Shown here: piece after piece, positions 1 through 64,000 of the stretch | How the letters are laid out: each line of letters begins with the position of its first letter | How positions within the stretch are numbered: position 1 is the stretch's first letter | Made by a program: the position numbers and the translations under genes | Origin: an uncultured Lachnospiraceae bacterium | GTDB taxonomy: Bacteria; Bacillota; Clostridia; Lachnospirales; Lachnospiraceae | Length of the DNA: 64,000 nucleotides | Direction: 5' to 3' | Assembly (NCBI GenBank): GCA_947564735.1 | Contig: CANOEC010000022.1 | Span: 1 to 64,000, forward strand | The notes under the pieces: model-generated | Databases searched by the model: none | Told to the model about the DNA's origin: nothing | What the model saw: only the letters and a program-made list of their open reading frames with translations

Positions 1-1575
1 GCCGAAGGCTAGTCCCTGTCTGACCTCCTCCATCGCATCCGTCTGACGGTTCATGATAAACGCATCCACATACGGATTTGCCTCGATGATATAATAACAA
101 TATGCAAAGGCTGCCGCCTGCAGCTTCTCCCCGGAAGCAGAGGAAAAGCCAAGCTCCGTGACTGTGATGCTCCTGACCTCGCCGTTTGTGTCCAGATATT
201 CTTCCTTCTTGAGCACATCTGTGACCGTACTCAGATTCATAAGCGTAAGAACCGGCGCATTCTCCGTCTTGTCATATGTCTGCGTCCAGTAATTGACTCT
301 CGTAAGCGGATCCGGATAGGGGTGGATTGCCAGTCCCCAGTCATAGTTTCCTTTTTGCTGGGCGATTGTATTGATTGCTTCCAGAAGGTCTTTTGCATTA
401 AAATGGTCTTCGTTGTCCCCGTCATTATTGTTCCAGTCATGGTCAATGCTGAAATAGACATTTGCCTCCGCATAATGGCTCTTTGCCGCATTATAAAAGA
501 TACGCATCGCCTTCTCAAACTCCGCTGCATACAAATCAATGTCATCTGTATCCATGTAGTTCCAAATTCTGTACTGATTGATTTCATTGGCAATGACCCA
601 GTTTGATACAAGCCCGTATTCTTTGCCGGAATACCGCTCCGTCAAAAAACTTGCTATCGCCTCAAGATACTCGCATCCCTCTTTATCCGCCGTATTAAAA
701 GCATAGTAATATGCACCCGCCTCTTTATTTCGTGCCAACGGATGAATCAGCTCCGGACAGTCGTCATTCCAGTCATTCAAAACAATCGCCGTGGAATTCA
801 TACCACTCTCCGTCAGATACTGAAACAAATTGTCATAACCCTTGATGCTGGCGCCGTTGAACTTATATTCTTTTCCCTTGTACTCATATGTAATCGTCGG
901 AAGGTCCGCGTTGGACGTCTCTCCGAGAATATGGGAAAGCGGAATATTATAAATGGCATACTTCACACCTAAATCCGTCAACATCGGCGTATGCAGCATC
1001 TGCGGGTCAAGCAGAAGCCCCTTTTTGGATTCCGGCTGCGGCGCGCTGACCGAACCATCCGCCAACACCTCCGGATTGCCAATACAGACGCTTGCAGCAA
1101 CCGGAACGTACTTTCCATCCAGAAGCAGCGCCGGAACAAACTGCTGATAGAGCTGCCCGCTCTCATAAGTCCATTCCAGTTCACATTTCTCCGCCTTCTT
1201 TGTACTCGCAACCGGCTGTCTGCTAAATCCATCCGTAAATACACATTTTTCATAAATATCAAATGCAAACAGATAGATCATGGAGTCGTCGCTCTTTGGA
1301 ATATCAGGCATACTCAGCTGAAACTTAACCGTCGTTTTGTCCTCTGACAAAAAACATCCCGCCGTGCTTCCGAATGTGGCAAGAGACCTGCCGGACAGAC
1401 TGACTCTGCCTTCCGTTAATTCCTCGTCAATCCTTCTCTCCTCCTGCAAAGGATTCTCCGCCGTGACAGGCGATACCTTTCCGCATCCGGAAAGGAAAAA
1501 CACAACGCCTAAAATAAAAAGACTGACCAATATGAATAAACTTGCTAAAATGTGTTTTTTTCTTCCGGTGCTCAA
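1..1575 (-). CDS. DUF5722-like glycosidase lipoprotein (3' end beyond window)
   Basis: I translated this stretch by hand; the reading frame stays open for 525 codons from a TTG start to the left edge, so the C-terminus is missing. The start overlaps the stop of the upstream BMP gene (TTGA), with GGAGG about ten bases before it, which suggests translational coupling. The N-terminus has a hydrophobic stretch ending in a lipobox (LSGC, Cys near residue 31), so an exported lipoprotein is expected. The central part resembles DUF5722, a clan GH-A-like barrel family. VIANEINQYR is a plausible acid/base strand (Asn-Glu) and VTELGFSS a plausible nucleophile strand, with AIHPYPDP between them. Substrate unknown. 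Pairing with a BMP-type binding protein suggests both lipoproteins act on or sense the same extracellular ligand; that is inference. Confidence 0.72.
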   Translation of the reverse strand, partial: MSTGRKKHILASLFILVSLFILGVVFFLSGCGKVSPVTAENPLQEERRIDEELTEGRVSLSGRSLATFGSTAGCFLSEDKTTVKFQLSMPDIPKSDDSMIYLFAFDIYEKCVFTDGFSRQPVASTKKAEKCELEWTYESGQLYQQFVPALLLDGKYVPVAASVCIGNPEVLADGSVSAPQPESKKGLLLDPQMLHTPMLTDLGVKYAIYNIPLSHILGETSNADLPTITYEYKGKEYKFNGASIKGYDNLFQYLTESGMNSTAIVLNDWNDDCPELIHPLARNKEAGAYYYAFNTADKEGCEYLEAIASFLTERYSGKEYGLVSNWVIANEINQYRIWNYMDTDDIDLYAAEFEKAMRIFYNAAKSHYAEANVYFSIDHDWNNNDGDNEDHFNAKDLLEAINTIAQQKGNYDWGLAIHPYPDPLTRVNYWTQTYDKTENAPVLTLMNLSTVTDVLKKEEYLDTNGEVRSITVTELGFSSASGEKLQAAAFAYCYYIIEANPYVDAFIMNRQTDAMEEVRQGLAFG

Positions 1576-2795
1576 GAGTCCTGTTCCTCCTGTGAGTGTA
1601 AGTTCTGCAAATCATCATTTATAATGATAATATCCTTATCGTTCAAAGAAGCTTCTGCACTGGTCGGAATCGTGATTTCCCCTGCCCGTAAACGGGCAAG
1701 CAGCTGTAAATATTCGTTTGTGGTCGCATTCTGAAACCGCCACGCATCTCCCTGAACCGGCAGACTGATACATTTCTCTTTCGCGCCATAAGAAACCGCT
1801 TCCCCCGCAAGCTTCTCCGGCCACTTCTTACCGCTTGCAAAAAAATCATCTAATGCCACGACAACCGAAGCGTCAATTCCCTTCGTCGCAGAAGTCAAAA
1901 AGCGCTCGGAAATCCCGCTCTGGTCAGAGTCAACCCCTATCAGCATCCCCTCTCCATCTTTTGCAGCAGCTAACACCGATTCGTAGATGGAACCGCCACA
2001 TGCAAAAATAATTTCAGTCCCCTCCTCATACCATGTACCGGAAACCTCTTCAATCTCTTTGTTAGCCAAAAACGTATCCGCATACCAGCGTCGTACTTCA
2101 ATCTCCTCTCCGTTTTCCACAAAAGCGGCTGCATCGTTAATTCCCTGCAGATATCCGTTTTCATATCTGATTACCGAAGGAATCTGTTCTCCGCCGACAA
2201 ACCCGAATCTGCGATAGCCTTCAAGTACTGACATGTAACCGACCAGATACCCCGCTTCCTCTTCCCTATATGTAATACAGTGGACATTTGGAGCGATCGT
2301 GACCTCTTTACCGTCAGAATCCTTCGGGACGCCGTCCAGCAAAAGAAAATAAATGTCACTGTATTCGTCCTGCAATGCTCCCAGTGCCTGTTCAAAATGT
2401 GAACCAACACAGACAATCAATTCCGCATTGTCCCGAATCGCCGCCAGCACTGTATCCGTATAGGCATCCTCCGTGTCGGCATCCGTGCTGTAGCTTGAGT
2501 AAAATACGCCCGCGCCGTCGGAGTATGTCTGGATTCCCTGAAGCGCCGCCTGATTAAACCCGCTGTCCATCACGGAACTGACATCCGTCACAAGCGCTAT
2601 CCGCACGCCGGACTTCTGACTGTCGTCATTCTCCTCCGATTCCTGCTGTGTAGAGACCTCCGAAGTGGCTTCTTCCTCCGGCGTCTGTCCGCTTAGTTGT
2701 GTATTTCCGGCTTCCTCTGCAGGCGCCGTCCGCGCACTGCATGCGGAAACCATAAAGATAAGCGTAACAATCATTATCAAAATTTTCTTTTTCAT
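1572..2795 (-). CDS. BMP/Med-family substrate-binding lipoprotein
   Basis: A 407-aa protein with a lipoprotein signal peptide (MKKKILIMIVTLIFMVSAC, lipobox VSAC) and a low-complexity Glu/Ser/Thr linker. The mature domain starts with GVRIALVTDVSSVMDSGFNQ, the usual opening of BMP (basic membrane protein, PnrA-like) periplasmic-binding folds. BMP proteins normally bind nucleosides or other small ligands for an ABC importer. No permease or ATPase is adjacent; the partner is instead the overlapping DUF5722-like glycosidase. It could therefore be a sensor or an orphan binding protein. AAAGGA precedes the ATG and a good sigma-70-type promoter lies about 60 bases upstream. Family assignment is firm, ligand unknown. 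Confidence 0.82.
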   Translation of the reverse strand: MKKKILIMIVTLIFMVSACSARTAPAEEAGNTQLSGQTPEEEATSEVSTQQESEENDDSQKSGVRIALVTDVSSVMDSGFNQAALQGIQTYSDGAGVFYSSYSTDADTEDAYTDTVLAAIRDNAELIVCVGSHFEQALGALQDEYSDIYFLLLDGVPKDSDGKEVTIAPNVHCITYREEEAGYLVGYMSVLEGYRRFGFVGGEQIPSVIRYENGYLQGINDAAAFVENGEEIEVRRWYADTFLANKEIEEVSGTWYEEGTEIIFACGGSIYESVLAAAKDGEGMLIGVDSDQSGISERFLTSATKGIDASVVVALDDFFASGKKWPEKLAGEAVSYGAKEKCISLPVQGDAWRFQNATTNEYLQLLARLRAGEITIPTSAEASLNDKDIIIINDDLQNLHSQEEQDS

Positions 2796-2852
2796 CTGTT
2801 ACCCGTTCCTTTGCTGTTCTTGTCCATTGTGCATAGATAATATACCATTGTA

Positions 2853-2881
2853 AGTATATAACTAAACCGTACATTTCGCAA
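2853..2881 (-). promoter_or_regulatory. Promoter of the BMP/DUF5722 operon
   Basis: On the minus strand TTGCGA and TATACT are separated by 17 bases. The -10 box lies about 58 bases before the BMP start codon. Seen directly; activity is inferred. Confidence 0.6.
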
Positions 2882-3022
2882 ATATTCTGTTGGGTAAAGT
2901 TTCACAAAAAATTTATAGAAATTTCAGCATATTAAATTTTCTCAGCTAAAGCAATGCGAAAACCCGCCCCGATTATGGTCAAAGCATCAATCACAGCGAG
3001 TTTCCATCTGCATCTTTCTCTC

Positions 3023-6000
3023 TTACTTTATTCTGATTGTCACGACTTCATACGGCTTTAACACGACATCCATAACGTGCCCTTCTACCGCTGCCTCATA
3101 TTCCGTCTCTTCCAGCAAATTGCAGACATATGCTTTCGTAAAATCTGCGTGAACCGTCACCTTTGCCTTCGTGTAAGCGTTCTCCGATTCATACAGCCTG
3201 AGGATCGTACCGTCCCCATCTTCCGCTTTTTTAATCGTCTCCATAATCACATTTCCATGGTCTACAGACGCAAAAGAATACGCTGCTCCTGCCGCAGTCT
3301 TCGTCTGCACGATAAGCGGCTGATTTAGTTTGTATGCCTCTGCCACTGTACCCGCGGCACGCCAGTCCTCCGCGTGAGGATACAGTGCATATGTAAAGAC
3401 ATGTTCTTCCTGATCTGAAACCGGATTCGGCTCAATACCGGATTTGATTAACGTCAGCGCAATCTCGGAATCTTTCACGGAATGCCCATACTTGCAGTCA
3501 TTCAACATAGATACGCCGTAATGCCCCTCAGAAAGGTCAATCCATTTCTGACCGCAGCTTTCAAACCGCGCCACATCCCAACTCGTATTGCGATGCGTCT
3601 TCCGGGTCAGATTGCCAAATTGTACATCGAAAGTCGCTTCATCCGTATGCACCGCCACCGGGAAATGTACCTTCAATAACGTCTGATGTTCCTTCCAGTC
3701 CACATAGGTTGCAAACTCTATCCTGCGGCAGTCTGCATAAAACAGAATTTTCTGCTTAATTGTAGAATTCGACTCTTTTCTCGTGATTTCAAGCGCGGCT
3801 CTGACCGGTCCTATTTCCGTCCACTCCATCCGGGTCACATTGTCAACATCCCAATATTTCTCAGTATAATAAATATCAATGTCCCAATTATCATAACACA
3901 TGGGCTTATCTTCATACATGCGCATGAGATTGGCACGTTTACCGGGCTGTATCACTTCTCTGTCATTCTCTTTGTCATATAGACTCGTAAACATCCCCTG
4001 TCTATCAAACTTCACCAGATAGTATGGAGTTTCCAATTCGTAATCACCTGAAAGCGTAAACGGTACGGGCGTCCCGACTGCCTTTGCTGACGTGAATGAC
4101 TTATATCCCTTGGATGGCAGATTTGTCACATACGCAATGTTTCCTTCCTTCGTCCTCTGGACAGGATAGATAACACCATCCCCGTCCTTAAGCGCTTCCG
4201 CGTCAAAATCGAAAAGAAAGACAACATCGTCTCTTGTTCTGCCCACCGTATTGAATATGGTCACCGCATCGCCGTCGCCCGCAATCGCTTTTCTGCGCTC
4301 CTCTGACATGGTCTCCATTTGCCGCGCAAGCTGTTCATACTCCTTCTTCGTGACCTCATATACTTCATGAATGGCGGAACCGGGAAGAATATCATGGAAC
4401 TGATTGAGCAGTACCGTCTTCCACATGACGTCAAGTTCCTCCCTCGGATAGGGCAGCTTCTGCGATGCCAGCACCGACAGAAATTCCAAATCCATCAGTC
4501 CAAATTCAGCCTTACGGTTTCCACGTTTATTGCGTGCCATAGACGTCAGTGTGCCTCTATGATACTCAAAGTAAAATTCTCCCTCCCAGACCGGAAGTCT
4601 CTTATTGTTCTCTACCCTTTCTTTCAGTTCATCAAAATAGGTCCCCGCAAATTCCTGACGCACCATGGGAATGCCTTTGATCCCCTTTTCCATACGGATG
4701 GAAGTCTCTAGCATCTCCCTCGTCGGTCCGCCGCCGCCATCGCCATAGCCATAAGAAATTAAAATATCATGATTGATATCCTTGTTCTGGTAACGCTGCC
4801 AGCCACCCATGATGGCGTCCGGGTGAAGCATTCCGTTGTATGTCGTGAAGAAATTCGCAACTGGCTGTTCAACCCCCAGCGTCGTGATCAGATGTGTCAA
4901 CACTTCCGAGCCGTCAATTCCACGCCAGATCATCGTATCATAAGGTACTTTATTAATCTGGTTCCATGCCAGCTTGGTCGTCATAAAATAATCTATCCCA
5001 CATTTACGCATAATCTGCGGAAGCGCACCCGAATAACCGAACACATCAGGAAGCCATAAAATTCTGTTGTCCACGCCGAATTCTTCTTTAAAAAAACGCT
5101 TACCGTGTATAAACTGGCGAACCAAAGATTCCCCGGATGTCAGGTTACAGTCAGCTTCAACCCACATACCGCCTTCCGGTTCCCAGCGCTTCTGCCTGAC
5201 GCGCTCTTTCACTCTCTCATACAATTCCGGATAGCGCTCTTTTAAGAAAGCATAAAGCTGCGGCTGACTGGACATAAACTTATACCCCGGATATTCTTCC
5301 ATCAGCTTTAAGACCGTAGCAAAGCTTCGTCCCACTTTCTCTCTTGTCTGTTCCACCGTCCACCGCCATGCCACGTCGATATGGGTATGACCGATGCAGG
5401 TCGCTATGACATCTTTATATCCTGCCCTATCCGAGTAAAGCGCCTTATCAAGATAATCGGAAGCCAGCTTAAGCGTATGGTAGAAATTCTCCGAATAAGG
5501 AGTGCGCAAATCAAGAAAATTCACCGCTGTATTTAAGATTTCTTCCATTTCCTTCCGGTTTCTGTCGTCCCTCTCCATACGCCCGAATGCCGCGAGAGGC
5601 ACCCATAAATCGTAGTACAGTTTCTCAATATCCGCATCAATCTCCTGCATTTCCACAAACAGATTAAATTCTGTGTGCAGCGTCCCGGTATATGACTGCA
5701 GGTCTATTTGCAGTTCCTCACCTGCCACTGCGGCAGGACACAGGAAAACTTCCCTGTGGTTCATATCAATTCCCTGCACCGCTTCGCCGTTCACAAACAG
5801 GAGAAACTGCGGATTCTTGCCATCGTCCCACTCGTCAATCTGGGTCGATACGTACAGCCACATGCGCTTACCGGCAAGTTCCTTGGGCACCTTCCACATC
5901 GTCTTAAACCAATAGTGGCGGTCTTTGCCGTACCAGTGCATCTTTCTACAGTCAAATTTCTCCCACGGCACGCTGTCAGCACATGCATCTTCGGGGTGTA

Positions 6001-6109
6001 TGTAATTTCCCTCTTTGTATTCCCAATCCTCCACTGGAAATCTCTGCTTAATCTTTAACTTTTTCAATTCATCACAAATGACATTAACTCTCTTGTCCAA
6101 AAAAAGCAT
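3023..6109 (-). CDS. GH38 alpha-mannosidase
   Basis: A 1028-aa cytosolic-type alpha-mannosidase with no signal peptide. It hydrolyses terminal alpha-mannosyl residues, with zinc at the active site. An N-terminal beta domain (to about residue 220) precedes the GH38 barrel. HTHIDVAW at 241-248 supplies the zinc ligands H243 and D245, and WLPDVFGYS near 352-360 contains the nucleophile D355. Alpha-mann-mid helices (around 500-600) and a large C-terminal beta domain follow, and the length fits the bacterial family. AAGGAGAG lies nine bases before the ATG. It is downstream of the HAD and HD genes on the same strand and may share their transcript. The likely role is intracellular trimming of imported mannose-containing oligosaccharides; no cognate transporter is adjacent. 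Confidence 0.95.
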   Translation of the reverse strand: MLFLDKRVNVICDELKKLKIKQRFPVEDWEYKEGNYIHPEDACADSVPWEKFDCRKMHWYGKDRHYWFKTMWKVPKELAGKRMWLYVSTQIDEWDDGKNPQFLLFVNGEAVQGIDMNHREVFLCPAAVAGEELQIDLQSYTGTLHTEFNLFVEMQEIDADIEKLYYDLWVPLAAFGRMERDDRNRKEMEEILNTAVNFLDLRTPYSENFYHTLKLASDYLDKALYSDRAGYKDVIATCIGHTHIDVAWRWTVEQTREKVGRSFATVLKLMEEYPGYKFMSSQPQLYAFLKERYPELYERVKERVRQKRWEPEGGMWVEADCNLTSGESLVRQFIHGKRFFKEEFGVDNRILWLPDVFGYSGALPQIMRKCGIDYFMTTKLAWNQINKVPYDTMIWRGIDGSEVLTHLITTLGVEQPVANFFTTYNGMLHPDAIMGGWQRYQNKDINHDILISYGYGDGGGGPTREMLETSIRMEKGIKGIPMVRQEFAGTYFDELKERVENNKRLPVWEGEFYFEYHRGTLTSMARNKRGNRKAEFGLMDLEFLSVLASQKLPYPREELDVMWKTVLLNQFHDILPGSAIHEVYEVTKKEYEQLARQMETMSEERRKAIAGDGDAVTIFNTVGRTRDDVVFLFDFDAEALKDGDGVIYPVQRTKEGNIAYVTNLPSKGYKSFTSAKAVGTPVPFTLSGDYELETPYYLVKFDRQGMFTSLYDKENDREVIQPGKRANLMRMYEDKPMCYDNWDIDIYYTEKYWDVDNVTRMEWTEIGPVRAALEITRKESNSTIKQKILFYADCRRIEFATYVDWKEHQTLLKVHFPVAVHTDEATFDVQFGNLTRKTHRNTSWDVARFESCGQKWIDLSEGHYGVSMLNDCKYGHSVKDSEIALTLIKSGIEPNPVSDQEEHVFTYALYPHAEDWRAAGTVAEAYKLNQPLIVQTKTAAGAAYSFASVDHGNVIMETIKKAEDGDGTILRLYESENAYTKAKVTVHADFTKAYVCNLLEETEYEAAVEGHVMDVVLKPYEVVTIRIK

Positions 6110-6262
6110 TTTCTTCTCTCCTTATTATGTTCTGTTCCTTTCGCATAAACAATCCGCATACCAGAACACAATTTCTGCGATATGGTGCAGAGCTTCCTCA
6201 CGGCTTGACCGACAAGATCAAGCGCCTCTATCAAAGGTCCGGCTTCTTCCGTATATCCTACT

Positions 6263-7030
6263 CTAATGGTCGCAGGAATCTTTCTCGCCATTCCACACCT
6301 CACCTATCCGCCCCAGCCGGCGGCATCCTTTTGGCAGTGTCTGCGGTTCTGCTCCGGATTGCGCCGTAAACACGTACATGCTGTCAATTCCATAACATTC
6401 AGCGCCGCAAATATCAGCGCGGTATTCATTGCCGACCATGACGGATTCTTCTTTGCACAACTGATATTTTGTAAATAAGGCATCATAAAAATGATGCGAA
6501 GGTTTTTTTACTCCTGCATCCGAAGAATATAAAATTCCGTCAAAGCATTCATAAATACCAAGCATTTTCATCTCCGGCTCGGTAAACATACGCTGCGCAT
6601 TCGACAGCAGGTATACTCTTTTTCCATTTCTCTTTAAATTCATAAGAAGTTCCGGTACGCCTTCAAACAGCCTGAGATACCCAAAGGATAAGCTTCTAAA
6701 AACAATGCCAAGCTGTCTAATCTGTACATCAGACACCTCTATCCCTTGTTGCCTAAACAATTTTCCAAATACATTCTCCAAGCGGATTTCTATCTCTTCA
6801 TCTGTCAGCGCATCATCCAAATATCTATGTCTTATCTGTACACTTATTTCCAACGTTTCTTCATAGACCAGCCTTTTGTACTGCTGTCTTAACCCCTTCG
6901 GCGTATAGGACGCTCCCATCAAAGAAAAAATTTCCGCCATATTTTTCCATAAAGACGCTTTACTTTCATTGGTATAAATATCAACCAGCGTGCCGTATAA
7001 ATCAAAAATATAATTTTGATACTCTTTCAT
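6263..7030 (-). CDS. HAD-superfamily hydrolase (YjjG/dehalogenase-like)
   Basis: A 255-aa HAD hydrolase. Motif I is FDLYGTLVD near residues 10-18 (two catalytic Asp positions represented as D..Y, so the second Asp of the usual DxD is replaced by Tyr). Motif II is the Ser of YLLSNA, and motif III/IV is the Lys of VKKPSH with a later GNEYRADICGA. Known relatives are small phosphatases acting on sugar phosphates or nucleotides. DxY instead of DxD at motif I is seen in some HAD subgroups and may lower or change phosphatase activity. The gene starts 15 bases after the HD-domain gene, so the two are probably co-transcribed. Substrate cannot be read from the sequence. Confidence 0.85.
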   Translation of the reverse strand: MKEYQNYIFDLYGTLVDIYTNESKASLWKNMAEIFSLMGASYTPKGLRQQYKRLVYEETLEISVQIRHRYLDDALTDEEIEIRLENVFGKLFRQQGIEVSDVQIRQLGIVFRSLSFGYLRLFEGVPELLMNLKRNGKRVYLLSNAQRMFTEPEMKMLGIYECFDGILYSSDAGVKKPSHHFYDALFTKYQLCKEESVMVGNEYRADICGAECYGIDSMYVFTAQSGAEPQTLPKGCRRLGRIGEVWNGEKDSCDH

Positions 7031-7045
7031 CCTTATATTCTAACC

Positions 7046-7816
7046 TCACTTTACTCCTTGGAGGTATGACTCCATCTTTCTCCGTATCTGACCAAACTGC
7101 TCCCTCGTCTTCGGATTCTCCGATTGAAAATCCATAAGTTTTTGCAGATAACCCTGCTCTCTGACTAGCGCAAGACTTTTCGGATAGACCAGTTCATATA
7201 CCAGCGAAATGTGTCCTGTCACATGGTCTGCAGGTGTTCTCTTCAGACTGCGCAGTACGGCATGACCTTCCAAAAACGCTTCCATGACTACCTCGCTTAC
7301 TTCTGCCGCGCGTAATTCTTCTGTTGACACATTATAGATTTCCTCAATAGGAAAATCCACATTTACTTTCAAGATATCTATTTTATCCGCATCCCGAAGT
7401 ATCTGACAAAACATCCTTGTCCGCTCGTCCAACACCTCCGGCAGCCGATAAGCGCTGTGATATGCCACTGCCGTCTTTATCAGTTTATCCTCCCTGTCAT
7501 CCTCTATATAATCCCTGACCCTGCCCTGTTCAAACAGAATCTGTGCACCGTACATGGCATGGTCAATGGACTGTGCGTCAATAAAAGTCCCATAATTCTT
7601 AAGCTGCTCAAATCTCCCGATATCGTGTAGCATCCCAAGAAGCCACGCCAGCGCGCAGTCTTCCGCATCAAGCTGCAGTGACCGTGCAATGCACTCACAC
7701 AGTTCACTGACCCGATAGGTGTGTTCGATTTTTAAGCGCACCTTTTCATCTTTGCTGTTATAATTGTCCACATACTTTTGAAAAGTTTCTGATACTTTCT
7801 TTCTGTCTATCCGCAT
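7046..7816 (-). CDS. HD-domain phosphohydrolase-like protein
   Basis: A 256-aa protein with an HD metal-dependent phosphohydrolase domain: the first His is in the helix near HTYRVSELCE (about residue 28), the HD pair in MLHDIGRFEQ (about 77-86), then HAMYG, AVAYHSAYRL and DADKIDILK, all expected HD positions. No second output domain is visible. GAGG precedes the ATG at good spacing. It heads a short HD-HAD(-GH38) run, so a nucleotide or phosphoester clean-up role is possible, but the sequence does not identify the substrate. Confidence 0.82.
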   Translation of the reverse strand: MRIDRKKVSETFQKYVDNYNSKDEKVRLKIEHTYRVSELCECIARSLQLDAEDCALAWLLGMLHDIGRFEQLKNYGTFIDAQSIDHAMYGAQILFEQGRVRDYIEDDREDKLIKTAVAYHSAYRLPEVLDERTRMFCQILRDADKIDILKVNVDFPIEEIYNVSTEELRAAEVSEVVMEAFLEGHAVLRSLKRTPADHVTGHISLVYELVYPKSLALVREQGYLQKLMDFQSENPKTREQFGQIRRKMESYLQGVK

Positions 7817-8139
7817 ATTTTATAACCTCACTGATATTTTACGACATATAGGATAACTGTCCGTCTCACTGAAAACATTATAAAGCATAATAGAGTGCTC
7901 TTCAATAAAAAGGGATATCAAAGGAACTGTTTCCCTTATTTTACTTCATTCAGTGAGCTTCCCGAAGGCAAGAACACAGGCTTCTAAGGGCAGTTTTCCT
8001 TTTGGATATATCGAAAATGTTAGGGGTTCGCTGGTTTTTATGGAATTGGAGAGCATGGGGAAAGGATGGAACAGAAGAGGACCTTATAAGACGAATCCCA
8101 CAAGGTCCAAAACTTATCTTTTTTAGTATAAAAAAATCC
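7817..8139. other. Intergenic region with no supported gene
   Basis: Apart from the terminator-like hairpin at 7906-7935 I see no supported coding frame. A further possible hairpin lies at 8078-8108 (GGACCTT paired with AAGGTCC). The segment probably contains decayed sequence belonging to the neighbouring Rpn-type remnant, but I could not recognise any of it. Confidence 0.3.
7906..7935 (-). terminator. Candidate intrinsic terminator downstream of the Rpn-type remnant
   Basis: On the minus strand AAGGGA and TCCCTT can pair around a short interior loop, and a TTTTTATT tract follows. Its sequence resembles the tpiA terminator at 15276-15317 (shared AGGGATA.CAAAGGA), so the two may belong to one repeated terminator family. 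Confidence 0.35.
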
Positions 8140-8631
8140 CTATACCGGTTGTAACTCCCTCTCCCTCTCTTTCTCCAACTTCAATACCTGCACCAGAGCA
8201 AGCCCGGAATACAGTGCAATTTTTTCCATTGGTAAATCCCCGTCTTCTATCATTCGCATTGCTGAATCTATTTTCTCCTGTTCAGCACCCTGTTCTAAAC
8301 CCTGTTCTAAACCCTGTTCTAAGCCCCGCTCTAAGCCCTGTTCATATTTTTCCTGATAGTTCATCTGTAAAGTCATATAATCCAACCTCCACTTCTCATT
8401 CCTTCTGACTTCCTGTACTGCCTCGTCTAATTCTCTGGTGAAATCGTCCTCCGGCTCTTATAACGAAACTGCGTTTCAAGTCTTTATAATTATCTCCCTT
8501 TTCCAAGATATTCAAATCAATCATTCCCTGATAATACCTTGTTCTCTTAGGAAGGTTCCTGTTCGATGTGGTCTGCATTTCAACAAAGGCTTTCTCTCCA
8601 AATGCATTATCACCGCTGTTGTCATTACTTC
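8140..8631 (-). pseudogene. Rpn/PD-(D/E)XK nuclease-transposase family remnant
   Basis: Two reading frames carry pieces of one protein family. The upstream piece reads EKAFVEMQTTSNRNLPKRTR followed by YYQGMIDLNILEKG and KRSFVI, typical of the nuclease core of Rpn-like (PF12784-type) proteins. A different frame then continues as EPEDDFTRELDEAVQEVRRN, EKWRLDYMTLQMNYQEKYEQ and a GLEQG repeat tail, which is the usual C-terminus. The junction is at about 8450-8460. The normal connecting segment of roughly 100 residues is missing, and the N-terminus is cut by the adjacent deacylase-like gene. This is a deletion with a frameshift rather than a single sequencing slip. An 81-aa C-terminal frame (8140-8385) could still be read but is unlikely to be functional. 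Confidence 0.75.
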
Positions 8632-9564
8632 CTATTCATTTCTCACTACCAGTTTAAATACTGCCGTATTGGAATAAGTCAGCGGTTCGCTGTGCATAAA
8701 AAACACGATACCCTCTACCGGCGCCGTTAGTTCATCTATGACTTCCCCCTCAAACGAATCATAGATATAAGCCAGTTTCTGACCTTTGCTGACCTCATCC
8801 CCCACTCTTACTGTCGGTTCAAACAGTCCTGATCTGTTTGTCCTGACAGAAACCATATCCGTGTCTTTCACCACCTGTGATATATACCCGTCATGGCTAT
8901 GATACTCCACAATGCCCTGCTTGTTCAAAAAATTCAAGATTCCGCGCATCGCCTCCCCGGCACTTTTCTTATCCACCCTCGTCGTCGTTGTAGTGTAGAT
9001 GCTGAATGCCTGTGTCTCCCAAATCTGCCAGTTATAATTCAGTGTCGTGGTGTCATAGGGCCGCACCTTTCTAATCACCACATAAGGCATTCCGAATTGT
9101 CTGGCAAGACCGGTATCCTCAAATCCCGTCCCCATCATACGCACATGGGGCATAAACTCTCCCGGCATATAAAATGAAGTAAACTGGATGCCAAACTGAT
9201 ACTCCGATATCACCGCAAAAACTCCTTCCGCAATCCTCTGTGTGGTCTCGCCCTCGGAATATCCGGGAAACATCCTGTTAATATCCGTATTATCTACAGA
9301 CCAAAAACGCTTCTGTGTATTCATGGAATACGGATTGACACAGGGGATTACCAAAATCTTTTTCCCTGACACAAGCTTTCCATCCTGCTCCATCTGTTTC
9401 AGTTTCCTTACCATCTGGGAACAGCAGTAAAGCTGCTGTATCTCGTTTCCGCGCATACTCCCCACGATACAGACAGCCTTTTCCCCTTCTCCAAATTCAT
9501 AACCATTTACCCTGAAATCATCCCTGTAAAGCCCTTTTATCTCATAAACTGTTACTTTCCGCAT
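8632..9564 (-). CDS. AspA/AstE-type deacylase paralogue, predicted zinc-less
   Basis: A 310-aa protein of the succinylglutamate desuccinylase/aspartoacylase (M14-like) family. The fold markers are present: VCIVGSMRGNE (34-41), a NPYSMNTQKRFW segment, DNTDINRMFPG and a C-terminal lipoyl-like beta barrel with VRVGDEVSKGQKLAYIYD. The zinc site is not: the usual HGxE is RGNE (R38, E41), and the region aligning with DIHASN of its neighbour has no His (YQFGIQFTSF). It starts 16 bases after the neighbouring paralogue with a strong GAGGTGGAG ribosome site. It is probably a partner, binding protein or regulator of the active paralogue, unless it uses unconventional chemistry. Last gene of the ATP-grasp/alpha-E/transglutaminase operon. 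Confidence 0.82.
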   Translation of the reverse strand: MRKVTVYEIKGLYRDDFRVNGYEFGEGEKAVCIVGSMRGNEIQQLYCCSQMVRKLKQMEQDGKLVSGKKILVIPCVNPYSMNTQKRFWSVDNTDINRMFPGYSEGETTQRIAEGVFAVISEYQFGIQFTSFYMPGEFMPHVRMMGTGFEDTGLARQFGMPYVVIRKVRPYDTTTLNYNWQIWETQAFSIYTTTTTRVDKKSAGEAMRGILNFLNKQGIVEYHSHDGYISQVVKDTDMVSVRTNRSGLFEPTVRVGDEVSKGQKLAYIYDSFEGEVIDELTAPVEGIVFFMHSEPLTYSNTAVFKLVVRNE

Positions 9565-9580
9565 TTTCTCTCCACCTCAA

Positions 9581-10522
9581 TTATTCCAGTTTCTTACGAA
9601 GAAGCCTGCCAACCAGAGAACCTTCATCCACGACTGGATATTCCCTGATTGTAAATAGGATTCCGTCCACAGGGGAAGTCACCTCGTCCAGCACCTCGCC
9701 CGATAAGGGATGGATGATACGCCCGATACGTTCCCCTTTCCTTAATCTTTCCCAATGTCTTACATCGGGCAGGAATACGCCTCCCACAGAAGCATTCAAA
9801 TAGACCACATCTTCCGGGTCATCCGATAAGATCGGAGCCCTCACAGGCGTCACATTCCCTGTCCATATGCCAAGTTTCTCCATCAGATGAAAGATCCCAT
9901 CCACCATCTGGTCTCCGTATGCCTTTGTGATACGCATGCCAACACCCATCTCCACCACCAGCACGGGCGTCCCTATGCTGTTTAAGCTGTGGGCAAATGT
10001 GGCTTCCAGCACTGTGCTGGCTCCATGAACCCAGATAAAATCCACATTGGATTCCATCGCCAGTGGAACCAGCTTCTCCCGATGCAGTTCGTTGATACGA
10101 ATCTGCGGTATCTCTGTCAGAAAAATATTGCTGGCATGAATATCCAACACCAAGTCCGATCCGGTTATATCCTGAATAATCTCTGAAGCCAGATACTCCG
10201 TCATATTGCCATCCCTGTTCCCCGGAAAAAGCCGGTTCATATCCAAGTCAAAAGCTGGAATACCTCTCGTAATCGAATCTATCCCTAACGGATTCAGCGC
10301 CGGATAAATATCAACAATTCCGGCAAGCTTCTCTTCCTGCTGTCTGATGCGGCGAAGTAATTCAAAGCAAACATACTGTCCTTCCAGTTCATCCCCATGG
10401 ATGCCTGTAACAATACTGATGCGTTTTACACCCTCCGTCAGATGTTCTGCTTCTATCCGGTTCTTTTGAATCTTAAATTTCTCACCTACCGGCAGCTCCA
10501 TTGAAGCCACTGTTTTTATCAT
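9581..10522 (-). CDS. AspA/AstE-type zinc deacylase or carboxypeptidase
   Basis: A 313-aa succinylglutamate desuccinylase/aspartoacylase family enzyme. The zinc ligands are intact: TGIHGDELEG gives H42 and E45, and LVLDIHASN gives H129. NPLGIDSITRG and DLDMNRLFPGN are the conserved substrate-side segments. The C-terminal barrel (about 220-313) has VRHWERLRKGERIGRIIHPL. Family members cleave amides such as N-acyl amino acids or peptide-like bonds; the substrate here is unknown. It follows the transglutaminase gene by 57 bases and precedes its zinc-less paralogue by 16. In this operon it could hydrolyse the amide product made by the ATP-grasp ligase or release a modifying group (inference). Confidence 0.87.
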   Translation of the reverse strand: MIKTVASMELPVGEKFKIQKNRIEAEHLTEGVKRISIVTGIHGDELEGQYVCFELLRRIRQQEEKLAGIVDIYPALNPLGIDSITRGIPAFDLDMNRLFPGNRDGNMTEYLASEIIQDITGSDLVLDIHASNIFLTEIPQIRINELHREKLVPLAMESNVDFIWVHGASTVLEATFAHSLNSIGTPVLVVEMGVGMRITKAYGDQMVDGIFHLMEKLGIWTGNVTPVRAPILSDDPEDVVYLNASVGGVFLPDVRHWERLRKGERIGRIIHPLSGEVLDEVTSPVDGILFTIREYPVVDEGSLVGRLLRKKLE

Positions 10523-10579
10523 TTCCTTTTCCCTGTAACAGTCCTGTCAACTGTTATTTCCCTTCCTATTTTGAAAAAA

Positions 10580-11371
10580 TTAAAAATCGGTCTCTGTAAC
10601 AGACACGCGCACTGTCTGCATCTGGTTTCCGCCTCCGTGCATGATGCCACGGTTAATCAGACAGTCCGCCGCATCCCTACCACAGCCTATCCGAATATAA
10701 TCATCCCCCGCGGGAGCATTATTGGTCGGATCCAGCCCATACCATTTTCCTTCGTGGCACAGTTCCACCCATGCATGGCTTGCGCCTTCCCCAATCATCA
10801 TCCCTGTCACATACCGTGCAGGGATGCCTTCCCGATGAAGCAGGGCTATCATAATGTGCGCATAGTCCTGACAGACGCCCCTGCCTAGTTTCCATGCCTG
10901 CTCCGCTGTTGTATCCATACCGGTACAGCCTTTTTCATATGCAAAATCATGATACAGCCTGTTCATCAGATAAATGCCTTTTTCGTAGTTACCCGCCGGC
11001 AAACTAGTTTTCAATCCCACATGATAAGCATAAAGAGCCTCGCCTGCCACGTTCAACCCATGCGGATGGCGGAAAACGGCAGTCATCTTTCCATCATCTT
11101 CTTTCTCCCATCCGGCAAGCCCCGTCCTGACATCCCCAGTAATATGGAACTGAAATGTATCATGTGGAATGGTATTCTCTCCATATATCTGCCTATTTCC
11201 AAAAGAATCCTCACCTGTGCTGTAGGTTACGGCTGGATACAGTTCTATAGATGTACTCTCCACTTCCTGACGCAACGTTTTCATAGGAAAACACTTAATC
11301 GTAAAATGACAGACAGATACTACTTCTGAATATGCAATCTGCATACAATAATCAAAATGTAATTTTTTCAT
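10580..11371 (-). CDS. Transglutaminase-like cysteine peptidase/amidase
   Basis: A 263-aa cytosolic transglutaminase-fold protein. The N-terminal beta domain (about 1-100) matches the bacterial transglutaminase-like N-terminal domain. The catalytic triad is visible as C167 (GRGVCQDYAH), H199 (EGASHAWVEL) and D214 (YGLDPTNN). Such proteins usually act as peptidases or amidases, or catalyse transamidation. Linkage with circularly permuted ATP-grasp and alpha-E genes is a recognised conserved neighbourhood proposed to make and process an unknown peptide or amide. AAGGGG lies before the ATG. Gap of 16 bases from the alpha-E gene. Confidence 0.88.
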   Translation of the reverse strand: MKKLHFDYCMQIAYSEVVSVCHFTIKCFPMKTLRQEVESTSIELYPAVTYSTGEDSFGNRQIYGENTIPHDTFQFHITGDVRTGLAGWEKEDDGKMTAVFRHPHGLNVAGEALYAYHVGLKTSLPAGNYEKGIYLMNRLYHDFAYEKGCTGMDTTAEQAWKLGRGVCQDYAHIMIALLHREGIPARYVTGMMIGEGASHAWVELCHEGKWYGLDPTNNAPAGDDYIRIGCGRDAADCLINRGIMHGGGNQMQTVRVSVTETDF

Positions 11372-11387
11372 ATAACGCCCCTTGCTA

Positions 11388-12050
11388 TTACAGAATTGCC
11401 TCTACCTCGTTTACAATTCCATAATAATCCACTTCCGGCTCCTCCACAAGGGCTTTTATTCGCGCAAGCTTTTCTGCGTTATATTCCAGTCCGCTGCGCT
11501 CTATGCGCGGAATCATGCGGTGAACCTCACGCACAAGGACTTTCTTCTCTGTCCCCAGCCTTGCAAACATATCTACCCTCTCGATTCGTTTCCCAGCCTT
11601 TATAATATTGCGAATCTGCTCCGAATCAATCTGGTCATCTGCAATCCCCCAAAATGCCAGCAGGTTATCTATCACCCTCTGCATCTCAATCAGCGGAGCA
11701 TTGCTCATTTCAGCCTTATTCATGGCATAGATGGCAAGCTGTATGTACGAAAGCGTTTCTGACCCTATACTCTCCCGAAGGACAATGGCATTATCGTATG
11801 CCCTGTTCAGATTGCTGATAATAGAATCCGGATTTTCTGCATCGAATGGATATTTTCTTTGAAATACATCCTTGTTCCCATAAATATCCGGGATATCCAC
11901 CATCCTGCAGAATTCCTGATAAGAGTCAAGCATTTCATCAATCATAATATCATATTTCTGAAAGTAAAAACGTATCGTGGTATAAACCCTCTCCGTGTAC
12001 CTTCCCAACCAGTATAGTCTGTCCGCCTGTTCTACTGAGATAATACCCAT
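11388..12050 (-). CDS. Alpha-E domain protein (formerly DUF403)
   Basis: A 220-aa all-alpha protein with the alpha-E family signature near the N-terminus: YWLGRYTERVYTTIRFY, containing the conserved Glu-Arg pair. Other helices include YDNAIVLRESIGSETLSYIQ and the C-terminal VEAIL. No catalytic function is established; the family is found almost exclusively beside circularly permuted ATP-grasp and transglutaminase-like genes. Its start overlaps the end of the ATP-grasp gene by 19 bases and is preceded by AAGGACAC, a sign of translational coupling and probably a stoichiometric complex (inference). Confidence 0.9.
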   Translation of the reverse strand: MGIISVEQADRLYWLGRYTERVYTTIRFYFQKYDIMIDEMLDSYQEFCRMVDIPDIYGNKDVFQRKYPFDAENPDSIISNLNRAYDNAIVLRESIGSETLSYIQLAIYAMNKAEMSNAPLIEMQRVIDNLLAFWGIADDQIDSEQIRNIIKAGKRIERVDMFARLGTEKKVLVREVHRMIPRIERSGLEYNAEKLARIKALVEEPEVDYYGIVNEVEAIL

Positions 12051-13351
12051 GTGTCCTTAAAACCTCCTCCCTGTGATGAGTTAACGATAAAGGAATCCGA
12101 ATTTCTGGAAAACCGCGTCAGCCCGCTCTTCCAGACTAGAGGTTCATCCGCCATCAGCACAAATGCCCGCAGATCAGCCTTTCTGGGAACCCTGCCGCCC
12201 TCCTCCTGAATGTCTAGATCTTGGAAATCTATTACCTCCTGTGCAATAAATCTCCTTGGCTCCTTTTTCAATAGCACGATAAAGGCTTCCCTTTGCTCCC
12301 TTGTCATGGCGTCTCCAAATACCACCCCATAACCGCCTGCCTCCGCCACATCCTTGAGTACCAGATTGTCGAAATGCTCCAGCACATACGCCATATCTTC
12401 CTTATAAAACGGAAGATATGTTGGCGCATTGGAAAGAACCGGCTCCTCTCCAAGATAATACTTAATCATCTTAGGTGCAAAATAATAAATGCCCTTGTCA
12501 TCCGCCACACCGTTACCCGGTGCATTCAAAAGCGCCACGTTTCCTTTACGAAAGACATCGAAAATATGGGGAATGCCAATCAGGGACTGCGGATTGAAAT
12601 TCATCGGGTCAAGATACTCATCCGATATGCGGCGGTATACGGCACCTACACGCTCTTTTTTCCCATTTACCGCCACATAGTACAATTTGTCATCCTCTAC
12701 CTTAAGCTCTGATCCATTTACCAGATGTGCTCCGGTTCTCTCCGCCAGATAAGAATGCTCAAAATAAGCCGCATTATAACGTCCCGGCGTAAGGATGACC
12801 GTATGCCCTCCCACACTCACATGGTCAAAGGTTTGCCGCAGGAGCTGTGCGTAATTCCTGTTGTCCTCCAAATGATTGTCATGGAAAGTTTCCGGCGAGC
12901 TTCTCCGGCATAATTCTCTTGCAATCATTGGATAAGAAGCGCCTGATGGGACACGCAGATTGTCCTCAAGGATATACCAGTTTCCATCCTTCCCCTTGAC
13001 CAAATCAATGCCGGATATATGGGAGTAAATCCCTTTCGGCGGCAAAATTCCCTCACATTCTGCAAGATACCCACTGGATGCAAAGATAAAATCTTCCGGG
13101 ACAACGCCATCCTTCACAATTTTCTTATCGCTGTATATGTCTTTGATAAACAGATTCAACGCCGTCACACGCTGCTTCAGTCCGCGTTCCAGATAAAGGA
13201 ACTCTTCATACTCAATCACTCTGGGAATCGCGTCGAAAGGGAAGAGCTGTTCCTTAAAAGTATTGTTCTTATAAATCCCAAACCGCACCCCGTAACGCGC
13301 CAGCAACTCATTTACCGTATCCGTGTGCTGTAACAATTCCAACTGCCGCAT
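12032..13351 (-). CDS. Circularly permuted ATP-grasp type 2 amidoligase
   Basis: A 439-aa member of the circularly permuted ATP-grasp type 2 family, predicted to join a carboxylate and an amine using ATP. Recognisable segments are LEDNLRVPSGASYPMIAREL (around 150), VILTPGRYNAAYFEHSYLAE, NAPGNGVADDKGIYYFAPKM, LKDVAEAGGYGVVFGDAM and AQEVIDFQDLDIQ. I chose the ATG at 13351 because GGAGGAG lies seven bases before it; an upstream in-frame ATG at 13375 lacks a site. It is the first gene of the five-gene operon, 102 bases after a consensus promoter with an intervening hairpin. Substrate and product are unknown, although related clusters have been proposed to form peptide tags or novel small peptides. 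Confidence 0.9.
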   Translation of the reverse strand: MRQLELLQHTDTVNELLARYGVRFGIYKNNTFKEQLFPFDAIPRVIEYEEFLYLERGLKQRVTALNLFIKDIYSDKKIVKDGVVPEDFIFASSGYLAECEGILPPKGIYSHISGIDLVKGKDGNWYILEDNLRVPSGASYPMIARELCRRSSPETFHDNHLEDNRNYAQLLRQTFDHVSVGGHTVILTPGRYNAAYFEHSYLAERTGAHLVNGSELKVEDDKLYYVAVNGKKERVGAVYRRISDEYLDPMNFNPQSLIGIPHIFDVFRKGNVALLNAPGNGVADDKGIYYFAPKMIKYYLGEEPVLSNAPTYLPFYKEDMAYVLEHFDNLVLKDVAEAGGYGVVFGDAMTREQREAFIVLLKKEPRRFIAQEVIDFQDLDIQEEGGRVPRKADLRAFVLMADEPLVWKSGLTRFSRNSDSFIVNSSQGGGFKDTWVLSQ

Positions 13352-13386
13352 AAATTCTCCTCCTACGTTTTGCATCCAAATAAAAT

Positions 13387-13420
13387 AGGCGTCTCACCAG
13401 TTTTCATCTGGGAAACGCCT
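13387..13420 (-). promoter_or_regulatory. Leader hairpin before the ATP-grasp operon (attenuator-like)
   Basis: On the minus strand AGGCGTTTC pairs with GAGACGCCT (nine pairs, one G-U), an inner CCAG/CTGG extends it, and ATTTTATTT follows. It lies between the promoter and the start codon, ending about 35 bases before the ATG, so it may halt or stabilise the operon transcript. The U-tract is imperfect. It could alternatively terminate readthrough from the RelA-type gene. Confidence 0.5.
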
Positions 13421-13452
13421 TTGTTTCATCTATCGCTCATCTATCGAATAAT

Positions 13453-13481
13453 AGTATACGTGAATACAAAACGAATGTCAA
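13453..13481 (-). promoter_or_regulatory. Consensus promoter of the ATP-grasp operon
   Basis: On the minus strand TTGACA, a 17-base spacer and TATACT. It is one of the two best promoters in the window. The transcript would start near 13446, giving a leader of about 95 bases. A near-perfect direct repeat of GCGATAGATGA (13427-13449) follows the -10 box. Confidence 0.75.
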
Positions 13482-13587
13482 TATATAGCGACTAAACATT
13501 TATATGCTCTTTTTTCGGTGTGAGGATTAGCAGGCTTTCTACCGGAATCATACAAAACTCCACCATTAAAGAACCTATTGTAAAATA

Positions 13588-14574
13588 TCAGTCCATATCA
13601 TTTTGAAATCTTGAAAGATGTTCAAACGGTAAAATCTGCCTTCCGCGAAACAGCCCACACCCATCATTTACCCTGTAATTATCTATTGCCGTAAACATAT
13701 TCACGTCAATCTCAGACAGCTTCAAGTTCTGGAGCTTCTGCTCCCTTTCGTATGCCTCATCAAAATATATACATTCGCCGACAGGTATTTCCTCCCGCCT
13801 TGCTCTTTCCGCTTCCTGTATCTTCTCATAGCCGAAATGGTTTGCATCGCCAATCTCCGCATGGTCGTCCATATCCTTTGTCCTTAACTGGATCTCCGTA
13901 TAACATCTGGCAGAATTATCATACAGGGTAATATGCAGAGACTGGTAACCTAAAGGCCGACTGTTGACAATATAATCCCTGTAATACGGTCTTACCTCTT
14001 CCATTAACATATCGGAATATCCGGTTGTCGAAATTCCTGCCAGTTCAACAGTAAAACCTCTTTCTTCAAAAAATTCCGGAATCATATTGGCAATCTCATA
14101 AAGATACTTGAGTTCCGTCTGCTCCCTTATTTCATCAGAAGCAATATTACACTTTGGTAAAGATATGACAATTCTGTATGCAATGATATCCCGTAGCCTC
14201 AAAAGCTGGTTTTTTATATCCGTATCTGAGGGAAACGCTTTGTTAGCCGTGTAGTAATCATATATAAATTCAACAATATAGCCATTTATCTTTTTTTCCG
14301 TCCTAATCAGCGATTTTATTCTCCCCTTAAAGGTAAAAGCAAGAAACGGATATTGTTTGGTCATATAAATATACAATTCTTTAATTTTCTGTGATTGCAA
14401 TGTCAGGAAATTATTATGTAAAAGAATTTCCGTCATCTGTATCAGTACATTGCAATGGGCAATATCAACTGTATTGTGGGACTTAATCGCATTGTTCCTT
14501 AAATCATCCGTATATTGGTTTAAGATTTTTAATACAGTATCCCCTGAATAAAGATAATCATTTAAACTTATCAT
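13588..14574 (-). CDS. Single-domain RelA/SpoT-type (p)ppGpp synthetase-like protein
   Basis: I start this gene at the ATG at 14574 (328 aa) because GGGAGG lies nine bases before it; a longer open frame reaches 14733 but its first 53 codons are shadows of older genes. The protein has an alpha-helical N-terminus and a nucleotidyltransferase domain of the RelA/SpoT type: GRIKS and RTEKK (about 84-96), RDIIAYRI (about 128), YRDYIV with GYQSLH (about 198-214) and EIQLRTKDMDDHAEIGDANH (about 227-246). There is no HD hydrolase, TGS or ACT domain, so it is a stand-alone alarmone-type synthetase or a toxin-type relative (toxSAS). No intact cognate antitoxin lies next to it. Product (ppGpp, pppGpp, ppApp or tRNA pyrophosphorylation) cannot be predicted. 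Confidence 0.78.
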   Translation of the reverse strand: MISLNDYLYSGDTVLKILNQYTDDLRNNAIKSHNTVDIAHCNVLIQMTEILLHNNFLTLQSQKIKELYIYMTKQYPFLAFTFKGRIKSLIRTEKKINGYIVEFIYDYYTANKAFPSDTDIKNQLLRLRDIIAYRIVISLPKCNIASDEIREQTELKYLYEIANMIPEFFEERGFTVELAGISTTGYSDMLMEEVRPYYRDYIVNSRPLGYQSLHITLYDNSARCYTEIQLRTKDMDDHAEIGDANHFGYEKIQEAERARREEIPVGECIYFDEAYEREQKLQNLKLSEIDVNMFTAIDNYRVNDGCGLFRGRQILPFEHLSRFQNDMD

Positions 14575-14593
14575 CAGCACATGCCTCCCCATT

Positions 14594-14700
14594 TTATCTC
14601 TTTTCTCTGCATACACGCACAAAAACTTGAAATATTCTCCGACCGTTTCCATCTGTCTGATAAGAAAACTCTGGGTGCCATTGTACTGCCCACACAAAGC
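14594..14700 (-). pseudogene. C-terminal remnant of a class I amidotransferase-like peptidase C26
   Basis: The frame reads FVWAVQWHPEFSYQTDGNGR followed by RIFQVFVRVCREKR and a stop. This is the characteristic C-terminus (Q-W-H-P-E-F, catalytic His/Glu region) of gamma-glutamyl-GABA hydrolase (PuuD)-like proteins. The rest of the gene is absent; it joins directly to a Phd-type fragment upstream. Its stop is 17 bases before the RelA-type start, so the intact gene was probably in an operon with it. Confidence 0.65.
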
Positions 14701-14839
14701 TTTTAAATACATATCGAGACTGAGTCTCACCATTGCACCCTATCCATTTTTGGTAAGATATACAGGCTCCCCCATTAACAATCTTCTCAATATCAAGAAA
14801 CTTATTTCTAAGATCTGAAACAGGTCGGGTCTGAATCAT
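14701..14839 (-). pseudogene. Phd/YefM-type antitoxin remnant
   Basis: From the ATG at 14839 the frame gives MIQTRPVSDLRNKFLDIEKI, a typical Phd/YefM N-terminus. The expected continuation EPVYLTKNG is found one frame away and runs into a TAG before GAMVRLSLDMYLKAL. A frameshift plus an in-frame stop, and fusion to the C26 fragment, mark it as dead. A promoter still lies upstream. Confidence 0.65.
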
Positions 14840-14887
14840 TACCAATCACTCTTTATCTGAATTTTATCACAATTTTAACATTTTTTC

Positions 14888-14916
14888 ATTGTACCTAAAT
14901 ATTCCCGACAATGCAA
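14888..14916 (-). promoter_or_regulatory. Promoter of the Phd remnant/RelA-type gene
   Basis: On the minus strand TTGCAT, a 17-base spacer and TACAAT, about 50 bases before the Phd remnant ATG. It is the most likely promoter for the RelA-type synthetase, whose transcript would carry the two remnants as a leader of about 300 bases. Confidence 0.55.
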
Positions 14917-14979
14917 CAAAAAAGCAGTTTATTTCATTACAATTGCTTCTTCAATAAATAATTTACTCGGTGTTTGAAT

Positions 14980-15171
14980 TTATGACATTGCTTCAATACT
15001 TTCATGCGTGTAAATATTTTCATCCACCCGCTGCTGATGACCTGCCATCACAGAAACCACAAGTGCAGCTTCACGTGCCGCCTTCTCTGTTTCACCTCTT
15101 CGCATAAACCTTTTGGGTTTTAAAGTTTTAGGATTGAAAAGATTAGCCTGAATAACACATTCATACTTCAT
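14980..15171 (-). CDS. Small hypothetical protein (63 aa)
   Basis: An open frame of 63 codons beginning MKYECVIQANLFNPKTLKPK, with an Ala-rich helix (EKAAREAALVVSVMAG) and an acidic C-terminus. I do not recognise it. Support is the strong promoter placed about 60 bases upstream and the clean position after the tpiA terminator. Against it, no good ribosome site is close (AGGAAG is 17 bases away). It may be a small protein or a fragment of a lost gene. Confidence 0.4.
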   Translation of the reverse strand: MKYECVIQANLFNPKTLKPKRFMRRGETEKAAREAALVVSVMAGHQQRVDENIYTHESIEAMS

Positions 15172-15228
15172 AAAGCATGTATATGATACTTCCTGATTTA
15201 TGATAGTTTTTAAAATCGCTCGATTGTG

Positions 15229-15257
15229 ATATTATGATATATATTTCTGATAGTCAA
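15229..15257 (-). promoter_or_regulatory. Promoter of the 63-aa ORF
   Basis: On the minus strand TTGACT, a 17-base spacer and TAATAT, starting a transcript about 50 bases before the 63-aa ORF and directly downstream of the tpiA terminator. Confidence 0.6.
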
Positions 15258-15275
15258 GCCAACCACAAAGACATC

Positions 15276-15317
15276 AAAAAGGGATACCAAAGGATTTATT
15301 TTTTCCCTTGATACCCC
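15276..15317 (-). terminator. tpiA terminator
   Basis: On the minus strand GGGGTATCAAGGG pairs with CCTTTGGTATCCC over 13 positions (three G-U pairs), followed by TTTTT. It lies about 45 bases after the tpiA stop codon. Confidence 0.8.
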
Positions 15318-15361
15318 TATTTTACTACACTATCTAACTATCAGATTTTTCCAAAAACATA

Positions 15362-16111
15362 TTATTTGTAATTCACAATCTTACCAAAATCAGCCTTCAA
15401 AGAAGCGCCGCCTACCAGACCGCCGTCGATATCGGGCTGTCCGAACAGTTCTGCCGCATTACCAGCATTTACGGAACCGCCGTACTGGATACGAACCGCA
15501 TCTGCGGTAGCTGCATCATAAATCTCAGCGATGCACTCACGGATGCCTTTGCATACTTCTTCCGCCTGCTCTGTGGTAGCTGTCTTACCTGTGCCGATTG
15601 CCCAGATAGGCTCATACGCGATAACCATACTCTGTACCTGCTCTGCCGTAATTCCGGTAAGATCTGACTTAATCTGCAGTCTGATCCAGTCCATGGTAAC
15701 GCCCATTTCTCTCTGCTCCAATGTCTCGCCGCAGCAAAGAATCGGTGTAAGACCTGCCTCGAAAGCCTTCTTTACTTTTTTATTTAAAAGAACATCATCC
15801 TCTTTGAAATAGTCACGTCTCTCGGAATGTCCGATGATAACATACTTTGCGCCTGCATCTTTAATCATTGCCGCAGAGATTTCACCCGTGTATGCGCCCT
15901 TCTCCTCAAAGTACATATTCTCAGCGCCTACTTCTACGTTGGTGCCTTTTACTGCCTCAACAACCGGTACGATGTCGATTGCAGGTACGCAGTATACTAC
16001 ATCTACGTCATCGGATTTCACCAAGTCTTTTAACTCATCACATAATTTCACTGCCTCACTGGGAGTCATATTCATCTTCCAGTTACCGGCTACGATTTTC
16101 TTTCTTGCCAT
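15362..16111 (-). CDS. tpiA: Triosephosphate isomerase
   Basis: A 249-aa cytosolic glycolytic enzyme interconverting dihydroxyacetone phosphate and glyceraldehyde 3-phosphate. The catalytic residues are K12 (GNWKMN), H95 (IIGHSERR) and E167 ([12 protein letters not shown], followed by the flexible loop). The length is standard. It follows pgk by about 190 bases, a stretch holding two hairpins, and ends before a strong terminator. Confidence 0.98.
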
Positions 16112-16226
16112 TGTACTATTCTCCTTATACTTTCTATATACAATCTTCTATTTTATCGTATCGTCTGCAGCAGAACAACAGGCGTTGTTGCTGCCTAGTT
16201 TCTCTATCTTATCACTCAGCCCGGAA

Positions 16227-16308
16227 GAATGCCAAAGGGCATTCTTCTCAGAATAACTTAGTATGTCTTTGCTGATGTTCTTTATCAGCTTAGACATACT
16301 TTATTCTG
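16227..16308 (-). other. Two hairpins between pgk and tpiA
   Basis: A large hairpin (16249-16308) begins at the pgk stop codon. AGAATAA, AGTATGTCT and GCTGAT on one arm pair with TTATTCT, AGACATACT and ATCAGC on the other, with small bulges. A second hairpin (16227-16244) is GAATGCC, three bases, GGCATTC. Neither is followed by a U-tract, so RNA processing or stabilisation between the two cistrons is more likely than termination. Confidence 0.55.
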
Positions 16309-17539
16309 TTTTGTCGTCTGCAGCAACAACGCCGGGAAGCTCCTTGCCTTCTAAGAACTCAAGAGAAGCGCCGCCGCCTGTAGAGATATGGGACATCTTA
16401 TCTGCGAAACCTAACTGATTTACAGCCGCTGCACTGTCACCACCACCGATGATAGTTGTTGCAGAAGTCTCAGCCAGAGATTTTGCTACTGCAATCGTAC
16501 CTTTGGCAAGAATCGGATTCTCGAATACGCCCATCGGTCCGTTCCATACTACCGTCTTCGCAGACTTCACTGCATCGGCATACAGCTCAGCCGTCTTTGT
16601 ACCGATATCAAGACCCTCTTTGTCTGCCGGAATCTTATCAGCATCAACAACTTCTACCTCGATTTCCGCATCAATCGGATTCGGGAAAGCTGCCGCTACG
16701 GTTGTGTCGATAGGAAGAAGCAGTTTCTTGCCTAATTTCTCAGCCTTTGCCATCATTTCCTTACAATAATCAAGTTTCTCATCATCTACTAAGGAATTAC
16801 CGATTTCCATTCCCTGCGCTTTCAGGAACGTAAATGCCATACCACCGCCGATAATGAGTGTATCGCACTTCTCAAGCAGGTTGTTGATAACATTCAACTT
16901 ATCAGCCACTTTCGCGCCGCCGAGGATTGCCACGAAAGGTCTTACCGGATTCTCAACCGCATTGCCTAAGAAGTCGATTTCTTTCTGCATTAAGTAGCCG
17001 ACTGCATTCTCGCCGCCTTTTTCGGAGATATATTTTGTAACAACAGCTACGGACGCATGTGCTCTGTGTGCAGAACCGAACGCATCGCATACATACACAT
17101 CTGCCAAATCCGCCAGTTCTTTTGCAAAAGCCTCCCCTGCGTCAGCGGGCTTTGTCTCTTCTTTGCCACGGAAACGTGTATTCTGAAGCAGAACCACATC
17201 ACCTTCATTCATAGCTGCAACTGCTGCTGTAGCCGCCTCACCGGTTACATTATAATCTGCTACAAAATTAACGGGCTTACCTAATTTCTCGGAAAGTCTC
17301 TCTGCAACAGGTGCAAGGGACTCGCCCTCGTTAGGACCATTCTTAACTTTGCCAAGGTGGGAGCAAAGGATAACCTTGCCGCCGTCAGCAATCAGCTTAT
17401 TGATGGTAGGAAGCGCTGCAACGATACGTGTTTCGTCCGTAATCTTACCTTCCTTTAACGGTACGTTAAAATCGCATCTTACAAGGACGCGTTTGCCCTT
17501 CACGTTAATGTCATCTACTGTCTTTTTATTTAATGCCAT
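16301..17539 (-). CDS. pgk: Phosphoglycerate kinase
   Basis: A 412-aa cytosolic enzyme transferring phosphate from 1,3-bisphosphoglycerate to ADP. The N-domain substrate site is visible as [14 protein letters not shown] and TRF near FRGKEE; the C-domain has [19 protein letters not shown] and [19 protein letters not shown] precedes the ATG. gap is upstream but separated by a strong terminator, so pgk-tpiA need readthrough or their own promoter, which I could not place in the 80 bases available. Confidence 0.98.
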
Positions 17540-17620
17540 TGTGATACCCTCCTGATTTTATTCATAATCATTTTAATTTGTTCACTAAAATCTGATTTTT
17601 CCGCAACTGCTATTTCCCGG

Positions 17621-17653
17621 AAAAAAGAGACCCGGCCCAACGGCCGAGCCTCT
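17621..17653 (-). terminator. gap terminator
   Basis: On the minus strand AGAGGCTCGGCC and GGCCGGGTCTCT form a 12-bp stem with a GTTG loop, followed by TTTTT. It lies about 155 bases after the gap stop codon. Confidence 0.85.
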
Positions 17654-17710
17654 GTCATTTACATCTCGTATACTATTCTTTCTACATGAGCTTGCGGTTT
17701 GCGAAAAACA

Positions 17711-17777
17711 AATCCTGTGAAGCTTCGTTCTCTTTGCCGAGCTTGCCACAAGGCAAATCCCATAAAGCTTCGTTCTC
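17711..17777. repeat. Intergenic direct repeat after gap
   Basis: Two copies of a 22-base unit (AATCC, four variable bases, AAGCTTCGTTCTC) begin at 17711 and 17756, spaced by 45 bases. They lie in the gap 3' untranslated region. Function unknown. Confidence 0.6.
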
Positions 17778-17806
17778 ATGAAGTTAATTCCGCTAGGAAT
17801 TTACTT

Positions 17807-18808
17807 CTATGCTAACTCAGAGAAGTATTTGATTGTACGAACCATCTGAGATGTGTAGCTGTTCTCGTTGTCATACCAAGAAACAACCTGTACCAGATTG
17901 TCTTCGCCAACCATTGTCTGTGTTGCATCAAAGATAGAACCGTATGTGCTTCCAACGATATCGGAAGAAACGATTTCATCCTCATTGTATCCGAAGGACT
18001 CTGTAGCTGCTGCCTTCATAGCTGCATTAATTTCTTCCTTTGTTACAGATTTCTCAACAGTTGCTACAAGGATTGTTGTAGAACCTGTCGGGGTAGGAAC
18101 ACGCTGTGCGGAACCAATCAGCTTGCCGTTCAGTTCAGGGATAACCAGACCGATAGCTTTTGCTGCACCTGTGCTGTTAGGAACGATATTCACAGCGCCT
18201 GCGCGGGATCTTCTTAAGTCACCCTTTCTCTGAGGACCGTCAAGAATCATCTGGTCGCCTGTGTAAGCATGAATTGTGCTCATGATACCAGATTTGATGC
18301 CTGCCAAGTCGTTCAGTGCTTTAGCCATAGGAGCCAAGCAGTTTGTTGTACAGGAAGCTGCAGAAATGATTGTATCCTCAGCCTTCAATGTCTTATGGTT
18401 TACATTGTAAACGATTGTAGGAAGGTCGTTACCTGCAGGTGCAGAAATAACAACTTTTCTTGCGCCGGCATTGATGTGTGCCTGTGCCTTCTCTTTGCTT
18501 GTATAGAAGCCGGAGCACTCTAATACAACGTCAACCTTCAACTCACCCCAAGGGCAGTTGTTTGCGTCGGGCTCTTTGTAGATTTTAAGTGTCTTGCCAT
18601 CAACTGTGATTGTATCTTCGCCTGCGGATACGGTATCTGCCAGAGCATATTTACCCTGAGAGGAATCATATTTTAACAAGTGTGCCAACATCTTGGGGCT
18701 TGTCAAATCATTGATTGCCACAACTTCATATCCTTCTGCACCAAACATCTGTCTGAATGCGAGACGACCGATACGGCCAAAACCATTAATTGCTACTCTT
18801 ACTGCCAT
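17807..18808 (-). CDS. gap: Glyceraldehyde-3-phosphate dehydrogenase
   Basis: A 333-aa NAD-dependent type I GAPDH. The Rossmann start is INGFGRIGR, the catalytic cysteine is C153 ([13 protein letters not shown]) and the base is H180 ([10 protein letters not shown]). NAD specificity fits the Asp of AINDLT near residue 34. AGGAGGG lies before the ATG. A promoter and a leader with inverted repeats lie upstream. Head of the gap-pgk-tpiA glycolytic cluster. Confidence 0.98.
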
Positions 18809-19126
18809 TTTTAGTCCCTCCTAAATAATGTTTTTTATATAATTTTACCCTTACCGTATGCGCACCATACACATAGGATTGGTAAAATTTAGTCAGCAGA
18901 TTTATTTTACCCAATTTGTCCCAAAAATTCAAGACGTAAATCTAAAATAATTGTGAAATCTTGTTTTTCCAAAAAAAATCAGTTATAGTAAACTAGACTG
19001 TGCCAAAACAGACCAAATTCTACAAAAAACTGATTATATATAAGTTTTGTTTTGGATATTTGAAATCTTAAATAATAGTTTTAATGTCAGTATCTAAAAA
19101 ACTTTGAAATTCAGGAGGACCCTATC
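18809..19126. other. Divergent intergenic region between gap and the PHP gene
   Basis: Holds the gap promoter and leader (18809-18932) on the minus strand. The rest is A+T-rich, fits the upstream region of the plus-strand PHP gene and shows no open frame; several weak -10-like boxes (for example TAAATA near 19070) prevent a firm promoter call. Confidence 0.4.
18904..18932 (-). promoter_or_regulatory. gap promoter
   Basis: On the minus strand TTGAAT, a 17-base spacer and TAAAAT, about 95 bases before gap. The leader then carries an inverted repeat ATTTTACC...GGTAAAAT (18843-18891) enclosing GTATG...CATAC, a possible operator or RNA structure. Confidence 0.55.
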
Positions 19127-19939
19127 ATGATTACAGCAGATTGTCATTTACACTCTTCCTTCTCGCCCGACTCAGATACTCCTATGGAAGAAATGATTAA
19201 ACAGGGAATCAGAGCCGGGCTGACGCACATGTGCTTTACAGAGCACAACGATTTTGATTATCCGGCTTCGTCATCTCCTGCCGGCTTCTGGGACTTAAAT
19301 CCGGATGCTTATCTGTATGATTTCTTAAAGCTTCGGGACAAATATGCTGACCAGATTACGCTCTGCTTCGGTGTGGAACTGGGTATGCAGCCCCACTTAT
19401 CACGGAAAAATGCCGCCTTTGCAAAAGAGCACGACTATGATTTCATCATTGCTTCCTCCCATATCTGCCACGGCAAAGACCCCTACTACCCCTCTTTCTA
19501 TGAGGGCAGAACATGCGGGGAAGCTTATCTGGAGTATTTTGAATCCATCCTTGAAAACCTGAAAGTCTACAGCAATTTTGATGTATACGGTCATCTCGAC
19601 TACGTGGTGCGCTACGGTCCGACGAAGGATGAAGGTTATTCTTATGAAGCCTACCGGGATATTTTCGATCGGATACTGAACCGTCTCATCTCCATGGAAA
19701 AGGGCATCGAAATCAACACCTCCGCACTCGCCAAGGGAATGCGTGAGCCCAATCCCTGCGCCGGCGTTCTGAGACGCTATCGCGAACTCGGCGGCGAAAT
19801 TATCACCACCGGTTCCGATGCACATAATCCGGCACAGATTGCCTATGCCTTCGACCGCGCCGCAGACATATTGAAAGACTGCGGTTTCCGGTACTATACG
19901 ACCTTTGAAAAACGCAGTCCTTCCTTTCATAAACTATAG
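19127..19939 (+). CDS. PHP-domain histidinol-phosphatase-type phosphoesterase
   Basis: A 270-aa PHP phosphoesterase. Metal-binding motifs are DCHLHSSFSPDS (5-16), FTEHNDFDYP (about 37-46), a central Glu near GVELGMQP, ASSHICHG, GHLDYVVRYG and TGSDAHNPAQIAYAF at the C-terminus. This is the arrangement of HisJ-type histidinol-phosphate phosphatases (HisK family). No other his genes are nearby, so another phosphomonoester substrate is possible. AGGAGGACCCTATC precedes the ATG. Convergent with the ROK regulator. Confidence 0.87.
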   Translation: MITADCHLHSSFSPDSDTPMEEMIKQGIRAGLTHMCFTEHNDFDYPASSSPAGFWDLNPDAYLYDFLKLRDKYADQITLCFGVELGMQPHLSRKNAAFAKEHDYDFIIASSHICHGKDPYYPSFYEGRTCGEAYLEYFESILENLKVYSNFDVYGHLDYVVRYGPTKDEGYSYEAYRDIFDRILNRLISMEKGIEINTSALAKGMREPNPCAGVLRRYRELGGEIITTGSDAHNPAQIAYAFDRAADILKDCGFRYYTTFEKRSPSFHKL

Positions 19940-19958
19940 TGCAGTTTTGAGCCATTCC

Positions 19959-19979
19959 GCCGGATTCCAGTCATCCGGC
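19959..19979. terminator. Possible bidirectional terminator between convergent genes
   Basis: GCCGGAT and ATCCGGC form a 7-bp stem with a 7-base loop between the PHP and ROK stop codons. No U-tract follows on either strand, so the call is weak. Confidence 0.3.
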
Positions 19980-19988
19980 AGCCGCTGT

Positions 19989-21014
19989 TTACACCACGCG
20001 GATATCTTTGTCAGTCAATTCTCTGCCAAGTTTACCGAGTCCTTTGAAATAGTACGATTCCGTCTGCGCTATGCCCGCCTGCGGAATCGCATCAGGCGGC
20101 AGTCTTAGACGGCATTCCTGCATCACATCTTCAAGGAGACGCTCCGCATCTTTTACACTGTCCAATATAATCTGCTGTGGATTGTACATACAAATCAGAT
20201 TTATCATAATCTGCGATATCAGCGCAGCAAACTCCTGCCGGTTCCTGCACTCATGCATCAGTTCCTCCACACTGCGTCCGCCAAGCTGCATATACCCAAG
20301 CTCCCCCGCGAAGCTGCCGCTGCCGGTATACACTTCTTTGTTAAGCACGATTCCCGCTCCGATTCCATCTCCGTCCGTATACAGATAAATCATATTCTCC
20401 GTCTGCGGATGCATGAGCTGATACCCTGCTGCCGCCGCGTTGATATCGTTGGTCACTCTTACCGGAATCCGGAACCTTTCCGCAAGCGCCGCCTGCAAAG
20501 GATATTTCTCCCACTCCGGCACCGAAGGAACTGCGAACACTTCCCCCCGGTTTGTCACTGCACCCTGTACGCCCACGGAAACTGCGCCGATACGCCCGCT
20601 CTTTCCTATCCATTCGTCCAGCACCTGCATCAGCTGTTCATGACAGCTTTCATTGCTCCTGCGCACAATCCTGCCTCTTTTTTCTTCCTGCAGTTCCATA
20701 TCTGCCACCGACAGTTCAAAACAGTCGTTCTTTACCGCCACAAGCACAATCCCGAATTTTTTCTGATTCAGCGCATAGACCTTTGCCCTGCGCCCTCCGG
20801 TAGAAGGCGCCGCCCCAAGGTTTAAAACCGTGCCGTCTAAGGTCAGTTCTTTGATGAGCATGTTCACTGTCGGCTGACTGATTCCCGTCATTTGGGCAAT
20901 CTCGACTCTGGTCGCCTGTCCGCACCTGCCAAGCGTCTCCTTGACCAGCCCGATATTCAGTTCCTTTAACACCGTCGGTTTTCCCGTAATCTCTTTATTC
21001 ATTCTAATATCCAT
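19989..21014 (-). CDS. ROK-family transcriptional repressor
   Basis: About 341 aa from the ATG at 21014; starts at 21038 or 21002 are also possible and none has a strong ribosome site. The N-terminal winged helix (about 20-75) contains RVEIAQMTGISQPTVNMLIK. The ROK domain follows with DINAAAAGYQ and IGAGIVLNKEVYTGSGSFAG. The segment that is ELGH with zinc-binding Cys in kinases is ELGYMQLGG here, and no CxCGxxGC cluster exists, so a sugar-sensing repressor rather than a kinase is likely. It overlaps the end of the sugar kinase gene. It probably binds the two operators around the GH4 promoter, which also drives its own gene. Confidence 0.85.
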   Translation of the reverse strand: MDIRMNKEITGKPTVLKELNIGLVKETLGRCGQATRVEIAQMTGISQPTVNMLIKELTLDGTVLNLGAAPSTGGRRAKVYALNQKKFGIVLVAVKNDCFELSVADMELQEEKRGRIVRRSNESCHEQLMQVLDEWIGKSGRIGAVSVGVQGAVTNRGEVFAVPSVPEWEKYPLQAALAERFRIPVRVTNDINAAAAGYQLMHPQTENMIYLYTDGDGIGAGIVLNKEVYTGSGSFAGELGYMQLGGRSVEELMHECRNRQEFAALISQIMINLICMYNPQQIILDSVKDAERLLEDVMQECRLRLPPDAIPQAGIAQTESYYFKGLGKLGRELTDKDIRVV

Positions 21015-21948
21015 GCCGTTTTCTTTGCCTGCGTACATAATCGAGCGCCAGATTCACCGCTCCCGTCACCGGAGCTTCCTCAGGTATGACCGCATATGCT
21101 TTCGGCGCATCTTCATGTAACGCTGTCATATACGCATCTATCAGAATTGGCTCTCTCGTCTGGAAAATACTCCCAATCAGTACTGCCGGTACTGCTTCCT
21201 CACACATATGCAGCCGCTTACAGACTGCCGCCGCATATCTGCCGAGGTCGTGGCCCATGCCGGAGAGAATTTCCCCGGACACCGTATCGCCTTCACGCGC
21301 CAGCCGGAATACCTCTATCGGCATTTGATATTTCTGTGCTTTTGTCATCTCATGATGACGCAGATGCGCACACACCTCCTCCATATTCCGGCACCCGAAC
21401 ACAGGCGGTACGGCTTTTTCAAGCCCGCTCTTTTTCCATGTACCTTCCTCAGAACGGAAAGCATAATGCATCGCCTTCCTTGTAATCTCACCGCCTCCGC
21501 CGTAATTGCCCGTAATAAAATCAAGATTCCTGAGCGTCAGCGTCTGCCCTTCCCGGTTTCGCCCCGCATGTCCTGCACCGGTTCCACAGATAGACACTAT
21601 TCCCACATAATCCTGCGTTGCGGCGCGCAGTCCAAGCCACGCATCATGTACCACTTCCGTCTTCGTATCCCCCATTATTTTCTGCACCGCCGGACACAAC
21701 ACGGCAAAGTCCTCCGGACCGTCCGCCCCGGAAATGCCAAACACCGCACAGGCAATTTCTTTCCGCGAAATTCCTGCCGCCTGCCATGCGGATTCCACTG
21801 CCGTCCGCATGGCAGCCGACGCTTCCTCTATGCCGCAGACCTGATAATTGCCCGCTCCGCCAAATCCTTCTGCAATGCTATTTCCGTTCTCATCCGCCAC
21901 AATACAATGGGTCTTGGAACCACCCACATCTACACCTAATACATACAT
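21004..21948 (-). CDS. BadF/BadG/BcrA-type sugar kinase (GlcNAc kinase-like)
   Basis: A 314-aa actin-fold ATPase. The phosphate-1 loop is GVDVGGSKTHCIVAD (5-19), the adenosine/phosphate-2 segment is VSICGTGAGHAGRN and the catalytic Asp is probably in VVHDAWLGL. The family includes N-acetylglucosamine and glucosamine kinases. It lies 26 bases downstream of GH4 and overlaps the ROK regulator, so all three are one operon. Together with GH4 the likely logic is phosphorylation of an imported glycoside or aminosugar followed by hydrolysis of the 6-phospho derivative, without a PTS component. The substrate is inferred, not shown. Confidence 0.85.
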   Translation of the reverse strand: MYVLGVDVGGSKTHCIVADENGNSIAEGFGGAGNYQVCGIEEASAAMRTAVESAWQAAGISRKEIACAVFGISGADGPEDFAVLCPAVQKIMGDTKTEVVHDAWLGLRAATQDYVGIVSICGTGAGHAGRNREGQTLTLRNLDFITGNYGGGGEITRKAMHYAFRSEEGTWKKSGLEKAVPPVFGCRNMEEVCAHLRHHEMTKAQKYQMPIEVFRLAREGDTVSGEILSGMGHDLGRYAAAVCKRLHMCEEAVPAVLIGSIFQTREPILIDAYMTALHEDAPKAYAVIPEEAPVTGAVNLALDYVRRQRKRHGY

Positions 21949-21974
21949 TTTATCACCTCATCTTTGCGCATCTG

Positions 21975-23273
21975 TCACTCTTTAAAAAACTTCGGAAGGT
22001 ATTCTCTGTTTGCCTGAAGCATCTCCGCAAGCGCCGCCTTTGCATCTACCGCATCATGTACAAGCGGATGATTTAAAAACGCGAGAAAGGCTTTGCTCCT
22101 ATCGCCGGAAACCGCCGCCTCTATTGTCAGCATTTCATAGGATTTCACCTGCAGCATGAGCCCCAGCACAGATGCCGGCACATCATTGTCCCGCAAAGGC
22201 TCCGCTCCGTCTGCACCGATAACGCAGTTTGTCTCAATGACGCTGTTATAGGGCATCTGTGGAATCAGTCCGCGGTTTAATACATCTACAATCTGCACAT
22301 CCTTGCGGTCATTATAAATGCTGTCAATCAAATTGATTGCCGCCTCGGAATATCTGGCTCCCCCACGTTTTGCGAGCGCCTCCGGCTTCTCCTTTAACTT
22401 CGGATCACTGTATTTTTCAAACAACTCCTTCTCCACTTTCTTTACCTGTTCCGCGCGCGTCCCTTCCAGCCCGACCGCCTGCGCTTCCTCTTCCTCTAAC
22501 ATATGCTTTTCCAGATAAAAATACTGCATGTACGGCGACAGCATACACCCAAGCTCCTGCGCAACTTTATCCATCTCCTCATTCTTCTCGATATTTTTGA
22601 CAACGCTTTCCTTGTTGTAGACATGCAGAATTTCCTCTATGCGGTCTTTACCGTCCTGATAAGCATGATTCATCACGCTTAAGTGGTTCAGCCCGATAAA
22701 TCTGCAGTCAAGCTGCTCTGTCCCGACGCCGAGGCGTGCTGCCGCATCATGCTGCATATTGATGGAGCAGTTGCACAGCCCGATACATTTCACATTCGTA
22801 TATTTTAAAACTGCTTCTGTTACGATACCCGACGGATTCGTAAAATTAATCAGCCATGCCCGCGGACATATCTGCTCGATATCTTTGCAGATATCCAGTA
22901 ACACCGGTATCGTGCGAAGCGCCTTGAAGCAGCCGCCGATTCCGGTCGTCTCCTGTCCAATCATCCCGTATTTTAACGGAATCCGCTCGTCCCGCGACCT
23001 TGCATCCAGACCACCGACTCTTATCTGTGTGATGATAAAATCCGCGCCTTCCAACGCACCCCGTCTGTCAAGCGTGCCCTGCACTGCAATCGCCAGCCCT
23101 GCCTTCTCCACCATGCGCTTGGAAAATTCCGTATTAATCTGGAGCTTCCTTCGTCCTTCCTCTATGTCAACAAGCACCACCTCGGTGATGGGAAGTGTTC
23201 GATGGTGACAAATCACCCCTTCCAATAATTCTGGTGTATAACTGCTTCCTCCGCCTATGACTACCAGCTTCAT
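21975..23273 (-). CDS. GH4 6-phospho-beta-glucosidase-type hydrolase
   Basis: A 432-aa NAD- and metal-dependent glycosidase. The Rossmann start is VVIGGGSSYTPELLEG. ADFIITQIRVGG and RDERIPLKYGMIGQETTGIG are typical of the phospho-beta-glucosidase branch. Metal ligands are expected from the Cys of GLCNCSI and the His of FIGLNHLS. The mechanism is oxidation at C3, elimination and reduction. GAAGGAGGCGGGTTGT precedes the ATG. First gene of the GH4-kinase-ROK operon under a promoter with paired operators. Exact substrate unknown. Confidence 0.93.
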   Translation of the reverse strand: MKLVVIGGGSSYTPELLEGVICHHRTLPITEVVLVDIEEGRRKLQINTEFSKRMVEKAGLAIAVQGTLDRRGALEGADFIITQIRVGGLDARSRDERIPLKYGMIGQETTGIGGCFKALRTIPVLLDICKDIEQICPRAWLINFTNPSGIVTEAVLKYTNVKCIGLCNCSINMQHDAAARLGVGTEQLDCRFIGLNHLSVMNHAYQDGKDRIEEILHVYNKESVVKNIEKNEEMDKVAQELGCMLSPYMQYFYLEKHMLEEEEAQAVGLEGTRAEQVKKVEKELFEKYSDPKLKEKPEALAKRGGARYSEAAINLIDSIYNDRKDVQIVDVLNRGLIPQMPYNSVIETNCVIGADGAEPLRDNDVPASVLGLMLQVKSYEMLTIEAAVSGDRSKAFLAFLNHPLVHDAVDAKAALAEMLQANREYLPKFFKE

Positions 23274-23321
23274 ACAACCCGCCTCCTTCTCTATTCATCC
23301 AATCGTTCTGTCTGCTTTGCA

Positions 23322-23344
23322 CTTTTTTAATATTCTTTAATAAG
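23322..23344 (-). promoter_or_regulatory. Operator copy 2 (downstream of -10)
   Basis: A 23-base site matching 18 of 23 positions of the site at 23384-23406. It lies just downstream of the -10 box, where a bound repressor would block initiation. Probable ROK regulator site. Confidence 0.55.
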
Positions 23345-23352
23345 TTAAATCT

Positions 23353-23381
23353 ATCTTATCATGCACCACGACATATTGCAA
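23353..23381 (-). promoter_or_regulatory. Promoter of the GH4-kinase-ROK operon
   Basis: On the minus strand TTGCAA, a 17-base spacer and TAAGAT, about 80 bases before the GH4 start codon. Confidence 0.65.
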
Positions 23382-23383
23382 CC

Positions 23384-23406
23384 GTTTTTTAAGTTTCTTA
23401 AAAAAG
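23384..23406 (-). promoter_or_regulatory. Operator copy 1 (upstream of -35)
   Basis: A perfect palindrome with 9-base arms: TTTTTTAAG, three bases, CTTAAAAAA. It lies two to three bases upstream of the -35 box. A/T-rich palindromes of this type are used by ROK repressors such as NagC and XylR. Confidence 0.65.
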
Positions 23407-23508
23407 TATTCGTAAAAAGCTGGACACTAAATAAAAACCTCCCGGCTTCCGATAAATACAATAGCACACGAAAGCGAAACATATAAGATATAACGGAGGT
23501 AATCAGCT

Positions 23509-23751
23509 ATGCCAATCGATGAGATGAAACAAGTGATAGATTCTATGGAATATTCACTCAAACTGCGCAGCCGGGCGCAGGCACAACGACGTGCAGAGGA
23601 GGCCGAACGCGCAAAAAAGGCATTTCAGGAAAAACTGATGCTCGCTGCCGCCAGCAAAACACAGCTTGACGGCATGGTATCAAATGTCAAAGGAAAACAT
23701 GACGCCGTCCTCAGGGACCAGCTCATGGGAATGATGATGGCAGGCTTCTAA
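23509..23751 (+). CDS. Small hypothetical protein (80 aa)
   Basis: An 80-aa protein with no family I recognise. It is mainly helical, with a charged stretch rich in Arg, Ala and Glu (RAQAQRRAEEAERAKKAFQE, about 22-41), followed by a less charged tail ending MMMAGF. A clear ribosome site (ACGGAGGTAATCAGCT) supports translation. It stands alone, divergent from the GH4 operon and convergent with GH8. The end of the coding region can form a hairpin (GGCAGG with CCTGCC, 23740-23766) that may act in termination. Confidence 0.6.
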   Translation: MPIDEMKQVIDSMEYSLKLRSRAQAQRRAEEAERAKKAFQEKLMLAAASKTQLDGMVSNVKGKHDAVLRDQLMGMMMAGF

Positions 23752-23783
23752 CAAAGAAACCTGCCAATGATATAATACGCCAA

Positions 23784-24929
23784 TTACCAGATTCGGTAGT
23801 GTCCGCTCAACGAAAGAAAAGCAAACAGATAGAGACAATTATCATAGTACCGCCTGTCCCCTTCACGCAGGGGCGTCTCCCACAACTGCTTCACGCAGTC
23901 TAAGGCATACTCCCCATCTGCAGCCAAAGACGCCTGCGCGTTCGTTGCAGTAATCGCAACCGGATGCAGCGCGTTCTCCGGCAGCGGCGTGCCGTCAATC
24001 TCATAAATTCTGTAATCATGGTCCGGTACATTCACTGCAAAGAAACGCTGTATGCGGTTCGCACAATCCTGTTCCCACATATCCGCCCCGAACCACTCGT
24101 AATCGAGTCCGATATTGGCGGCAACCCTGTATGCATCGCTGTAAAACCAGTCATGTCTTCCGCCGAACCGCTCATAATCTCCGGCATGCGGGCTTCCGTC
24201 ATAATCCGCATATTCCGCTGCAAGCCCCGTCTTCTCATGACACGCCTTCTTCAGATACTCCCTGCTGGCAGACGCCGCCTCCTTCCAGAACGCCCTGTCT
24301 TCTTCATTCGCCCAGAGCGCAAATAACTCGTAGAAATGTGGAAGATGATAGGACGGATCGCTCCAGTCACATTCCGTAATAAACTTAATCAATTTGTTGG
24401 AGGGTTCCCACATCGGTCCGCCACCTTCCCCGTTCTCTCCTTTATGAAGGCATTCATGCAGAATCGCACGCGCTTCCTTTGCATAGCAGTAGATGCCATC
24501 CCCGTCACCCCAGCGGTGCGAGGCGAAGAAAAGCGCCATTGCAAAATATTCTTCACCGTCGGGCGCAGGTCCATATGCATTTTTCGTGCCATCGAGCCCG
24601 CATGACCATGCAAAGTACCCTTTATTGACCCCTTCTTCCAGATACATATAAGTCTTTGTCCATTTCCAGATACGGTCAAATTCTTCTTTCTTGTCCAGCT
24701 GCACGCACATCATCATGCCATAAGACATTCCTTCTGTCCTGACATCGTGATTACCGGTATCTGTCAGATACCCCATATCTGCTCCGACCGGATGATAAAT
24801 TCTTTCCTCGTCGCTTCCGTAAAACATGGTTTGAAAAATCTGCTCCAGTCTCTCTTCAATTTCCTGCGGAGAATACCCTGCTTCCGCAAACATATTCCTG
24901 TAAACCCCCGACTCATATGCACCTGCCAT
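23784..24929 (-). CDS. GH8 reducing-end xylose-releasing exo-oligoxylanase
   Basis: A 381-aa intracellular GH8 enzyme (no signal peptide), predicted to remove the reducing-end xylose from xylo-oligosaccharides. The (alpha/alpha)6 barrel shows NHDVRTEGMSYGMM with the general acid Glu (about 66), GYFAWSCGLDG, and APDGEEYFAMALFFA with a catalytic-site Asp (about 128). FGGRHDWFYSDAYRVAANIG is in the C-terminal half. The length of about 380 aa without secretion signal fits Rex enzymes rather than secreted endoxylanases or chitosanases. Single gene, 115 bases downstream of the chemoreceptor; suggests uptake of xylo-oligosaccharides by another locus. Confidence 0.9.
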   Translation of the reverse strand: MAGAYESGVYRNMFAEAGYSPQEIEERLEQIFQTMFYGSDEERIYHPVGADMGYLTDTGNHDVRTEGMSYGMMMCVQLDKKEEFDRIWKWTKTYMYLEEGVNKGYFAWSCGLDGTKNAYGPAPDGEEYFAMALFFASHRWGDGDGIYCYAKEARAILHECLHKGENGEGGGPMWEPSNKLIKFITECDWSDPSYHLPHFYELFALWANEEDRAFWKEAASASREYLKKACHEKTGLAAEYADYDGSPHAGDYERFGGRHDWFYSDAYRVAANIGLDYEWFGADMWEQDCANRIQRFFAVNVPDHDYRIYEIDGTPLPENALHPVAITATNAQASLAADGEYALDCVKQLWETPLREGDRRYYDNCLYLFAFLSLSGHYRIW

Positions 24930-25044
24930 CCTCTATTCCTCCTGTTTCTGTTCGTTCAGGCTTCCTTATCCGGAAATCATCTGCCTGTTCCCGAATGTGG
25001 TCTCTAACTCCGATGATATAATTCTTCCTCCGATAATGCAATTC

Positions 25045-27099
25045 CTAATCCAATGTAAATTCGCTGACGATTTCTCCCAGCCCGTCCGCCATCTGAATAT
25101 TTTCGTCAGACTGGCTTCTGATGTCTGTCGCAATATCCGCCGTGCTTTCACTCTTTCTCACAATGTCATTGATCGCACTGTTATTCTGTGCCGATATCTT
25201 TCTGACATCCATCACATTTTCATATATCTGACCGACAGAGAGCTTCAGATTGCCAGTGAGGCTGTTCAGATTCTCAATATCCTGCTTAATCGTTTCTACG
25301 GAAGCGCTGTACTCATTGGACTTGCTCGCAAAATCTCCAAAACTTTCCAGAACATCGCCTTCCATATACTGCATAATCTCTCCGACGCATCCGTTCACCT
25401 CTTCGATACTGACGTTGGAGGACTCACACAATTCCCTGATACGTGCTGCCGTCATCTTTGATGTCTCGGCAAGCTTACCAATTTCTTCCGCAACTACTGC
25501 AAATCCTTTTCCCATCTCTCCCGACCTTGCCGCCTCGATGGAAGCATTGATGGACAGAAGGTTGGTCTGATTGGCAATCTTTAATATTTCTTCCGCCATG
25601 CCGTTAATCTGTGATAAGCTGTTGAGACTTTCCAGCGCATCCTGCACGGACAGCTTCGTTGTCTCAAGCTGTTCCCTCGTATTGCTAAAGGAATCATTGG
25701 CGCTCTCCTTCATCCGCTTTGCACCCGCCAGCATAGAATCACTGGACTGTGAACTGTTCTGCAGGTTTGCAAGAACATCCTCAATCAGATTATGGATGCT
25801 GCTGATTTCCTCATTGATTCTCTCGATTGCGCCGTCAACATTTTCCAGACTCGCGGATAACTGCTGCGTCGTAGCAATGTTATCATTTACACAGTCAACC
25901 AGATCAGTTGAGGTTCCGTTTAATACTTCCGCTTTACCGTTTAATTTCGTACTGCACTCCTTGAGCGTGCCAAGAATATTGTGCAGGGATTCAATGACAC
26001 TGTAAGACGCCTCTGCTATTTCACCCAGATCGTCATCCCTGTTGATATATTGATCGACCTCGCCGTGGTCGCTCAGATCACAATCCGCAATCCGCCGCAG
26101 CGTCTTCGTGATAGGCGACAGCGGTCTCATAAATCTGGAAATAACTACATAGGAAATGCCGATGAGCACAACAAGTGCAATCAGTGCAAAAAACAAAAGC
26201 TGTATCCTCGCCTCATCAACTGAAGCAAAAATCTCATCCGTTGTATCCGTCAGAAGAAACAGCCAGCTTCTACTCGGAATATAATGATAAGCAGCAATGC
26301 TCTTTTCTCCGTTATCATCATATTCGATATAGTCTGTAGTCATCATCCCATTACCCTGCTTCACTTTGTCAAGGATGTCTGCTATGTATTCCTCCTCAGC
26401 CGCCTTACCGCACATTTCTTTATTTTCATGGAAAATATATTCTCCTGTCTGCGTGTTGACCAGATAATACTGCGCATTGTCCAGTCCCGCCGTAGGTAAG
26501 CTGTCCAACAATTCTTTTAACCCTGTCAGATAAATGCCTGCCCCCACCAGACCGACAGGCTCTCCCGCCTCATTCAGACACGCCCGGTACATGGAGATAA
26601 TCTGCTGTCCGCTCGCAGGTGAAAAGATAAATCCCACATTATACACGCCGTCCGCCGCAAGCATGGAGTCCTGCAGCGCCTTGAGGGGGTCTCCTTCTCT
26701 CGTCGTAATGCCGACAACCGCCGCATTGGTATGGGCAAGCACATGCGTATTCCATTCACTGGCATAGATTCCTTCCAGATTCTCGATATCGGCGCTGTAC
26801 ACTTCCGTGTACTTCTGTGCTGCCGCGACTGCGTCCGCATCCGTTGGGTTCGCGAGGAGATTCTGAATCTCACCTGCCCTGCTATACGCCGTCAGATAAC
26901 TTTCTGTTTCATGCACATAATTTTCTATAATCTGCGAACGGTCGTCAACAATTGTCTGCATACTGTAAACTGTATTCTTACGGATATTTCCCGTAATCAT
27001 ATTACCCACAAATATATAGAGCACACCAAAAACAATTATCTGTACTGCCATAATGGATCCCGTAATCTTGTAAGCAACTTTTTTCTTCCGTCTTGTCAT
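25045..27099 (-). CDS. Methyl-accepting chemotaxis protein (dCache sensor)
   Basis: A 684-aa chemoreceptor. It has a transmembrane helix (about 11-33), an extracellular double-Cache-like domain (about 35-290; GVYNVGFIFSPASGQQ and PVGLVGAGIYLTGLKELL are typical), a second membrane helix (about 300-322), a HAMP domain and a cytoplasmic coiled-coil. The signalling tip contains EILKIANQTNLLSINASIEA and GKGFAVVAEEIGKLAE (about 505-545). The ligand is probably a small nutrient molecule; its location next to glycan genes hints at a carbohydrate-related attractant, which is weak inference. Confidence 0.93.
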   Translation of the reverse strand: MTRRKKKVAYKITGSIMAVQIIVFGVLYIFVGNMITGNIRKNTVYSMQTIVDDRSQIIENYVHETESYLTAYSRAGEIQNLLANPTDADAVAAAQKYTEVYSADIENLEGIYASEWNTHVLAHTNAAVVGITTREGDPLKALQDSMLAADGVYNVGFIFSPASGQQIISMYRACLNEAGEPVGLVGAGIYLTGLKELLDSLPTAGLDNAQYYLVNTQTGEYIFHENKEMCGKAAEEEYIADILDKVKQGNGMMTTDYIEYDDNGEKSIAAYHYIPSRSWLFLLTDTTDEIFASVDEARIQLLFFALIALVVLIGISYVVISRFMRPLSPITKTLRRIADCDLSDHGEVDQYINRDDDLGEIAEASYSVIESLHNILGTLKECSTKLNGKAEVLNGTSTDLVDCVNDNIATTQQLSASLENVDGAIERINEEISSIHNLIEDVLANLQNSSQSSDSMLAGAKRMKESANDSFSNTREQLETTKLSVQDALESLNSLSQINGMAEEILKIANQTNLLSINASIEAARSGEMGKGFAVVAEEIGKLAETSKMTAARIRELCESSNVSIEEVNGCVGEIMQYMEGDVLESFGDFASKSNEYSASVETIKQDIENLNSLTGNLKLSVGQIYENVMDVRKISAQNNSAINDIVRKSESTADIATDIRSQSDENIQMADGLGEIVSEFTLD

Positions 27100-27175
27100 T
27101 GTTTTTCTCCATTTCTGCTCTGCTTTTATCTCGGCTTAGCCAAGATTTACATAAACAAGTTTGTGTCTACGCTTT

Positions 27176-28903
27176 CTATTTATTGTCTACATATCCAAAT
27201 CCTAAAATGGTAAAATCTTTGTCTTCCTCTCCATCTGAGGGTCGAATCTCCACAACATGCTCCTTTACGTCCTCCTCTGCAAAGAGTATTGCGGGATTAC
27301 AATGTATCCATCCGTTGACATGCGGATCCGCGGTCAGGATTTTCTTTCCATCAACATAGACATCTGCCGTCCCTGCCTGCGCATCTCCCGAATCTTTGTA
27401 TATCAGCATCAAAGCCTTACAGCTTATCTTCATCTCAAAATACGGTTCTCCCGGATTCTCTGTCCCCCGATACATCCAGTTATCGGGAAATTCCGGCGTC
27501 CCCTTAATATCTTCATCCATCTCCACACACTGAAGCTGACTGTCCTGCCGGTCAAAATTCCCGCATGAAATTTGTGCTGCATCCCTGTTCGTATTTCGAT
27601 CCAACAGCTTAATAGATTCAAACGTACTGCCAATCACCGGCTGCTTCTTCAAATGAAGTTCTGCAGAATCTTCCATGCTCTTGCCTTCCTTCATATTCGC
27701 TCCGACACATGCAAACAGATTCATCAGACAGTCTGTCATGATTCTATGTCCGGCATTGGATGGATGGAAGATATCATAGAAGAACTGATTCTTGGAAAGA
27801 ACGCGTCCTTCACCATTCTTTAACCGAAACTGCGGTGTGACCGCATCCTTGATGCTGACCATCGGCAGTTCATAATGAATCCCTACCTTCATAAGTCTCT
27901 CCTGCAGATTCCAGTCGTCAGCAAAAACAGCAAACAATAACACCACCGCCGGATGTCCCGGAAGTTTTAATATCTTGCGCACAAGACTTTCGTAACAGTC
28001 CCCTTTTGTCTCGTCTCCCTCATCATTCACCGCAAACTCCACAACCACGATATCGGGAGCCGATTCCTCCCCCCGCATCACGTCTTTGTCAAACCGAACC
28101 ACGCCAAGCTCTGAAGGCGTCCCGCCGACTCCGGCTTTTCTAAAATGCACATTGTCCCCGCTGCCAAAGCGGTCGGCAAAAGCCCGATATGTCTGATAGG
28201 CATAACATTGCGTATGAATCGGCACTGCGCCGGCTCCCTGCGTAATCGAACCGCCGATGAAGGCAAGCGTAACCTCCTCTCCCTCTGCCGCCTTCTTAAT
28301 CGCTTTCTCCAGTCTTGCTGTATTTCCCATACTAAGCAACGACCTTGTAATCATTTCATGATAATATCCGGATGTGTAATCAATCTCCGTATCTTCCACC
28401 GGTTCCGGTACCGTATACCCGTCATTTACAAAAAATCTTACACTGACACAGCCCGATATGCCGGGTGAATCAAATTCAAACCGGATTTGTCCGGGTTCTG
28501 CATCGCCCCCAGACCACTCTACATCGCTCAGGCTGATTATGGTCTCCATCCCGTTTCCACACAATGGGCAGACAATGTTGGTTCCACTCTGATAACAGTC
28601 TTTCCTGCCGTACATCTGAAACACAAACTGAACTTTTTCCATAGGATCCTGTGTCACGACGCTGACGCCAATGCTATGCACCAACTTGCGAAATCCTCCC
28701 GTTGTCTTCAGCAGATCTAAAATCTCCTGCTCAGCAATATTACCCGTAATTTTAGCGCTGTTAATTAGCCTGCCGCCGTCTTCATAAATAAACTGAACGC
28801 CTTTGCCGTTCTTCTGCGGCAGACCAAAAATATCTTTATCACGCATAATATAGAAATATGGTTGCCGGGTTGTCGGATCCTTCGGTGCTTTTACTCCATT
28901 CAT
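27176..28903 (-). CDS. SGNH/GDSL-type hydrolase, probable carbohydrate esterase
   Basis: A 575-aa protein starting at the ATG at 28903 with GGGAGG seven bases before it. An N-terminal beta region (about 1-155) precedes the SGNH domain: LAFIGGSITQGAGA (nucleophile Ser; GGS replaces GDS), GVGGTPSELG (Gly block), VVEFAVNDEGDE (Asn block) and YDIFHPSNAGH (Asp/His). A C-terminal beta domain (about 400-575) may bind carbohydrate. No signal peptide. This layout is seen in esterases removing acetyl groups from plant-polysaccharide oligosaccharides. It is divergently transcribed from an AraC regulator that probably controls it. Confidence 0.83.
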   Translation of the reverse strand: MNGVKAPKDPTTRQPYFYIMRDKDIFGLPQKNGKGVQFIYEDGGRLINSAKITGNIAEQEILDLLKTTGGFRKLVHSIGVSVVTQDPMEKVQFVFQMYGRKDCYQSGTNIVCPLCGNGMETIISLSDVEWSGGDAEPGQIRFEFDSPGISGCVSVRFFVNDGYTVPEPVEDTEIDYTSGYYHEMITRSLLSMGNTARLEKAIKKAAEGEEVTLAFIGGSITQGAGAVPIHTQCYAYQTYRAFADRFGSGDNVHFRKAGVGGTPSELGVVRFDKDVMRGEESAPDIVVVEFAVNDEGDETKGDCYESLVRKILKLPGHPAVVLLFAVFADDWNLQERLMKVGIHYELPMVSIKDAVTPQFRLKNGEGRVLSKNQFFYDIFHPSNAGHRIMTDCLMNLFACVGANMKEGKSMEDSAELHLKKQPVIGSTFESIKLLDRNTNRDAAQISCGNFDRQDSQLQCVEMDEDIKGTPEFPDNWMYRGTENPGEPYFEMKISCKALMLIYKDSGDAQAGTADVYVDGKKILTADPHVNGWIHCNPAILFAEEDVKEHVVEIRPSDGEEDKDFTILGFGYVDNK

Positions 28904-29148
28904 GTCATTTCCTCCCATTATAGATCAAATATATCTATTGATTACACATTATATCTATTCTATTTATTTTTCATTTTACATACCAACCACTTATTGCTGT
29001 GCAACACTCACATATTGCTTGCATAAAACTATAAAAATCTGTATAATCTGCATAATTCTGTAAAAGAAGAAACATTTACTTTCATTTTATTCTATGATAG
29101 ACTCATACTAATCACTATGCCCTTTCACACCCAGCAAAAGGAGTTTAT

Positions 29149-30072
29149 ATGGAAGAACAACAGACACCTTACAATAAATCTGACTTTTATCTGAAGGATG
29201 ACGACTGGACAGGAAGAAGTGTCGAAGATTTTTACGAAACCATTCATTATCAAAAAAATTCCACCATCCGCATCTGGTTCAACGAGCAGGCATATGGCTT
29301 CGATGCGCACTGGCACAATGCTATAGAAATCATTATGCCGACGGAAAACCACTATGATATCGACGCCTGCGGACAGCATTACCATATACTTTCGGATGAA
29401 ATCCTTATGATTCCTGCCGGGGAACTGCACACGCTTTATGCGCCCCGGACAGGCACGCGTTTTATCTTTCAATTTGATATTTCCATTCTTTCGCGCGTAG
29501 ACGGATACAACGTATTCCAGTCTTTACTGACTGACTGCCTGCATCTTACAAGAGGTTCCCATCCACATATTTACAGTACGGTCCGCCAGTTATTGATTCA
29601 GATACGGGATGAATATTTCGGCTTTGCCGATTTTCGTGAATTATCAATGTACTCCTATCTGACAAAGCTTCTCGTCGTCATCGGACGAGAGTTACGTCAG
29701 GATACCGTCCTGTTTTCCAATATTCGTCTCAGTAAACAGAAGGAGTATCTGCAACGGTTTAAAAACGTCGTTTCGTATATTGATGACCACTACACACAGA
29801 ATCTGACCTTGGAAGCGATAGCTGCTTACAGCGGCTTTTCCAAGTATCACTTTTCCAGACTCTTTAAGCAATACACCAATGTTACTTATTATGAATATCT
29901 GACGTTCCGGCGCCTCAAAGCGGCAGAAGAACTTCTCGCCCAGCCCGGTCTGTCAGTCACGGAAATTGCGTTGCAGTCAGGTTTCTCCAGTATTTCCAGT
30001 TTCAACCGAATTTTCAAACAGAAAAAAGGCTGCACGCCAAGCGAGTACCGCGCTTCTTATATCATCTGCTAA
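29149..30072 (+). CDS. AraC-family transcriptional regulator with cupin sensor
   Basis: A 307-aa regulator. The N-terminal cupin-like sensor (about 45-120) reads HWHNAIEIIMP and EILMIPAGELHTL. The C-terminal double helix-turn-helix (about 205-305) has NLTLEAIAAYSGFSKYHFSR and SVTEIALQSGFSSISSFNRI, then PSEYR. Such proteins sense a sugar and activate neighbouring catabolic genes. AAAGGAG lies before the ATG. Divergent from the SGNH hydrolase and convergent with the GH27 end of the glycan locus; its target promoter is probably in 28904-29148. Confidence 0.93.
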   Translation: MEEQQTPYNKSDFYLKDDDWTGRSVEDFYETIHYQKNSTIRIWFNEQAYGFDAHWHNAIEIIMPTENHYDIDACGQHYHILSDEILMIPAGELHTLYAPRTGTRFIFQFDISILSRVDGYNVFQSLLTDCLHLTRGSHPHIYSTVRQLLIQIRDEYFGFADFRELSMYSYLTKLLVVIGRELRQDTVLFSNIRLSKQKEYLQRFKNVVSYIDDHYTQNLTLEAIAAYSGFSKYHFSRLFKQYTNVTYYEYLTFRRLKAAEELLAQPGLSVTEIALQSGFSSISSFNRIFKQKKGCTPSEYRASYIIC

Positions 30073-30090
30073 TCTGCCGGAGCGCCGGAG

Positions 30091-30128
30091 AAAAAAGCGG
30101 CGGGCTGACCACAATCGTCAGTCCCGCC
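30091..30128 (-). terminator. Terminator of the GH127-GH31-GH27 transcript
   Basis: On the minus strand GGCGGGACTGAC pairs with GTCAGCCCGCC (one bulge), followed by GCTTTTTT. A second perfect hairpin (GGAAGAACC with GGTTCTTCC, 30162-30182) lies between it and the GH27 stop codon. Confidence 0.75.
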
Positions 30129-30187
30129 TCTCTTATATTATTAGGAAATTTCGACAAATGCGGAAGAACCGAAGGTTCTTCCCGCAG

Positions 30188-31507
30188 TTAATTCTCAATC
30201 CGGTACACCTTCACCCCGTGCGCAGGCACCAGCGCCTCGACTCTGCCGGATATTGTACTGCTCTCTTTTTTATCCCAAAGCTCATACAGCGTTTTCTCTC
30301 CTGCTGCCAGCGACTCTGCCAGTGCTTCCTCTTCCAGCTCCTCAAGTCCGACTGACAGATTTTTCTCTTCCTCACCAAGATTGAACAGCGCCACGCATAC
30401 CCTGCCTGAAGCTTCCTCTTTATTCTTCCAGACCGCATAGCCATCCGTCCGTATCACCTGCGTGCCCTTGCAGGTTTCCTCCATCATGGCAAGCACATCG
30501 CCATTTGTCAGAAGAGACAGCGTCCACTCATCCATCAATGTCAGTTCCGCACCAATCATAAGCGGCGAACGGAACATGCACCACAGCGTCATCATGGTCT
30601 TTTGCTCTTCTCTTGTAAAATTCGTCTCCCTCTCGCCGCCAAAGCCCTTGCCTACTTTGCCAAGAGGAAGCATATCACAGTCCGGGAAACAGCCTTCCCT
30701 CACATGATCCTGCCACAGCTCACAGCGTACAAACATCGCCTTAAGCAGACTCCACTCATCCCAGAAATCATCTGTAATCCGCCACATATTCGCATATTTG
30801 CAGTATTCCCACGCCCTGTCGATATGTGCCGGACCGGGGGAAAGGCTTAGTACAATCGGTCTGCCGCACTTGTCAATCGCCCGATGTATCATCCTCGTCT
30901 CTTCCCAGCCCGAAAAATGTTCCGTCCGGTACAGTCTGCTATCGCAGATATCGTCGCACTTGATAAAATCAACACCCCACTGTGCATACATGTCAAGCAG
31001 GGAATCATAATATGCCTGCCCGTCTTCCGTATCCCGCACACCGTACATATCCGGATTCCAAGGGCAGATAGAGGAAGGATCCGCTATCCTGTCCGCCGTC
31101 TCTTTTGCCCCAAGTACCGTGCAGTGCTGCTCCGCCGCCCTGCGCGGAATCCCGCGCATGATGTGGATACCGAATTTCAGCCCCAGATTATGTACATACT
31201 CCGCCAGCGGCGCGAAGCCCCTGCCGCCCGCCGAAGAAGGGAATCTTGCCGGGCTTGGCTGCAATCTGCCGTATTCATCCATCTCGATATCACCGAAGGG
31301 GATGTACTGGAACTGGTCTCTGACCGTTCCGGCGTCGTTACAATACCACTCAATATCTACCACCACATACTCCCAGCCAAATTCCTTTAAATGCGCCGCC
31401 ATATAGTCGGCATTTGCTTTCACCTGCGCTTCGCTTACTGTCGTGTCATAATAATCATAGCTGTTCCAGCCCATAGGCGGAACGACTGCAAAACTGTTTT
31501 TATTCAT
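30188..31507 (-). CDS. GH27 alpha-galactosidase or beta-L-arabinopyranosidase
   Basis: A 439-aa cytosolic GH27 enzyme. It starts PPMGWNSYDYYD (family signature), with EYVVVDIEWY, GLKFGIHIMRG, the nucleophile strand GVDFIKCDDI (first Asp) and VLSLSPGPAHIDRAWEYCKY near the acid/base Asp. A C-terminal beta domain completes it. Members remove alpha-linked galactose or beta-linked L-arabinopyranose; the sequence alone does not decide. It lies 27 bases downstream of GH31, the last gene of the locus, and would remove side-chain sugars from imported plant oligosaccharides. Confidence 0.92.
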   Translation of the reverse strand: MNKNSFAVVPPMGWNSYDYYDTTVSEAQVKANADYMAAHLKEFGWEYVVVDIEWYCNDAGTVRDQFQYIPFGDIEMDEYGRLQPSPARFPSSAGGRGFAPLAEYVHNLGLKFGIHIMRGIPRRAAEQHCTVLGAKETADRIADPSSICPWNPDMYGVRDTEDGQAYYDSLLDMYAQWGVDFIKCDDICDSRLYRTEHFSGWEETRMIHRAIDKCGRPIVLSLSPGPAHIDRAWEYCKYANMWRITDDFWDEWSLLKAMFVRCELWQDHVREGCFPDCDMLPLGKVGKGFGGERETNFTREEQKTMMTLWCMFRSPLMIGAELTLMDEWTLSLLTNGDVLAMMEETCKGTQVIRTDGYAVWKNKEEASGRVCVALFNLGEEEKNLSVGLEELEEEALAESLAAGEKTLYELWDKKESSTISGRVEALVPAHGVKVYRIEN

Positions 31508-31534
31508 GTAAACCTCCGTTGTTAAATGATTTCC

Positions 31535-33538
31535 TTAAATTTGTCCAATCAGATATTCCTGCTTTCCTTCTCTTAAGAAGACCGGTATCGTGTGGATATC
31601 CGCCTCGATCTCATACCATCTGCCGCCCTCGTACTGCTTTCCTGTGCCCGCATGTACGAAGTTAGCGCCTGCCGGAAGATATACTTTTCGTCCCATTGCC
31701 TTCTCATGGCAGATAGGCGCAACCAGAATATCCGGTCCGAACATATAAGAGTCTTTGATATCCCAGCATACCGCATCCTGCGGAAATTCATAGAAGAGCG
31801 CACGTATCACCGGCGCACCCGTCTCATGCGCCTGTCGCATGATGCTTCTCGTATAATCCCGCATCATCTCGCGAATGCGGATAAACTTCACCATGATTTC
31901 ATAATTCTCTTCTCCGTAGCTCCAGACTTCATTCTCCGCGCCTGTCCACTCCCGTACTTCTCCTGCCTTGTTGACGATATCCTCGCCCGGCTGCCGGCAG
32001 CCATGTATTCTCATGACCGGACAGAACGTGCCAAACTGGAACCAGCGGATTAACAGCTCTTTGAACCCTTCGTCATGGATGTTCCCGCCATGGAAACCAC
32101 CGATATCCGTCGTCCACCACGGAATCCCGCACAGTCCCATGTGGATGCCTGCGCAAATCTGTTTACGGAAATCTTCATAGGTTGACATAATATCTCCTGA
32201 CCAGACCAGCGCACCATACCGCTGGCTTCCTACCCATGCACAGCGAATCAGATTGACAATATCCTCCTGCCCGGACGCCTTCTGCCCTTCATAGAACAGA
32301 CGCGCATACTCCCTCGGATAAATATTGCCGACCTGCGCCACGGGACCGGCATGGAAACGATAATCCGCAAAATCATAGGTGGTAAACTCCGGCTCCGCCT
32401 CGTCCAGCCAGAAGGTGCGGATTCCCATGTCCGCATAGTTTTTACGGCATTTTTCCCAGACATACTCCCTTGTGCGCGGATTGGTCGCATCCATAAAGAC
32501 ATTGTTGCCATGGAAAATCATCTGCACATCAACTCCGGAATTACTCTTCACCAGAAGTCCCTGCTGTTTCATTTCTTCATAATTCTCACTGCGCCAGTCC
32601 ACTTGTGGCCAAATCGACACCATCACTTTGATGCCCATATCCTGTATCTCGCGAATCATCTCTTCCGGGTTCGGGAAATATTCTTCATCAAAACGCCAGT
32701 CGCCGCATCTTGGCCAGTGATAATAATCAATGACCAGCACATCTACCGGGATATCCCTTTTCTTGTACTCACGCGCAATCTGTAATACCTGCTCTTGATT
32801 ATAATAACGTAATTTACACTGCCAGAAACCCAGACCGTACTCCGGCATCATCGGCGTTCTTCCCGTCACCGCCGTATATGCCTCCTCAATCTGCGCCGGC
32901 GTATCTCCCGCCGTAATCCAGTAGTCGAGCTGCATCGTCTCTTCCGCAATCCATTCCGTCGTATTGCTGCCGAAATGCACCTCTCCCACCGCCGCATTAT
33001 GCCATAAGAACCCGTATCCGAGGCTGGAAAGATAAAAGGGCACGCTTGCCTGTGAATTTCTGTGCGCCAGCTCCAGATTACAGCCCTTTAAGTCAAAGGT
33101 TTCCTGCTGGTACTGCCCCATGCCGTAAATCTTTTCCTGCGGGTTGGAGACGAAGCTTGCTTTCAGACGGTATCCGCCGCCCGGAAGCGGCTTAAAGTGT
33201 CTTGCCTTCTTCTGCAATGCACCGCCGTTTGGAATCTCCTGCAGAAGCACTTCGCCCTTCTGGTTATAAAAAGTAATCTGCAATGCATTGCCCCATGTGT
33301 TCACCGTAAGGTGCGCCTTTATGTTTCCGTTTGTGATGGAAGCGTCCTGATCTTGGACGTCAATCCGGACATTCTTAGGACATGACGGCGTAAGAAGCGC
33401 CACGCTTCCTTCCTCAATCTCCCCAAGAAATGCCGCCCGTACACGCAGACTGTTCTCTCCCCACGGCGTCACCATAACGGTCTCGCCATTTTCCCGAAAG
33501 AGCAGGCTCCCGTCTTTTTCTTCAAAAAAATGTAACAT
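31535..33538 (-). CDS. GH31 alpha-xylosidase-type glycosidase
   Basis: A 667-aa GH31 enzyme; I start it at the ATG at 33538, where GGGGG lies seven bases upstream. An N-terminal beta-sandwich is followed by the catalytic barrel. IRTFWLDEAEPE contains the nucleophile Asp (WxDxxE), and GALVWSGDIMSTYEDF contains the acid/base Asp. DVLVIDYYHWPRCGDWRFD and GIPWWTTDIGGFHGG are typical of the YicI-like alpha-xylosidase group. It has no secretion signal. It is expected to remove alpha-xylosyl (or alpha-glucosyl) residues, for example from xyloglucan oligosaccharides. Confidence 0.9.
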   Translation of the reverse strand: MLHFFEEKDGSLLFRENGETVMVTPWGENSLRVRAAFLGEIEEGSVALLTPSCPKNVRIDVQDQDASITNGNIKAHLTVNTWGNALQITFYNQKGEVLLQEIPNGGALQKKARHFKPLPGGGYRLKASFVSNPQEKIYGMGQYQQETFDLKGCNLELAHRNSQASVPFYLSSLGYGFLWHNAAVGEVHFGSNTTEWIAEETMQLDYWITAGDTPAQIEEAYTAVTGRTPMMPEYGLGFWQCKLRYYNQEQVLQIAREYKKRDIPVDVLVIDYYHWPRCGDWRFDEEYFPNPEEMIREIQDMGIKVMVSIWPQVDWRSENYEEMKQQGLLVKSNSGVDVQMIFHGNNVFMDATNPRTREYVWEKCRKNYADMGIRTFWLDEAEPEFTTYDFADYRFHAGPVAQVGNIYPREYARLFYEGQKASGQEDIVNLIRCAWVGSQRYGALVWSGDIMSTYEDFRKQICAGIHMGLCGIPWWTTDIGGFHGGNIHDEGFKELLIRWFQFGTFCPVMRIHGCRQPGEDIVNKAGEVREWTGAENEVWSYGEENYEIMVKFIRIREMMRDYTRSIMRQAHETGAPVIRALFYEFPQDAVCWDIKDSYMFGPDILVAPICHEKAMGRKVYLPAGANFVHAGTGKQYEGGRWYEIEADIHTIPVFLREGKQEYLIGQI

Positions 33539-33732
33539 ACTTTTACCCCCTGTTATTCTTTCAACAAGCCGTCCCCATAACATATCGCACAGCCTTCCAC
33601 TTCTATTTCCTTTCCATTCTTATGACCGGGGCAGGCACTATATCGGTTCATCCAGTATAACAAATGATACCACTTTATACAATCCCCACCCCATAATCAT
33701 TCCCGCCGGAAACAAACTGCTCTCCGTGCCGG

Positions 33733-33796
33733 AATCCTGCTATGTAAAAATCCTATTATGTAAGAATCCTGTTATGCCAGAATCCTGTTATACATA
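33733..33796 (-). repeat. Four 16-bp tandem repeats at the GH127 stop codon
   Basis: Four consecutive 16-base units of consensus AATCCTGTTATGTAAG on the plus strand. The unit at 33781-33796 is inside the GH127 coding region (it encodes NRIL), the stop codon falls at the boundary of the next unit, and two more follow in the untranslated region. Confidence 0.8.
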
Positions 33797-35571
33797 TAAT
33801 ACCACTCCATCTCCGGCACTTCATAGTACGGATAAAACTCCCTCGTTAAATGCCCATAAGGTTTTACATGCCCCGGTTTGGTACAAAATGCAAAAGAATA
33901 TCCGTCCTTCTGAACCGGAACAATCCATTCCTCCGGATGTTCCCTGTCTCCCACGAAAAGGGTCATTTTATCGCACACCAGTACGACCGGACCGTATACC
34001 AGCGCTGCGACCTGCGGTGCATAAGCATCGACAGACTCAAACCGCAGAATAAACTCATACCTGATTTCAATCTCGTCTCCATCCTGCCATTCCCGCTCCA
34101 AAGTAAGCCATGTATCCGGACTGACCGGCAAAGAAATAACTTCCCCGTTGACACACACGGTATTTTTGCCACTTGCCCATGAGGGCACACGAAAACGGAT
34201 TGCAAATTTCCCGTTTCTGTCCGCGTGAAGGGTAAATCGCAATGTTTTCTCCTTCGGGTAAAAGCTTTGGTTCTCTAATGTATAGCTGCCTCCTGCCATC
34301 TCAAACTGTACGCCGGATGCCAGATATTGGTTAACATAAATCCCATCACCGTCACAATAGTACAGCATATTGGCATACTCCGCCACGTCCTGCGGAAAAG
34401 TACCCGTACAGCACTGCCATTCAAAGGAGCTGCCGTCTAACTGCAGTCTGCCATCCTCCACGGATTTGAAACCTCCGTTGATAAAATAATCGGCATAGTA
34501 CATAATCTTGCCTTCTTTGCTCACCGGCGGCTGACCGCCGCATCCGTTATAAAGAAGCTTCTCCGCCCAGTCGCCATACTTCGCCTCTCCGGTCAGCTTC
34601 AGAAGATAATCGCACAGCTTAAACACCGCCCAGCTACAGCAGGACACCTCACAGCTTCCCCATTTATCATCTCTTGTACAGATGGAATCACCAAAATTTC
34701 TGTAGGTTTTATGAAGCCTGTCCTCATCCCAGTTTGCCTTCAGGGAATCACCAAGATACCCTTTCTCATCCGGGAACAGGCATTCTGCCGGTCCATAACC
34801 GCCGGTCGCAAAGGTATGGTTTGCCAGCACTTCCTCATAGGCAATCTTCATCGCCGACAGATACTTCACATCACCGGTCACCATATATGCCCTCGCCGCA
34901 CTGGACAGGCTGTTTACATGGCTGTACGCATGTCTTGGACCAATCGTGAAATCATGGCTGTTCAGTTTATCCCAGAAATAGGGATAATCCCACTCCTTGG
35001 CGAAATTAAGATAAAGCTCCTCGCCGGTCAGCATCCATGCACGGTAGAGCTGCTCCGGAAGCGTATACCACTCAATCATATCCCCTTCCATAATCTGCAG
35101 ACCGTCCCTCGCCACACCTTTGTTGAAACGTCTGTCCGCACTCATGGTCAATTTCCGGATATACTCGCGTGCCGGCTCATAATCCAGATATTCTAACATA
35201 TCAAGGAAACCGCCCATCAGTTTGTCATAGGCATAGGTACCGTTGACGTCAAGCACCCGCCCGGACGCCGAGGCGCATTCACCCCAGCCGTCCGCGAGCG
35301 CATATGCCTTTTGCTTAAGCCTTAAATCCTTTGTCGCCAGATACAATTTGGCGAATGCGCCTAGTTTCTGACCGAAGGTGGACGCACTATTTCCGTACCA
35401 TCCCGCCAGACCATCGCTGTCGTCCGGAATGTCCGCAAGCTTCCTAAAATAATGAAGCAGGTCGTCATTATCAATTCCAAGATATGTCTCTATCAGCTCT
35501 GTCCGTTGTTTTTTCCAATGGCTATCGTAAAGTTCTACATTCTGATATCTGAAATTCCTAAGTTTTTCCAT
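33772..35571 (-). CDS. GH127/DUF1680 beta-L-arabinofuranosidase-like
   Basis: A 599-aa (alpha/alpha)6-barrel protein of the GH127 (DUF1680) family, which cleaves terminal beta-L-arabinofuranosyl groups with a zinc-bound cysteine nucleophile. A Cys/Glu-rich motif WGSCEVSCCSW (304-314) and FEWQCCTG (383-390) match the positions where the family places its Glu and Cys ligands. A C-terminal beta-sandwich follows. No signal peptide. It is 75 bases downstream of the permease genes. The coding end lies inside a tandem repeat. GH127 rather than GH142 or GH146 is inferred from length. Confidence 0.85.
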   Translation of the reverse strand: MEKLRNFRYQNVELYDSHWKKQRTELIETYLGIDNDDLLHYFRKLADIPDDSDGLAGWYGNSASTFGQKLGAFAKLYLATKDLRLKQKAYALADGWGECASASGRVLDVNGTYAYDKLMGGFLDMLEYLDYEPAREYIRKLTMSADRRFNKGVARDGLQIMEGDMIEWYTLPEQLYRAWMLTGEELYLNFAKEWDYPYFWDKLNSHDFTIGPRHAYSHVNSLSSAARAYMVTGDVKYLSAMKIAYEEVLANHTFATGGYGPAECLFPDEKGYLGDSLKANWDEDRLHKTYRNFGDSICTRDDKWGSCEVSCCSWAVFKLCDYLLKLTGEAKYGDWAEKLLYNGCGGQPPVSKEGKIMYYADYFINGGFKSVEDGRLQLDGSSFEWQCCTGTFPQDVAEYANMLYYCDGDGIYVNQYLASGVQFEMAGGSYTLENQSFYPKEKTLRFTLHADRNGKFAIRFRVPSWASGKNTVCVNGEVISLPVSPDTWLTLEREWQDGDEIEIRYEFILRFESVDAYAPQVAALVYGPVVLVCDKMTLFVGDREHPEEWIVPVQKDGYSFAFCTKPGHVKPYGHLTREFYPYYEVPEMEWYYMYNRILA

Positions 35572-35646
35572 TTTCTCTAAAACTCCTTATAATTTTTCTA
35601 AAAAAGCGACCTGCTTCTATTAGGCACATATTGCACAACTGCGATA

Positions 35647-36543
35647 TCAGCCTTTCACCGCACCAATCATGACGCCCTTCTCAAAATACTTCTGTACAAA
35701 TGGATAGACGCACAAAATCGGAAGTGTGGATACGATGATGACCGCATATTTAACCTGATCCGCCGAAGACTGCCCGTAACCGCCCTGCACACCGCCGTTT
35801 CCGCTGGCAAATGCCTGATTGAGCAGCAGAATCTCACGAAGCACTATCTGCAGCGGCGCATTTTCCGCCTTGCTGTTATAAACGAGCGCGTTGAAATAAT
35901 CATTCCAGTGATAAACCGCATAGTACAGAATCAGAACGGAATTGACCGCTTTGGAAAGCGGAATGACCACCTTCGTGAAATAGGAAAAATGCGAACATCC
36001 GTCCAGCACCGCCGCCTCATACAAATCCTCCGGAATCGAGCTCTCTATAAAGGTTCTGGCAATGATCAGATTGTATGTATTGACCGCAACGAAGACAATC
36101 AGAATCGTCTTGGTAGAAATCAGATGCAATGCGCTGATTGTCATGTAAGTCGGCACCAGACCGCCACTGAAAAACATCGTAAATACAAAGTAGAACATCA
36201 CCTTATTACGCGCCTTGAAGCCTCTTCTGGACAACGCGTAAGCCGCCGGCATGGTGACTACCATATTCAGCGTGGTTCCTACAACCACATAAATCAGCGT
36301 ATTTAAATAGCCCTTCCAGATTCTGGAATCTTCAATAATCTGCTGATAACCGTAGAACCGGATATCTTTAGGTAAAAACCGAACCTGTCCCAGATTGACC
36401 AGATTGGAATTACTGATGGATGCAATGACGATGAACCACAACGGATACAACACAATTAAAAAAACAAAAATGCTTAACGCGACTACCATAATACCGAAAA
36501 TACGGTCTGCGGCGCTTGTTTTGTTCTGAACTGTTTTTTCCAT
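35647..36543 (-). CDS. Sugar ABC transporter permease, LplC/MalG type
   Basis: A 298-aa inner-membrane permease of the CUT1 carbohydrate family with six predicted helices and the cytoplasmic EAA loop (YEAAVLDGCSHFSYFTKVVI). TMPAAYALSRRGFKAR precedes it, and FVQKYFEKGVMIGAVKG is the characteristic LplC-type C-terminus. No ATPase gene is adjacent, as usual for this subgroup, which shares an MsmX-type ATPase. It follows the LplB-type permease by 12 bases. Confidence 0.95.
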   Translation of the reverse strand: MEKTVQNKTSAADRIFGIMVVALSIFVFLIVLYPLWFIVIASISNSNLVNLGQVRFLPKDIRFYGYQQIIEDSRIWKGYLNTLIYVVVGTTLNMVVTMPAAYALSRRGFKARNKVMFYFVFTMFFSGGLVPTYMTISALHLISTKTILIVFVAVNTYNLIIARTFIESSIPEDLYEAAVLDGCSHFSYFTKVVIPLSKAVNSVLILYYAVYHWNDYFNALVYNSKAENAPLQIVLREILLLNQAFASGNGGVQGGYGQSSADQVKYAVIIVSTLPILCVYPFVQKYFEKGVMIGAVKG

Positions 36544-36555
36544 AGCTATCCCTCC

Positions 36556-37515
36556 TTACATCAATCCTGTTCCCGTAGAACGTTTGGAAATCCAGTTCGT
36601 CACTACGAGGAAGAAGAAGTTAATCAGCGTATTAAACAAACCGACCGCGGCACCGAAGGAGAACTGCGACGATTTGACACCCACCGAGTAAACGTAGGTG
36701 GAGATGACCTGCGAGATACCGAGATTTAAGCTGTTCTGCATCAGATATACTTTATCAAAACCGACATTTAAGATATTACCCATATTCATAATGAGCAGAA
36801 TCATAATCGTCGGCACGATTGCCGGAAAATCAATATGAAGCATCGTCTGCCAGCGGTTCGCCCCGTCAATCTTACATGCATCATATAACTGCGTATCGAC
36901 GGAAGAAAGCGCCGCAATGTAAATGATACTGTTCCACCCCATCGCCTGCCATACGCCGGTAAGCACGTACAACGGCACAAACGCCGACTCTTTCCCAAGA
37001 ATGTTTGTGTCAGCCGCCACCAGATGGATCGCTTTTAAGAAGTTGCCCACAACACCGCTGCCATCGGCAAACATAACGTTAATCATGGATACCATGACAA
37101 CCGTGGAAATAAAATAAGGAATATAAACCGTTGTCTGCACTGTCTTCTTCCATTTTTTGTTACGAATCTGGTTGATGATCATTGCCAGAATAATTGGCGC
37201 CGGGAATCCCACAACGATACTCCAGAATGAAATGATAAACGTATTCTTCAAAGTAGTGAAAAACATCGGGCTTTCAAAATACTGTTTAAAATATTTCAGT
37301 CCAGCCCATTTGCCACCCGTAATGCCCGTCTGGAAGCTGTACTCACGGAAGGCAAGCTGTATACCGTACATCGGCACATAGCAGAAAATCAAAATATAAA
37401 GCATTGCCGGCAAAAGCATCAGCCAGAGCTGCCAGTTATGCTCCCAATATTTTTTTGTCCGAAAGCCAAAACTCTTGTTGACCGTAGCAGTTTGATTCTT
37501 ACTACCCATCCTCAA
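36556..37515 (-). CDS. Sugar ABC transporter permease, LplB/MalF type
   Basis: A 319-aa CUT1 permease. The first helix (about 29-52) follows a basic N-terminus (TKKYWEHNWQLWLMLLPAML), with YGIQLAFREYSF after it. The EAA loop is LYDACKIDGANRWQTMLHID. It forms the channel with the LplC-type permease. Located 103 bases downstream of the binding-protein gene, beyond a hairpin that could lower permease expression. Confidence 0.95.
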   Translation of the reverse strand: MRMGSKNQTATVNKSFGFRTKKYWEHNWQLWLMLLPAMLYILIFCYVPMYGIQLAFREYSFQTGITGGKWAGLKYFKQYFESPMFFTTLKNTFIISFWSIVVGFPAPIILAMIINQIRNKKWKKTVQTTVYIPYFISTVVMVSMINVMFADGSGVVGNFLKAIHLVAADTNILGKESAFVPLYVLTGVWQAMGWNSIIYIAALSSVDTQLYDACKIDGANRWQTMLHIDFPAIVPTIMILLIMNMGNILNVGFDKVYLMQNSLNLGISQVISTYVYSVGVKSSQFSFGAAVGLFNTLINFFFLVVTNWISKRSTGTGLM

Positions 37516-37568
37516 TTCTCCTTCCCATTTTAATAAACATGCTCCTTTTTCCTGTCATGAAAAAGGAA

Positions 37569-37599
37569 ACGGAGAGATACTTTACATGCACCTCTCCGT
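37569..37599 (-). terminator. Intercistronic hairpin between binding protein and permeases
   Basis: On the minus strand ACGGAGAG and CTCTCCGT form an 8-bp stem followed by TTCCTTTTTC, with another hairpin (CCTTTTTC, GAAAAAGG) just after it. Likely a partial terminator that sets binding-protein excess over permease. Confidence 0.5.
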
Positions 37600-37618
37600 C
37601 ACTCCTTCTCATTAGAGA

Positions 37619-39334
37619 CTATTGTACACTCTTCAAATATTCATCAAACGCTTTCTGACGAATCTCAAGAATCTGCGGAAGTCCGGCATTATTAACACTC
37701 TCAACATATGCGTCCCATGTGGAATCGATATCCTGTTCCCCTGTCATCCACAGTGACCACTGGTTATCAATAATGTTATTGATGTTCGCCTGTGTCAAAG
37801 CCATCGTATTCCGGTCTTCTTCCGTATACTTCATGAACATCTGCGGATAAGTGTCGGATGTGCTCGCTTTTGCAATGATGTCATTGTAAGTTTCTCTCTC
37901 CTGCAAAGCATACGTCATATCCTGTGCCATCTCAATCTCGCTTGCTCTTCTGATATACATCGGAGCGTTATCAGCAAATGTGCTGGTCCATTTCCATGTA
38001 CCTGCATCCGTATTGGGGTCAAGCGGAGGGAGTACCTTATAGCTGTTGTCACCTGTTTTCTCGATACATCCGTCTGTAATACCACCAAAAAGACCTTCTA
38101 CAGAATGTGTCTGGTCATAGAACCGGTCGATAAATCTCATAGCCGCTTCCGGGTTAGAGCAGTTCGCGCTGATACATGCCCTGTTGCTGGACATATTCAG
38201 TCCGGTATAGTCGTCTCTCCATCTTGTGTCATATGTACCCGGCTCACAGTCGATATCGTAATCCAATGCCGGAACAGGTACATACTGGCTGTATAACTCA
38301 GGACCAAACTTATCGGTCTCTTCCCATCCGAACACGCATCCTACGACTGCTTCTCCCGCCTCGTTACCTCTGGAAAGAGACTGGAATGCGGAGTAATCGT
38401 TTGTCAGTGCGTTCTCATTAATCAGCCCGTTTGCATACAAATCAGCCATATATTTCATGAACAGTTTGTATCTCTCATCAACTGCGTAGCACTTCACCTG
38501 ACTGTCTTCTGCGAAATAAGCGTCTGTACCCCAGTTGGTAAGCTGGATACCAAGGGAACCTAACAGATTCGTCAGTGAGTATGCGCTGTTAAACCATGCA
38601 TTGTTGCCGCCGTATGCATTGTAGTCCAGCGGAATCTCATCGTTCGGGTCGCCGTTGCCGTTCGCATCCTGCTCTTTGAACGCCATCAATACATCTTTAA
38701 ACTCTGTATAAGTGGTCGGCACCTCAAGACCAAGGTTGTCAAGCCAGTTTTTATTGATGAACAAAACCGTGTTTGTGGAAGGCCATTTGCCTTGGAACTT
38801 CGGCGTCCCGTAAATCTTGCCTTCCATGGTCGTTGCCAGCACCTTCGTGTCCGGCTCTTCCTCAAACATGGTAAGGATATTCGGGGTAAGCTCCTCTGTC
38901 AGATAAGGAGTCATATCCAAAAACAGTCCATTATACTTCGTATAGTCTTCATCGAGTGTCGCATTAAAAAGGATATCCGGAATATCGCCAGCCGCAAATC
39001 TGGTGGATTTCACTGTCTCCCAGTCTGCTCTGATGACTTCCCACTCAATCTCCACGCCTGCTTCCGCTTCCACTTCCGCAAGCCACTGCATCTCATTTAC
39101 ATCCTTCGTAAGCGGATGTGCGATAAACAGCGCTTTCATTTTTACGGTCTCACCGGAATCCGCTGCCGCTGCAGGTGCAGAATCATCTGCTGCTGCCGCC
39201 GCACCGTCACCGCCCGACGTTTCTGCTGGTGCAGTACCACCGTCCGCCGCACTGTCGGAACCACCGCCGCATCCTGCAAGCACAGTTGCAACCATCGTTA
39301 CGGAAAGCAGCATTGCCAATACTCTCTTTTTCAT
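37619..39334 (-). CDS. Sugar ABC transporter substrate-binding lipoprotein
   Basis: A 571-aa LipO/LplA-like binding protein. I start it at the ATG at 39334, preceded by AAGGAAGG; an in-frame extension to 39607 has no signal-peptide character. The signal peptide MKKRVLAMLLSVTMVATVLA ends in lipobox LAGC. A low-complexity Ala/Asp/Gly/Ser linker follows (about 22-60). The mature domain has AMRFIDRFYDQTHSVEG and the usual C-terminal LEIRQKAFDEYLKSVQ. It binds the extracellular oligosaccharide for the two permeases and is the first gene of the transporter-GH127-GH31-GH27 locus. Confidence 0.93.
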   Translation of the reverse strand: MKKRVLAMLLSVTMVATVLAGCGGGSDSAADGGTAPAETSGGDGAAAAADDSAPAAAADSGETVKMKALFIAHPLTKDVNEMQWLAEVEAEAGVEIEWEVIRADWETVKSTRFAAGDIPDILFNATLDEDYTKYNGLFLDMTPYLTEELTPNILTMFEEEPDTKVLATTMEGKIYGTPKFQGKWPSTNTVLFINKNWLDNLGLEVPTTYTEFKDVLMAFKEQDANGNGDPNDEIPLDYNAYGGNNAWFNSAYSLTNLLGSLGIQLTNWGTDAYFAEDSQVKCYAVDERYKLFMKYMADLYANGLINENALTNDYSAFQSLSRGNEAGEAVVGCVFGWEETDKFGPELYSQYVPVPALDYDIDCEPGTYDTRWRDDYTGLNMSSNRACISANCSNPEAAMRFIDRFYDQTHSVEGLFGGITDGCIEKTGDNSYKVLPPLDPNTDAGTWKWTSTFADNAPMYIRRASEIEMAQDMTYALQERETYNDIIAKASTSDTYPQMFMKYTEEDRNTMALTQANINNIIDNQWSLWMTGEQDIDSTWDAYVESVNNAGLPQILEIRQKAFDEYLKSVQ

Positions 39335-39808
39335 AAACTTTCCTTCCTTTCGTTTTTGTTTTCGCTTGTCTGCGAATTTCAGCAAGCCGCAGCACTTTGT
39401 GCAGTTTGGATACTTTTCCTCATTTTTTTGCTTATGTATTAAGCATTTCTTCATATCCAAATAAAATTTTACATTTTTCTTCGTGCAACTTGACTGTAAA
39501 AACAAAATATCACTAGCCGTTCTTATCGTAAATATCATATCTATATATTCAGTGTCTTTTCTCTGTTTCTTTCTTTTTGATACACGTATGTTCTTTTGTT
39601 TTGACACCTAATCCAACTTATTGATATTCACTTTTTCAGCCATTTATTGTTAAATTTTCCTATATTCATCGTTCCCGAAGTATGAAAATGTACAAATTGC
39701 ATATACTTTTATTTTAAGCATCACAATTTGGCGATACAATCTGATATAGTATCATTTTGATAGATATATCATCACAAGCGTATGTCACCACATGATGGGA
39801 GAAAAACC
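39335..39808. other. Divergent control region of the glycan transporter and AraC gene
   Basis: A 474-base A+T-rich region between the binding-protein gene and the frameshifted AraC gene. The AraC promoter may be TTGGCG-16-TATCAT near 39728-39755 (plus strand). No good promoter was identified for the binding protein, which fits activator dependence. The in-frame extension of the binding protein through this region is not a real N-terminus. Confidence 0.35.
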
Positions 39809-40670
39809 ATGAACATTCTTTGTTTACCTGCAAAACAGCTTTTTCACTATATTCTGACCGGCAAATTCAAAGCGCCTTCCCCGGAATGGAAGCATCAGAA
39901 TTTCCAGCTTCTCGATTACGAGCTGATTGTTATGACGGAAGGCGTTCTTTATTTAAACTACAACAATGAAAATTTTATTGTAAAAAGCGGGGAATATCTG
40001 CTCCTGCCGCCCAGCTCTTCATGGCGCCAAGGCTTCAAGCCTGCCTACTGCTCTTTCTACTGGCTTCATTTCACGACACAGTCCGGAGAACTTCCGCCCG
40101 TCCTTACACAGGATACCGTTTTACCCCCCCCCCGACCAATATTTTACTATCCCGCAAAGCGGCACCATCCCCAAACCAGAGCGGGTCGTAATTTTAATGA
40201 AACAACTGCAGGACATCGTCAAGAGCAAATACCCGGCATTTGCCTTGGACGCCATGTCAACAAGCATCCTTGCGGAGCTTTTTGGACAGCTCATGCTTGT
40301 ACCGCCCGTCGAAAGCAACACCGAAAATCAGAAGCAGATTTACAATGATATTATTGACTACATTAAAGCGAACATTTCTAAGAACATCAAGATTTCCGAG
40401 ATAGCTGCCGTATTCGGATACAACGAGAAATATATTTCGCATCGCTTTGCTGAGATTTGCGGTATTCCGCTAAAACAATATATCTTGAAAACAAAAATGG
40501 AGAGGGCAAACTATATGCTGACAGACACGAACAAATCCATCACGGAAATCGCAAGAGAATTAGGTTTCCCGGACAGCCATAATTTTTCCCGGACATACAA
40601 AAAAATCACCGGGCTTTCGCCCAGTGAATACCGCAACACTTTTTCCAAAAGATTGTTGTATCATGTCTGA
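39809..40670 (+). pseudogene. AraC-family regulator split by a 10-C tract frameshift
   Basis: The first frame, from the ATG at 39809 (GGGAG eight bases before it), encodes a cupin-like sensor: LLDYELIVMTEGVLYLNYNN and SGEYLLLPPSSSWRQGFKPA. At 40124-40133 there are ten consecutive C, after which the frame is lost. With nine C the frame would join DQYFTIPQSGTIPKPERVVI and then the AraC helix-turn-helix (KISEIAAVFGYNEKYISHRF, SITEIARELGFPDSHNFSRT, PSEYR), giving one protein of 286 aa. Either this strain is off by slippage (phase variation), or the run was misread. The downstream fragment alone (from 40197) could express a sensor-less DNA-binding domain. Likely controls the adjacent transporter locus. 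Confidence 0.85.
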
Positions 40671-40698
40671 ATGAGAGGAGAGGATACCCGCAAAAGCA

Positions 40699-43464
40699 TC
40701 ACTCCACACTCTTGAGCGCTTCATCCATAGGTATCCTCTTAATTCTTTTAAAATCAAAAAACATGACAAGCAGATATCCAGCCAGAACAAACATAAACAT
40801 TTTGACATATCCTGCCGGCTCGATAAAAAACGTAAACCATCCGCTGTAACCAAGCATAACCGCTTTCCATGCCTGTGTCATAACAAGTGTTCCCAGACTG
40901 ACGCTGACAATATCCGCCACAATCAGAAATATTGTCGTCGATAACAGGTATAATCCTGCTATTTCCCGATTTTCATATCCCAGAATCTTCGTCATGGAAA
41001 TTGCACTTTCATTTTTCTCGATAATAACTTTCGTGAGAAGATAAATCAGCACTGCGGACAGAAGAATACATAATATCTGGAAGTACTGCATATAAGCTCC
41101 CATGGAATGGTCAAGCTGGTCGCACATTTTGGTAATGTCACGCTCCGTAATGATCGTTGCAATGTCTTTTTCTTCAATATCCGTGATTTCCGAATCCGTC
41201 AGATAACCGCTGAATTCTTCTTTCTCCAGTTCAAGGACGGAGCGAAAATTGTTCATCGGCATAAAGACGGCAAGGCTCAAACATTTATCATATATTCCCG
41301 CCACATGCAGGCTGTACTGTCTGTTCTCATACTTCTCATTTAGCAGAACGCTGTCTCCGACTTTCAACCCATATTTCTCACTAAGAGTTGATGAAATATA
41401 TACTTCATCCTCTTCCAATTGTTCCAAACCATCTATTTTCAAATATCTGCTTCCATCCGATATGCCATATGCAGAAATCTCTTCATCAAGTTCTTCCCCT
41501 TTTCTGAGCAGCGAGCGCATAGCAAATTTCTCTGCATCACCGTTTTCAGTTTCAATCACATTACCGTCTTTATCTTTATAAGAACACAGTACATACTGAT
41601 ATTTTGTAAACATCATATCCGCCGCATTTTCTTTGTAGAACTTAAGCGTAGCCGGCATTCCCACTGCCATGGCAAGCATTACCATAATAAAAGAAATCCC
41701 GCAAAAGAGTATGATATAGTTCGGAATATTCTGGAACATGATGCGCAGACGAAATCTGCTCATAAATTTCCAGTCCGGAAGCCGCATCGCTTTTTTACGT
41801 TTCGTCTTTTTAAGGTCATGCCTGAGAAACTGCAGTGGTGTATGCCGCATCATTTTTACGATCACGACAAGATTTACCGCAAACATTAAAATAACCGGAA
41901 TCACTGTGGTCTTGAAAAATGCTTCGGGATTCCATACCGTCTCGTAGGCAGGCAGACTGTAGCTGTTATAATACATGGAGACCACCACATTTTTAAATAC
42001 GGTGTATCCGAGCAGATTTCCCAGTCCTGCCGCGATAAATGTCACAATCACAGGCATGGAAAGATAATGTCTGACCAGTTCTCCTCTGCTGTACCCTGAG
42101 GCACGGAGCGTACCGATTGCATGGGATTCCTTCACTATCGTATTGCTGATTGTGACTGCAAAAATAAATGCGATAATGACAATCAGAATATCCAATAGCA
42201 CTCCGCCCATCGCCTCGTCAGAACCCATATCATCCGTCGCAAAGTTGACTGCCTGATTCGCATATCCGGGAAGATAATCTTTGATTTCATTATCATTCAC
42301 AACAGTCTGTGTCAGCAGCGCTTTTAAGAAATCATCCGAAAGGCGCTTCTCTTCCTTCTCATCTATCGGTTTCTCAACATACTGCCATGCATATGCATAA
42401 TGAACAGCTTGATGCAACCGTTCAAAGCCATCTTCTGTCACCATCGCCACATCAAACTTCAAGGCATCAAACATGAAATCCGTGTTCTTCTCATGAAGCG
42501 TCGAGTAGTTGACATAGGCAATCAACCCGACGACCTGATAGTTGTGTCCGCCGACTGTAATCGTATCTCCAACTTCAATGCCCGCATTATCCGCGTGCAT
42601 ACGGTCGATTGCAATCTCATCTTCTGCCGCCGGAAAATCCCCTTCCATAAGAGACGCCAGATTTACCTCGTCAGTCTTTGTAAAAACACGAACGGTTCCG
42701 TCAGATACGCCGTCATTGTCGTTGTCTTCCTCCTCATTTCTGTAGAAATTTTCATATATTCTGACCGGTACTGCATTAAAGTCCGTAGCATTTAATTCAT
42801 ACTTTTCTTCCACATCCGCATATTTCTCGTCTATCTCATTCCAAATCCCTTCCCATGCCTCATCATAAGCTTTTGGGTATGCCTCGCTATATGCTTCCTC
42901 ATACGCATCATCATAGGCATTTTCATAGGCTGTATCATACGCTGTCTGATACTCTCCCGACTGTCGTGCCTGTTCCATAACAGCAGGCAGCATCTGTTTC
43001 ACCGATACTGTGTCCAGTCCTTGTGCCAGCAGGGATTCTTCAATCTGCGCTTCAAAAGCTGCATCAAATTCTTTCTCAAATTCAGAATCGAACTCTTTTA
43101 TAAACTCATGGTCAAATTCTTTATGAAACTCCTCATCGAATTTTTCATCCAGCTCCTCTTTTGCTTCCTCTAAATAATACTGTTTCACATCCGCCTTTTC
43201 CCCTGATTCAATCTCTGAAAGCAGCTTAGCGCCTGCTCTGTCTTTCAATTCAAAATGTCCGTCTTCCAGCTTATACTTCGCCGTTCCCTCCTCCGCCGCC
43301 TTCATCATGCTCCCATTTGCGACATACATTCCGGATACAAATCCGATTGTAAGAATCAGAAACAGACTCACCACAAGGTACTTGCTAAAGTCGCCTGTTA
43401 ATTCTCTGGGGATTCGCTTTATCAACGGATTTCTTACTTTTTTGATATCTTTCTTATTTTTCAT
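40699..43464 (-). CDS. FtsX/MacB-type ABC permease with repeat-rich extracellular domain
   Basis: A 921-aa membrane protein from the ATG at 43464 (GGAGGAG 11 bases upstream; a GTG at 43539 is an alternative). It has a first helix at about 29-48, a large extracellular domain to about 430, three FtsX helices, a second MacB-like extracellular domain and a final helix cluster, ending FKRIKRIPMDEALKSVE. The extracellular part contains two four-residue-periodic acidic repeats: EFxxEF between about 107 and 137, and AYDTAYENAYDDAYEEAYSE with its extension between about 175 and 205. It works with the ATPase gene just upstream. The cargo is unknown; relatives export peptides or lipids, or sense envelope stress. 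Confidence 0.88.
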   Translation of the reverse strand: MKNKKDIKKVRNPLIKRIPRELTGDFSKYLVVSLFLILTIGFVSGMYVANGSMMKAAEEGTAKYKLEDGHFELKDRAGAKLLSEIESGEKADVKQYYLEEAKEELDEKFDEEFHKEFDHEFIKEFDSEFEKEFDAAFEAQIEESLLAQGLDTVSVKQMLPAVMEQARQSGEYQTAYDTAYENAYDDAYEEAYSEAYPKAYDEAWEGIWNEIDEKYADVEEKYELNATDFNAVPVRIYENFYRNEEEDNDNDGVSDGTVRVFTKTDEVNLASLMEGDFPAAEDEIAIDRMHADNAGIEVGDTITVGGHNYQVVGLIAYVNYSTLHEKNTDFMFDALKFDVAMVTEDGFERLHQAVHYAYAWQYVEKPIDEKEEKRLSDDFLKALLTQTVVNDNEIKDYLPGYANQAVNFATDDMGSDEAMGGVLLDILIVIIAFIFAVTISNTIVKESHAIGTLRASGYSRGELVRHYLSMPVIVTFIAAGLGNLLGYTVFKNVVVSMYYNSYSLPAYETVWNPEAFFKTTVIPVILMFAVNLVVIVKMMRHTPLQFLRHDLKKTKRKKAMRLPDWKFMSRFRLRIMFQNIPNYIILFCGISFIMVMLAMAVGMPATLKFYKENAADMMFTKYQYVLCSYKDKDGNVIETENGDAEKFAMRSLLRKGEELDEEISAYGISDGSRYLKIDGLEQLEEDEVYISSTLSEKYGLKVGDSVLLNEKYENRQYSLHVAGIYDKCLSLAVFMPMNNFRSVLELEKEEFSGYLTDSEITDIEEKDIATIITERDITKMCDQLDHSMGAYMQYFQILCILLSAVLIYLLTKVIIEKNESAISMTKILGYENREIAGLYLLSTTIFLIVADIVSVSLGTLVMTQAWKAVMLGYSGWFTFFIEPAGYVKMFMFVLAGYLLVMFFDFKRIKRIPMDEALKSVE

Positions 43465-43532
43465 ATGATTTGTTTCTCCTCCGCCTGCCCCGCCGAATTT
43501 TCCTTCCCTTAACGGCAGGTACTCGCAATCTT

Positions 43533-44249
43533 CTACCACTCTAAATCCACTGCGGATATTTTATTGATATTGATATCATTATGGCGCACACCGCCATCCC
43601 GAAGTTTGATTACATGGTCCGCCATATTTTTGATAGCTTCATTATGCGTGACCATAATAACGGTATTGCCATACTTCACATTGATATCTTCGATCAGTTT
43701 TAGGATTTCTTTTGAAGTATTGTAATCCAGCGCACCCGTCGGTTCATCGCACAATAATATGTCGGGATTCTTGACAATTGCCCGCCCAATGGAAACGCGC
43801 TGCTGCTGCCCGCCCGAAAGCTGGTTTGGCAGCTTATGTCTGTGCTCATAGAGCCCAAGCGTATGTAAAAGCTCATCAATATCAAGTGCATCATCCGACA
43901 GATACGCTCCGACCTCAATATTTTCTTTTACATTCAGATTACCAATCAGATTATACATCTGAAAGACATATCCCAGATGTCTTCTGCGATACCGGGTAAG
44001 CTTCTTTTCACTCATATCTTTGAGTTTATCGCCATTGATAGATATGTACCCGGAATCAGCACTGTCTATCCCGCCGATGATATTAAGCAATGTAGATTTT
44101 CCCGAACCGGAAGGTCCGAGAAGTACGCAGAACTCTCCTTTCGCAACGGAAAAATTCATACCTCTAAGCACTTCCTGTCTGGTTTCCCCACTTCCAAACC
44201 CCTTCTTCAAATCTACAATCTCCAAAAATTTCTTTTCTTCCTCCGACAT
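43533..44249 (-). CDS. ABC transporter ATP-binding protein (LolD/MacB type)
   Basis: A 238-aa ATPase with Walker [13 protein letters not shown], signature [15 protein letters not shown], Walker [13 protein letters not shown] and switch VTHNE. It pairs with the FtsX-type permease immediately downstream. The promoter is consensus, with two GTTAG-N6-CTAAC operators and a hairpin in the leader, so the exporter is probably inducible by a TetR-like regulator not found beside it. Confidence 0.95.
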
Positions 44250-44338
44250 GATTTCTCCTTTCTCCCCGCATTCCCTTTCTGTGCATGATTATTTCTCTGT
44301 ATCAGCAGATACAGAGGAAGTATATGATATATCTCTTT

Positions 44339-44356
44339 GGTTAGTCATAGCTAACC
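44339..44356 (-). promoter_or_regulatory. Operator-like palindrome, copy 2
   Basis: GGTTAG, six bases, CTAACC. Same half-sites as the palindrome at 44385-44402, with centres 46 bases apart. Lies in the leader of the ABC exporter. A separate perfect palindrome (CTCTGTATC, four bases, GATACAGAG) is at 44295-44316. Confidence 0.6.
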
Positions 44357-44384
44357 TTTGGGTGCAAAAAAGGCGGCGCCCGAT

Positions 44385-44402
44385 AGTTAGTAGCCGCTAA
44401 CT
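44385..44402 (-). promoter_or_regulatory. Operator-like palindrome, copy 1
   Basis: AGTTAG, six bases, CTAACT, centred about 20 bases downstream of the -10 box of the ABC exporter promoter, at a position suited to repression. Confidence 0.6.
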
Positions 44403-44410
44403 TATTTATG

Positions 44411-44439
44411 AGTATAACTCCATGCGATTTCTTTGTCAA
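44411..44439 (-). promoter_or_regulatory. Consensus promoter of the ABC exporter
   Basis: On the minus strand TTGACA, a 17-base spacer and TATACT, giving a leader of about 155 bases before the ATPase start. Confidence 0.75.
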
Positions 44440-44469
44440 TACTATCAGAAACTATTTCCAAAAAACAGG

Positions 44470-44747
44470 GTAACAGTTCAGCCTTATATGTCCATTGAAC
44501 CATCATACAGCGTCTGATAGAATGTAGTTGTACAAAGGACCGTTGGAAAACGCCGGTACTTAGTGAGGTTATGATTTTCCTGCATACGATTTGACGGTAA
44601 AATCATTTGCAGAGTAGATTATATGCAGGAAAATCACGAACTTAGTACCGATGCGTTTGGAATCGAGCGAAAGCGTGTCCTTTGGATAACTACATGCTGT
44701 CAGACGCGTCCGGATGGTATAACCGACATGAAAGGCTGAACTGATAC
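44470..44747. repeat. Large imperfect inverted repeat (foldback element or structured RNA)
   Basis: Two arms of about 120 bases are complementary with mismatches. Shared blocks, in order from both ends, are CAGTTCAGCCTT, GCGTCTGA, ATGTAGTT, CAAAGGAC, CGGTACT and TGATTTTCCTGCATA, with a 35-base centre. A third copy of the end motif (GGCTGAACT) lies just outside at 44760-44768. No open frame of note. A MITE-type element or non-coding RNA would both fit. It fills most of the space between the ABC exporter promoter and the flavoprotein gene. Confidence 0.75.
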
Positions 44748-44846
44748 AAAAAGCGGAAAGGCTGAACTCCTACAAAAAAGCGCATGGCAGATAACCGGAC
44801 TTACGCAGTTTAGCCACACGCTCTTAAATAGAATATACCTCATCCA

Positions 44847-45464
44847 CTACCGTATAAAGTTCGTCCTCTCAAACGGCTCCCGCTCCGGAAGTCCATACGC
44901 TTCCCGTCCGAGGGCAATGCTCTTCATGAGGAAGGACATATTTCTCGCAAGCGTGCGCATACTCTGCAGCCCTTCCGCATCCTGCACAGCCTCTCCGGGC
45001 GCCATACCGTGCACGCTGTTCCAGTATTGTCCGGACGCCACCGGCATACCACAGATGGTAAAGAACTTATTCAGTTCATCAAAGGTCGCCGACAGTCCGC
45101 CCCGTCGCGCCGCCACCACGCTCGCACCGACTTTCATCGTCTTATCAAAATGGGTGCTGTAGAACAATCTTGTCAGAAATGCAACCAGCGTTGCGTTCGC
45201 AGACGCGTAGTAAACCGGGCTGCCAATCACCAGACCGTCACAGGCTTCAAACTTCGCCGCCGCTTCATTTACCGCATCATCAAACACACATCTGCCTTTC
45301 CCCGCACAGGAGCCACATGCAATACAGCCACGGATATCTTTATTTCCTATGTGAAGAATCTCCGTCTCAATTCCCTCTTTTGCAAAAATCTGCTCCATCT
45401 CATGAAGCGCTATGTAAGTATTTCCATTGGCTCTCGGACTCCCGTTAATCATCAGAACTTTCAT
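44847..45464 (-). CDS. NADPH-dependent FMN reductase-like flavoprotein
   Basis: A 205-aa flavodoxin-fold protein starting MKVLMINGSPRANGNTYIAL (FMN phosphate loop). GCIACGSCAGKGRCVFDD supplies a Cys cluster like that of iron-sulphur flavoproteins and NAD(P)H-quinone/FMN reductases. VIGSPVYYASANATLVAFLT binds the isoalloxazine ring. The substrate could be a quinone, an azo compound or an electron carrier. Single gene between the foldback element and a divergent membrane protein. Confidence 0.88.
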   Translation of the reverse strand: MKVLMINGSPRANGNTYIALHEMEQIFAKEGIETEILHIGNKDIRGCIACGSCAGKGRCVFDDAVNEAAAKFEACDGLVIGSPVYYASANATLVAFLTRLFYSTHFDKTMKVGASVVAARRGGLSATFDELNKFFTICGMPVASGQYWNSVHGMAPGEAVQDAEGLQSMRTLARNMSFLMKSIALGREAYGLPEREPFERTNFIR

Positions 45465-45650
45465 TTGCTATTCCTCTCTTTCTCTCAATTTTCTTTATTT
45501 TATCACATTGTCCTTATCAATTCTATGCTGATGATGTATAATAAGACGCAAGAAAGAACATTTTGCGTCTACACATAAAGAACCTCAATTCTTCATCGGA
45601 AGGAGTTTTCCTATGAAAAAGAAAGACAGAATTTCCCTGAAAAAAACATT

Positions 45651-47093
45651 ATGAAGGCAGCATGGATTCTCTATGCATTCTTAAGTCTTACTGTCACCTT
45701 TATCTTAATTGACAAAATACTCTCCAAGGATTATGCCTCCATATCCCAGTCTGTTTCCTTGGACGAATCATGGGACATCACTGTTGGCGGCGCAACCTAT
45801 CAGAACGTCTCCCTTCCGGATTTTACATTTGGCACTTTAAGCAAAGGTGATAAGATTACCATGCAGTGTACGCTTCCTCCTCACTTGGATTTCGTCGAAG
45901 GTGCGCTTCGCCTGCATATCAAACAGACCGCCGTGAAAATATTTATCAACGAGGAACAGATTTATGAATATGGTCATGACAGAATGGCGCAGAACAAAAC
46001 TGTGGGCAGCGGCTATCTGCTCATCAACCTGCCTAGTAAATATGAAGGGCAGCCCATCAGCCTCGAACTGACCGTATCCGAAAACAAAGCATTCAGCCAG
46101 ATGAGTTCTCTGCGTATTTATGAATGGGAAAATATTTACCGTGCGCTTCTGACTGAAAACAGGATTCCTCTGTTCGTCGGATGCTTCTTGACCGTTTTCG
46201 GACTCGTCACATGCATCATAACCGCTTTTGCCTTGATTTTTTCTATGAGATACCTCAAGATTCTTTGTCTGTCCGTATTTTCAATCTGCATGGGATTATG
46301 GACACTGTGTTATTATAACGTGATTCTGATTTTCTCAATCCCGCTGTACTCCATCTGCCTGCTTGAATACCTCACGCTCTATCTTGCACCGTTTCCACTC
46401 ATCCTCTACCTGAGGGAAGATGTCATGGCACTGAAACAGAAATCGATGCACGCCATTTACCGCATCCTTTTTATCGTTCAGCTCGCCGCTGCCTCCTGCA
46501 TGCTCGGATTACATATGGTGGATCTTGTCCACTGTGCATCAACATTAAAATATATGCAGATTTTGATCGTGTGCAACCTGATTTTTGCAATTATCGTGGA
46601 AATCATCAATCTAAAAGCAAGTCATAATCTCACCCACCGTCTGTTTCTGATTGGTATGTTGATTTTAGCCGGCTGTGTTGCATATGACTTGTTATACTAC
46701 AATATTGACCGGTATTTCGGCAAGTCCATCCTGCCAGTGAAGGGGATTTCCTCCCTCGGACTAGTCGCCTTCATTTTTATACTGTTTGTCACCTTCTATA
46801 TCAGCATCACACAACATATCATGCAGGAAGCGGAACGCAGCTTTCTTATTAAAAGCGCCGGCGAAGTCATTGCCATCTCCGAAACGGCAGACAGCTCTGA
46901 AACAGAGAACATGATCAGACAATTTCAGCAGAATATTGCGCAAAAAAACCAGGAAATACCAGACTTGAACATGTCCATTGCCTGCGGTTATGCATCCTGC
47001 ACTGTCAAGGATTATAATATTGATAAAGTATATCAGCTTGCAGACGACCGCATGTATGAAAATAAAAAGCTGATGAAACAGGCGCACCGATGA
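45651..47093 (+). CDS. Membrane protein with degenerate GGDEF C-terminus
   Basis: A 480-aa protein with one N-terminal helix, an extracellular beta-rich domain (about 30-165), seven helices (about 180-390; 7TM-DISM-like) and a C-terminus that is only the second half of a GGDEF domain: SAGEVIAISETADSSE, then LNMSIACGYASC and ADDRMYENKK. The first 75-80 residues of the cyclase domain are missing and the signature is replaced, so it cannot be an active diguanylate cyclase. Its true start may be the ATG at 45614, with AAGGAG before it, but seven A in a row put that 13-codon frame out of phase; eight would join the two. Otherwise the start at 45651 overlaps the leader stop (ATGA). It is probably a decaying gene. 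Confidence 0.7.
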   Translation: MKAAWILYAFLSLTVTFILIDKILSKDYASISQSVSLDESWDITVGGATYQNVSLPDFTFGTLSKGDKITMQCTLPPHLDFVEGALRLHIKQTAVKIFINEEQIYEYGHDRMAQNKTVGSGYLLINLPSKYEGQPISLELTVSENKAFSQMSSLRIYEWENIYRALLTENRIPLFVGCFLTVFGLVTCIITAFALIFSMRYLKILCLSVFSICMGLWTLCYYNVILIFSIPLYSICLLEYLTLYLAPFPLILYLREDVMALKQKSMHAIYRILFIVQLAAASCMLGLHMVDLVHCASTLKYMQILIVCNLIFAIIVEIINLKASHNLTHRLFLIGMLILAGCVAYDLLYYNIDRYFGKSILPVKGISSLGLVAFIFILFVTFYISITQHIMQEAERSFLIKSAGEVIAISETADSSETENMIRQFQQNIAQKNQEIPDLNMSIACGYASCTVKDYNIDKVYQLADDRMYENKKLMKQAHR

Positions 47094-47152
47094 TTATCTC
47101 TATCGGTACGCCCTATTCTGCTTTTCTGTTCCTTTGTCCCTTTGTTTTTCTG

Positions 47153-47998
47153 TTACGCCCCGCCGACAACAATTTCACCGCGGGAGTGTTCATCATCACG
47201 GATGATTTCACCGACCTCCGGAACCCGAATCCGTCCCAAAGCCGGATTCTTGATGCTCATGACGGGAGTCGTGATAACAGCCTCCACCTCAGATTTCTCA
47301 AAGCATAAGTCTGTATCAATCATCTCACAATCAATCAGTTTCAATCCCTTGCAATAGCACAAAGGCTGTGTGCCGATAATCTTACACCGCTCAAAAGTCA
47401 CATTCTCACAATACCATGCAAGATATTCTCCCTTGACGACACAATCCCGTACCACAACATTCTTGGCATGCCAGAAGGCATCTTTCGTATCGAAGGTACA
47501 ATTCTCAAACACAGCGTCCTCAATGTACTGAAAAGAATATTTTCCCTTCATCCGCACATCCTGAAAGCGGAGTTTGGCAGAGCGCATCATAAAGTACTCG
47601 CTCTCCACCGTGCTGTCCCTCATCCCTACATCCTGCACAGACCAGCCAAATTCCGGGGAAACAATATCACATCCGCTTATCTGCACATGGCTGCATTCCC
47701 GCAGTGCCTTGATTCCATGCATTTTCGTATTTGCGATAACGATATCCGAAGAATACCACAGCGCCGCCCGGCACAATTCGGTCATTTCCGAATCTGCAAT
47801 CTTAAGCGCCCGGTCATGCCAGAACGGATACCGCAGATTAAAAAAGCATCCACACACCCGAATAGCACTGCTCTCTTTCAGCGCGCTCTCACCGTCAGCC
47901 GGACCGTCAAAGCTGCAATCTTCCAACACGACCCCATTACTTGCATACAGCGCGCGCTCCATGTCAAACTTCTCACCTACGATTTTTTTCGTTTCCAT
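47153..47998 (-). CDS. DUF3737 right-handed beta-helix protein
   Basis: A 281-aa protein made of repeated beta-helix rungs (for example VVLEDCSFDG, VQISGCDIVS, AVFENCTFDT, VVVRDCVVKG, VTFERCKIIG, LKLIDCEMID), each with a Cys near the same place. It matches DUF3737, a cytosolic family of unknown function common in Firmicutes. It has no signal peptide. Convergent with the degenerate GGDEF gene. Function cannot be inferred from its position. Confidence 0.88.
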   Translation of the reverse strand: METKKIVGEKFDMERALYASNGVVLEDCSFDGPADGESALKESSAIRVCGCFFNLRYPFWHDRALKIADSEMTELCRAALWYSSDIVIANTKMHGIKALRECSHVQISGCDIVSPEFGWSVQDVGMRDSTVESEYFMMRSAKLRFQDVRMKGKYSFQYIEDAVFENCTFDTKDAFWHAKNVVVRDCVVKGEYLAWYCENVTFERCKIIGTQPLCYCKGLKLIDCEMIDTDLCFEKSEVEAVITTPVMSIKNPALGRIRVPEVGEIIRDDEHSRGEIVVGGA

Positions 47999-48129
47999 AA
48001 TATTTTCCTATCCTTGTCTGACGAACTTTGTCTGTTCCTATGTGATTTCTTTATCATACACTATAGCGCAAGAATATTTTTATTGCAAATGCTTCTATGG
48101 AATAACTTACATGAAATCGCTTTTATGTA

Positions 48130-48513
48130 TTATTCAATCTGGGCAATCAGATTCCAAAAAGGGGACTGTTCGTCCTTTTTCTTCTCCTGTTCATCAAAAA
48201 AACTAATTCTATCGTGATAGTCCGGCACCACCCTCTTAATACAGTTCTTCGCGAGTTGTTCCTGACTCTTGTTCACGCAGATGATATAGACGCCCTCTTT
48301 GCGCTCCGGCAATACATCCGTCCTGTCGTCGGCGCCAGCCAGATTCATCGCCGCAAATCCCAGCATCCCAAGCTTTCTCTTAAATTTTATAAAAAAAGAA
48401 ATTCCTTCTCTGAAGAAAACCTTCTTAATCCTCTCTTTTGTAGCATTATCATATACTTCGCACAGTGCGATTTCATTATTCACTTTTACTTTCGACAATT
48501 TAGATTCTACCAT
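48130..48513 (-). CDS. Hypothetical protein (127 aa)
   Basis: I start this at the ATG at 48513 because GGAGAGG lies before it; the frame extends to 48540. It begins with VESKLSKVKVNNEIALCEVY and has KVFFREGISFFIKFKRKLGM, probably a membrane-associated amphipathic segment, followed by a nucleotide-binding-like patch DRTDVLPERK and an acidic, Lys-rich C-terminus. I do not recognise a family. Isolated between DUF3737 and mnmA. Confidence 0.55.
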   Translation of the reverse strand: MVESKLSKVKVNNEIALCEVYDNATKERIKKVFFREGISFFIKFKRKLGMLGFAAMNLAGADDRTDVLPERKEGVYIICVNKSQEQLAKNCIKRVVPDYHDRISFFDEQEKKKDEQSPFWNLIAQIE

Positions 48514-48640
48514 AATAACCTCTCCTTCCATACAGACCAAAGAGCCACTCCTCAGTAAGCTTATGCTTACAAGTACCTATCCTAGCACAAAGGCTGTGAA
48601 AATGTCGTGAAGGAAATCAGTAGAATTTCTTAAGATTTTC

Positions 48641-49735
48641 TTACGGAAGCTTCGTACCTATAATGCTTCCGCCGCCCAGCACATAACCGTCCTCATAAAA
48701 GACCACTGCCTGCCCCGGCGTGATGGCGCGTACCGGCTTATGGAACGTACATTTAATCATATCCTCTGCCACCTGTTCTATCATACACTGCTCCCCCGCA
48801 TGGGCATAGCGTATCTTTGCCAGAACCTCCCTTTGCCGCGGTAAACTTTCCATCCCCATATAATTGATGTGATTGCAGTACAGTGTATCGCCGAAGACTT
48901 CTTCCGCCTCACCAATCACGACCTCGTCCGTCTCCGGTCTGAGCTGCGTTACAAATACAGGATGTCCCATTGCCAGATTCAATCCCTTACGCTGTCCCAC
49001 CGTGTAATGCGTGATCCCCAGATGCCGTCCCAGTATTTCGCCGTCCTTCGTCACGAAATTCCCTGCTTTGGGGACTCTTTCTCCTGCCGTTTTGTCAATA
49101 AAGGAAGCATAGTCGTGATCGGGTATAAAGCAGATTTCCTGACTATCCGGTTTCTGTGCCACCATAAGCCCCGCTTTCTGTGCAATCTCCCTTATTTCTT
49201 CCTTCGTATACTCTCCCACCGGCATCAGCGTATGGGCAAGCTGTTCCTGTGTCAGACTATATAAGGCGTAGGTCTGGTCCTTCTTTGCCGTCACGGAATT
49301 TCTGACCGCATATCTGCCGTTTTGCAGCTTGGCAATTCTCGCATAGTGTCCCGTAGCAATATAGTCCGCGCCAATTTCCAAGCTGCGTCTAAGCAGGGAC
49401 TCCCACTTCACATAGCGGTTACATGCGATACAAGGATTCGGCGTTCTGCCTGCCAGATATTCTTCTACAAAATAATCTATTACCCTGCACTGAAACTCAT
49501 TCTTGAAATTCATGACATAATAGGGGATATCAAGCGCCTGCGCCACCCGCCCCGCATCCTCCACTGCACCGAGTCCGCAGCATCCGCCATTTTCTTCCTG
49601 CACATCCCTATCCTCGTCCTGCCAGATTTGCATGGTGACGCCAATCACCTCATATCCCTGTTGTTTCAAAAGATACGCCGCAACGGATGAATCCACTCCG
49701 CCGGACATTCCTACTACTACTTTTTTCTTATTCAT
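48641..49735 (-). CDS. mnmA: tRNA 2-thiouridylase MnmA
   Basis: A 364-aa enzyme that adds sulphur to the wobble uridine of Lys, Glu and Gln tRNAs. PP-loop VVVGMSGGVDSSVAA (5-19); catalytic cysteines lie in TPNPCIACNRYVKW (first Cys) and DSQEICFIPD (second). The C-terminus has TPGQAVVFYEDGYVLGGG. I use the ATG at 49735; the frame extends to 49882 without homology. Divergent from the SpoVB-like gene with a 67-base gap. The standard two-cysteine form indicates a persulphide-dependent mechanism. Confidence 0.97.
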   Translation of the reverse strand: MNKKKVVVGMSGGVDSSVAAYLLKQQGYEVIGVTMQIWQDEDRDVQEENGGCCGLGAVEDAGRVAQALDIPYYVMNFKNEFQCRVIDYFVEEYLAGRTPNPCIACNRYVKWESLLRRSLEIGADYIATGHYARIAKLQNGRYAVRNSVTAKKDQTYALYSLTQEQLAHTLMPVGEYTKEEIREIAQKAGLMVAQKPDSQEICFIPDHDYASFIDKTAGERVPKAGNFVTKDGEILGRHLGITHYTVGQRKGLNLAMGHPVFVTQLRPETDEVVIGEAEEVFGDTLYCNHINYMGMESLPRQREVLAKIRYAHAGEQCMIEQVAEDMIKCTFHKPVRAITPGQAVVFYEDGYVLGGGSIIGTKLP

Positions 49736-49802
49736 ATTTCTGTTCTTCCCACTTCCGCTTATGCATAAACTTAAACCATATCCAACATAAAAATGGTGTC
49801 CT

Positions 49803-51242
49803 ATGAAATTACAACAATGGAAAAACCCATTAGTAACCGGAACTGTCATTCTTACTCTGACAGGACTCCTCAGCCGTTTCATCGGCTTTTTCTATCGCAT
49901 CTTTCTATCCAATGTATTCGGCGCCGAAGGCATGGGAATCTATCAGCTCATCTCTCCCGTGCTGGCGCTTTCTTTTGCTTTAACCGTGTCCGGCATTCAG
50001 ACCGCCATCTCAAAATATGTCGCCAGTGAAACAAGCACCCGCAACTATCACACGTCTTTCCGGACATTGTGGGCAGGCTTTCTTCTGGCGATGGCATTAT
50101 CTGTTGCTGTCGCCCTGTTTATTTACCTGTATGCTGACTGGATTGCCGGCACACTTTTGCTTGAAACACGGACTGCGCCGCTTCTGCGTATCATCGCCCT
50201 GTCCATCCCCATGGCGACCGTACACTCCTGTATCAACGGATATTTCTACGGCATCCGCAAGACTGCAATCCCTGCCGTGTCCCAATTGGCGGAACAAATC
50301 TGCCGTGTGGGTTCGGTCTATCTGATCTATCATCTATGCAGACAACATCATAGGACGCCGACAATCAGTTTTGCCGTAGTTGGTCTGGTCATCGGCGAAA
50401 GCGCTTCCATGATCGTCTCAGTCATTGCGATACTCTCTCGCGCCCATCAGGTATTTCCGGCGCGTAATTATCAAACCGCTGCAAAGCAGTTGCAGGCACG
50501 AGGGTCTCACGGTAACAGTTACAGCTTACGCTCTGACAATGGTTGCTCCTCTATGTCCCAAAGTGTAACCGCCGTTTATCGCCGCATTATGGGGCAGCTA
50601 TTACAGCTCGCCGTACCGCTGTCCGCCAACCGCCTGATTATCAATCTGCTGCAGAGCATCGAGGCGATCTATATTCCTAACCGCCTGATGGCTTACGGAC
50701 TAAGCAACGCAGACGCCTTAGGCGTTTACGGCGTTCTGACGGGAATGAGTCTTCCGCTCATCCTGTTTCCTTCCGCCATTACCAACTCCATCTCCGTACT
50801 GCTTCTGCCCATCGTCTCCGAAGCCGACGCCAGTGGTAATACAAGCGCTGTCAGACGCGCCATCATGACCTCCATCCGCTACTGCCTGCTCCTCGGCTTC
50901 GGATGTACCGCTATGTTCCTCCTCTTAGGGCGCACCGCCGGACGCCTCCTCTTCCACTCGGAGCTTGCCGGCAGCTTTATCCTCACGCTCAGCTTTATCT
51001 GTCCTTTCATGTACATTGCAAGCACCTTGAACAGCATACTGAACGGACTTGGCAAAACAGCGCAGACCTTTCTGTTCAGCGTAGTCAGCCTGTTGCTGCG
51101 GCTGCTGTTTGTATTCGTCGCAATTCCCGTCTACGGCATCAAGGGATATCTATGGGGCACTCTTGCCAGCCAGATGCTGCAGACGTTCCTATGCACCGTG
51201 TCCGCGCTGCACATCTCGCACAAGGCGCACAGGACTGCATAG
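49803..51242 (+). CDS. SpoVB-like polysaccharide flippase (MOP superfamily)
   Basis: A 479-aa membrane protein with about 14 predicted helices. It starts GTVILTLTGLLSRFIGFFYR, typical of SpoVB/MurJ-related transporters. Conserved pieces include GAEGMGIYQLISPVLALSFA, YFYGIRKTAIPAVSQLAEQI and FPSAITNSISVLLLPIVSEA. It likely flips lipid-linked cell-wall or spore-cortex precursors. Alone or with SpoIIM it supports a spore-forming host. The gene symbol is not fixed because many Firmicutes have several paralogues. Confidence 0.88.
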   Translation: MKLQQWKNPLVTGTVILTLTGLLSRFIGFFYRIFLSNVFGAEGMGIYQLISPVLALSFALTVSGIQTAISKYVASETSTRNYHTSFRTLWAGFLLAMALSVAVALFIYLYADWIAGTLLLETRTAPLLRIIALSIPMATVHSCINGYFYGIRKTAIPAVSQLAEQICRVGSVYLIYHLCRQHHRTPTISFAVVGLVIGESASMIVSVIAILSRAHQVFPARNYQTAAKQLQARGSHGNSYSLRSDNGCSSMSQSVTAVYRRIMGQLLQLAVPLSANRLIINLLQSIEAIYIPNRLMAYGLSNADALGVYGVLTGMSLPLILFPSAITNSISVLLLPIVSEADASGNTSAVRRAIMTSIRYCLLLGFGCTAMFLLLGRTAGRLLFHSELAGSFILTLSFICPFMYIASTLNSILNGLGKTAQTFLFSVVSLLLRLLFVFVAIPVYGIKGYLWGTLASQMLQTFLCTVSALHISHKAHRTA

Positions 51243-51260
51243 CTTCTATACATATGCTAC

Positions 51261-51289
51261 TTGCGATTCTTAACTTAATATACTATAAT
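51261..51289 (+). promoter_or_regulatory. DAHP synthase promoter
   Basis: TTGCGA, a 17-base spacer and TATAAT, giving a leader of about 95 bases with a small hairpin (CCGCTTT, AAAGCGG). Confidence 0.65.
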
Positions 51290-51386
51290 GTAGGTGTTTT
51301 TGCCAGAGAAATCGCCCGCTTTCTGAAAAAGCGGTTGTGCGTGTTCATGGCATTCCCATAATATACATGTAAGAGGAGTATGAAAA

Positions 51387-52415
51387 ATGTCATTTCATTA
51401 TGTAGCAACATTACCAACGCCGGAAGATATCCGTAAACAGTTTCCAATGCCCGACCATCTTGTGAAACTCAAGAAAGAGCGGGATGCCGAAATCAGCGAT
51501 GTCATCACCGGCAAAAGCAATAAATTTCTGTTAATCATCGGTCCCTGTTCTGCGGACAATGAAGAGGCGGTTTGTGATTATGTAAACCGCCTCTCCCGTA
51601 TCAACGAACAGGTCAAGGATAAACTGATTCTGATTCCCAGAATTTATACAAACAAACCGCGTACCACCGGTGAAGGATATAAAGGTATTGTCAGCCAGCC
51701 GGATCCGGAGAAAAAACCGGATTTTACAAGCGGTCTGATTGCCATGCGCAAAATGCATATCCGCGCCATCGAAGAATCGAAACTGACTGCCGCCGACGAA
51801 ATGCTCTATCCCGATAACTGGGGTTATGTGGAAGACATCCTCTCTTATGTCGCTATCGGCGCGCGTTCCGTGGAAGACCAGCAGCACCGGATGACCGTCA
51901 GCGGCTTCGATGTGGCGGCAGGCATGAAGAATCCCACCAGCGGTACGCTTTCCGTTATGTTAAATTCCATCTATGCGGCGCAGCATCCCCATGATTTTAT
52001 CTACAGAGGTCTTGAAGTACGCACCGACGGCAATCCACTGGCACACGCCGTACTGCGTGGTTCCGTCAACAAACACGGCAGAAGCCTGCCCAACTATCAC
52101 TACGAGGATCTCGCCATGCTCCACTCGCTGTATCAGGAATACGACCTTGTGCATCCGGCATGTATCATCGACGCCAACCACAACAATTCCAATAAACAGT
52201 ATGAACAGCAGGTGCGCATCGTCAAAGAAGTGATGCACAGCAGAAAACTCAACAGCGATATTCACGGCATGGTAAAAGGCGTGATGGTGGAGAGCTATAT
52301 CGAAGAAGGCTGCCAGAAAATCGGCGAAGGCATCTACGGCAAATCCATCACCGACCCGTGTCTCGGCTGGGAAGACACGGAACGGCTCATTTATGATATT
52401 GCGGAATATGAATAG
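51387..52415 (+). CDS. aroF: 3-deoxy-7-phosphoheptulonate synthase (class I)
   Basis: A 342-aa DAHP synthase of the AroF/G/H type, the first step of the shikimate pathway (erythrose 4-phosphate plus phosphoenolpyruvate). LIIGPCSADNEEAV carries a metal Cys (GPCS), and IYTNKPRTTGEGYKG binds PEP. IGARSVEDQQHRMTVSG, NKHGRSLPNYHYED and IIDANHNNSNKQ are typical; metal ligands are the Cys, the His of DANH and the Glu near VMVESYIEEG. It is monocistronic with its own promoter. No allosteric extension beyond the usual N-terminus is visible. Confidence 0.95.
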   Translation: MSFHYVATLPTPEDIRKQFPMPDHLVKLKKERDAEISDVITGKSNKFLLIIGPCSADNEEAVCDYVNRLSRINEQVKDKLILIPRIYTNKPRTTGEGYKGIVSQPDPEKKPDFTSGLIAMRKMHIRAIEESKLTAADEMLYPDNWGYVEDILSYVAIGARSVEDQQHRMTVSGFDVAAGMKNPTSGTLSVMLNSIYAAQHPHDFIYRGLEVRTDGNPLAHAVLRGSVNKHGRSLPNYHYEDLAMLHSLYQEYDLVHPACIIDANHNNSNKQYEQQVRIVKEVMHSRKLNSDIHGMVKGVMVESYIEEGCQKIGEGIYGKSITDPCLGWEDTERLIYDIAEYE

Positions 52416-52443
52416 CCTGTACAGGTTATGATATATTTTCCTC

Positions 52444-52495
52444 TTGACTTTGGTACGAAATCATACTACAATCTCTATTGTACGATTTCGTACCA
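52444..52495 (+). promoter_or_regulatory. marR promoter with overlapping operator
   Basis: The promoter TTGACT-17-TACAAT (52444-52472) sits inside a large inverted repeat: TGGTACGAAATC (52451-52462) and GATTTCGTACCA (52484-52495), with an inner TACAAT/ATTGTA. MarR binding would cover the -10 box and the start site. Confidence 0.75.
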
Positions 52496-52534
52496 TTTTT
52501 ATATGACAGAAAAAACAAACAGAAAGGAACCTAC

Positions 52535-52975
52535 ATGGATATACATTCTTCCAAAGAACTGAAACGCCATAATTATCTGGTCAGCGAGATTGAAGCTGCC
52601 TATCACGAAACTGCCGTAAAGCTTGGGCTGTCCGACAGCTCCATGACTGTCCTGTATACCATCTGCGACAACGGCGACTCCTGCCCGCTTAGGGATATCA
52701 TCCACAATTCCGGCAGCAGCAAACAGACGATCAATTCCGCCCTGCGCAGGCTGGAAACCGACGGCATCATCTACTTGGAAGCCGACGGTGCAAAAAACAA
52801 AACTGTCTGTCTGACAAAACATGGCAAGATGCTGGCGGATAAGACCGCACGAAAGATTATTGATATTGAAAATGATATTTTTTCCTCATGGAACCCGGAG
52901 GATGTCAACAAATATCTGGAGCTGACCGAACGTTATCTGCGGGATTTTAAAGAGAAAACAACAAAGCTGATATAG
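52535..52975 (+). CDS. MarR-family transcriptional regulator
   Basis: A 146-aa winged-helix repressor starting at the ATG at 52535 (AGAAAGGA upstream). DNA-binding region: NGDSCPLRDIIHNSGSSKQT, INSALRRLETDGIIYLE and a wing DGAKNKTVCLT. MarR proteins repress efflux genes and are released by phenolic or drug ligands. It lies 61 bases before a MATE transporter, and its own promoter carries a large palindrome, so an autoregulated efflux operon is likely. Confidence 0.92.
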   Translation: MDIHSSKELKRHNYLVSEIEAAYHETAVKLGLSDSSMTVLYTICDNGDSCPLRDIIHNSGSSKQTINSALRRLETDGIIYLEADGAKNKTVCLTKHGKMLADKTARKIIDIENDIFSSWNPEDVNKYLELTERYLRDFKEKTTKLI

Positions 52976-53036
52976 CGTCTGACAAAAAATGTATGCGCTA
53001 ATCAGCAGTTATGGATAGAAAGGATTGGTGCAAATC

Positions 53037-54374
53037 ATGAAAACAAAGATTCAATTATCAGATCACTTTACTTACAACAAATTACTGCGCTTCACAATGC
53101 CCTCCATCATCATGATGGTCTTCACGTCAATCTACGGCGTTGTGGACGGTTTCTTTGTTTCCAATTTCGCCGGAAAAACCGCCTTTGCCGCAGTCAATCT
53201 TATCATGCCCTTTGTTATGCTTTTAGGCGGCATGGGATTTATGATCGGTACCGGCGGAACTGCGCTTGTATCCCTTATCCTCGGACAAAATGACCGTGAG
53301 AAGGCAAACCGTTATTTTTCCATGATGATATACATGACACTGATTCTCGGCATTCTCCTGTCTGCTGCAGGTATTGTTTTTATGCCTCCTGTCGCCTCTT
53401 TCTTAGGCGCCACACCGGAAATGATGGCAGACTGTGTTCTTTACGGGAGAATCGTGATAGGCTTTACATCAACCTTCATGCTGCAGAATGTTTTCCAGAG
53501 TTTCCTAATCGCCGCCGAAAGACCGAAGCTTGGTCTTGCCGCGACAATCGCTGCAGGTGTTACGAACATGTTCCTTGACGCTCTCTTCGTCGGCGTGTTT
53601 AGGTGGGGCGTCGCTGGCGCTGCCCTTGCAACCGGCTTCAGTCAATGCATCGGCGGCATACTGCCTTTTCTCTATTTTGTCCGCCCCAATACCAGCCTGC
53701 TTCGGCTGACTGCGACAAAACTTGAATTAAAGCCGATACTGCAGGCATGTGCCAATGGTTCCTCCGAACTGATGAGCAATATTTCTACTTCCATTGTCAG
53801 CATGATTTATAACTTCCAGCTCTTAAAATATATAGGTGAAAACGGCGTATCGGCATACGGTGTGCTGATGTATGTACAGTTTATTTTTATCGCCATTTTC
53901 ATCGGCTACTCCATCGGCTCCGCACCGGTCATCAGTTACCATTACGGCGCCGGGAATCATACGGAATTAAAGAATATGCTTAAGAAAAGCGTTATTCTGG
54001 CAAGCGGCGCCGGCATCGTACTGACCGCATCCGCCTTTGCGCTTGCCGCCCCGCTCTCCCGGATATTCGTAGGCTATGACGCCCAACTGTTTGCCCTGAC
54101 CAGCCATGCCTTCCGGCTGTTTTCCTTTTCTTTTCTGCTCGCCGGGCTGAATATCTTCGCCTCTTCCTTCTTCACGGCGCTTAATAACGGAGCCGTCTCG
54201 GCGACAATTTCGTTTATGCGCACGCTCATCTTCCAGACAGCCTCCGTCTTGATTTTGCCGGTTTTCTTGGATGTGGACGGTATCTGGTGGGCAATCACCG
54301 TCGCAGAAGTATGCGCGTGTATTCTTTCCGCCGCCTTCCTGATCGCGAAACGCGGCAAATACCATTATATGTGA
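53037..54374 (+). CDS. MATE-family efflux transporter
   Basis: A 445-aa membrane protein with 12 predicted helices, in the NorM/DinF-like MATE superfamily. Typical segments are SIIMMVFTSIYGVVDGFFVS (family start), GFMIGTGGTALVSLILGQND and EKANRYFSM. A TTG at 53025 could extend it by four codons; I use the ATG at 53037. Exports small toxic molecules using sodium or proton gradients. Controlled by the upstream MarR gene. Confidence 0.94.
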   Translation: MKTKIQLSDHFTYNKLLRFTMPSIIMMVFTSIYGVVDGFFVSNFAGKTAFAAVNLIMPFVMLLGGMGFMIGTGGTALVSLILGQNDREKANRYFSMMIYMTLILGILLSAAGIVFMPPVASFLGATPEMMADCVLYGRIVIGFTSTFMLQNVFQSFLIAAERPKLGLAATIAAGVTNMFLDALFVGVFRWGVAGAALATGFSQCIGGILPFLYFVRPNTSLLRLTATKLELKPILQACANGSSELMSNISTSIVSMIYNFQLLKYIGENGVSAYGVLMYVQFIFIAIFIGYSIGSAPVISYHYGAGNHTELKNMLKKSVILASGAGIVLTASAFALAAPLSRIFVGYDAQLFALTSHAFRLFSFSFLLAGLNIFASSFFTALNNGAVSATISFMRTLIFQTASVLILPVFLDVDGIWWAITVAEVCACILSAAFLIAKRGKYHYM

Positions 54375-54388
54375 TGATATCCTTTTCC

Positions 54389-54422
54389 CGGAGGGATGGC
54401 GTAGGGCATCCGCCTCCCTCCG
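54389..54422. terminator. Hairpin between the MATE and BceB-type genes
   Basis: CGGAGGGA and TCCCTCCG form an 8-bp stem with an inner GGCG/CGCC, between two convergent genes. The U-tract is weak on both strands. Confidence 0.4.
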
Positions 54423-54437
54423 CATGTTTATCCTCGT

Positions 54438-56477
54438 TCATCTGTGCGCATCACCCTGCCTCACAATCTTGTAATAGCTTCTTGCCGTAATCAGATAGCT
54501 TACGCCGTACACTGCCGCAAACAACGCCGACACTCCAATAATGCTCCCCACAATCAGGCGCTTATCGTACAATGATATGGTCGCAAAGAGTGCTTTGACC
54601 ATAAACATTCCTGCCACCGTATGAAAAAGCGCCCCTGCAAGCGGCAGTCCGAACACCATCAGAATCTGTTTGTGCACCGTCCCTTGGATTTCTAAGTCAC
54701 TCATGCCGACCTTCTGCATGATATCGAAATGATTCCTGTCCTCATATCCTTCCGTGACCTGCTTATAGTACATAATCAAAACCAGACACATGAAGAAAAT
54801 TAAGCCGAACAAAATCCCGATGAATAAAAGGGAACCATATGTGACCCTGCTGTTTTCCCGCCAGTCCAGACCATTCTTTAGACTTTCAAATCCCGGCTGA
54901 CTCTGTCCCCATTCGCTAAACTCCTCTATCCATCCCGCTTTCTTCCCATCCTCACCCTGAAGAAGAATCTTGACACGCTGTATAGTGTCACTTTCTATAA
55001 ACTCATCGATATCTACCACGCCGTTTGCTTCGCACCATGCCCGCACACATGCATCCCTTGCTTCCCGGTCCTTTACCACCATCATATAACGTGCATCGAA
55101 GGCATTGTCATCCGCCTTAGGATAGGGGAAAAATCCGTCCAGTTCTTCCTGCACCCGGAATATCCTGCCGAAGAAATTGACGGTATCATATCCAAAATCC
55201 CTGCCGTTGCAATAGATGAGCGTCTCGTCTCCGTCAAGACTTACCAGCCGGTTCTCGATCCGGTTGTAGTCCTCCTGCACAAGAATGTCAATCTCATACT
55301 CTGCCTCATAGTCCTCTCCCGTCTGTATCTCAAACCGATTCTCATTTTGCTGTACATGAAGTGTTATCTCGTTATAGATATCCGTCCGCAGGGCAGTCAG
55401 CCCATACTTGTCTTCCAGCTCTTCCACTTTTCCTGCCACATCCTGCTCAGTTACTTTTTCTTCCCTGTAAGACATCTTCAAATCATAGGGGTCTAAGAAA
55501 TGCACGATTTCATCCAGTCCGATGCCAAGCGTCACCGTACAGATTAATGTAATCATTGCCATTGTAGAAAAAATACAGATATTGGAAAGACCTGCAGCGC
55601 TCTTTTTCATACGGTAGAGCATTCCCGAAACGGTGATAAAATTCCGCGGTCTGTAATAAGTCTTCTTCTTCGTCTTCATCCATTTTAAGAACGCGATGCT
55701 CCCCGACGTAAACAGAAGATACGTTCCTATGACCACCAAGAAAACAGCCAGAAAGAAGTTCATAAAAATCATCGAATCCACCTTTGCCGTGATAGAACAG
55801 TAATAACCGCCGCCCAGCGCTGCCATGCCAATCAGTGCATAAAGCCACAAAAACCGCGGCTCTTTTTCACCTTTTTTGCTTCCACTCATCAGTTCGATTG
55901 GTCTTGCCTTGCCGACCTCCCATAAGCTTTCTGCATAATTAATCAAATATACGATTCCGAAATAAGCCATTGTCTCCCGAAAAGCAGCCGGCTCAAAAAC
56001 AAAACCGATTTCCGCCGGCATCCTGCATAACCGGAGAAGCAGCAGAAAAAACAGTTTGGACAGCACCAGCCCGAAAACCGTTCCTCCGCACAGCGTGATG
56101 ACATAGAGCAAAAAATTCTCGAACAGCATCATGCCTCCGATGTGCTTCTTCTCCAGCCCCAGCATATGATACAGTCCGAATTCTCTGCGCCGCCTCTTCA
56201 CCAGAAATCTGTTTGCATATATCAAAAACAATAACAGAATGATTGCTAAAAGTCCTTTTCCTATTACCATCAGGATTAACATATATGCACTTTTTGGCAT
56301 CATTTTCACAATATCATTATATATAATCGATGCGAAGATAAAATAGGTAAATACGGAAAATATCCCCGCTGCAAGATACGGATAATATACGTTTTTGTTG
56401 CTCGCAATGCCCTTCCATGCAAGTCCGGGCAATAATCTTATACGCAGTTTACTTGCCGAATGATTTGTCTTACTCAT
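54438..56477 (-). CDS. BceB-type ABC permease
   Basis: A 679-aa permease from the ATG at 56477, whose start overlaps the ATPase stop (ATGA). It has ten predicted helices with a large extracellular domain (about 310-535) between helices 7 and 8, the arrangement of BceB/YtrF-type peptide-antibiotic transporters. RRREFGLYHMLGLEKKHIGG is typical of the family. It would sense and detoxify lantibiotics or lipid II-binding peptides together with the ATPase, sensor kinase and regulator encoded upstream. Confidence 0.9.
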   Translation of the reverse strand: MSKTNHSASKLRIRLLPGLAWKGIASNKNVYYPYLAAGIFSVFTYFIFASIIYNDIVKMMPKSAYMLILMVIGKGLLAIILLLFLIYANRFLVKRRRREFGLYHMLGLEKKHIGGMMLFENFLLYVITLCGGTVFGLVLSKLFFLLLLRLCRMPAEIGFVFEPAAFRETMAYFGIVYLINYAESLWEVGKARPIELMSGSKKGEKEPRFLWLYALIGMAALGGGYYCSITAKVDSMIFMNFFLAVFLVVIGTYLLFTSGSIAFLKWMKTKKKTYYRPRNFITVSGMLYRMKKSAAGLSNICIFSTMAMITLICTVTLGIGLDEIVHFLDPYDLKMSYREEKVTEQDVAGKVEELEDKYGLTALRTDIYNEITLHVQQNENRFEIQTGEDYEAEYEIDILVQEDYNRIENRLVSLDGDETLIYCNGRDFGYDTVNFFGRIFRVQEELDGFFPYPKADDNAFDARYMMVVKDREARDACVRAWCEANGVVDIDEFIESDTIQRVKILLQGEDGKKAGWIEEFSEWGQSQPGFESLKNGLDWRENSRVTYGSLLFIGILFGLIFFMCLVLIMYYKQVTEGYEDRNHFDIMQKVGMSDLEIQGTVHKQILMVFGLPLAGALFHTVAGMFMVKALFATISLYDKRLIVGSIIGVSALFAAVYGVSYLITARSYYKIVRQGDAHR

Positions 56478-57322
56478 ACCATGTACACCTCTTTTTTCTC
56501 CCACATCTCTTCACTCTGTGCCACATTCTCCTGCACCGTCTCCCCGGTGCCTGTATGCTCCTGTCCGTTCTCCTGCGTCTGCAATACCGTCAGCGTGTCG
56601 GATATCATCTTATACATCGCCTCATTGCTCTGGTTCCCCTTATAAATCTGGTGGAACACGCAGCCATCCTTGATAAAAAGAACACGCCCCGCATGGCTCG
56701 CCGCCTGCACGCTGTGCGTCACCATAAGGATTGTCTGACCCTCTTTATTGACTTCCCCGAACAATGTAAGCAGCCTGCCCGCCGCGCGGGAGTCTAGCGC
56801 TCCGGTCGGTTCGTCCGCCAGAATGATGTCCGGCTGTGTAATCAGTGCACGGCACACGGCGGCGCGCTGCTTCTGTCCACCCGACACCTCATAGGGATAT
56901 TTCTCCAACAGTTCCGCAATTTCCAGTTTCTTTGCCAGCGGCCGTATTTTTTTCTCCATCTCCTTGTAATCCGCTCCTGCCAGCACGAGCGGCAGATAAA
57001 TATTGTCTTTCAAAGATAGCGTATCCAGCAAATTAAAATCCTGAAAAACAAACCCCAGATGTTCTCTCCTAAACGCACAGATTTCTCTGTGCTTAATCTC
57101 CGACAAATCCCTGCCGTTTAAAAGTACCTGTCCGCTCGTCGCTTTATCCAGAGAGGCAAGAATATTGAGAAGCGTTGTTTTTCCAGAACCGGATTCCCCC
57201 ATGACCGCCACATACTCTCCCTCCTCCACGGAGAAGTTCACATCGCACAGCGCCTGTACTTTGACTGCACCGAATCTCGTGCTATATACTTTTTTTACAT
57301 TTTTCACTTCCAGCAATGACAT
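56474..57322 (-). CDS. BceA-type ABC transporter ATP-binding protein
   Basis: A 282-aa ATPase: Walker A GESGSGKTTLLN, signature VSGGQKQRAAVCRAL, Walker [13 protein letters not shown] and VTHSV. The C-terminus (about 245-282) is an unusual Gln/Glu/Thr-rich tail. It lies directly before BceB with a four-base overlap and downstream of direct repeats and a weak promoter, as expected for a regulator-activated operon. Confidence 0.95.
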   Translation of the reverse strand: MSLLEVKNVKKVYSTRFGAVKVQALCDVNFSVEEGEYVAVMGESGSGKTTLLNILASLDKATSGQVLLNGRDLSEIKHREICAFRREHLGFVFQDFNLLDTLSLKDNIYLPLVLAGADYKEMEKKIRPLAKKLEIAELLEKYPYEVSGGQKQRAAVCRALITQPDIILADEPTGALDSRAAGRLLTLFGEVNKEGQTILMVTHSVQAASHAGRVLFIKDGCVFHQIYKGNQSNEAMYKMISDTLTVLQTQENGQEHTGTGETVQENVAQSEEMWEKKEVYMV

Positions 57323-57455
57323 ATTATGTCAACCTCCTTCATACAATGTTGTCGCATAAACATCCTCTATCATCCTTTCCTTCCCTGCACTACAGTGCTG
57401 TAGGATGCATCACATCCCTGTACATCCGAAGGAACGAAGAATTAGAATTTCTTCT

Positions 57456-57484
57456 ATCATAACAAAGGAAGAAATGCACAGCCA
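57456..57484 (-). promoter_or_regulatory. Promoter of the bceAB-type operon
   Basis: On the minus strand a good -10 box (TATGAT, 57456-57461) follows a poor -35 (TGGCTG) at 17 bases. The weak -35 beside three direct repeats suggests activation by the response regulator. Confidence 0.45.
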
Positions 57485-57493
57485 TGTATCAGC

Positions 57494-57534
57494 CTTACAT
57501 TTCTTCCCACAATCTTACATTTCCGTCACATTCC
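57494..57534 (-). promoter_or_regulatory. Direct repeats, probable BceR-type regulator sites
   Basis: CTTACATTTC occurs at 57494-57503 and again, identical, at 57514-57523 (20-base period). A third related copy, GTCACATTCC, is at 57525-57534. They lie just upstream of the -35 region of the transporter operon, as expected for an OmpR-type activator. Confidence 0.6.
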
Positions 57535-57557
57535 ACAGTCTGTCCCAGCCGTCCCAC

Positions 57558-58613
57558 TTATATGTGTTCCACGGCAGACTGCGCAAACCCCAAAATAACC
57601 TTCGTTCCCATCTGCGGCTTAGACTGCACCGTAATCGTATGCTCCATCCGCTCCATAATCTGACTGCACAAGTATAAACCAAGTCCCGTCGCCTTCTTAT
57701 CCAGCCGTCCGTTATATCCCGTAAATCCCCTCTCAAAAATCCTCGGAAGGTCGCTTTCGCTGATGCCGATTCCCGTATCTTCAATCACAAGATAAGACAC
57801 CTTTCCCTGCATTTTGTTCCCCTTCTCGTCCGCTCCATAGATTGTGATTCCGCCCTGCTTCGTATACTTAAGTGCATTGGAAACAATCTGTTCCACCGCA
57901 AATCCGAGCCACTTCTCATCCGTCACCACCGAAATCTCAAACCCATCCATCGTAAAGGAGAGCCCGCTCCTTATGAATAAAACGGCATATTTGCGCACCG
58001 CCTGCTTCACAATCTCATAGACGTTATACTCTTTAAAAAGAAAATCCGAGGATGGATTGTCCAGCCTTGCAAAATAGAGCGCCATCTGTGCATACTGCTC
58101 AATTTTGAACAGCTCCTCCATCTCCTCCGATACCTCCTCTTCATTTTGAAGGAGAAGCCTTAATGCGGCAATCGGCGTTTTAATCTGATGTGTCCACATT
58201 GTATAATAATCCGCCATATCTTTCTGTTTCTCATCATATCTCGTCCGAAGCTTTCTCTTTTCCTGTTCTTCCTCCGCCAATAACTGCGCATATAATGTCT
58301 CAGGCAGATTCCATGCCTCCGGTAAGTCACGCGTCCGCTCCTCGTTTCCTTCCAGCATAAGAAACAACGCAAGGCACTTTGCCCTATATCTGATATAATC
58401 CGCCATGATTATGACAGCTCCGAAAAACAACGTAAGTTCCACCGCATATAGCATATTTCTCATAGTCTGCCGATAGTCATAGAGCGATGCGACCCCGAAA
58501 AAGACTGCCACGGTCAGCAGATAAAAACCTGCCAGTTTATACCTGTCACGCACATACGCCCGCCTTATCAGCCTGTTCTTCTCTTTCTTCTCTTTCTTCC
58601 CCTTCTTCTCCAT
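57558..58613 (-). CDS. BceS-type sensor histidine kinase
   Basis: A 351-aa kinase with two closely spaced helices (about 27-44 and 55-74) and almost no extracellular loop, the intramembrane-sensing layout that relies on the BceAB transporter as sensor. H-box TMWTHQIKTPIAALRLL with phospho-acceptor H142; N-box EQIVSNALKYTKQ; G-boxes EDTGIGISES and KATGLGLYLCS. Downstream of its response regulator by two bases. Confidence 0.94.
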   Translation of the reverse strand: MEKKGKKEKKEKNRLIRRAYVRDRYKLAGFYLLTVAVFFGVASLYDYRQTMRNMLYAVELTLFFGAVIIMADYIRYRAKCLALFLMLEGNEERTRDLPEAWNLPETLYAQLLAEEEQEKRKLRTRYDEKQKDMADYYTMWTHQIKTPIAALRLLLQNEEEVSEEMEELFKIEQYAQMALYFARLDNPSSDFLFKEYNVYEIVKQAVRKYAVLFIRSGLSFTMDGFEISVVTDEKWLGFAVEQIVSNALKYTKQGGITIYGADEKGNKMQGKVSYLVIEDTGIGISESDLPRIFERGFTGYNGRLDKKATGLGLYLCSQIMERMEHTITVQSKPQMGTKVILGFAQSAVEHI

Positions 58614-58615
58614 CC

Positions 58616-59305
58616 TCAGCCTATACTCTCTTTCTTTGCCAACTGGTATCCTATGCCCTTCTTTGTCTCAATCAGACCGTGAAGCCCCGTCTGTTCCAGC
58701 TTCTTCCGAAGACGGTTCATATTGACGGTCAGCGTATTGTCATCCACAAAACATTCATCGTCCCACAGCTTTTTCATAATACTATCCCGACTCACCGTAC
58801 CGCCGGCATGTTCAAAGAGCAGCTGCATAATCCGGAACTCATTCTTGGACAGTTCAAGCCTCGTCCCCGCATAGAACAGACTCATATCCGCCAGATTCAA
58901 AATCACCTTGCCGTACTCCATCACGGAAGCCTGCTGGCAAAACGAATACGTCCTGCGCAGAACCGCCTGCACCTTGGCAAGCAGCACATCCAAATCAAAG
59001 GGCTTCGTGATAAAATCGTCGCCGCCCATGTTCATCGCCATTACAATATTCATATTGTCGGAGGCGGAAGAAATAAATACAATCGGTGTCTGCGATATTT
59101 TGCGTATTTCACCGCACCAGTAATAGCCGTTATAGAAAGGCAGTCCGATATCTAAAAGCACAAGCTGCGGTTCCAACGAAATAAACTGACTTAGGATGTT
59201 TTCAAAATCTGTCACGCAAACCGCCTCATATCCCCATCTGTCCAAATATTTTCCAATCTGCTCCGAAATCGTATTGTCGTCTTCCACAATCATTATTTTA
59301 TACAT
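58616..59305 (-). CDS. BceR-type OmpR-family response regulator
   Basis: A 229-aa regulator with receiver domain (acidic pair at D9/D10, phosphorylation at D52 in LVLLDIGLPF, Lys in FITKPFDLDVLLAK) and a C-terminal winged helix (about 130-225, NEFRIMQLLFEHAGGTVSRD, VNMNRLRKKL). It would bind the direct repeats upstream of the ABC operon. First gene of a two-gene operon with the kinase. Confidence 0.95.
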   Translation of the reverse strand: MYKIMIVEDDNTISEQIGKYLDRWGYEAVCVTDFENILSQFISLEPQLVLLDIGLPFYNGYYWCGEIRKISQTPIVFISSASDNMNIVMAMNMGGDDFITKPFDLDVLLAKVQAVLRRTYSFCQQASVMEYGKVILNLADMSLFYAGTRLELSKNEFRIMQLLFEHAGGTVSRDSIMKKLWDDECFVDDNTLTVNMNRLRKKLEQTGLHGLIETKKGIGYQLAKKESIG

Positions 59306-59387
59306 TTCATTTCTCTGTCCTTTTTGTCAGTCCTATTCCGTCTCCAACATCAATCAGCAGTTGGCGCTGCTATAATTTCTATACTAT

Positions 59388-59426
59388 AAAAAGCACGGGG
59401 TGTTTCAACTGGAAACAGTCCCATGC
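59388..59426 (-). terminator. Terminator of the recombinase gene
   Basis: On the minus strand GCATGGG and TGTTTC pair with GAAACA and CCCGTGC (one G-U, small bulge), followed by TTTTTATAG. It lies 16 bases after the recombinase stop codon. Confidence 0.75.
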
Positions 59427-59442
59427 CTTTCTCACAATATCA

Positions 59443-60327
59443 TCACCCGCGCGGATGCGCCTTTGCATATACTTCCCGTATATGACTATGGTTCAGATTC
59501 GCATAAATCTGTGTGGTTGAAATGTCAGAGTGCCCTAACATTTCCTGTACACTTCTTAAATCTGCACCGTTTTCCACCAGATGCGCCGCAAAAGAATGTC
59601 TGAGCGTATGCGGCGTAATATCGGCTTTGATATCCGCTTTCTTCGCATAATATTTAATCAGTTTCCAGAAGCCCTGTCTGCTCATCGGCTGTCCGGAACA
59701 ATTGGCAAACAGCACATCGGAAGCCTTGTTCTCCAGCATCTCGTCCCGCGTGCCGTCCAAATACCTTGCCAGCGCATTTTTTGCCTCCGTTCCGAAGGGA
59801 ATAATGCGTTCCTTATTGCGGTCCCGGCATAAAATAAAGTTCATCTGCATATTCACATCCGAAAGTCTGAGCGTAATCAGTTCCGTCACCCTGATTCCCG
59901 TCGCGTACAAAAGCTCTAACATCGCCTTATCCCGCACTTCCTTAGGTGAATTTCCGGAAGGCTGTTCAAGAAGCCTTACCACCTCGTCCGGCGACATGAT
60001 TTCCGGAATTTTCTTTTCAATCTTAGGCGCCTTTAACGGCTCAGACAAATCTTCCGCTGCCATCCCTTCCTGCACCATATAATGATAAAACGCTTTTAAC
60101 GACGCTATATTTCTTGATACGGTCGCAGCCGCAAAATGATTGTCCTCCAGATATTTCACATAATCTTCTAAATCACGTTCCGATATTGCAGCGGTTTCAT
60201 GAATACCGCGTTCTGCCATAAAGTGCTGTACTTTCTCAAGGTCTCTTTTGTATGACATCTCGGTATTCGCAGAAGTATTCTTCACATTATGTAAATATGC
60301 TATGAATGCTTTAATCTCTTTTTCCAT
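59443..60327 (-). CDS. XerD-type tyrosine recombinase
   Basis: A 294-aa recombinase from the ATG at 60327 (GAGGGG upstream; the open frame runs to 60372). N-terminal SAM-like core-binding domain (about 1-90); catalytic residues Arg (ATGIRVTELITLR), Lys (beta-hairpin after CRDRNKERIIPF), His-x-x-Arg (PHTLRHSFAAHL), His (LGHSDISTTQIY) and Tyr (QIYANLNH). Length and context fit the chromosomal XerD family, which resolves chromosome dimers at dif; no dif site was sought beyond this window. It is not surrounded by mobile genes. Confidence 0.9.
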   Translation of the reverse strand: MEKEIKAFIAYLHNVKNTSANTEMSYKRDLEKVQHFMAERGIHETAAISERDLEDYVKYLEDNHFAAATVSRNIASLKAFYHYMVQEGMAAEDLSEPLKAPKIEKKIPEIMSPDEVVRLLEQPSGNSPKEVRDKAMLELLYATGIRVTELITLRLSDVNMQMNFILCRDRNKERIIPFGTEAKNALARYLDGTRDEMLENKASDVLFANCSGQPMSRQGFWKLIKYYAKKADIKADITPHTLRHSFAAHLVENGADLRSVQEMLGHSDISTTQIYANLNHSHIREVYAKAHPRG

Positions 60328-60535
60328 GTAACCGGAAACCCCTCTCTGAGTGACCTTTCTTATGTAAATCAACTCATCGTCTGCCTATCATTATAAGCAG
60401 ATTTTTGAAGAAAAGCAAATGGATTTTTCCCCGATTATATGGGCATTTCAGCTATTATCACATCAAAACACAACATATCGTCAAAGCCGGAATTTATGTC
60501 TACTATATGTTGGCAAAAACGCATAAAAAAATTTT

Positions 60536-61198
60536 TTAAAATATTTTTAACACAAATTGTAGGATTTTAGGATTAACATAACTCTCCATCAGACATCCTA
60601 TTATGACAACTACTATGATACCTGCCATCTGTATTCCTTTTTTCAAATAAACCTGTCTGCTGTACCGTACATAACATTCCGTATACGGATTCTTGGAATA
60701 CAACATCCGGTTCACTCCTATCGACCATACAAAGACTGCCGCATATGCCGGAATCAGCATGATTCCCTGCGGTAAAATCCCCGCCGCCATCAGCAACAGC
60801 CCTCGGATACCGTAACGAATCACCGCCACCGACAAAAGGCAGCCCGCCGACAATCCCAGATAACATAGGTATGCACACACCGCCGGTATCCCTATCATCG
60901 TTGTCGCCAAAAGCGCAAGCATGCATACTGTGACCAGTCTGTGCTTAACGATGTACGAAAAGAGCGCTCCCCCATCAAGTACGCTGTTCTTTAAGCGGAT
61001 TATCATATCCGTCCCCAGAAGATTCCCCTCCTGAATCCATGCATCATATCCGAGGTTTACAATCAATATCCCGATAAACAATCCAATCATAAACAGATAT
61101 ACCACATAATAGCAATTTTTTAATGAAGTCTGCTGCACTATGTTCTCCCTCTTTCCTGACACCTTTCCAAACGATTCCTTCATATGCTGCTTCTTCAT
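60536..61198 (-). CDS. spoIIM: Stage II sporulation protein M
   Basis: A 220-aa membrane protein with about five helices, matching SpoIIM, a component of the SpoIIDMP machinery needed for septal peptidoglycan remodelling and engulfment of the forespore. Segments YYVVYLFMIGLFIGILIVNL and FVWSIGVNRMLYSKNPYTEC fit. It indicates a sporulating host. Single gene, flanked downstream by the recombinase and upstream by a MITE-like element. Confidence 0.9.
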   Translation of the reverse strand: MKKQHMKESFGKVSGKRENIVQQTSLKNCYYVVYLFMIGLFIGILIVNLGYDAWIQEGNLLGTDMIIRLKNSVLDGGALFSYIVKHRLVTVCMLALLATTMIGIPAVCAYLCYLGLSAGCLLSVAVIRYGIRGLLLMAAGILPQGIMLIPAYAAVFVWSIGVNRMLYSKNPYTECYVRYSRQVYLKKGIQMAGIIVVVIIGCLMESYVNPKILQFVLKIF

Positions 61199-61247
61199 CC
61201 TATATATATGTTTCCTACAGAGTGTACATGCAGAGATTTTCTAACAT

Positions 61248-61560
61248 GATGATGTTGGGGTCAAAATGAACTTTTACAAAATACTACCTGCAGATTGCAC
61301 AAAATATTCGCGAAGCTGTCCTGTGTAGTCATATGAGATTTTCTTATATGTTCCGTACAATATTCAGAAATTTCGGGACACGGATGTCCCGAAAAGCCCG
61401 TCATGAGCCCGGATGGCGAATAGAGGGCGGTTTCGTCCGCTTCCAAAACCTTTCTCGGAATATTTAGAAAATTCATATGACGAAACCCGACACAAGGGAA
61501 TATTTTGTGCAATCTGCCATCTTAAGTTTGCCAAAAGCTTATTTTGACCCCTACATCATC
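61248..61560. mobile_element. MITE-like foldback element with target-site duplication
   Basis: Ends are complementary (GATGATGT.GGGGTCAAAAT at both termini), and inside them GCAGATTGCACAAAATATTC (20 bases) is repeated exactly in inverse orientation, then GTCATATGA. The middle contains a perfect 10-bp palindrome (TTTCGGGACA, four bases, TGTCCCGAAA, 61371-61394). CTAACAT flanks it on both sides (61241-61247 and 61561-61567), an apparent 7-bp target-site duplication. It has no transposase gene; an 83-codon frame across it is not convincing. It is non-autonomous, inserted between spoIIM and the 60-aa gene. Confidence 0.75.
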
Positions 61561-61568
61561 CTAACATG

Positions 61569-61610
61569 TAAAAAATCACCTGTAACACTCCGTTCAGCGT
61601 TACAGGCGAT
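61569..61610 (-). terminator. Terminator of the 60-aa gene
   Basis: On the minus strand ATCGCCTGTAAC and GTTACAGGTGAT form a 12-bp stem (one G-U) followed by TTTTTTAC, 24 bases after the stop codon. Confidence 0.85.
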
Positions 61611-61633
61611 TCACGTTCTCAATAATATTCTGT

Positions 61634-61816
61634 TTAGTACAAGTCTTTCAACGTATCATTATTCTTGATCGCATCATAAAAACTCTTGTTGATATCCGCA
61701 AATTTGCTTACCATGTTTGGGATATTATCCAAAATGGGGTTACTTAACATCTTTTTTTCTTTGACATATTCAACCGCCAGCTCATGTGCAAGTTCCTTAG
61801 CCTTATTATCATCCAT
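61634..61816 (-). CDS. Small hypothetical protein (60 aa)
   Basis: A 60-aa protein beginning MDDNKAKELAHELAVEYVKE, helical and charged, with DNIPNMVSKFADINKSFYDA near the C-terminus. GGAGGATGAACTT before the ATG, the terminator after it and its position directly below the NUDIX gene support a real gene, probably cotranscribed with it. I do not recognise a family. Confidence 0.65.
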   Translation of the reverse strand: MDDNKAKELAHELAVEYVKEKKMLSNPILDNIPNMVSKFADINKSFYDAIKNNDTLKDLY

Positions 61817-61848
61817 AAGTTCATCCTCCGTCGCCAGTTGGTCACAAA

Positions 61849-62403
61849 TTACGAAATGCCATTTTCGCTCTTCCTGTACTTATTGTGATATGCCAGTATC
61901 GCAGAAACAGTCTTTCCGTCCTGTATCTTACAGTCATATATCATTTGTAGGAGTTCGTCTACATCACGGCTTTCAACATCCAGATACTCATCCTCATCCA
62001 GATGCTGTCTGCTCCGCTTTAAGTCCGTCGCCACATAAACATCAATCTTCTCATCACAAAAAGCAACCGTCGTCCGCAAGGATAATAGCAGCTCAAGTTT
62101 GCCAGCCGTATAACCGGTTTCCTCCTCAAGCTCTCTTGCCGCCGCCAAATCGGTCGGTTCATCCACATCATTCAAACCGCCTGCCGGAATCTCCAAAGTT
62201 TCTCTATTCAGCGCATTCCGATACTGTCTGACCATCAGAAGTCTTCCGTCCTCTTTTACGGCTACCACCGCCGCCGCGCCTTTATGCTTGATATAATCCC
62301 ATTTCGCAATATTGCCGTTAGGAACCTTGATGGTATCCTGATAATAATCTATAATGGCACCTTTATGCACCAATTCCCTGCCGATACGCTCGTATTTCTC
62401 CAT
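61849..62403 (-). CDS. NUDIX hydrolase, ADP-ribose pyrophosphatase-like
   Basis: A 184-aa NUDIX enzyme; the ATG at 62403 has GAGGTG before it. Nudix box: AARELEEETGYTAGKL within GGLNDVDEPTD, with the acidic catalytic Glu residues present. Upstream MVRQYRNALNRETLEIPAGG is the ADP-ribose pyrophosphatase-type strand. Likely hydrolyses ADP-ribose or related nucleoside diphosphate sugars. Confidence 0.93.
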   Translation of the reverse strand: MEKYERIGRELVHKGAIIDYYQDTIKVPNGNIAKWDYIKHKGAAAVVAVKEDGRLLMVRQYRNALNRETLEIPAGGLNDVDEPTDLAAARELEEETGYTAGKLELLLSLRTTVAFCDEKIDVYVATDLKRSRQHLDEDEYLDVESRDVDELLQMIYDCKIQDGKTVSAILAYHNKYRKSENGIS

Positions 62404-62535
62404 ACACACCTCACCGCCTGCTATGTCCAGTCTGCCATGTACCGATAGATTCCTCTGACAGTCCGGACGCCTTTCCCTGTCTTACACTATCTATCATACA
62501 ACACTCCGCAGCTTCTGTCCATAACTGACTTTCTA

Positions 62536-63822
62536 TTATGCTGAAAGCAGCTTCTCTACGCTGACTAATTTCACACACAGAACAAACAAATCCGTTGCGG
62601 CAGCCATCTCCTCCGCAGTCGGATAAGACGGTGCAATACGAATGTTACTGTCTTTCGGGTCAATGCCATAAGGAAATGTAGCGCCTGCTCCGGTCAGAAT
62701 AACACCCGCTTCCTTGCACTTCGCAACAATTGCCTTCGCACATCCTTCCATCGCGTCAAATGAGATGAAATACCCGCCTAACGGTCTGGTCCACTCTCCG
62801 ATTCCAAGTCCGCCCAGCTCTTTGTCAAGAATCTCCAGCGTCGCCTCAAACTTCGGTCTTATAATATCGGCATGTTTTTTCATATGCGCCAGCATACCGT
62901 CTAAATTTTTAAAATATCTTGCATGACGCAGCTGGTTCACCTTATCATGCCCGATTGTCTGAATCGTCATGAACTTCTTTGCTTCCTCAACATTTGCCTT
63001 CGATGATGCAAATGCGGCAATACCCGCACCGGAAAAGGTGATTTTGGAAGTGGATGAAAACTCGTATACCATGTCCGGATTGCCCGCCTTCTCACACTCA
63101 CTCAGAATCTCTAATATCTGCGTCTGTTTATCTTCATATAAATGATGAATTGCATATGCATTATCCCAATAAATACGGAAATCCTTCGCCGCCGGTTTCA
63201 AAGCCGCAAATCTTCTGACTGTCTCGTCAGAATAAGAGATTCCCTGCGGATTAGAATATTTCGGTACACACCAGATGCCTTTTACCGCCTCATCCTCTGA
63301 AACATACTTCTCTACCAAATCCATATCAGGACCTTCCGGCGTCATGGGAATCGTAATCATCTCTATTCCGAAAAGCTGTGTAATTGCAAAATGTCTGTCA
63401 TATCCGGGCGCCGGGCATAAAAATTTCACTTTATCCAGTTTGCACCACGGTGTACTTCCCAGAACACCATGTGTTACAGCCCGTGAAACCGTATCGTACA
63501 TAATGGACAGACTGGCATTTCCATATACAATCACATTTTCAGCCGGAACACCGCCCATTACGTCAGCCATCAAATGCTTTGCCTCCGTGATACCATCCAT
63601 CATCCCATAATTTCTCGTATCTATACCATCTTCTGTTTTCATATCCGACCCGGAATTTAAAACATCCATCAATCCCATCGTCATGTCAAGCTGTGCCGGG
63701 GTGGGCTTTCCTCTGGACATATCCAGTTTTAATCCTTTCCCTTTTGCATCCTCAAACTGCTTCTCAAGCTCTGCCTTCCATTCCAAAAGTTCTTCCCTAC
63801 TCATCTCTTTGTACGGTTTCAT
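62536..63822 (-). CDS. Class Ic aspartate aminotransferase-like PLP enzyme
   Basis: A 428-aa PLP aminotransferase of the type Ic aspartate aminotransferase (AspT-like) group. It starts at the ATG at 63822, with AAAGGAG 12 bases before it; in-frame starts at 63858 and 63891 are less likely. Diagnostic segments are LKLDMSRGKPTPAQLD near the N-terminus, WCVPKYSNPQGISYSDETVR, the PLP-lysine region SSTSKITFSGAGIAAFASS and the Arg-containing TRPLGGYFISFDA. It would link glutamate and aspartate metabolism. An ATTGTATACAAT palindrome lies upstream. Confidence 0.9.
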   Translation of the reverse strand: MKPYKEMSREELLEWKAELEKQFEDAKGKGLKLDMSRGKPTPAQLDMTMGLMDVLNSGSDMKTEDGIDTRNYGMMDGITEAKHLMADVMGGVPAENVIVYGNASLSIMYDTVSRAVTHGVLGSTPWCKLDKVKFLCPAPGYDRHFAITQLFGIEMITIPMTPEGPDMDLVEKYVSEDEAVKGIWCVPKYSNPQGISYSDETVRRFAALKPAAKDFRIYWDNAYAIHHLYEDKQTQILEILSECEKAGNPDMVYEFSSTSKITFSGAGIAAFASSKANVEEAKKFMTIQTIGHDKVNQLRHARYFKNLDGMLAHMKKHADIIRPKFEATLEILDKELGGLGIGEWTRPLGGYFISFDAMEGCAKAIVAKCKEAGVILTGAGATFPYGIDPKDSNIRIAPSYPTAEEMAAATDLFVLCVKLVSVEKLLSA

Positions 63823-63947
63823 CGCTAAACTGTACTCCTTTCTCAGACTGCTTTTCATGATCCATAATTCAGACGCCTCTGATTGCATCAATCATACAAA
63901 TATACTGCTTTTCTCTATCTATTCGATGGATGTTTCCACATTGAATA

Positions 63948-63959
63948 ATTGTATACAAT
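63948..63959 (-). promoter_or_regulatory. 12-bp palindrome upstream of the aminotransferase
   Basis: A perfect ATTGTATACAAT palindrome about 126 bases before the start codon, of the kind bound by GntR-family regulators. No regulator gene is visible inside the window. Confidence 0.35.
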
Positions 63960-64000
63960 CATACACTGCTAAATATTCTACTACATATTTTTGGATTCTA

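Follow-up and report, generated by a model that had tools for sequence, protein, structure and literature searches.

A conserved five-gene operon of a circularly permuted ATP-grasp, alpha-E, transglutaminase-like and two AspA/AstE-type genes, putatively tied to nitrogen genes by its leader

The closest described system is the Anbu operon, which has at its core a trio of ATP-grasp, alpha-E and transglutaminase-like genes (excerpts of PMC5666114 and PMC6376114). The trio is widespread, and the excerpts of the papers examined report no physiological substrate for it. According to the literature, its domains are associated with urea metabolism in marine metagenomes, Anbu is raised under nitrogen limitation in Pseudomonas putida, and in Burkholderia the trio is switched on by NtrC (PMC5491218, in excerpt). 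The locus described here has the first three genes of the Anbu operon in the same order and shares its link to nitrogen limitation. It differs in that two AspA/AstE-type proteins, here named AstE1 and AstE2, stand in the place of Anbu, the alpha-E protein is shortened, and an RNA leader is found instead of NtrC/sigma-54. There is no Anbu in the operon, and PF00227 (proteasome fold) is unmatched across the genome. The trio itself is thus known, and the variant with an AspA/AstE pair in the peptidase slot is what differs. The first-pass annotation, which had seen an amide-bond maker, hydrolases and a damaged hydrolase together with the trio in one unit, was right on this composition, while its suggestion of an undescribed system is modified, since the trio is the Anbu-operon core. 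No published report of the trio with AspA/AstE was recognised in the literature searched, largely at listing level, which is no proof of absence.

Four other systems are informative for comparison. DoeB, the N-acetyl-diaminobutyrate deacetylase of ectoine breakdown, is the top NCBIfam match of AstE1 as well as of AstE2 (TIGR02994) and a near neighbour in fold, but both score far under its cut-off (53.5 and 51.5 bits against 402.7) and AstE2 is without the zinc site. CphZ, the cyanophycin dipeptide hydrolase, resembles AstE2 in fold and acts on an amide-linked nitrogen compound, but its sequence match to both AstE proteins is weak, and nothing seen here points to a role of cyanophycin. The ANTAR antiterminator leaders of eut, nas and ami (PMC3369931) share with ours a hexaloop overlapping a terminator-like stem, nitrogen genes and an ANTAR gene beside glnA, but they have two hexaloops instead of one. 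RloABC/RimBK of Pseudomonas (excerpt of PMC12239564) also combine an ATP-grasp with a protease, and Rlo has an inactive transglutaminase domain, but the ATP-grasp, the aspartic protease and the membrane-bound transglutaminase belong to other families, making this an analogy only. PMC12096838 was rejected as a relevant precedent, its excerpt concerning another protein.

The window, i.e. the whole stretch of DNA analysed, comprises 64,000 nt of an uncultured Lachnospiraceae bacterium (GCA_947564735.1, contig CANOEC010000022.1, positions 1-64,000 forward). On its minus strand, from 13351 to 8632, five ORFs lie head to tail (Table 1), and the Pfam matches of all five proteins exceed the family cut-offs. 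The ORF coordinates reproduce the intergenic gaps first claimed (-19, 16, 57 and 16). The alpha-E assignment also stands, corrected to a short form matching profile positions 6-165 of 294. The ATP-grasp start at 13351 is an ATG behind AGGAGGAG, while the reading frame has its first ATG at 13375. Inside the operon, promoter-like sites on the minus strand reach only 9/12 consensus matches, against 11/12 for the upstream site (the scan found 25 sites overall vs 18.6 in shuffles). Together with the overlap of genes 1 and 2, kept in 64/66 relatives' loci, this argues for the single unit that had been proposed.

Table 1. Coordinates of the operon genes and of the upstream elements in the window.
Feature	Position	Strand	Evidence
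Circularly permuted ATP-grasp ligase	12032..13351	-	PF14403 (CP_ATPgrasp_2) 445.7 bits
Short alpha-E protein	11388..12050	-	PF04168 86.1 bits
Transglutaminase-like protein	10580..11371	-	PF01841 (Transglut_core) 63.6 bits
AstE1, AspA/AstE-type deacylase	9581..10522	-	PF24827 (AstE_AspA_cat) 85.1 bits
AstE2, paralogue of AstE1	8632..9564	-	PF24827 (AstE_AspA_cat) 43.1 bits
Leader element common to nitrogen genes	13381..13429	-	model R3, E 7.4e-5 in 64 kb, next match 0.37
Hexaloop hairpin GAAAC[AAAGGC]GTTTC, ANTAR-type (A1, G4)	13412..13427	-	folds alone, -2.5 kcal/mol
Competing terminator-like hairpin, then interrupted T run	13387..13420	-	-19.6 kcal/mol
Promoter-like site TTGACA-17-TATACT	13453..13481	-	11/12 consensus matches

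Relatives carry the same arrangement beyond chance, which confirms the observation of a five-gene unit. All five genes occur in order in 69 of the 80 loci found via AstE2 and in 20 of the 26 found via alpha-E. Three of the 69 have one of the genes divided between two ORFs, and the 11 remaining AstE2-found loci are truncated at contig ends. The cultured strains Butyrivibrio sp. AC2005 (L050) and AE3009 (L054) are among the carriers. Alpha-E is carried by 12/391 genomes, and all 12, the window's own included, also have strong AstE2 together with AstE1. The first-pass annotation had named random occurrence of the deacylases beside the trio as the result that would count against it; within the class this is not what is found, while outside it the picture is mixed, with three of six further trio loci lacking any AstE gene. 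Judged from gene content and order, the five genes are one conserved unit. As a functional clue the flanking genes gave nothing common to most loci, the commonest cluster, ABC ATPases, being present in 18 loci.

The trio proteins keep their characteristic residues. Both ER pairs of alpha-E (E20 R21 and E157 R158) are present in 69/69 sequences, and Cys167-His199-Asp214 of the transglutaminase-like protein in 75/75. The ATP-grasp has a solved relative in 3n6x (E 8.6e-111); the label glutathionylspermidine synthetase for that structure is the depositors' name only.

The two deacylases are of unequal standing. AstE1 has the features of the zinc deacylases AspA, AstE and DoeB, namely the zinc ligands H, E and H, the catalytic Glu and the Asn-Arg pair (H42, E45, H129, E191, N96, R97), intact here and kept in 113/113 AstE1 sequences; we take the zinc-ligand roles from solved relatives and general knowledge of the family. 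AstE2 lacks both zinc His (R38, T129) and the catalytic Glu (Y190), keeping E41, N96 and R97, and is yet well conserved: at the zinc-His and catalytic-Glu positions, 114/114 sequences show R, then T/A/S/V, and Y/F. The catalytic damage first reported is thus borne out, and these residue patterns indicate that the damaged paralogue is a fixed, conserved gene, not decay. Its predicted model (pLDDT 84.7) has the deacylase fold, with TM 0.73 to 3cdx, 0.69-0.73 to DoeB and 0.69-0.70 to CphZ (8eip), the last about as good as DoeB. Since CphZ, DoeB and other deacylases match the model alike, the fold picks no substrate for AstE2. In a 58-row quick tree with the root set by hand, the zinc-less AstE2 form one clade (support 100) adjoining the second AstE of L116 and L117, from outside the class. 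In that second AstE the two zinc His and the first-motif Glu are present and the catalytic Glu is not. Because of this placement, the zinc loss looks derived under the hand-set root.

Between the promoter-like site and the first gene lies a leader that the first-pass annotation had missed, in which a hexaloop overlaps a terminator-like hairpin; the latter is absent from the list of a simple terminator scan. The first leader search was a pattern with a stem filter, which built in the lower stem and a minimum stem length of 8 pairs. Our claims therefore rest on columns outside the search pattern, on matches elsewhere of model R1 (trained solely on leaders of the operon and of the solo pair, with L069 and L142 left out as near copies), and on model R3 (seeded through R1 and trained on 16/17 nitrogen-gene leaders, with L210 excluded because its loop is long). 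Outside the pattern, the C before the loop is invariant (27/27) and the two arms of the hexaloop stem covary. R1 matches leaders of glutamine synthetase, ammonium transporter, PII, glutamate synthase and asparagine synthase. In the window's genome it finds amt and glnA; 8/10 further sites there precede no nitrogen gene, and one (E 8.1e-4) outscores glnA (0.021). In other genomes its best matches precede nitrogen genes: of 32 sites examined, 15 precede core nitrogen genes and six more amino-acid, peptide or amine genes, while eight precede nothing fitting, which counts against the link. R3 has a match within 700 bases of gene 1 in 48/69 operon loci, and in eight more upstream of a same-strand gene set leading into the operon, the leader being absent by R3 at up to 13/69 AstE2-found loci. 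It is also absent at 14/25 alpha-E-found loci, including all five trio loci L114-L118. Over 1.09 Mb, R3 (E up to 0.1) gave a single sense match away from the starts of operons, plus one within the start of a called ORF. A promoter-like site (at least 9 matches) lies just upstream in 31/44 sites, vs 7.3 in shuffles. Rfam had no relevant match in the operon region and 11 nitrogen loci. Taken together, this predicted leader ties the operon to nitrogen genes.

The hexaloop is of the ANTAR type: over 44 leader sites, G4 is found in 44 and A1 in 33 (10 G, 1 T). In the window, A1 and G4 are both present in a hexaloop that would exclude the terminator, whose T run is interrupted. A second upstream hexaloop hairpin (the dual motif) was found at 6/44 sites vs 5.2 in shuffles and is absent from the window; most leaders are too short for it. 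One hexaloop has been argued to be the minimal ANTAR target (PMC8934654), and our leaders are natural single-hexaloop candidates of the sort that this paper says need seeking; for Clostridia, the literature searched listed dual-hairpin work. The window's genome has a single ANTAR gene, adjoining glnA. As ANTAR was found in 41/43 genomes searched, having it sets no genome apart; one genome (G388) has a nitrogen-gene leader match yet no ANTAR match.

Based on this evidence, we propose that the operon could be a nitrogen-limitation pathway making and cutting amide bonds, to which we give a probability of roughly 0.45. When nitrogen is short, the single ANTAR protein would stabilise the hexaloop fold of the leader, no terminator would form, and the five genes would be transcribed. 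The ATP-grasp, perhaps with its alpha-E partner, would couple a carboxylate with an amine or an amino acid, and the cysteine enzyme (the transglutaminase-like protein) would transfer or trim the ligation product. AstE1 would hydrolyse a carboxylate-bearing N-acyl product, freeing an amino acid for transamination, with AstE2 as its non-catalytic binding or structural partner. We infer that these steps would form a make-and-remove cycle on one compound. The likeliest use would be the scavenging of amine nitrogen, of polyamine or omega-amino-acid type, with an amide as a short-lived intermediate, much as in gamma-glutamylation pathways; the substrate itself is guesswork. PMC6376114 (in excerpt) reports that proteins of the Anbu operon showed no specific binding to one another, which we count against this pathway.

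The AstE1-AstE2 pair also occurs without the trio, at 12 loci. At seven of them it is preceded by genes for a PucR-type regulator and an aminotransferase of class III, and the two such aminotransferases tested (L121, L135) both pass the TIGR00700 cut-off for GABA transaminase; a PotD-type polyamine binding protein is found at two loci and polar-amino-acid-type transport at five. These neighbours suggest a concrete compound class, while the five loci without the aminotransferase pairing count against the amine-scavenging reading.

Unlikely, though the best placed of the alternatives, is a nitrogen store, in which the ATP-grasp would build an isopeptide reserve from amino acids and the dipeptide would be cleaved by AstE1-AstE2 at nitrogen shortage, as CphZ does for cyanophycin. 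The fold and weak sequence matches to CphZ and the leader common to nitrogen genes are coherent with it, but the equal scores of DoeB and other deacylases choose no substrate, and a reserve would more likely be made when nitrogen is plentiful, whereas the leader falls in with genes of assimilation. Protein tagging, with a peptide tag attached by the trio and removed by the deacylase pair, seems less likely still: it was proposed for this very trio in the Anbu operon (excerpts of PMC6376114 and PMC5666114), but the peptidase here belongs to a deacylase family acting on small molecules, the pair functions, or is at any rate maintained, next to aminotransferase and uptake genes where the trio is absent, and PF00227 finds no proteasome-fold protein in the genome. 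Least probable is an operon free of nitrogen control whose leader is nothing more than an intrinsic terminator or a palindrome arisen by chance. The R1 sites without fitting genes, the built-in stem and the seeding of R3 through R1 favour it; the invariant C, the arm covariation, the upstream promoter-like sites, the nitrogen genes behind the best matches and the rarity of stray R3 matches speak against it.

Returning to the proposed amide pathway, it would place a version of the trio among the nitrogen-regulated genes of anaerobes, indicating which starvation to impose and which metabolites to seek. A small-molecule-type deacylase replaces the proteasome relative beside the trio, and the RNA leader would link a long-mysterious enzyme group to nitrogen supply. 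More tentatively, and with lower odds than the pathway itself, this could be a system for nitrogen starvation: an ATP-grasp/alpha-E ligase and a heteromeric deacylase (an active zinc subunit and an obligate zinc-less subunit with a rebuilt R-E-Y site) would make and consume an amide-linked amine carrier or reserve, and a single-hexaloop ANTAR antiterminator would switch the system on and control a nitrogen regulon across Lachnospiraceae relatives as well as other Clostridia. In the hand-rooted quick tree, the AstE2 of the solo pairs form one clade (support 95) nested among operonic AstE2, and among the AstE1 two operonic rows group with the solo rows.

We take the five-gene operon in the window to encode a pathway for nitrogen limitation in which an amide is made and then hydrolysed, on the basis of its leader, the setting in which its two AstE genes occur alone, the residues of its proteins and three reports on nitrogen. 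Open reading frame (ORF) reading on contig 22 of the 4.52 Mb assembly confirmed the five adjacent minus-strand genes proposed by the first-pass annotation, with gaps from gene 1 to gene 5 of −19, 16, 57 and 16 bases. Every one of the five proteins exceeded its Pfam cut-off. The alpha-E protein is a short form of 220 amino acids (aa), covering positions 6–165 of the 294 in the profile.

Coordinates in the window of the operon genes and of the promoter-like site
Feature	Position	Strand	Remark
Promoter-like site	13481-13453	minus	upstream of ATP-grasp gene
ATP-grasp gene	13351-12032	minus	first in-frame ATG 13375
Alpha-E gene	12050-11388	minus	above Pfam cut-off
Transglutaminase-like gene	11371-10580	minus	above Pfam cut-off
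AstE1 gene	10522-9581	minus	above Pfam cut-off
AstE2 gene	9564-8632	minus	above Pfam cut-off

The product of the upstream neighbour (13588–14733) is 381 aa long and includes a RelA/SpoT region (PF04607, residues 250–304), far under the cut-offs of the full-length families. On the immediate downstream side (about 8300–8620), fragments of an apparently broken gene are visible by eye, presumably of the Rpn nuclease type.

The AstE2 query against the genome collection gave 338 relatives. Among the best 80 of these, the five genes had the same order and strand in 69 loci (three with one gene split into two ORFs), and in the remaining 11 the contig ends within the operon. Genes 1 and 2 overlap by the same 19 bases (gap −19) in 64 of 66 loci. 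Alpha-E was searched in overlapping samples of the order, class and phylum, with 13/196, 12/391 and 9/398 positive genomes, respectively. Apart from the window, 26 loci were positive; the 80 above include at least one of them (L094). Twenty of the 26 carried all five genes in this order; in one of these, an additional ORF separates genes 3 and 4. Two other loci (L116 and L117) have the trio of circularly permuted ATP-grasp, alpha-E (here full-length) and transglutaminase-like genes with two AstE genes, three (L114, L115 and L118) have the trio without an AstE gene, and L111 is truncated by a contig end, the same genome having an AstE pair at the start of another contig. Beside the ATP-grasp genes of L111 (7185–10024) and L118 (7561–10891) lie ORFs of 512 and 633 aa matching the transglutaminase-like model and, in place, the alpha-E profile, apparently alpha-E/transglutaminase fusions.

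The first-pass annotation saw in the five genes a candidate for an undescribed system. The trio, which that annotation took as known, forms the core of the Anbu operon; for the variant with AspA/AstE-type genes, as for its leader, no report was found in the literature searched (coverage incomplete). PF00227 found no match in the window's genome, so the operon is distinct from an Anbu operon: the trio is common to both, and the hydrolase here is of the AspA/AstE type.

The damaged hydrolase proposed earlier was also borne out. When 113 AstE1 and 114 AstE2 sequences are aligned together, AstE1 keeps H42, E45, N96, R97, D127, H129 and E191, whereas all 114 AstE2 sequences lack the zinc His pair and the catalytic Glu: the first His is replaced by R, the second by T, A, S or V, and the Glu by Y or F. 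The first-motif Glu, N and R are retained, and the window AstE2 shows the same pattern when aligned to solved deacylases. Its predicted model (mean pLDDT 84.7, poor at residues 83–93 and 173–175) resembles 3cdx (TM 0.73) and DoeB and CphZ (about 0.7). We infer that AstE1 is the catalytic subunit and AstE2 a conserved, non-catalytic putative partner, and the two probably form a heteromer. In a 58-row tree, AstE2 adjoins the second AstE of L116 and L117, which retains the zinc site, so the zinc loss looks derived. In these two loci, which are outside the class, that protein keeps the zinc-ligand residues with Met at the catalytic Glu. The AstE2 column of AstE1 D127, adjoining the lost zinc His, is His in 6/102 operonic sequences and Gln in the others. 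The transglutaminase-like triad (75/75) and the alpha-E ER pairs (69/69) are kept throughout.

The AstE pair also occurs without the trio. Strong AstE2 matches were found in 15/391 class genomes, namely all 12 with alpha-E and three others (a 16th match was weak). In these three (G093, G357 and G449) AstE1 and AstE2 are adjacent, with no alpha-E match and no circularly permuted ATP-grasp above cut-off. Among 59 genomes searched around G357, nine more of its genus have the pair, both genes every time, the trio being absent within the stretches read. Of the 12 solo loci read, 7 have genes for a PucR-type regulator and for a class III aminotransferase ahead of the pair; a polar-amino-acid-type transporter accompanies them in five loci (one tested), a PotD-type transporter in two (both binding proteins tested). 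The other 5 lack this context. The two transaminases tested pass TIGR00700 (GABA transaminase; 539.3 and 536.6 vs 506.65 bits) and fall below the stricter PRK-derived models.

The stretch from the promoter-like site to gene 1 contains a hairpin whose T-rich tail is interrupted (predicted fold −19.6 kcal/mol); it is not among the sites listed by a simple terminator scan. A pattern scan found it before the ATP-grasp gene in about 20 operons, in the nearest relatives before amino-acid-transport-type ABC genes leading into the operon, and before solo-pair operons. A model built from 27 of these sites (R1) hit, in the window's genome, this operon (E 3.5e-6), an Amt-PII gene leader (2.3e-4), a site before recJ (8.1e-4) and the glnA leader (0.021); the gene after glnA encodes the only ANTAR protein of the genome. 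Of ten further distinct sites up to E 10, eight precede, by eye, no nitrogen gene. Run on 18 other genomes, R1 returned 58 rows at E ≤0.02 (at least one in 17 genomes): 32 were examined, 5 were operon or solo leaders already known, and 21 (opposite-strand copies, tandem copies, weaker rows) were left out. Fifteen of the 32 lie upstream of core nitrogen genes, namely those of glutamine synthetase, Amt, PII, glutamate synthase, asparagine synthase, carbamoyl-phosphate synthase, NAD synthase or a class II amidotransferase; 6 precede genes for aminotransferases or for the transport of amino acids, peptides or amines, 3 other enzymes (NAGidase, PPDK-like, citrate synthase) and 8 nothing fitting (these eight and L199, L206, L208 and L225 named by eye). 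The glutamine synthetase, Amt, glutamate synthase and asparagine synthase leaders share a single-hexaloop ANTAR-type element (L200, L203, L205, L207, L210, L212, L214, L223 and L225), with no match in Rfam.

In the window's leader the hexamer AAAGGC is flanked by bases pairing into a four-base stem. Across leader sites the closing pair forms in 43/44 and pairs 2–4 in 44, 43 and 39 (35.8, 35.7 and 27.2 in shuffles); a fifth pair does not exceed shuffles. The loop has G at position 4 in 44/44 and A at position 1 in 33/44, A1 and G4 being the ANTAR hexaloop rule (PMC3369931). Because the loop and right arm lie within the terminator-like stem, the two forms are mutually exclusive. A second hexaloop was not found above chance in the leaders, and most of those with a recognisable promoter have no room for it. 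According to PMC8934654, the minimal ANTAR target is a single hexaloop, and sites of this kind need searching for. ANTAR proteins occur in 41/43 genomes searched, so their presence does not discriminate; G388 has an R1 match before carAB, yet no ANTAR match.

Conversely, a model trained on 16 nitrogen-gene leaders (R3), not fully independent since these were found with R1, gave one clear match in the window (13381–13429, E 7.4e-5; next 0.37). In 48 of 69 operon loci (1.09 Mb in all, counting matches up to E 0.1), 31 of them outside R1's training, R3 matched at most 700 bases upstream of the ATP-grasp gene. In 8 it matched about 4–4.7 kb upstream, before same-strand ORFs leading into the operon; one further sense-strand match occurred elsewhere. 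The leader is absent in 13, four of which start ≤132 bases from a contig end and one of which has a match just inside the called ORF. Among 25 alpha-E-derived loci it is near the gene in 11 and absent in 14, including the five without short alpha-E or outside the class (L114–L118); control by the leader is therefore common, not universal.

We put the probability that this operon is under nitrogen control at about 0.8. The three reports, which link the trio or its Anbu partner to nitrogen, describe a Burkholderia cenocepacia cluster with the trio 6.0 to 9.4-fold lower in an ntrC mutant (PMC5491218), an association in marine metagenomes between the trio's domains and urea metabolism (PMC3597751), and Anbu up in Pseudomonas putida under nitrogen limitation and unchanged in other conditions (PMC5666114). 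Amine scavenging through a transient amide is a more tentative proposal.

The operon is flanked by secDF-like and recJ-like genes in 4/89 operon loci (L021, L042, L044 and L048), while the same junction in the window's genome has no operon and a leader-like hairpin (31.6 bits; L158, G000:C4:144878-144919, minus strand), as if the operon had moved; this hairpin is possibly a plain terminator.
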